Assembly: GCA_030039095.1 (NCBI GenBank)
Contig: JASHQP010000696.1
Location: 1 to 19,130 of the forward strand
DNA: 19,130 nt
Reading direction: 5' to 3'
Source: Streptosporangiaceae bacterium
GTDB taxonomy: Bacteria > Actinomycetota > Actinomycetes > Streptosporangiales > Streptosporangiaceae
Shown: piece after piece, positions 1-19,130 of the stretch
Layout: each line of letters starts with the position of its first letter
Position numbering within the stretch: position 1 is the first letter of the stretch
The notes under the pieces: generated by a model
What the model was told of the DNA's origin: nothing
The model's database searches: none
Seen by the model: only the letters and a program-made list of their open reading frames with translations
Made by a program: the position numbers and the translations under genes

Positions 1-1524
1 GGCCGCCTGCAGCTGGGCCAGCAGGCTGGCCAGGGCTGGGTCGCGCGGCGGGCGCAGTGGCCGCATCAGCATGGTCGCTGCCCGGTGCCGCTCGGTCGCG
101 CAGAGCACCTGCGCCGCCGCCCCTTCGCCGAGGGCCAGGGCCACGCCGAGATCGGCCAGATCCTCCACCTGCCCCGCCACGTGGACGCGGAGCTCGGTGG
201 CGCCCAGCAGGGTGCGGCGCCGGTCCGCGGCACCGAGCCCGGCCGACACGGCCGCGTACGCGCCTTGCCGGTCACCGGCCTGCAGCCGGAGCAGGGCCAG
301 CGCATGCCACGCCTGCGTCTGCAGGTCGAGGTGGGGTGACCGCCTGGCGCGCGCCGCGGTGCTCAGCTGGGCCTGTGCGACATCGAGCCGCCCCAGGTCG
401 ACGGCCATGCGCCCGGCCAGCAGCCGGGTATCGAGGCCCGCGGCGGCCCATCCCGCCGCCTCCAGTCTCGAGGCCGTTTCCAGCGCCGAGCGCAGCAGCG
501 CCGGGGAACGCTCGCCGTCGGCCCACGCACTGCGCAGGCCGACGTGCCTGGCCACCGCCGCCCAGCTCAGCCTCTGCTGGGACACGAAACTGCGCTGAGC
601 CGCGGCGGCTGTGCGCCTCGCGGCCGCCGCAGCACCGTCGGCCAGCTCGGCCCGGGCCAGCATCAGCCGCGCCTCGGCGAGGTCGGCATGCTGCCGCTGC
701 GCGGAGAGCTCGGCGACCGCCGTCCGGGCGACCTGCCGGGCCTCGCCAGCGAGCCCCGCCGCGAGCAGCACGTCGCACTGGTCGACGAGCAGCAGGCCCA
801 CGGGCATGCCCGCCCGGCGGTACGCCTCACCCGCCGCGTCCAGCGCCGCCAGCGCGGCCGGAATGTCGCCGCGACGGGACTCGACAAAGCCGTGATTCCA
901 GCGGGCGCCGGCCAGGGCACGGGGCAGTTCCAGCTCCTCGAACAGCCGCTCGGCCCGGGCAATGTCCGTCTCCGCGAGCCGGAAGGACCCCTGGTAGGCG
1001 TACAGGACGGCGCGGTTGTTGCGCAGCCGCCCCTCCCACAGCCGGTCGCGGTGGCGCCGCAGCGGGGGCATCGCCGCCGCGTACACCGCCAGGGCGTCCT
1101 CGAGGCGGCCGGCGCGCTGCAGGATGAGCCCGTGCTGGGCGAGCAGACGCGCCCGGTCCAGCCCGCGCAGGTTGACGACGGAGGTCTCGGCGTCCAGCAG
1201 CGCGTCCGTGATCTGTCCCCGGGACAGCAGGACGAACGCGCGGCTCATCCGCGCCTGCCCGGCCGGGACGTCGAGTCCTGCGTCGGCTGCGACCCGGATG
1301 GCCGTGCTGAGCGCTCTCAGCGCCGTCGCAAGGTTCCCGAGCTCGCGCGCTGCCAGCCCGAGCGCGCGGTGGGCCATGGACTGCGCGTGTGGGTCACCGT
1401 GGCTGCGGGCCAGCTCGAGTGCGCGCCGGGCCTGCTCGGCCGCCCGGACCGGGTCGGCCGAGACAAGCCCCAGCGCGGTTTCCGCCACGTCCGAGGCCGA
1501 CTCGGCCTGCACCAGGGTTTGCAA
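1..1524 (-). CDS. TPR-rich N-terminal part of a probable CHAT-domain protein (partial, runs off the left edge)
   Basis: Reading the minus strand from position 1524 gives 508 uninterrupted codons that are still open at base 1. The product is almost entirely helical and Ala/Leu/Arg-rich, with tetratricopeptide-like helical pairs throughout, for example around LYAYQGSF, ALAALDAAGEAYRRAG and LMLARAELADGA. The visible end, ATERHRAATMLMRPLRPP, resembles the linker that precedes the caspase-like CHAT domain in actinobacterial TPR-CHAT proteins. That domain would lie outside the window. I place the start at TTG 1524, where GAGG sits 5 nt upstream; GTG 1512 is the alternative. It begins 20 bp after the small carboxypeptidase-regulatory-like gene, so the two are probably co-transcribed. 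CHAT domains are caspase-superfamily peptidases, and the TPRs would serve as the sensing or partner-binding part. The TPR call is firm; the CHAT call is inferred from family architecture and context. Confidence 0.75.
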   Translation of the reverse strand, partial: MQTLVQAESASDVAETALGLVSADPVRAAEQARRALELARSHGDPHAQSMAHRALGLAARELGNLATALRALSTAIRVAADAGLDVPAGQARMSRAFVLLSRGQITDALLDAETSVVNLRGLDRARLLAQHGLILQRAGRLEDALAVYAAAMPPLRRHRDRLWEGRLRNNRAVLYAYQGSFRLAETDIARAERLFEELELPRALAGARWNHGFVESRRGDIPAALAALDAAGEAYRRAGMPVGLLLVDQCDVLLAAGLAGEARQVARTAVAELSAQRQHADLAEARLMLARAELADGAAAAARRTAAAAQRSFVSQQRLSWAAVARHVGLRSAWADGERSPALLRSALETASRLEAAGWAAAGLDTRLLAGRMAVDLGRLDVAQAQLSTAARARRSPHLDLQTQAWHALALLRLQAGDRQGAYAAVSAGLGAADRRRTLLGATELRVHVAGQVEDLADLGVALALGEGAAAQVLCATERHRAATMLMRPLRPPRDPALASLLAQLQAA

Positions 1525-1544
1525 CGCTGCCTCGCCGGATTCCC

Positions 1545-2021
1545 CTATAGGGCTGCCCAGCTGGTCACCACGCCGGTCCCGTCGGTCAGCCGGCAGCGCA
1601 GGCGGAACGGCCCGGCGGGAAGGCCGCGAACGCTGAACCGCCCGCCGGCGTTGATGGGCACGGTCGTAACCGCCCCGGTGACCTGCACGTCCATCTCCTC
1701 CGCCCGGCCGCCGACCACCTGCCCGAGCAGGTCTCGCTGCGAACCGCGCGCGGTGATCTGGCACTCGATCGCGACGTCCCGAACCACGAACGACAGCATT
1801 CGCTCGTCGCCGGCGCCCCTCATGGTCATCGCCGGGGTGTCCAGCGCCGAGTCGTGCACCAGCTCCGCGAGCATCGCGTCCAGGTCGCGCAGCTCGAATG
1901 CCGAGCGCGCGGCGTCGAGGAGCGGCCCGGGCACGGGGTCGGTCTCCGCCACGATCTCACGCAGCTGGGCGATGAGCTCATCATCGCCCGGGTTGCCGGG
2001 CTCGGCCGGGCCACTGCTCAC
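1545..2021 (-). CDS. Small carboxypeptidase-regulatory-like protein, partner of CHAT genes
   Basis: A 158-residue protein with no signal peptide or membrane segment. The N-terminal half is acidic and helical (DDELIAQLREIVAETDPVP, then a LDAMLAELVHD segment). The C-terminal half is beta-rich (RMLSFVVRDVAIECQITA, VTTVPINAGGRFSVRGLPAG, FRLRCRLTDGTGVVTSWAAL) and resembles the carboxypeptidase-regulatory-like fold. Such proteins recur in Actinobacteria between a sigma factor gene and a TPR-CHAT gene, and here the TPR gene indeed follows. GTG 2021 is chosen because GGAGG lies 5 nt upstream. A GTG at 2039 and a longer open frame further upstream lack this and encode Arg/Gly/Pro-rich sequence. No sigma factor is present immediately upstream, where a P450 gene ends instead. 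The biochemical role is unknown. Confidence 0.8.
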   Translation of the reverse strand: MSSGPAEPGNPGDDELIAQLREIVAETDPVPGPLLDAARSAFELRDLDAMLAELVHDSALDTPAMTMRGAGDERMLSFVVRDVAIECQITARGSQRDLLGQVVGGRAEEMDVQVTGAVTTVPINAGGRFSVRGLPAGPFRLRCRLTDGTGVVTSWAAL

Positions 2022-2077
2022 GATGACCTCCAGCGTCACTCGTCCTGCAGCCGCCGGCCCGGCGCCGCTGGGCCAGC

Positions 2078-2094
2078 CCTCTGGATAACAGAGG
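2078..2094 (-). terminator. Weak hairpin between the P450 gene and the CHAT-associated pair
   Basis: A perfect inverted repeat, CCTCTG-GATAA-CAGAGG (6-bp stem, 5-nt loop), lies in the 134-bp gap after the P450 stop. There is no T-run on the minus-strand downstream side, so it would be at most an imperfect, Rho-type-context terminator. It could also be a chance palindrome. Confidence 0.25.
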
Positions 2095-2155
2095 CGTTTC
2101 CCGGCCGCCTGATACATGCCGCGGCAGCCAAGGCAAAGCCCGTGTGCCGCCGCTG

Positions 2156-3364
2156 CTATCCAGGCTCGACCGCCACCGGCAGCGTGTCCAGGCTGCGCAG
2201 GGTGTTGTTGAGGCGCGGGCGGGGCTCGGCGGTCAGCCGCCACGAAGCGACCCTGGCGGCCAGCGCCCGGAACACCGCCTCGCCCTCCATCCGCGCGATC
2301 ACCTGGCCGACGCAGTTGTGCACGCCGATGCCGAATCCCATGTGGCCCGAGGTCTTGCGGCGAATGTCGAATCCGTCCGGATCCTCCCAGCGCCGCGGGT
2401 CGCGGTTCGCCCCGGCGAAGAACACCAGCACCTTCGCGTCCGCGGGCAGCAGCGTTCCTGCCACGTCCACCGGCCTGCTGGTGGTCCGGAAGAAGCCCAC
2501 CACCGGGGACTCGCGCCGGACCACCTCCTCGAACGCGTTGCGGGCCAGCGACGGGTCCGCGCGCAGCGCGTCCCACTGGTCCGGGTAGCGGGCGAAGTCG
2601 AGCACCCCGAGGCCGATCGCGCTCACCGTGGTGTCCAGGCCGGCCGACAGGAACGAGCGGACCAGCAGCGCGGCCTCCTCCTCGGTCACCTCGCCCGCGT
2701 CGACCCCGGCGTAGATCAGCGCGCCGAGGCCGTCCGGGCGCAGCGAGGACCGCGAGCACTGCTCGGTGATCCAGCCGATCACGCCCTCGGCTCCCGCCAT
2801 CGACGACTCGAACAGGTGGTTGCGCGGGCCGTGCCCGTTGAAGACCATCGCCCCGTAGGCGAGCAGCTGGTCCCGGCCGTCCGTGGCGATACCGAACGCC
2901 TCGGGAAACACCCGCGTGGGGAAGATCTCGGCCAGGTCGGGCACCGCGTCGAACGAGCCACGCGAAACCAGCTCACCGGCCAGCTCACCGGCGCGCCGGT
3001 CGAAGATCTCCTGCAGGTAGGAGAGCGAGCGCGGCGCGAGCGCGCGGGCCACGACCCGCCGGTTGTGCGTGTGCACCGGGGGGTCGACCTCGAGCAGGAT
3101 GCTCGGCTTGCGCCACGGCTTCTCGGTCGCGAAGTTGCTGATCCCGACGCCGGCGGCGGACGAGAACACCGAAGGATCCCGCAGCACGGAGCTGACCTGC
3201 TCGTGCCGCGCGACGGCGAACACGCCGTACCGCTCCAGGTAGACCACCGGGGCTGCGTTCCGGATCTGGGCCAGAGCCGGGAACGGGTCGGCGAGGAACT
3301 CGTCGCCGAACGGGTCGATACCGGACCGGACGCACGCGGAGGGCGTTCCCGTTGCCGGTGTCAT
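2156..3364 (-). CDS. Cytochrome P450, CYP199-like (probable aromatic carboxylate monooxygenase)
   Basis: A 402-residue soluble bacterial P450 of normal length. It has the I-helix motif AGLDTT (241-246, acid-alcohol pair D244/T245), ExxR at E280-R283, H98 for heme propionate contact and the heme-ligand loop GFGIGVHNC with C351. The stretch EKPWRKPSILLEVDPP (81-96), the NGHGP motif (176-180) and the overall layout resemble CYP199A enzymes, which oxidise para-substituted benzoates. The residues I recall as binding substrate carboxylate in CYP199A4 (R92, S95, R243, S244) align with R85, S88, R236 and S237 here at the same spacing to the I-helix aspartate. The start is supported by AAGGGGG upstream of ATG 3364. 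The gene follows secA2 by 40 bp on the same strand. No ferredoxin or reductase gene is present in the window, so redox partners must be elsewhere. The exact substrate is inferred. Confidence 0.93.
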   Translation of the reverse strand: MTPATGTPSACVRSGIDPFGDEFLADPFPALAQIRNAAPVVYLERYGVFAVARHEQVSSVLRDPSVFSSAAGVGISNFATEKPWRKPSILLEVDPPVHTHNRRVVARALAPRSLSYLQEIFDRRAGELAGELVSRGSFDAVPDLAEIFPTRVFPEAFGIATDGRDQLLAYGAMVFNGHGPRNHLFESSMAGAEGVIGWITEQCSRSSLRPDGLGALIYAGVDAGEVTEEEAALLVRSFLSAGLDTTVSAIGLGVLDFARYPDQWDALRADPSLARNAFEEVVRRESPVVGFFRTTSRPVDVAGTLLPADAKVLVFFAGANRDPRRWEDPDGFDIRRKTSGHMGFGIGVHNCVGQVIARMEGEAVFRALAARVASWRLTAEPRPRLNNTLRSLDTLPVAVEPG

Positions 3365-3404
3365 GGCGGCCCCCTTCGCAAGATTCAGCCTCGTTCAGCC
3401 ATCA

Positions 3405-5756
3405 TCATTGACGGTCCCTGCGGCCGGCAAGCCTGCGCATGGCCCGCTCCATCGCGCTGCCGAACGGGTTGTCCTGCACCACGTATGTCCAGGTCGCGGT
3501 CGGGCGCGCGAGCCCGGCGGCGTCGAGGTCGACGCCCGCCGAGGTGATCGGTGCCGTGCGGAACGTCTCGGCGGACTCGTCCTGGACCCGGTCGAGCAGG
3601 CTGGTGAACAGCTTTACCGCCTCGGTCTGGAAGTCGCCCAGCGGGTCACGGCCCCCGCCCAGCGCGCCGGTGCCGAGCGCGCGCAGGTGGATGCCCTCGC
3701 GGATACCGGCGAGCTCGGCCAGGTGGTCGGCCCAGCCGCGGTCGAGGTGGTAGAGCACGATCGTCCGCGCCGCGGCGGTGAGCACGTCCTCGTCGACCGT
3801 CGCGGACAGCTCCTCGAACCGCTCCGGGCGGCGGGTGCCGAGCGCGACCAGGGCCGCGTCGCCGCGCATCAGCCGGTCCCGGTGCTCGAGCACGATCTCG
3901 CGCTGCTTCTCGATCAGCTCGTGGTAGCGGTAGGTGTTGCGGTGGATCTCCAGGTTCGCGCCGTCAGCGACCCGCTGCGCGTGTGCCACCGCCTCGGCCG
4001 CCTTCGCGTCGCGGACCCGGCCGTCGGCGGCCACGTCGCGCGGGGCCGGCGTGTCCGGAGCGTAGCTGGTGATCAGCTCGTCCTCCATCGAGACGAAGAA
4101 CACCGAGTCGCCGGGATCCCCCTGGCGCCCGGACCGGCCGCGCAGCTGGTTGTCGAGCCGGCTGCTCGCATGCCGTCCGGTTCCGATGACGTACAGCCCG
4201 CCGAGCTCGGCCACCCGGTCGTGCTCGGCCGCGACATCGGTACCTCCCCCGCCCGCGCCGCCGTTCCCGCCCCCGGCACCCTTGCCGCTGCCGCCGAGCC
4301 GGATGTCCGTGCCCCGCCCGGCCATCTGCGTGGACACGGTGATCGCGCCGTACGCCCCGGCCTCGGCGACGATCGCCGCCTCGTGCGCGTCGTTCTTGGC
4401 GTTGAGCACGACGTGATCCAGCCCGGCGGCGGTGAGGCGGCGCGACAGCCGTTCCGACTCGGCGATGTCCAGGGTGCCGATCAGGACCGGCTGCCCGGTC
4501 GCATTGGCCCCGGCGATCTCGGCGACGATCGCCTTCTCCTTCTGGCCCATGGTCGCGTACAGGCGGTCCGGCTCGTCCACGCGCACGCACGGCTTGTTCG
4601 GCGGGATCACCGCGACCTCGAGCCCGTAGAACTGGCGGAGCTGGTCGCCGACGGTGACGGCCGTCCCGGTCATCCCGCACACCCGCGGGTAGCGCCGGAC
4701 CAGCGACTCGACAGTGATGCTGTCCAGGATCTCGCCGCTCTCGCTGGCCGCGATGCCCTCCTTGGCCTCGACCGCGGCCTGCAGCCCGTCCGGCCAGCGC
4801 TGCAGCTCGGCCACCCGGCCGCGGGAGGCGCTGATCAGCCGCACCCGGCCGTCGCGGATGATGTAGTCGACATCGCGGCGCAGCAGCGCGTGCGCGTGCA
4901 GCGCCACGTTGAGCCTGGTCAGCGCGTCGATCTGGTCGGCGGCGTACAGGTCGATGCCGCCCAGGGCCTGCTCGGCCGCGCGGGCACCGTCATCGGTGAG
5001 CGTCGCGTTACGGCCGTTGTCGTCGGTCTCGTAGTGCAGGCCCGGCCGCAGCGCGCGCACGACCTCCGCCATCTCCAGGTCGGCGTCGGTCCCGGCCGTG
5101 GCGCCGGCCAGCACCAGCGGCACCAGCGCCTCGTCGATCAGCACCGAGTCGGCCTCGTCGATCAGCAGCACGTCGGGCTGAGCGGCGACCAGGTCGTCGG
5201 GGTCGGTGACCAGCCGGTCGCGCAGCACGTCGAACCCGATCTCGCTGATCGGCGCGTAGGTCACCTGCGCGTCGTACGCGTCCCGCCGCTGCTGCGGCGT
5301 CGACGCCGCCGTGATGTGGCCGGCGGTGACGCCGAGCAGGTCGTACAGCGGCCGCATCCACTCGGCGTCCCGCTGGGCCAGGTAGTCGTTGACGGACGCG
5401 ACCTGCACCGACCGCCCGGCCAGCGCGTACCGGGCGGCCGCGAGCGCGCCGGCCAGGGTCTTGCCCTCGCCGGTGGCCATCTCCGCGATCTGGCCCTGCA
5501 GCATCGCCAGCGTGCCGATGAGCTGCACGTCGAAGGGGCGCTCGCCCAGCGCCCGCCGCGCGGCCTCCCGCCCGATTGCGCAGAACTCGCCGTCGTCACG
5601 GGCATCTCGTGCCAGGACCCGGAACGCGTCGTCCCCCGCGTCGCCAAGCTCCGCTTCGCGCGCCTCGATCGCGGGGAGCAACCGCTGGTAGCGGGCCAGG
5701 TCGGCGCTGCCGGGCTGCTGCAGCAGCCGCCGGAAGCGGGCGCCGAACGTGCTCAT
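3405..5756 (-). CDS. secA2: Accessory preprotein translocase ATPase SecA2
   Basis: A 783-residue SecA-family motor ATPase, which would drive proteins through SecYEG at the membrane. Visible motifs are Walker A MATGEGKT (93-100), DEAD-type Walker B LLIDEAD (197-203), GMTGTA (361-366), TQMAGRGTDIRLGG (476-489) and the DNQLRGRSGRQGDPG block (535-549). The C-terminal helical scaffold is present (WADHLAELAGIREGIHLRAL, then DPLGDFQTEAVKLFTSLLDR). Canonical actinobacterial SecA1 is about 900 or more residues and ends in a linker and a zinc-binding Cys-rich tail. This protein is shorter and ends in MERAMRRLAGRRDRQ with no cysteines, which fits SecA2. A Gly-rich loop (about 488-506) interrupts the region after motif TDIRLGG. 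ATG 5756 lies 15 bp after the pgm stop with only a weak Shine-Dalgarno, suggesting translational coupling. Substrates cannot be read from the sequence. Confidence 0.9.
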   Translation of the reverse strand: MSTFGARFRRLLQQPGSADLARYQRLLPAIEAREAELGDAGDDAFRVLARDARDDGEFCAIGREAARRALGERPFDVQLIGTLAMLQGQIAEMATGEGKTLAGALAAARYALAGRSVQVASVNDYLAQRDAEWMRPLYDLLGVTAGHITAASTPQQRRDAYDAQVTYAPISEIGFDVLRDRLVTDPDDLVAAQPDVLLIDEADSVLIDEALVPLVLAGATAGTDADLEMAEVVRALRPGLHYETDDNGRNATLTDDGARAAEQALGGIDLYAADQIDALTRLNVALHAHALLRRDVDYIIRDGRVRLISASRGRVAELQRWPDGLQAAVEAKEGIAASESGEILDSITVESLVRRYPRVCGMTGTAVTVGDQLRQFYGLEVAVIPPNKPCVRVDEPDRLYATMGQKEKAIVAEIAGANATGQPVLIGTLDIAESERLSRRLTAAGLDHVVLNAKNDAHEAAIVAEAGAYGAITVSTQMAGRGTDIRLGGSGKGAGGGNGGAGGGGTDVAAEHDRVAELGGLYVIGTGRHASSRLDNQLRGRSGRQGDPGDSVFFVSMEDELITSYAPDTPAPRDVAADGRVRDAKAAEAVAHAQRVADGANLEIHRNTYRYHELIEKQREIVLEHRDRLMRGDAALVALGTRRPERFEELSATVDEDVLTAAARTIVLYHLDRGWADHLAELAGIREGIHLRALGTGALGGGRDPLGDFQTEAVKLFTSLLDRVQDESAETFRTAPITSAGVDLDAAGLARPTATWTYVVQDNPFGSAMERAMRRLAGRRDRQ

Positions 5757-5771
5757 GGCGCCCGGCGCGGG

Positions 5772-7403
5772 TCAGCCGCGCAGCACGGACTCGATGATCT
5801 GCTGTGCCTCGGCCTGGATCCGCGCAAGGTGATCTGCTCCCTGGAACGACTCAGCGTAGAGCTTATAGACGTCCTCGGTGCCGGATGGCCGCGCGGCGAA
5901 CCATCCGGACTCCGTGATCACCTTGAGCCCGCCCAGCGGCTCGCCGTTGCCGGGTGCCCTGGTGAGCCGGGCCTGCACCTTATCGCCCGCGAGCTCGGCC
6001 ACGCCGACCTGGTCCGGGCTGAGCCTGGCCAGCGCGGCCCTCTGCTCGCGGGTCGCCGGGGCGTCGATGCGCTCGTAGACCGGGTCGCCGAGCCGGCTGG
6101 TGATGTCCCGGTACCGCTCGGCGGGCGTCTGGCCGGTGATCGCGGTGATCTCGCTGGCCAGCAGCGCGAGGATGATCCCGTCCTTGTCGGTCGTCCACAC
6201 CCGTCCGTCCCGGCGCAGGAACGAGGCCCCGGCGCTCTCCTCGCCGCCGAACGCAACGGTCCCGTCGAGCAGGCCGGGCACGAACCACTTGAACCCGACC
6301 GGCACCTCATACAGCCGGCGTCCGGCCGCCTCGGTGACCCGGTCGATGATGGAGGAGCTCACCATGGTCTTGCCGACGGCGGATCCGGCCGGCCAGTTCT
6401 CCCGGTGGCGGTACAGGTAGCCGATCGCCGCGGCCAGGTAGTGGTTGGGGTTGAGCAGGCCGGCCTGCGGGGTGACGATGCCGTGCCGGTCCGCGTCGGT
6501 GTCGTTGCCGGTCGCGATCGCGAAGTCGGCGCGGCGCTCGATCAGCGACGCCATCGCGTACGGCGACGAGCAGTCCATCCGGATCCGGCCGTCCCAGTCC
6601 AGGGTCATGAAGCGGAACGTCGGGTCGACCGCCGGGTTGACGACGGTCAGGTCGAGGCCGAACCGGCCGCCGATCTCGCCCCAGTAGGCCACGCTCGCCC
6701 CGCCGAGCGGGTCGGCACCGATCCGCAGGCCCGCGGACCGCACCGCCTCCATGTCCACCACCGACGGCAGCGCGGCGGTGTACTGGCCGAGGAAGTCATG
6801 GCCGCCGGTGGCGGCCCTGGCCCGGTCGTAGCGGAACCTGCGAACCTGCTTCAGCCCGTCGCGCAGCAGCTCGTTGGCCCGGTCCTGGATCACCGAGGTG
6901 ATCTGCGTGCCCGCGGGGCCGCCGTCCGGCGGATTGTACTTGAACCCCCCGTCCTCGGGCGGGTTGTGCGAGGGGGTGACCACGATCCCGTCGGACAGGC
7001 CGTCCGTCCGGCCGTCGTTGTACTCACCGATCGCCAGCGAGACCGCCGGGGTCGGCGTGTAGCCGTCCCGGCTGTCGGCGAGCACGCGCACGTCGTTGGC
7101 GGCCAGCACCTCGAGCGCGGTGACGAACGCGGGCTCGGACAGCGCGTGCGTATCCCGGCCGATGTAGAGCGGCCCGGTGATCCCGGCGCGGGCCCGGTAG
7201 TCGCAGATCGCCTGGGAGGTCGCGGCGATGTGGTCCTCGTTGAACGACAGCCGCAACGCCGAGCCCCGGTGACCCGACGTGCCGAATGCAACCTGCTGAC
7301 CTGGTTCGTTCGGGTCTGGGTGCTCTGCGTAAAAGGCAGTAACCAGTCTGGCGACGTCCACGAGGTCGGCCTCGGCCGCTGGCTGCCCCGCCCGCTCATC
7401 CAC
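5772..7403 (-). CDS. pgm: Phosphoglucomutase (alpha-D-glucose phosphate-specific)
   Basis: Cytosolic enzyme interconverting glucose-1-phosphate and glucose-6-phosphate. It feeds glycogen, trehalose and UDP-glucose/cell-wall synthesis. The 543-residue product from GTG 7403 matches the length and N-terminus of the E. coli Pgm type (RAGQPAAEADLVDVA). Key sites in this numbering are FGTSGHRGS near 40-48, the phosphoserine loop TPSHNP with S145, the Mg-binding triad D301/D303/D305, sugar loop GEESAG (387-392) and phosphate-binding RPSGTED (505-511). The open frame extends upstream to 7469, but that adds 22 residues not seen in the family. GTG 7403 has GGAGGAG upstream, so I prefer it. It lies 135 bp downstream of the immunity gene and 15 bp before secA2, so it probably heads a pgm-secA2-P450 transcription unit, or is read through from the Rhs operon. 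Confidence 0.95.
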   Translation of the reverse strand: MDERAGQPAAEADLVDVARLVTAFYAEHPDPNEPGQQVAFGTSGHRGSALRLSFNEDHIAATSQAICDYRARAGITGPLYIGRDTHALSEPAFVTALEVLAANDVRVLADSRDGYTPTPAVSLAIGEYNDGRTDGLSDGIVVTPSHNPPEDGGFKYNPPDGGPAGTQITSVIQDRANELLRDGLKQVRRFRYDRARAATGGHDFLGQYTAALPSVVDMEAVRSAGLRIGADPLGGASVAYWGEIGGRFGLDLTVVNPAVDPTFRFMTLDWDGRIRMDCSSPYAMASLIERRADFAIATGNDTDADRHGIVTPQAGLLNPNHYLAAAIGYLYRHRENWPAGSAVGKTMVSSSIIDRVTEAAGRRLYEVPVGFKWFVPGLLDGTVAFGGEESAGASFLRRDGRVWTTDKDGIILALLASEITAITGQTPAERYRDITSRLGDPVYERIDAPATREQRAALARLSPDQVGVAELAGDKVQARLTRAPGNGEPLGGLKVITESGWFAARPSGTEDVYKLYAESFQGADHLARIQAEAQQIIESVLRG

Positions 7404-7447
7404 GTGCCCTACTCCTCCCGCCAGCCCGGCCCGGCTCTTTTCGTACT

Positions 7448-7460
7448 GCCCTGACAGGGC
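7448..7460 (-). terminator. Short GC hairpin between the Rhs-immunity pair and pgm
   Basis: A perfect inverted repeat, GCCCT-GAC-AGGGC, lies 45 bp upstream of the pgm GTG. On the minus strand it is followed by an A-rich stretch rather than a T-run. It may be a weak terminator or an operator in the 135-bp gap 7404-7538. I saw no convincing -35/-10 pair in this gap. Confidence 0.25.
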
Positions 7461-7538
7461 CGGGGTCAATCGCCGGATGCGCGTGCCGGGACGCCCGTCT
7501 TCACCGTTCCGTCCGCGACGTGGCGCTGGCGGGGCGGC

Positions 7539-7898
7539 TTACCTGAAGGGCCGCCACCAGTTACGCGGGCAGTCGTTGATCTCGGCAAGGCCGAGCAGCC
7601 TGTCGAGGGCAAGCAGCGTCGAATCCACCAGCGGCCACGCCTCGACGTCAAGGGGGTGAACAGCCGTGATCATCTCCATTCTCACCCTTGACTCCGAGAT
7701 CGTCTCCAGGTGAAGTTCGATCCCGTTCGCCTCGGCCACCTCGTCCTGAACCCTCCGCAGATCCTCCGGGCTTACCGGACCAGCCAGCCTCAGTTGCCAC
7801 GAGGCATGCCAGTGCCCTTCTTCGCCCTCAACCTCTGGTGGGCGGATGGGCTTGATAAGGCTCGAATCATAGGAATGCGGATCCGCCGGCGGCGTCAT
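7539..7898 (-). CDS. Putative immunity protein for the Rhs toxin
   Basis: A 119-residue soluble, acidic protein with no signal peptide or membrane helix. Its family is not recognised. It looks like an alternating alpha/beta domain: strand WHASWQLRLAG, a helix SPEDLRRVQDEVAEANG, strands IELHLETI and RVRMEMIT, then a long C-terminal helix WPLVDSTLLALDRLLGLAEI and a Trp-containing tail NWWRPFR. Assignment as immunity rests on position: the ATG at 7898 overlaps the Rhs stop codon (ATGA, 4 bp), the standard coupling of polymorphic toxin and antidote. An in-frame GTG at 7916 is an alternative start that would lengthen the overlap. It must protect the cytosol from the C-terminal domain encoded just upstream if the toxin model is right. 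Nothing else in the sequence reveals a catalytic role. Confidence 0.75.
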   Translation of the reverse strand: MTPPADPHSYDSSLIKPIRPPEVEGEEGHWHASWQLRLAGPVSPEDLRRVQDEVAEANGIELHLETISESRVRMEMITAVHPLDVEAWPLVDSTLLALDRLLGLAEINDCPRNWWRPFR

Positions 7899-10800
7899 GG
7901 CTTGATGATCTCCCACTTTGCAGTCTGATTGATGCGCTCGAACGCCCCCGGCCTGAACACCGTCTCGGGCACCCTGACTCCCGGGATCGGATCGGTCCTG
8001 ACGAGGCCCGCGCCCTCGAGTTGCCGCATAACCGAGACGGGGAGGTAACAGATAAGCACCACGACTTGTCCCGTCTTTCCCGCACGGAGCCCCATCTCGT
8101 AAGCGAGCTGGATACCCTCGGTGTCCGCCGGCGTTACCTCGAAGGTGAAGAACGATCCCGGCTCGCTGAATCTGCCGCCCCTGGACGCGGCCCTGGCCTT
8201 GGCCTCGTTGAGCCCGTCACTCACGATACTCTGGGCGTTTTCCAGGGTGGTTCCGTGGGCGAAGTCACGGGTTCGGGGTTCTTCTGGCTCGACCACTTTG
8301 CCGAGGATGTGAATGAGTCGCACCAACGCCATGATTGCCAGGGCGAGCTCGATAATGTCCAGGGCCACTTCGATGACCGCCAGGGCCGCGAGGATAACCT
8401 CCGGCGCGAGCAGCGCTACCGCCAGTGCGACGACTGCGCCAACGATGCCGTCGATCAGCGGGTGGGTCGCGATCTCGTGGCGGGCTGCATCGAAATAGTG
8501 CGCGGCATCGTGCCGGGCGATGTCCCCAATGTGCGCGGCATCGTGGCGGAGGATGTCGCCGATATGCGCGGCATCGTGGCGGAGGGTGTCGCCAAGGTGC
8601 GCGGCTTCGTGCCGGGCGGCGTCGAAGCCGCTGGCGATGTGGTGGAGTTCGCCGCAGCCGACCGGGAGGAAGCAGGTGCCGCGGGGGTCGGTGTTGTTGA
8701 CGGGGTCGTTGCCGGCGTAGGCGTATGGGTTGACCGGCTGTCTCGGCGAGAGGGGGGCGGGGTCGCGGGTGGTGAACCGGCCGAGGGAGGTGTCGTAGCT
8801 GCGGGCGCGCAGGAAGATCATGTCCCGCAGCGTCAGCTCGCCCTGGAATCCGAACCTGGGCAGATCGGGAGCCCGGCGGCCGGCTCGGCCCGCGCGCTGG
8901 ACGCCTTCGGGCTCGCCGAATGGGCTGTAACGGTCGGCCAGCGCCCAGGCGGCCGTCTCCTCGGTCCGCACCGCCGATCCGGACCAGTCGAGGTGGAAGG
9001 CTTCGGCGCCGTCCGGCCAGCTGGCGAAGGTCCGCTCATACCCGTAGCTGAAGTCGGCGCTGAGCCGGCCGGCCAGGTCGTCCTCGGCGTCGTCCAGGTG
9101 CGGCTCGGCGCGCTGGGACAGGATCTGCGGCAGCGCGTCGGTCGCGGTCCACCGGTACTGGACCGAGGCCGTGTGTTCTTCGCCGCGCCGGTCGCCGGCG
9201 GTGAGGACCAGCGAGGCGGGCAGGCCGTCTCCGGTGAACGCGGCCCGGATGCGCTCGTCGCCGTCCGGTGAGCTCACGGTGACCTGGACCGGGCGTCCCA
9301 GCCCGTCGTAGCGGATGACGCGCCGGCGGCCACCCTCGGTTTCCTCGACGAGCCGGCCGGACGGGTCGTAGCGGTACTCGGCCCGTCGGCCGCTGGTCTC
9401 GGCTGCGAGCAGCTGATCCGCCTCGTCGTAGTGGAAGTGCGTCTCGGTGCCGCCGCGGCGCAGGCTGGCCCGGTTGCCGGCCGCGTCATAGCCGATGTGC
9501 ACCGCTCTGTCCTCACGTCTGTCCTCGGGGCGCGGCCCGGGCCTCGCGCCGGCCGTGGGCCGTTCCGCCGCGTGGGTGACGGTGTAGACGAGCTGCCCGG
9601 TCCGGTCGTAGCGGTATTCCCGGGTTCCGTCGCTGTTGCGCTGGGTCAGGATCCGGCCGTCGGGGTCGCGGGTGAACGAGGTGTCGGTGACCGGGTGCCC
9701 GTCGCGGATGACCACGAACCTGTGCAGCAGGCCCCCGTCGTAGTGGTAACGGCGCGCCAGCCTGCCGGGCAGTTGCTCGGTCAGCAGAAGCCCGTCCGGA
9801 TCCAGCGCGTAGGCCGCGTCCCCGGCGCGGGAGTCCTGCAGGCCGGTCAGCCGGCCGTTGGGATCGTAGGTGAAGCTGACCCGCAGGCCGCTGGGGTAGC
9901 CCAGGCTGATCGTCTGCCCGGCCGCGTCGTACGCGGCGGTGAGCACCGTCCCGTCTGGTGCGGTCTCGCTCACCAGGTGCCCGGCCGCGTCGTAGGAGTA
10001 GCGGGTGGTGCCGGTCTCGTCGGTCATGGTGAGCCGTCGTCCCGCCGCGTCGTAGCTGAACGCGACCTCGGTGCCGTCGTCGGCGGTGTGCTGGGTCAGC
10101 CGCCCGTCCGGGTCGTAGGACAGGTGCTGCACGTGACCGGCCGGGCCGGTGATCTCGACCAGGTTCCCAGCCGCGTCGTAGGCGCTGCTGGTTACCCGGC
10201 CGAGCGGGTCGGTGACCGAGATCTCGTGTCCGGCGGCGTCGTACGCGTAACGGGTGACCGCGTCCTTGGGGCCGGTCACCATGACCAGGTTCCCGTTCTG
10301 GTCGTAGCCATAGCCGGTGACCGACCCGTTGGCGTCGGTCACCGCGGTGAGCTGCCCCGCGGCGTCGTAACCGAACTGCGTCACCGCGCCGCCGGGGCTG
10401 ATCACCCGGGTCCCCTGCCCCCGGGCGTTGTAGGCGTACTGGGTGATCCAGCCCCGCGGGCCGACGATGGCGGTCTGCTGGCCCGCCGGGTCGTATTGAT
10501 ACCTGGTCAGCAGGCCGCCCGGGGACACCTCGGATATCCGGTGGCCGTCGGAGTCGTAGGCGTAGCCGGTGACACCGCCGGCCGGGTTCGTGGTCTCTGT
10601 GAGCTGCCCGGCCTTGTCGTAAGTGTGGGCAGTCTTGCGGCCGAGCGGGTCGATCTCGGCCGCAAGCCGGCCTCCCGGCGTCCACTGATACGTGGTGACG
10701 TTGCCGAGCGGGTCGGTTTCCGTGATGCGGTTGCCGGCCTGGTCGTAGCCGTATCGCCATAGTTCGCCGCCGGGATCGGTGCGGGTGGTGACCTGGTCTG

Positions 10801-12625
10801 CGGCGTCGTACTCATACCGGGAAACGCCGCCGGCAGGGTCGGTCACCTCGACCGGGTTGCCGCGGGCGTCATAGCTGGTGTGGGTGGTCCCGGAGGGCGT
10901 CTGCATCGCGGTCTGGTTGCCGGCGGGGTCGTAGGTATAGCTGGTGACCGCGCCGACCGGGCTGGTGACGCTGGTCAGCCGGCCGAGCTGGTCGTAGGCG
11001 TGGCGAGTAACCCCGCCCGCCGGGTCGGTGGCCGTGACGCGCCGGCCCTCGCTGTCATATCCGTAGCTGGTGGTCCGGCCGAGCGGGTCGGTGACGCTGG
11101 TCTGGTTCCCGGCCGTGTCGTAGCCGTAGGTCGTGGACGCTCCCGTCGGTTCCGTGACAGCCTGCAGCCGCCCCGCCGCGGAGTACTGATAGCTGGTCAC
11201 CTCGCCGTCGGGGTTTGTGACCGCGGTGATGCGCCCCGCCGCGTCATGGGCCCATCGAGTGGTCGCCCCGGACGGCGCGACCTGCTCGACGCGCCGCCCC
11301 GCCGCGTCGTAAACGTAGCGGGTCACTTCGCCCAGCGGGTTCGTCACGGCCACCAGTTCGCCCGCGGCATTGTAGGTGTAGGTGGTGGTCCCGCCGTCCG
11401 GGTCGGTCCGGCTGGTGACCTGTCCGTCGGCTTGCGCCAGCTGCGTCGTGCCCCCGGTTGGGCTCGTGACCGTCGAAGGGATCCGGCTGTCCTCGGGGTA
11501 GGCGAAGCTGATCGCCCCGCCCAAAGGGCCGGTGACCGTGGCAATGCGGCCCGCGCCGTCGAAGACCGAGGTCGTGGTGGCCCCGCCGTAGCTGCTGGAG
11601 GTCACGTGACCGGCAGCATCGTAGCCCTGGGCCAGGACGGTGCCGCCGGGCCCGACCGCCTCGGTCAGCCGGCCGTCGGCGCCGAAAGCGAACGTGGCGG
11701 CGTTGCCGCCCGGGTCGGTGACCTTGACCATGCGCCCCGACGGGTCGGCCTGGAACACCATCTGCCCGCCCGGGACGGTCACTGTCGTGGCCCCGGTGTC
11801 GTCGCCATAGCCGAAGCCCACCTCGGCGCCGGCCGGCAGCACCTGCTGCCTGACACGCCCTCGGTCGTCGTAGGAGTTCGTGACGAGCAGAACGCCGTCG
11901 GCATCGGTGATCTGGCCGACCTGCCCCCCGGACGCGGCCGCGAAGCGGGTCACCGCCCCGCCTGGAAGCGTCACCGACTCCAGCAGCCCGCCCGCGGTGT
12001 AAGCGTAGGCAACGGTGCGGCCGTCGCTGACGGCCGCGCTGGCGAGCCGGCCGGCCGGATCATAGGAGAAGGACAGCTGCCTGCCCGACGAGTGCGCGGC
12101 CGTCACCAGTTCCCCGGCGGCGTTATACCCGAGCGTTACCTGCTGCCCGGCCTGCTGTCGCTGGGTCAGTCGGCCGGAGGGGTCGAACGCCCACACCTCG
12201 CCGGAGTTGAAGGTGAGCGTGAAGCTCCCGTCCGCCGCCCGCAGAAGGCTGGCGTCGAGGTCCTGCGGAGAGGTGAACCCGCCATCCGCGGCCGGGCTGA
12301 ACGGCAGCACCCGGCCGTCGTCGTCGAAGAACGTCACCGGCCCCGCCGTGTGATGGAGCAGGCCCTGCCCGGGGCTGGCCTGCAGGCGCGAGCTTAACGA
12401 GGTGGTCCAGCCCTGCCCCAGCGCTCCGGCTGCGGTGCTGAGCGAGTTGTAGGTGCGCTGCCAGCTGAGCAGACCCAGCTCGCTGCCGGGAAACGGCAGG
12501 TCGGTGGCGGTGGTCGTGTAGTTGCCGATCGCCGTGCTGACCCCCGACCCGGCGAATCCGTACCCCGGGTGACGACCGAATATCTCAGCTGGCGCCCGCG
12601 TGATGAAATCCCCGTTCGATGGCAT
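7895..12625 (-). CDS. Rhs/YD-repeat polymorphic toxin
   Basis: A 1,576-residue protein. Residues about 33-105 (GVSTAIGNYTTTATDLPFPG, WQRTYNS) match the DUF6531 N-terminal domain. From about 146 to 1110 there are dozens of YD repeats of the form G-x4-Y-x-YD-xx-G-R-x, which fold into the Rhs cocoon. The conserved Rhs-core end lies at about 1269-1316 (RARSYDTSLGRF, TRDPAPLSP, PYAYAGNDPVNNTDPRG), a region linked to self-cleavage in other Rhs proteins. Beyond it come five 11-residue repeats (1334-1388), a hydrophobic double segment (about 1390-1442) and the C-terminal effector domain (about 1450-1576). There is no signal peptide, PAAR domain or recognisable WXG/LXG module, so the export route is unclear. 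ATG 12625 is preceded by GAAAGG about 10 nt upstream. A 4-bp overlap couples it to the downstream immunity gene. Confidence 0.93.
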   Translation of the reverse strand: MPSNGDFITRAPAEIFGRHPGYGFAGSGVSTAIGNYTTTATDLPFPGSELGLLSWQRTYNSLSTAAGALGQGWTTSLSSRLQASPGQGLLHHTAGPVTFFDDDGRVLPFSPAADGGFTSPQDLDASLLRAADGSFTLTFNSGEVWAFDPSGRLTQRQQAGQQVTLGYNAAGELVTAAHSSGRQLSFSYDPAGRLASAAVSDGRTVAYAYTAGGLLESVTLPGGAVTRFAAASGGQVGQITDADGVLLVTNSYDDRGRVRQQVLPAGAEVGFGYGDDTGATTVTVPGGQMVFQADPSGRMVKVTDPGGNAATFAFGADGRLTEAVGPGGTVLAQGYDAAGHVTSSSYGGATTTSVFDGAGRIATVTGPLGGAISFAYPEDSRIPSTVTSPTGGTTQLAQADGQVTSRTDPDGGTTTYTYNAAGELVAVTNPLGEVTRYVYDAAGRRVEQVAPSGATTRWAHDAAGRITAVTNPDGEVTSYQYSAAGRLQAVTEPTGASTTYGYDTAGNQTSVTDPLGRTTSYGYDSEGRRVTATDPAGGVTRHAYDQLGRLTSVTSPVGAVTSYTYDPAGNQTAMQTPSGTTHTSYDARGNPVEVTDPAGGVSRYEYDAADQVTTRTDPGGELWRYGYDQAGNRITETDPLGNVTTYQWTPGGRLAAEIDPLGRKTAHTYDKAGQLTETTNPAGGVTGYAYDSDGHRISEVSPGGLLTRYQYDPAGQQTAIVGPRGWITQYAYNARGQGTRVISPGGAVTQFGYDAAGQLTAVTDANGSVTGYGYDQNGNLVMVTGPKDAVTRYAYDAAGHEISVTDPLGRVTSSAYDAAGNLVEITGPAGHVQHLSYDPDGRLTQHTADDGTEVAFSYDAAGRRLTMTDETGTTRYSYDAAGHLVSETAPDGTVLTAAYDAAGQTISLGYPSGLRVSFTYDPNGRLTGLQDSRAGDAAYALDPDGLLLTEQLPGRLARRYHYDGGLLHRFVVIRDGHPVTDTSFTRDPDGRILTQRNSDGTREYRYDRTGQLVYTVTHAAERPTAGARPGPRPEDRREDRAVHIGYDAAGNRASLRRGGTETHFHYDEADQLLAAETSGRRAEYRYDPSGRLVEETEGGRRRVIRYDGLGRPVQVTVSSPDGDERIRAAFTGDGLPASLVLTAGDRRGEEHTASVQYRWTATDALPQILSQRAEPHLDDAEDDLAGRLSADFSYGYERTFASWPDGAEAFHLDWSGSAVRTEETAAWALADRYSPFGEPEGVQRAGRAGRRAPDLPRFGFQGELTLRDMIFLRARSYDTSLGRFTTRDPAPLSPRQPVNPYAYAGNDPVNNTDPRGTCFLPVGCGELHHIASGFDAARHEAAHLGDTLRHDAAHIGDILRHDAAHIGDIARHDAAHYFDAARHEIATHPLIDGIVGAVVALAVALLAPEVILAALAVIEVALDIIELALAIMALVRLIHILGKVVEPEEPRTRDFAHGTTLENAQSIVSDGLNEAKARAASRGGRFSEPGSFFTFEVTPADTEGIQLAYEMGLRAGKTGQVVVLICYLPVSVMRQLEGAGLVRTDPIPGVRVPETVFRPGAFERINQTAKWEIIKP
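7898..8280 (-). other. C-terminal effector domain of the Rhs toxin, ADP-ribosyltransferase-like
   Basis: Residues about 1450-1576 of the Rhs protein. The domain opens with FAHGTTLENAQSIVSDGLN, similar to the Y/F-x-HGT...A..I...G(L/I) start of ART-fold enzymes (H1457). SFFTFEV around 1491-1497 would be the second strand bearing the aromatic, and VVVLICYLP a core strand. PETVF with E1554 would supply the acidic residue, and FRPGAFERI resembles the common ART ending. On this reading it would transfer ADP-ribose from NAD to a target. This is motif inference only; a different small-molecule or nuclease fold is possible. Confidence 0.45.
8300..8458 (-). other. Hydrophobic double segment in the Rhs toxin
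   Basis: Residues about 1390-1442 are strongly hydrophobic with a PE break (IVGAVVALAVALLAPEVILA) followed by ALDIIELALAIMALVRLIHI. They could form two membrane-spanning helices or a buried helical hairpin. The acidic residues in the second half argue for a hairpin or pore-like insertion rather than a simple anchor. Confidence 0.7.
8462..8626 (-). repeat. Five tandem 33-bp units encoding 11-residue repeats
   Basis: Residues 1334-1388 of the Rhs toxin consist of five consecutive 11-mers: FDAARHEAAHL, GDTLRHDAAHI, GDILRHDAAHI, GDIARHDAAHY and FDAARHEIATH. The DNA units are nearly identical in the middle copies, so recent tandem duplication is likely. Eleven residues equal three helical turns, so the stretch should form an amphipathic hendecad helix with regularly placed His, Asp and Arg. 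Confidence 0.9.
9300..12190 (-). repeat. Rhs/YD-repeat array
   Basis: The DNA encodes dozens of imperfect repeats of about 60-66 bp carrying the YDxxG core (plus strand cgtcgtay-type blocks recur at regular spacing, for example around 9900, 9980, 10050, 10110, 10170 and 10230). These correspond to Rhs residues about 146-1110. Repeat homogeneity makes the region prone to recombination. It also creates several long false open frames on the plus strand. Confidence 0.9.
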
Positions 12626-12686
12626 TCATGACACCTTTCTGATGGTGACAGACCCCCGCGCCTGTTACGCCCGTTGAACCACCATT

Positions 12687-12700
12687 CTGGCTTCGGCCAG
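12687..12700. other. Small hairpin upstream of the Rhs gene
   Basis: CTGGC-TTCG-GCCAG is a perfect 5-bp stem closing a TTCG tetraloop on the plus strand (CGAA on the minus strand). An overlapping alternative, CCAGC...GCTGG, reaches to about 12718, so two mutually exclusive folds are possible. It would lie in the 5' untranslated leader of the Rhs mRNA if transcription starts in the AT-rich stretch just upstream. Confidence 0.35.
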
Positions 12701-12730
12701 CTTCGCCAGGCGGGCTGGATACACCCGATA

Positions 12731-12770
12731 TGACGATTGAGTAATATAAATCTGTCTATAGCAAGATACG
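12731..12770 (-). promoter_or_regulatory. AT-rich promoter candidate for the Rhs-immunity operon
   Basis: The 247-bp gap 12626-12872 contains a sharp AT-rich island in otherwise very GC-rich DNA. On the minus strand it includes TATATT (12743-12748), a good -10 hexamer. I see no clear -35 at 16-18 bp, so recognition may need an activator or an alternative sigma factor. The leader to ATG 12625 would be about 115 nt. Confidence 0.4.
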
Positions 12771-12872
12771 GAACTTCGAGGTGAGCGCTGGCGCACGTGC
12801 GTTCTCGATGCGCGGCCCGCTCACGGCGCTCGCCGATGCTGCTGCCGACGCCGTCGCTGTCGCTGTCGGCGG

Positions 12873-14516
12873 CTAGGTGATCGGGGGGAGTGACTGGCCG
12901 GGGCCGAGAACGGTGCGGAACGGGTCGCCGCGCTCGGCCAGCCGGTCGAACACCGTGCGGATCGTGAACCCGTCCGGCCGCAGCGACGGGTCGTCCAGCT
13001 CGGCCCATGCGATCGGCACGGAGACCGGCGCCCCCGGCGCCGGGCGCGGGCTGTACGGCGCGACCAGCGTCTTGTTCTTGACGTTCTGCGTGTAGTCGAG
13101 CCGGGCACGGCCCTGCCGCTTGCCCACGTCCCACTGCCAGCTGACCATGTCCGGCACGACCGCGCCGACGGCCTTGGACAGCTGCTCCACCCACTTGCGG
13201 GTGTCCTCGTAGGTGGGGCCACGGCTGATCGGCACCCAGATCTGGATGCCGGTGTGCCCGGTCACCTTGGGCTGCGCCCGCACGCCCAGATGCTCGAGGG
13301 CGGTTCGGTGCAGCCGGGCCAGCACCAGGACGTCCTCCCATGACGTATCCGCGCCGGCGTCGATGTCGATGAGCGCGTACGTGGGCAGCCGCGGCTCGTC
13401 GATGCGCGCGGTCCACGCGTGCCACTCCAGCGCGCCGAAGTTCGCCGCCCACACCAGCGCGGCGGGCTCGTCCACGACCAGGTACGTGGTGGCGTCGCCG
13501 CGGTCGGCGTTTGGGTTGTTCCAGCGCGGTATCCAGTCCGGGGCGTGCTCGGGAAGCTGCTTGTGCCAGAACCCCCTGGTCTGCGCGCCCCCGGGGAACC
13601 GGTGCATGTTCAGCGCGCGGCCCTCGGTGTAGGGCAGGATCACCGGCGCGATCCTGGCCGCGTAGCGGATGAACTCGCGCTTGGTCACCGGCGGCTCGCC
13701 GTCCCGGCCGGGGAACATCTCCTTGTCCAGGTTCGTGACCTTGAGCCGCTGCCCGAACACCTCCCAGGTGCCCTCGTGGCCAAGTGCGTCGAGGGCATCC
13801 AGCTCGCGGCGGCTCGGCCCGCCGGCCAGCAGGCCGGCCGGCGGGGTGTCCGGGGTGTCGCCGATCGGCACCGACGCCTCGCCCGGCGGCAGGTCGGAAC
13901 GCCACATCCGGTGCGGGTCGGCCTTGACCTCGTCGTTGGTGCGCCCGCTCAGCACCGACCGGGGGTAGTCCTCCGGATCCCAGCCCGCAACGGCGTCCTC
14001 GTCGTGCTTGTGCAGCAGCAGCCACTGGCTCTCGTCGTCGCGGCCGTGGCCGGTCTGCACGAGGATGAAGCGCCCGCGCAGCTTCTGCCCGGACACGTCG
14101 GCGTGCAGTTCGCCCGCGGCGACTGCGGCCGCCGGGTCGTCGGTCTCGTGCGGCTCCCACGTCCCGATGTCCCAGACGATCACGTCGCCGCCGCCGTACT
14201 CGCCGCGCGGGATGATGCCCTCGAACTCCAGGTACTCGATCGGGTGGTCCTCGACGTGCACCGCGATCCGCCGCACGGCGGGGTCGAGCGTCGGCCCCTT
14301 GGGCACCGCCCAGCTCGCCAGCACGCCGTCGATCTCGAACCGCAGGTCATAGTGCAGCCGGCGGGCCCGGTGCCGCTGCACCACGAACCGGCGGCCGGCC
14401 GGATCAGCCTGCGGCGGGGCGCCTTCCGGCTCGGGAGTCCGGCCGAAATCTCGTTTGCGCTGGTACGGAGCCAGCCGGGGATCGCCCTTGCTCGGCTGCT
14501 CGCGGGTACCGGGCAC
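12873..14516 (-). CDS. LigD-like protein: 3'-phosphoesterase plus primase-polymerase domains, no ligase
   Basis: A 547-residue protein of the bacterial non-homologous end-joining family. N-terminal PE domain (about 40-175): QRHRARRLHYDLR supplies H49, H55, D57 and R59, followed by HPIEY (H91, Y95) and IPRGEYGGG. The spacing matches Pseudomonas LigD H42/H48/D50/H84/Y88 as I recall it. C-terminal POL domain of the archaeo-eukaryotic primase type (about 245-540): GRALNMHRFPGG, the metal-binding LIDIDAG (D380, D382), GHTGIQIWVPISRGPTYED, and RLDYTQNVKNKT with a probable third acid D470. The ATP-dependent ligase domain with its KxDG motif is absent, so sealing must be done by another protein. GTG 14516 follows the amidohydrolase stop by 3 bp. 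No Ku gene is in the window. Confidence 0.92.
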   Translation of the reverse strand: MPGTREQPSKGDPRLAPYQRKRDFGRTPEPEGAPPQADPAGRRFVVQRHRARRLHYDLRFEIDGVLASWAVPKGPTLDPAVRRIAVHVEDHPIEYLEFEGIIPRGEYGGGDVIVWDIGTWEPHETDDPAAAVAAGELHADVSGQKLRGRFILVQTGHGRDDESQWLLLHKHDEDAVAGWDPEDYPRSVLSGRTNDEVKADPHRMWRSDLPPGEASVPIGDTPDTPPAGLLAGGPSRRELDALDALGHEGTWEVFGQRLKVTNLDKEMFPGRDGEPPVTKREFIRYAARIAPVILPYTEGRALNMHRFPGGAQTRGFWHKQLPEHAPDWIPRWNNPNADRGDATTYLVVDEPAALVWAANFGALEWHAWTARIDEPRLPTYALIDIDAGADTSWEDVLVLARLHRTALEHLGVRAQPKVTGHTGIQIWVPISRGPTYEDTRKWVEQLSKAVGAVVPDMVSWQWDVGKRQGRARLDYTQNVKNKTLVAPYSPRPAPGAPVSVPIAWAELDDPSLRPDGFTIRTVFDRLAERGDPFRTVLGPGQSLPPIT

Positions 14517-14519
14517 GGC

Positions 14520-15431
14520 TCACAGTCCCAGCAGCGCGACGGCGTTGTCGTGGCATACCGCACGCAGCCACGGCTCGCCGAGGTCGAGCCGGGCCAGGGC
14601 CTGCAGCTGGTGCAGGTAGGAGTACGGGATGTTCGGGAAGTCGGTGCCCAGCAGGATCCGGTCCCCCGCGTCGGCCAGCCGGGGGCGCAGCTCCGCCGGG
14701 AACGGGGCTATCCGTTCAAGGAAGTCGGTAAAGGCCATCGTGGTATCCAGGTAAACACCGGGATACTGCCGGGCGAGGCCGAGGAAATCGGCGTACTCGG
14801 GTGACCCGAGGTGGGCGATGATCGCGATCAGCCGCGGGTGGGCGGCGAGGACCTCGGACATCGGGCCCGGACCGGTGAACCGCCCAGGCACCGGGCCGGA
14901 ACCGCAGTGCACCACGACCGGCACCCGCGCCTCGGCCAGCAGCCCCCAGACCGGGGCCAGCAGCCCGTCGCGCGGGTCATAGGCGCCGACCTGCAGGTGC
15001 GCCTTGAACAGCCGCGCGCCCGCGGTGATCGCCCCGGCCACGTAGGCGCCGGCACCGGGCTCGGGGAAGAACGTGGCGCTGTGCAGCGCGTCCGGGGTCC
15101 GGGCCGCGAAGTCGGCCTCCCAGCCGTTCAGCCAGGCCGCCATCCCCGGCTTGTGCGGGTACGCCAGCGCGCTGAACCGGCGCACCCCGAACGCCCGCAG
15201 CATCGCGACCCGCTCGTCCTCGGGCTGCCGGTACTCGATCCGCCACGGATGATCGGGGTGCGCCCGGCCCTGGTCGAAGTACGCCCAGACCTTGGCCAGC
15301 ACGTTGGCCGGCATGAAATGCGTGTGGATATCGACCAGCCCGGGCAGTCCAAGATCTTGCCAGAACGCGACGACAGCCGCTGACTCGCCCGCCCCTGCGG
15401 ACTCCCGCGCCGAGCTGCCCGAGCCGCTCAC
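14520..15431 (-). CDS. Metal-dependent amidohydrolase (amidohydrolase-2 family)
   Basis: A 303-residue TIM-barrel hydrolase or decarboxylase-type protein. Metal and catalytic positions are DIHTH (H36, H38), VVVHCG (H175), IIAHLG (H207) and LGTDFPNIPY (D264); FKAHLQVG with K144 lies in the middle. This pattern is typical of the Amidohydro_2 family, which includes aromatic-acid decarboxylases and lactone hydrolases. The substrate is not evident. The open frame extends to 15581, but the extra residues are Arg/Gly-rich, and family members begin shortly before the FWQDLGLPGLVDIHTH block. I therefore chose GTG 15431. That GTG overlaps the stop of the small start-less frame (GTGA). The gene is followed after 3 bp by the LigD-like gene, suggesting one operon without an obvious functional link. 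Confidence 0.88.
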   Translation of the reverse strand: MSGSGSSARESAGAGESAAVVAFWQDLGLPGLVDIHTHFMPANVLAKVWAYFDQGRAHPDHPWRIEYRQPEDERVAMLRAFGVRRFSALAYPHKPGMAAWLNGWEADFAARTPDALHSATFFPEPGAGAYVAGAITAGARLFKAHLQVGAYDPRDGLLAPVWGLLAEARVPVVVHCGSGPVPGRFTGPGPMSEVLAAHPRLIAIIAHLGSPEYADFLGLARQYPGVYLDTTMAFTDFLERIAPFPAELRPRLADAGDRILLGTDFPNIPYSYLHQLQALARLDLGEPWLRAVCHDNAVALLGL

Positions 15432-15610
15432 CCCGTCAAGTCTGCCAGGTCGGGTCCCGCCGCCAGTGACAAGGCCGTCAGCCCACCGATCAGCGCGTCG
15501 AACCACAGCACCTGGCTGGCGAAGCCGGGGTCCGCGTCCCAGCCCGCCGGGTCGAGGCCGGCCAGGGTATCGGCCGGCCACGGCTCATGGGCGCCGGGCC
15601 GGCGAGGGCA
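15428..15610 (-). pseudogene. Coding-like frame with no start codon (possible gene remnant)
   Basis: Sixty codons without a stop, with strong third-position GC bias and a natural composition, contrasting with the Arg-rich sequence in the other frames. The readable product includes DTLAGLDPAGWDADPG, FASQVLWFDALIGG and LTALSLAAGPDLADLTG. It runs from just after an in-frame TGA (15611-15613) to a TGA at 15430-15428 that overlaps the amidohydrolase GTG. No ATG, GTG or TTG occurs in the first half; the first GTG would leave only about 31 codons. It may be the 3' remnant of a deleted gene, the product of a frameshift, or a real small gene with a CTG start. The family is not recognised. Confidence 0.4.
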
Positions 15611-15630
15611 TCAGGCCGCCGCGGCGACCC

Positions 15631-16131
15631 TCACCTTGCTTCCCCGGCCAGCCGCGGCCGGCGGGGGATCCAGCGCGGGACCGCCTGGCGGTACTCCAGG
15701 TAGCTGCCGTCGAAGCGGCGGCGCAGCACGCGTTCCTCGTACCCGGTGACGAACAGGTGGCAGAACACCGCCATCGCGGCCGCGTACGCCAGCAGCCACG
15801 GCGAGGCGAACAGCCACGCCTCTCCCGCCGTGACCATCAGCGCGCCGATGTAGATCGGGTTGCGCACCCAGCGGTACGGGCCGGTCGCGACCACGCGCTG
15901 CGGCGCGTCCCAGAGCCCGGGGGTGCCGTTCCCGACCGAGGCGAAGTTCCAGACGCACCACGCGTACAGCGCAGCCCCGGCCGCGATCACCACTGCGGCC
16001 GGCCACGTTGCTGGCGTAATCGTGCCGCCGTGGTCCTGGACGATCCGCCACGGCGCCCAGACACCACCCAGGCCGGGCACCACGATCGTGAACACGACGT
16101 TCCGGACGATCAGGCTCAGCGTGCGGACCAT
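15631..16131 (-). CDS. Isoprenylcysteine carboxyl methyltransferase-family membrane protein
   Basis: A 166-residue integral membrane protein with about four hydrophobic segments (about 8-26, 43-63, 93-110 and 112-129). The C-terminal SAM-binding signature of the ICMT/PEMT superfamily is present: GPYRWVRNPIY (84-94) and YEERVLRRRFDGSYLEYRQ (131-149) ending in VPRWIPR. Bacterial members methylate small lipophilic or unknown acceptors in the membrane; protein prenylation is not expected here. ATG 16131 has AAGGGGGA about 9 nt upstream. The gene is divergent from the SDR gene across a 287-bp region that carries a large inverted repeat. It is followed by the start-less frame and the amidohydrolase. 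Confidence 0.88.
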   Translation of the reverse strand: MVRTLSLIVRNVVFTIVVPGLGGVWAPWRIVQDHGGTITPATWPAAVVIAAGAALYAWCVWNFASVGNGTPGLWDAPQRVVATGPYRWVRNPIYIGALMVTAGEAWLFASPWLLAYAAAMAVFCHLFVTGYEERVLRRRFDGSYLEYRQAVPRWIPRRPRLAGEAR

Positions 16132-16260
16132 CGCCGCTCATCCCCCTTCCGCTTCGTTGCTCCCTTCTTACGACCCCGGGCGGCACGGAAACGTGACAGC
16201 CCGCTTCCGCGGACCCCCTGCCTCGCGCACCCCCTGCCACGCGCGCCCTTCCATATCGCG

Positions 16261-16310
16261 GGCCCATCGATGTACCAATGGGCCGCTTCTTGCAGGCCCA
16301 TCGGTACATC
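16261..16310. promoter_or_regulatory. Large inverted repeat with three GGCCCAT elements
   Basis: Arms GATGTACCAATGGGCC (16269-16284) and GGCCCATCGGTACATC (16295-16310) are inverted with one mismatch and a 10-nt spacer. In minus-strand RNA the mismatch becomes a G.U wobble, giving a continuous 16-bp stem. A further direct GGCCCATCG copy at 16261-16269 can pair with the inverted copy at 16278-16284, so a second, competing 7-bp hairpin exists. It lies between divergent genes, so an operator or a leader RNA element is more likely than a terminator. Confidence 0.65.
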
Positions 16311-16360
16311 CACTGACGGCTGACGGCGAGCACGGCGTCCGAACGCCTCGGTCCAGGGAA

Positions 16361-16389
16361 TTGAAACGTGTTCTAGTTATCCATAGGCT
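16361..16389 (+). promoter_or_regulatory. Vegetative-type promoter of the SDR gene
   Basis: TTGAAA (16361-16366) and TAGGCT (16384-16389) are separated by exactly 17 bp, a good match to the principal actinobacterial sigma consensus. The -10 ends 29 bp upstream of ATG 16419, and GGGACGGA provides a ribosome binding site before the start. Confidence 0.6.
16362..16375 (+). promoter_or_regulatory. KstR-like operator overlapping the SDR -35 element
   Basis: TGAAACGTGTTCTA fits the pattern T-nn-AAC-nn-GTT-nn-A that I recall for the TetR-family repressor KstR, which controls sterol and lipid catabolism in actinomycetes. Its right half AACGTGTTCTA is the typical half. Placement over the -35 and spacer fits repression. 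Confidence 0.55.
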
Positions 16390-16418
16390 TACCGCACCCG
16401 ACAGGCAGGGACGGACCC

Positions 16419-17213
16419 ATGATCCTGGATCGCTTCCGCGTGACCGATCGCGCGGCGGTGGTGACCGGCGCCGGCCGGGGCATCGGCGCGGCCACCGCGA
16501 TCGCGCTGGCTCAGGCCGGCGCCGACGTGCTGATCTCCGCGCGCACTGAGGACCAGCTGGCCAAGGTGGCGCGCGAGGTCGAGGCAGCCGGGCGGCGGGC
16601 CGTCGTCGTCCCCGCCGACCTGAGTGACCTCGACGCCGCCGCCGGCCTCGCCGACGCGGCCGTTGACGCGTTCGGGAGGCTGGACATCGTGGTCAACAAC
16701 GTGGGCGGCGCGATGCCCCGGCCGTTCCTCGCGACCAAGGCACGGCACCTGGCCAGCGCGTTCGCGTTCAACGTCGAGATCGCGCACGCCCTGACGCTCG
16801 CGGCCGTGCCGCACCTGCTCGAGTCGCCGGACCAGGCCGGCGCGGTGGTCAACATCTCGTCGGTGATCGGGCGGGTCTCCGGCCGCGGCTACCTTGCCTA
16901 CGGCACCGCCAAGGCGGCCGTGACGCAGTACACCCGGCTCGCCGCCGCCGATCTGGCGCCCAGGATCCGGGTGAACGCGATCGCGGTCGGGTCTGTGGCG
17001 ACGTCCGCGCTCGACATCGTGCTCACCAACGACGAACTCCGGGGTCAGATGGAGCGGTCGACGCCGCTCGGGCGGATCGGCGACCCGGAGGACGTCGCCG
17101 CGGCGGTGCTGTTCCTGGTCTCGCCCGCCGGGTCGTATATCACCGGAAAGATCGTCGAGGTCGACGGCGGGCTGGACCGCCCCAACCTCGATCTCGGCAT
17201 CCCGGACCTCTGA
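16419..17213 (+). CDS. Short-chain dehydrogenase/reductase, similar to mycobacterial Rv0927c
   Basis: A 264-residue classical SDR, NAD(P)-dependent, cytosolic. Rossmann motif TGAGRGIG (16-23), NNVGG (93-97), structural N118, catalytic S147/S148 region NISS, and YGTAK with Y161 and K165 are all intact. The C-terminus is [20 protein letters not shown] then [10 protein letters not shown], as in FabG-like enzymes. The N-terminus [20 protein letters not shown] and the ending NLDLGIPDL resemble Rv0927c of Mycobacterium tuberculosis from memory. The substrate is unknown, but the KstR-like operator upstream suggests a role in sterol or fatty-acid ring or side-chain oxidation. It is transcribed alone on the plus strand, divergent from the ICMT-family gene. 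Confidence 0.92.
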
Positions 17214-17236
17214 CCAGCCGCGGACGGTAACGTTCC

Positions 17237-17275
17237 GGCCATTTGGCCTGATGGTAGGTCGCGCCAAGATTTTTT
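17237..17275 (+). terminator. Possible terminator after the SDR gene
   Basis: GGCC-ATTT-GGCC (17237-17248) is followed, about 20 nt later, by a run of six T residues at 17270-17275. The stem is short and the T-run is not adjacent, so the call is tentative. The rest of 17214-17347 holds no other clear signal apart from the ribosome binding site of the next small ORF. Confidence 0.35.
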
Positions 17276-17333
17276 GATCCGTTGTCGCGGTTCGGGCGTC
17301 TCCATATCAGGTGATGGGCGATGGAACCCGTCC

Positions 17334-17341
17334 AAAGGGGG
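17334..17341 (+). promoter_or_regulatory. Strong ribosome binding site of the small secretory ORF
   Basis: AAAGGGGG ends 6 nt before ATG 17348. This decides the start of the small ORF in preference to the upstream ATG at 17321. Confidence 0.6.
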
Positions 17342-17347
17342 TCCTTG

Positions 17348-17512
17348 ATGAAGCTCACCCGTGCGCGCGCCCTGCTGGGGGCCGGACTGATCGCGGCCGC
17401 TGGGGCCGCGAGTGCGATCGTGGTCACGGCCGGGCAAGCGCGCCGCGCACGCCCGGGTCAGCCAGACGTTCACGCTGCCGGCCACCTGATCCGGCCTCAG
17501 GAGCCCAGGTAG
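17348..17512 (+). pseudogene. Signal-peptide-like small ORF, possibly a truncated or frameshifted secreted protein
   Basis: Fifty-four codons following a strong ribosome binding site. Residues 1-28 form a textbook Sec signal peptide: basic MKLTRAR, hydrophobic core ALLGAGLIAAAGAA, and ASA as a possible cleavage site. The remainder (QARRARPGQPD onwards) is Arg/Pro-rich and looks out of frame. In another frame the same DNA reads AAHARVSQTFTLPAT before a TGA at 17487-17489, which looks like a natural mature N-terminus. The gene may therefore be frameshifted and cut short. Its 3' end overlaps the convergent response regulator stop by 16 bp. An intact short secreted peptide is the alternative. Confidence 0.45.
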
Positions 17513-18141
17513 CGCAGCACCGCGAGGACGCGGCGGTTGTCCGCCTCGGACGGCGGCAGGCCCAGCTTGCCGAAGATGCTGGCCACGTGCTTCTCGACCA
17601 CCCCGGCCGAGACCACGAGGGCGGCGGCGATCCCGGCGTTGGACCGGCCCTCGGCCATCAGCGACAGCACGTCGCGTTCTCGCGGCGTCAGCGTGGCCAC
17701 GCCCTGAGCGTGCCGGGTGACGCGCACGAGCTGGCTGACCACCTCGGGGTCGAGCGCGGTGCCGCCCGCGGCCACCCGGGTCAGCGCGTCGGCGAACTCC
17801 GCCACGTCGGCCACCCGGTCCTTGAGCAGGTAGCCGACGCCGGACGCGTTGCCCTCGAGCAGCCGCGCCGCGTACCTGGTCTCGACGTACTGGGACAGCA
17901 CGAGCACGCCGGTACGCGGATGGTCGCGGCGCAGCTCGATGGCGGCGCGCAGGCCCTCGTCGGTGTGCGTGGGCGGCATCCGGATGTCGGCCACGGCGAC
18001 GTCGGGTTCGTGCGCGTTCACGGCCTCGAGCAGCGCGTCGGCGTCGCCGACCGCGGCGACGACCTCGTGACCGCGGTCGGTGATCAGCCGGGCGAGGCCC
18101 TCCCGGAACAGGGCAGCATCCTCGGCGATCACAACGCGCAT
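17497..18141 (-). CDS. Two-component response regulator, NarL/FixJ family
   Basis: A 214-residue DNA-binding response regulator. Receiver domain: acidic E7-D8, phosphoacceptor D52 in VADIRMP, S83 in VLSQY and K107 in GYLLKDR. The C-terminal LuxR-type helix-turn-helix (about 150-205) reads LTPRERDVLSLMAEGRSN, then VSAGVVEKHVASIFGKLGL. ATG 18141 is chosen because GGAGG lies 7 nt upstream and the receiver starts at MRVVIAED. An in-frame ATG at 18180 and a still longer frame reach into the kinase gene but encode non-homologous Arg/Pro-rich sequence. It lies 43 bp after the histidine kinase stop, forming a cognate pair. Target genes are not identifiable. Confidence 0.95.
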   Translation of the reverse strand: MRVVIAEDAALFREGLARLITDRGHEVVAAVGDADALLEAVNAHEPDVAVADIRMPPTHTDEGLRAAIELRRDHPRTGVLVLSQYVETRYAARLLEGNASGVGYLLKDRVADVAEFADALTRVAAGGTALDPEVVSQLVRVTRHAQGVATLTPRERDVLSLMAEGRSNAGIAAALVVSAGVVEKHVASIFGKLGLPPSEADNRRVLAVLRYLGS

Positions 18142-18184
18142 CGGCCGGCCTCCAGCTGGCTCACTGTGGGATCTTGCCATGGGC

Positions 18185-19130
18185 TCAGGCGTGCATCGGC
18201 AGGGTGACGGTGATCTGCGTCGGGCCGCCGGCCGGGCTGGCGACGTGCACCTGGCCGTCGACGGTGCGCACGCGCTGGGCCAGGCCGGCCAGGCCGGTGC
18301 CGAGCGCCTGGTTCGCGCCGCCCACGCCGTCGTCGGATACCCGCAGCACGAGCGCGTCGCCCTGCCCGGCGAGCTCAATGCTGATCTTGTTCGCGCCACT
18401 GTGCTTGACGGCGTTGGCCAGCAGTTCCGCGACGCAGAAGTACGCGATGGTCTCGATGGCCGGGGCCGGCCGCTGCGGGGTGCCCGCGGTGAGCTCGACC
18501 GGGATCACGCTGCTGGCGGCCAGCGTGGCCAGCGCGTCGGGCAGGCCGTTGTCCAGCGCCGGCGGGTGGATGCCCCTCGCCAGGTTGCGCAGGTCGGCCA
18601 GCGCGTCCTTGGCACCCTGACGGGCGGCGTCGACCAGGTCGCGGAGCTCAGGATCGGCGTCTTCCTCCAGCCTTTCCCTGGCCATGCCGAGGTTCATGGC
18701 CAGCGTGGCCAGCCGGATCTGGGCGCCGTCGTGCAGATCGCGTTCGACCCGGCGCAGCAGCGCCGCGGAGTCCTCTACGGCCAGCGCCCTGCTCTGCTCC
18801 AGGTCGGCGACCCGCTGCGCGAGCCGGCCGGGGCCCAGCATCGCGCGCATCAGCCAGCAGTCCGCCGCTGCGGCCCCGCGTGCGAGCCACGGCGCGGCGA
18901 GAACCATGACCACGCCGGCCCCGAACGCGGCCCAGGTGCCGGGGAACGTGGCCACGCCGAACCCGCCGAACGGGGTGAGCACCGTCACCGGCTGCAGGTG
19001 CGTTCCGGCGGGGTGGTTGCGGAACAGCGCCCACCAGAACGGGTAGCTCGCGGCCGCGAGGCCGAGGGCTGCGAGCGCGGCCGCGTAAGCCTCGGCCGCC
19101 GTGACCGGCAGCTTGACCACGGCATAGGCC
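18185..19130 (-). CDS. Sensor histidine kinase, NarL-type (HisKA_3), partial at the right edge
   Basis: 315 codons are visible and the frame is open to base 19130, so the N-terminus is outside the window. A GTG at 19120 is internal in my reading. The visible start holds hydrophobic segments (AYAAALAALGLAAASYPFWW and FGAGVVMVLAAPWLARG), consistent with the actinobacterial Putative_sensor membrane domain. After a coiled linker (QRVADLEQSRALAVED) comes the dimerisation and phosphorylation box ERDLHDGAQIRLATLAMNLG with the phospho-accepting His. The HATPase domain follows: LLANAVKHSGA (N box), SDDGVGG and GTGLAGLAQRV (G boxes). It autophosphorylates and passes phosphate to the regulator 43 bp downstream. 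The signal sensed is unknown. Confidence 0.93.
   Translation of the reverse strand, partial: AYAVVKLPVTAAEAYAAALAALGLAAASYPFWWALFRNHPAGTHLQPVTVLTPFGGFGVATFPGTWAAFGAGVVMVLAAPWLARGAAAADCWLMRAMLGPGRLAQRVADLEQSRALAVEDSAALLRRVERDLHDGAQIRLATLAMNLGMARERLEEDADPELRDLVDAARQGAKDALADLRNLARGIHPPALDNGLPDALATLAASSVIPVELTAGTPQRPAPAIETIAYFCVAELLANAVKHSGANKISIELAGQGDALVLRVSDDGVGGANQALGTGLAGLAQRVRTVDGQVHVASPAGGPTQITVTLPMHA

Follow-up and report, generated by a model that had tools for sequence, protein, structure and literature searches.

A predicted ADP-ribosyltransferase toxin domain and its putative immunity protein at an actinomycete Rhs locus

Our best reading of an Rhs locus from a Streptosporangiaceae bacterium is that the Rhs protein ends in a domain which, judging from its predicted structure, would represent a new family of ADP-ribosyltransferase (ART) toxins with an immunity family of its own that blocks the toxin; the family is called new on a comparison in which Tox-ART-HYD2, HYE1 and Tox-ART-PARP were represented by their descriptions rather than by models of their own. 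Neither the toxin domain nor the small protein encoded next to it matches a named family in Pfam, NCBIfam or PHROGs. The locus lies in what we call the window, the whole 19,130-nucleotide stretch of DNA that was analysed (GCA_030039095.1, contig JASHQP010000696.1), and it contains the following features.

7895..12625, minus strand: gene for an Rhs polymorphic toxin of 1576 aa (Pfam matches to RHS_repeat at E 3.2e-178 and DUF6531 at E 1.4e-16)
12299..12547, minus strand: DUF6531, residues 27-109 (Pfam, E 1.4e-16)
8678..8929, minus strand: Rhs-associated core, residues 1233-1316 (TIGR03696, E 4e-14)
8282..8677, minus strand: linker, residues 1317-1448, with RHDAAHIGD-like repeats followed by a hydrophobic stretch (sequence inspection)
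7898..8275, minus strand: ADP-ribosyltransferase-like toxin domain, about residues 1451-1576 (~126 aa)
8255..8257, minus strand: H1457, on strand 1 in a FAHGT motif, invariant in alignment A4
8141..8155, minus strand: SFFTF, residues 1491-1495, second strand, aromatic triad position (predicted model)
8084..8104, minus strand: AYEMGLR, residues 1508-1514, central helix, its A, Y, E, L and R unchanged throughout A4
7964..7966, minus strand: E1554, at the head of the ETVF strand, the Glu proposed to be catalytic
7895..7898, minus strand: ATGA overlap of the toxin stop and the small-gene start (junction reading)
7539..7898, minus strand: gene for a putative immunity protein of 119 aa with a predicted ferredoxin-like alpha/beta fold (pLDDT 88.1; homologues beside the toxin domain)
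7542..7568, minus strand: conserved C-terminal tail, residues 111-119 of the putative immunity protein (alignment A5)

The toxin domain has a predicted ART fold

The ART fold, a split beta-sandwich, was recognised in a confident predicted model of the toxin domain by VIA-align; Foldseek alone did not show it. H1457 lies on the model strand at domain positions 3-10, S-F-F on that at 42-48, and E1554 begins the strand at 104-107. From strand order rather than residue-level superposition, we infer that these three sit at the places of the H-Y-E triad, with Phe standing in for Tyr. The first-pass annotation had proposed an ADP-ribosyltransferase-like effector on the strength of H1457, SFFTF and E1554; its numbering is exact in the 1576-residue protein, and the predicted model agrees with the proposal. 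Across the 12 sequences of the toxin-domain alignment (A4) the His is present in all and the Glu in 11, the exception being a Gln in P0010; a further relative, L019, also has Gln at this position when read by eye. E1554 is widely kept, but these two relatives do without it.

The main rival to ADP-ribose transfer is NAD hydrolysis. The ART-fold domain could instead be an NAD(P) glycohydrolase that drains NAD in the manner of Tne5, with the small protein occluding the NAD pocket, a reading that we judge unlikely. Tne5 of Pluralibacter gergoviae (PMC13285283) resembles the window system in that this Rhs toxin has an ART-like fold and is neutralised by the product of a downstream gene; it hydrolyses NAD(P) without modifying protein, and a loop of its immunity protein is predicted to lie in the cleft. 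The replaceable Glu of the window family would likewise suit an enzyme able to work without the canonical acid. However, Tne5 depends most on Lys1392 and tolerates loss of its Glu, whereas the window family retains the His and, with one exception in A4, the Glu of the H-Y-E set.

ADP-ribosyl transfer remains our preferred activity for the domain, which can also be set beside known ART toxins. RhsP2-RhsI2 of Pseudomonas aeruginosa (7rt7) and RhsF-RhsFi of Chromobacterium violaceum have an R-Y-E triad (PMC13324451), which is absent from the window domain, where strand 1 carries His and not Arg; toxins of the RhsP2/RhsF type gave no sequence match to the domain, and the window contains no T6SS-type N-terminus. 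Polymorphic toxins also include ARTs of the H-Y-E clade, some of them actinobacterial, which Zhang et al. (2012) list as Tox-ART-PARP, Tox-ART-HYD1, HYD2 and HYE1 (PMC3482391). That paper gives the Tox-ART-PARP motif set as HG[ST], Y, K and E and links this family to the PVC system, with no immunity protein, whereas the window domain has a partner gene. The model for Tox-ART-HYD1 (PF15633), a family found with Imm-My6CBD, did not match the window domain in Pfam up to E 10, a range in which most hits weaker than 0.1 are discarded by HMMER's own filters; it does match another place in genome G001. Comparison of the domain with Tpt1/KptA gave an hhalign probability of 3% and a score of 20.7, marginally above the 20.3 reached by the highest of 100 column-shuffled controls, and so no significant relation. 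By eye, Tpt1 lacks a Glu at the third triad position, where the window family has E1554.

The Rhs protein carries a composite C-terminus and no recognised export signal

The window Rhs has RHS repeats (29 PF05593 stretches above the limit in Pfam), a core end and a variable C-terminus, the last borne out by the occurrence of the same C-terminal domain on other proteins. The core was said to end in a standard motif: TIGR03696 confirms the core, and the motif proves near-canonical, with D1288-PAPL and D1313-PRG-T (DPAPL, DPRGT) in place of the two DPxGL motifs expected. The 260 residues beyond it, previously described as a unique C-terminal extension, are two parts rather than one unit, a 132-residue linker and the toxin domain, and relatives of the latter occur in other genomes. 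G+C content falls from 0.718 in the core through 0.667 in the linker and 0.635 in the toxin domain to 0.630 in the small gene, as expected for an exchanged cassette.

The hydrophobic stretch of the linker spans about residues 1385-1446, and we propose that the linker serves as a translocation or spacer segment. A role as a general translocator was considered and set aside: the linker had no match in 240 genomes, although this search had no positive control and the query is of low complexity, so that the absence shows little. In two relatives, P0006 and L003, the toxin domain comes almost directly after the core.

The protein had been called signal-less. As far as tested this holds, since the N-terminus has no hydrophobic segment (maximum hydropathy 0.39 over 19 residues, for stretches starting at residues 1-60) and Pfam, together with this profile, revealed no trafficking domain (T7SS, PAAR or FIX) or signal peptide. 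One could then suppose that the Rhs has lost its trafficking domain, that the toxin goes undelivered and that the pair is an addictive or silent remnant. Two relatives give this some substance, in that L002 carries a T7SS_signal domain within the same protein as the toxin domain and the broken locus L007 has one on an upstream ORF; so do decayed copies of the system in L007, P0011, L025 and L027. We nevertheless hold it to be quite improbable: both window frames are intact, and no recognised trafficking domain is present in L003, P0008 and P0011 either, where DUF6531 is preceded by only ~105-115 residues, so that this may be the normal form.

The second gene after the toxin/immunity pair encodes an accessory SecA2 (TIGR04221), and mycobacterial SecA2 exports signal-less proteins. 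We rejected SecA2 as the Rhs exporter, there being no support beyond proximity and no conserved neighbourhood: in 19.9-kb regions around SecA2 (51-58% identical) from 11 genomes, representing 11 of the best 15 loci, 0 of the 13 other window proteins, phosphoglucomutase, LigD and the Rhs among them, was matched at E <= 1e-10.

A partner gene accompanies the toxin domain and diverges with it

The small downstream ORF noted in the first-pass annotation is confirmed as a 119-residue frame that overlaps the toxin stop by ATGA, an arrangement seen at 8 of the 12 toxin/small-gene junctions examined. True to its earlier description as belonging to no recognisable family, the window protein (P0002) has no Pfam match, known immunity families included, up to E 10; the best value, 0.026, came from one of 11 members scanned. 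In alignment A5 of its family, P111, W114 and R119 of the C-terminal tail are invariant, and R112, P117 and F118 nearly so.

That the ORF should co-occur with the domain in related genomes is borne out. Of the 13 loci read, among them the window and two decayed copies, 12 have a homologue directly downstream of the toxin domain, and the sole locus without one has the most divergent toxin. These counts include L025, from the Nocardia genus sample, as a remnant of both genes, and L007, whose toxin domain lacks the HGT part; L027, an immunity tail after an unrelated start, is not among the toxin loci, and L008 (Thermomicrobium) was left out of all counts because what matches there is a short QLAYEFGLR stretch in an unrelated protein. 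Over 10 loci, the distances between toxins are correlated with those between their partners (Mantel r 0.905). Judged from sequence, the 119-residue protein is probably the antidote of the toxin domain.

The pair occurs in Nocardia, Streptomyces, further relatives and a cyanobacterial plasmid. What had been put forward as a new toxin-immunity combination in an actinomycete therefore stands as regards its unnamed families but is not confined to one actinomycete; a literature search of open-access journal articles found no paper whose title or opening abstract lines describe the pair, which does not prove that none exists. On the Oscillatoria plasmid, toxin and immunity cassettes, one of them annotated Imm5, stand in a row after the pair, and such a row is a common layout of inter-bacterial systems. 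Toxin-domain relatives also end proteins bearing PF03534, which we take to be SpvB-type, in Corallococcus sp. CA049B and another source (P0007, P0010). A warhead aimed at eukaryotes such as soil amoebae, fungi or insects, with the small protein as chaperone or solubility partner, would suit these last proteins but is very unlikely, given that in Nocardia, Streptomyces and the cyanobacterial plasmid the partner gene comes directly after the domain, with which it co-diverges, and that the Oscillatoria pair heads a row of toxin/immunity cassettes.

Discussion

We consider it likely that this is an antibacterial polymorphic-toxin locus with an ART warhead and a toxin-blocking immunity protein. By analogy with known Rhs proteins, the repeats would form a shell around the C-terminal cargo; after cleavage at the core end, the hydrophobic linker may help the cargo into the cytosol of a neighbouring cell. 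There the 126-residue domain, whose fold is predicted and whose conserved positions are observed, would bind NAD+ in an ART cleft whose lining includes H1457, the SFF strand and E1554, and may move ADP-ribose onto an essential target, protein or RNA. The 119-residue protein, which accompanies the domain and diverges with it, would bind the toxin domain and obstruct its active site, and in this way guard the producer and its kin. It would not act by removing the modification, since no ADP-ribosyl-hydrolase was among the structure matches listed for it. The plug of RhsFi is R102/W103, and the conserved R-x-W tail of the 119-residue protein may similarly plug the active site.

More tentatively, a compact H-F-E ART warhead family with a ferredoxin-like immunity family may have moved among at least four delivery chassis, in some cases with Glu changed to Gln, and might modify RNA, giving actinomycetes an RNA-directed ART weapon. 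The possible RNA target is suggested by the structural likeness of the toxin domain to RhsP2 and Tpt1. The four chassis are plain Rhs proteins, Rhs proteins with a T7SS signal, a giant cyanobacterial plasmid protein that contains a HINT-like segment, and proteins of the SpvB/TcdB type.

If the domain is active, an actinomycete Rhs lacking a recognisable export signal would carry an ART weapon, which raises the question of the protein's exit route. The remnants of the system include toxins that are broken or fused to an antidote tail, and pairs that diverge together make specificity testable, namely which immunity protein stops which toxin.

Organization of the Rhs Protein and Its C-terminus

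The first-pass annotation read a putative toxin and a putative immunity protein in this DNA, and that observation is real and was read well, down to residue numbers that all proved exact. The small downstream frame that it placed in an ATGA overlap is likewise borne out.

7895-12625, minus strand: Rhs gene, encoding 1576 residues
Rhs residues 27-109: DUF6531
Rhs residues 1233-1316: Rhs-associated core
About 132 residues directly after the core: linker of RHDAAHIGD-type repeats, then about 60 strongly hydrophobic residues
Rhs residues 1451-1576, after the linker: compact toxin domain
7539-7898, minus strand: partner gene, encoding 119 residues, its start overlapping the Rhs stop in ATGA

The Rhs protein contains 29 RHS-repeat stretches. 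An ARAGORN tRNA-Sec call inside these repeats (12168-12253, minus strand) is most likely false, because Rfam returned nothing at gathering scores. The core, said to end in a standard motif, carries D1288-PAPL and D1313-PRG-T, which come near the DPxGL pair but are not identical to it. A C-terminal region does follow the core, but the proposed 260-residue extension consists of two parts, a linker and a compact domain. In P0006, a related protein, and in the Nocardia locus L003, the toxin domain lies almost directly after the core with no such linker; the linker is therefore separate from the toxin. Along the series core, linker, toxin domain and small gene, G+C content declines step by step (0.718, 0.667, 0.635 and 0.630).

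The Partner Gene Adjoins the Toxin Domain in Related Loci

A partner homologue adjoins the toxin domain in 12 of 13 loci (the window, L001-L007, the Oscillatoria plasmid locus L009, L023, L024 and the remnant L025), as expected of an antidote that co-occurs with its toxin in related genomes; only L019 has no recognised homologue (E 0.07). Nine of the 12 homologues had been seeds of the partner profile A3 (L023, L024 and L025 had not), so a separate homology test was run on a small local set of open frames to which 3,300 shuffled sequences were added. When built from the window's clade (P0002, the window's partner, to P0004), a profile recovered the seven Nocardia/Streptomyces rows, with E values between 5.9e-10 and 0.0018 against 0.021 for the best shuffle; in the other direction, a profile built from these seven recovered P0002 at E 2.2e-9 (best shuffle 0.4), together with the Oscillatoria partner (E 2.5e-8), which the profile of the window's clade missed (E 3.7).

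Each of the seven genomes of L001-L007 holds one partner match at E <= 0.01. Across 397 sampled genomes the partner profile matched twice: the known locus and a tail remnant, L027, in whose 3.1 kb no toxin domain was recognised. The toxin/partner junction is ATGA in eight of 12 examined; the others are TGATG (L002), GTGA (L019), a gap of 2 (L004) and a gap of 19 (L009). Toxin and partner distances correlate across 10 loci (r 0.905, without L007, L019 and L025) and within the eight Nocardia/Streptomyces-type loci only (r 0.672), a correlation part of which can be a product of the loci's shared ancestry alone.

In the last 130 residues of the Rhs protein P0011 the toxin domain stops after the SFFTHE strand and the end resembles an immunity-protein tail, by eye a natural deletion scar spanning the pair. 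In L027 a short protein (1207-1617, plus strand) has a start that is WXG100-like by eye and carries the immunity tail LPRDWYSPFR at its end; it is apparently what a deletion has left of a T7SS-linked copy.

The 119-residue protein was held to belong to no recognised family, and it indeed matches no Pfam family. Searching the protein database with a profile found 29 proteins, among them the window's own; not one has a precomputed Pfam domain, and the names shown are only hypothetical or uncharacterised protein. The predicted model adopts a ferredoxin-like alpha/beta fold (pLDDT 88.1), with no close structural relative among the matches listed.

The Toxin Domain Is Rare but Not Unique

The C-terminal extension had been called unique; relatives of its toxin domain exist in other proteins and loci. 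Of 199 candidates from a search with residues 1435-1576, six proteins reached E <= 0.001. All six carry RHS repeats, and two carry PF03534 (SpvB), one of these together with PF12256 (TcdB). Among 72,556 plasmid records, the single match of a translated search lies in Oscillatoria nigro-viridis (L009, plasmid pOSC7112.01). There, at 6001-11504, the domain ends a very large annotated protein encoded by a 22 kb gene, and the partner follows; the stretch directly before the domain is similar to the next gene, annotated as a HINT protein, and further toxin and immunity cassettes (HINT, AHH, Imm5) stand in a row downstream. A single-sequence scan of GTDB contigs found no relatives, and a scan with alignment A1 found eight loci, among them L008, a chance match. 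Viral contigs contained none.

The family is rare. Counted as lower bounds, because a limited number of candidates was scored per genome, the domain occurs in at least 1 of 396 sampled genomes in the phylum of G002 (the genome used as centre), at least 2 of 397 sampled in the order of Nocardia fusca (one being the centre) and at least 7 of 148 in its genus (including one remnant and four previously known genomes). The proposed catalytic Glu is replaced by Q in the C-terminus of P0010, a PF03534-bearing relative, and, by eye, in L019 (1501-1881), which also lacks the AYE motif.

Delivery and Neighbouring Genes

The description of the window's Rhs protein as signal-less holds, in that it has neither a hydrophobic N-terminus nor a Pfam trafficking domain. 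A T7SS_signal domain is found at the N-terminus of the toxin-bearing protein itself in L002, on an upstream ORF of the broken locus L007, and below threshold in P0006. DUF6531 is preceded by about 105-115 residues in L003, P0008 and P0011, versus 26 in the window's protein, and none of these three relatives has a recognised trafficking domain. The window's recognised genes include no dedicated injection apparatus; besides the pair they encode an amidohydrolase, a short-chain dehydrogenase, a two-component pair, phosphoglucomutase and the following:

2156-3364, minus strand: cytochrome P450; 130 bits against TxtE, the nearest NCBIfam model, whose cut-off is 500
3405-5756, minus strand: accessory SecA2, mycobacterial type (TIGR04221, 1033 bits, cut-off 725)
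12873-14516, minus strand: LigD-type protein, 547 aa; phosphoesterase and primase-polymerase domains matched, ligase domain not matched

SecA2 is the second gene after the signal-less Rhs gene and partner, a neighbourhood not found in 11 other genomes.

A Candidate Mode of Neutralisation

Reports on RhsP2-RhsI2 and RhsF-RhsFi describe immunity proteins that occlude the ART active site, RhsFi doing so with an Arg-Trp pair (PMC13324451, PMC11833690). By analogy, the 119-residue protein would most likely block the cleft of the toxin domain, and P-R-x-W, among the best-conserved stretches of the partner, is a proposed counterpart of the RhsFi pair. As for chemistry, the domain could also hydrolyse NAD(P), the activity reported for Tne5 (PMC13285283). 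Within the H-Y-E clade, Zhang et al. 2012 list several families of toxin ARTs (PMC3482391); the one checked by its own model, PF15633, did not match the toxin domain.

Judged against the libraries searched, the pair represents a new putative toxin family and a new putative immunity family. The novelty of both families sits within a well-known kind of system.
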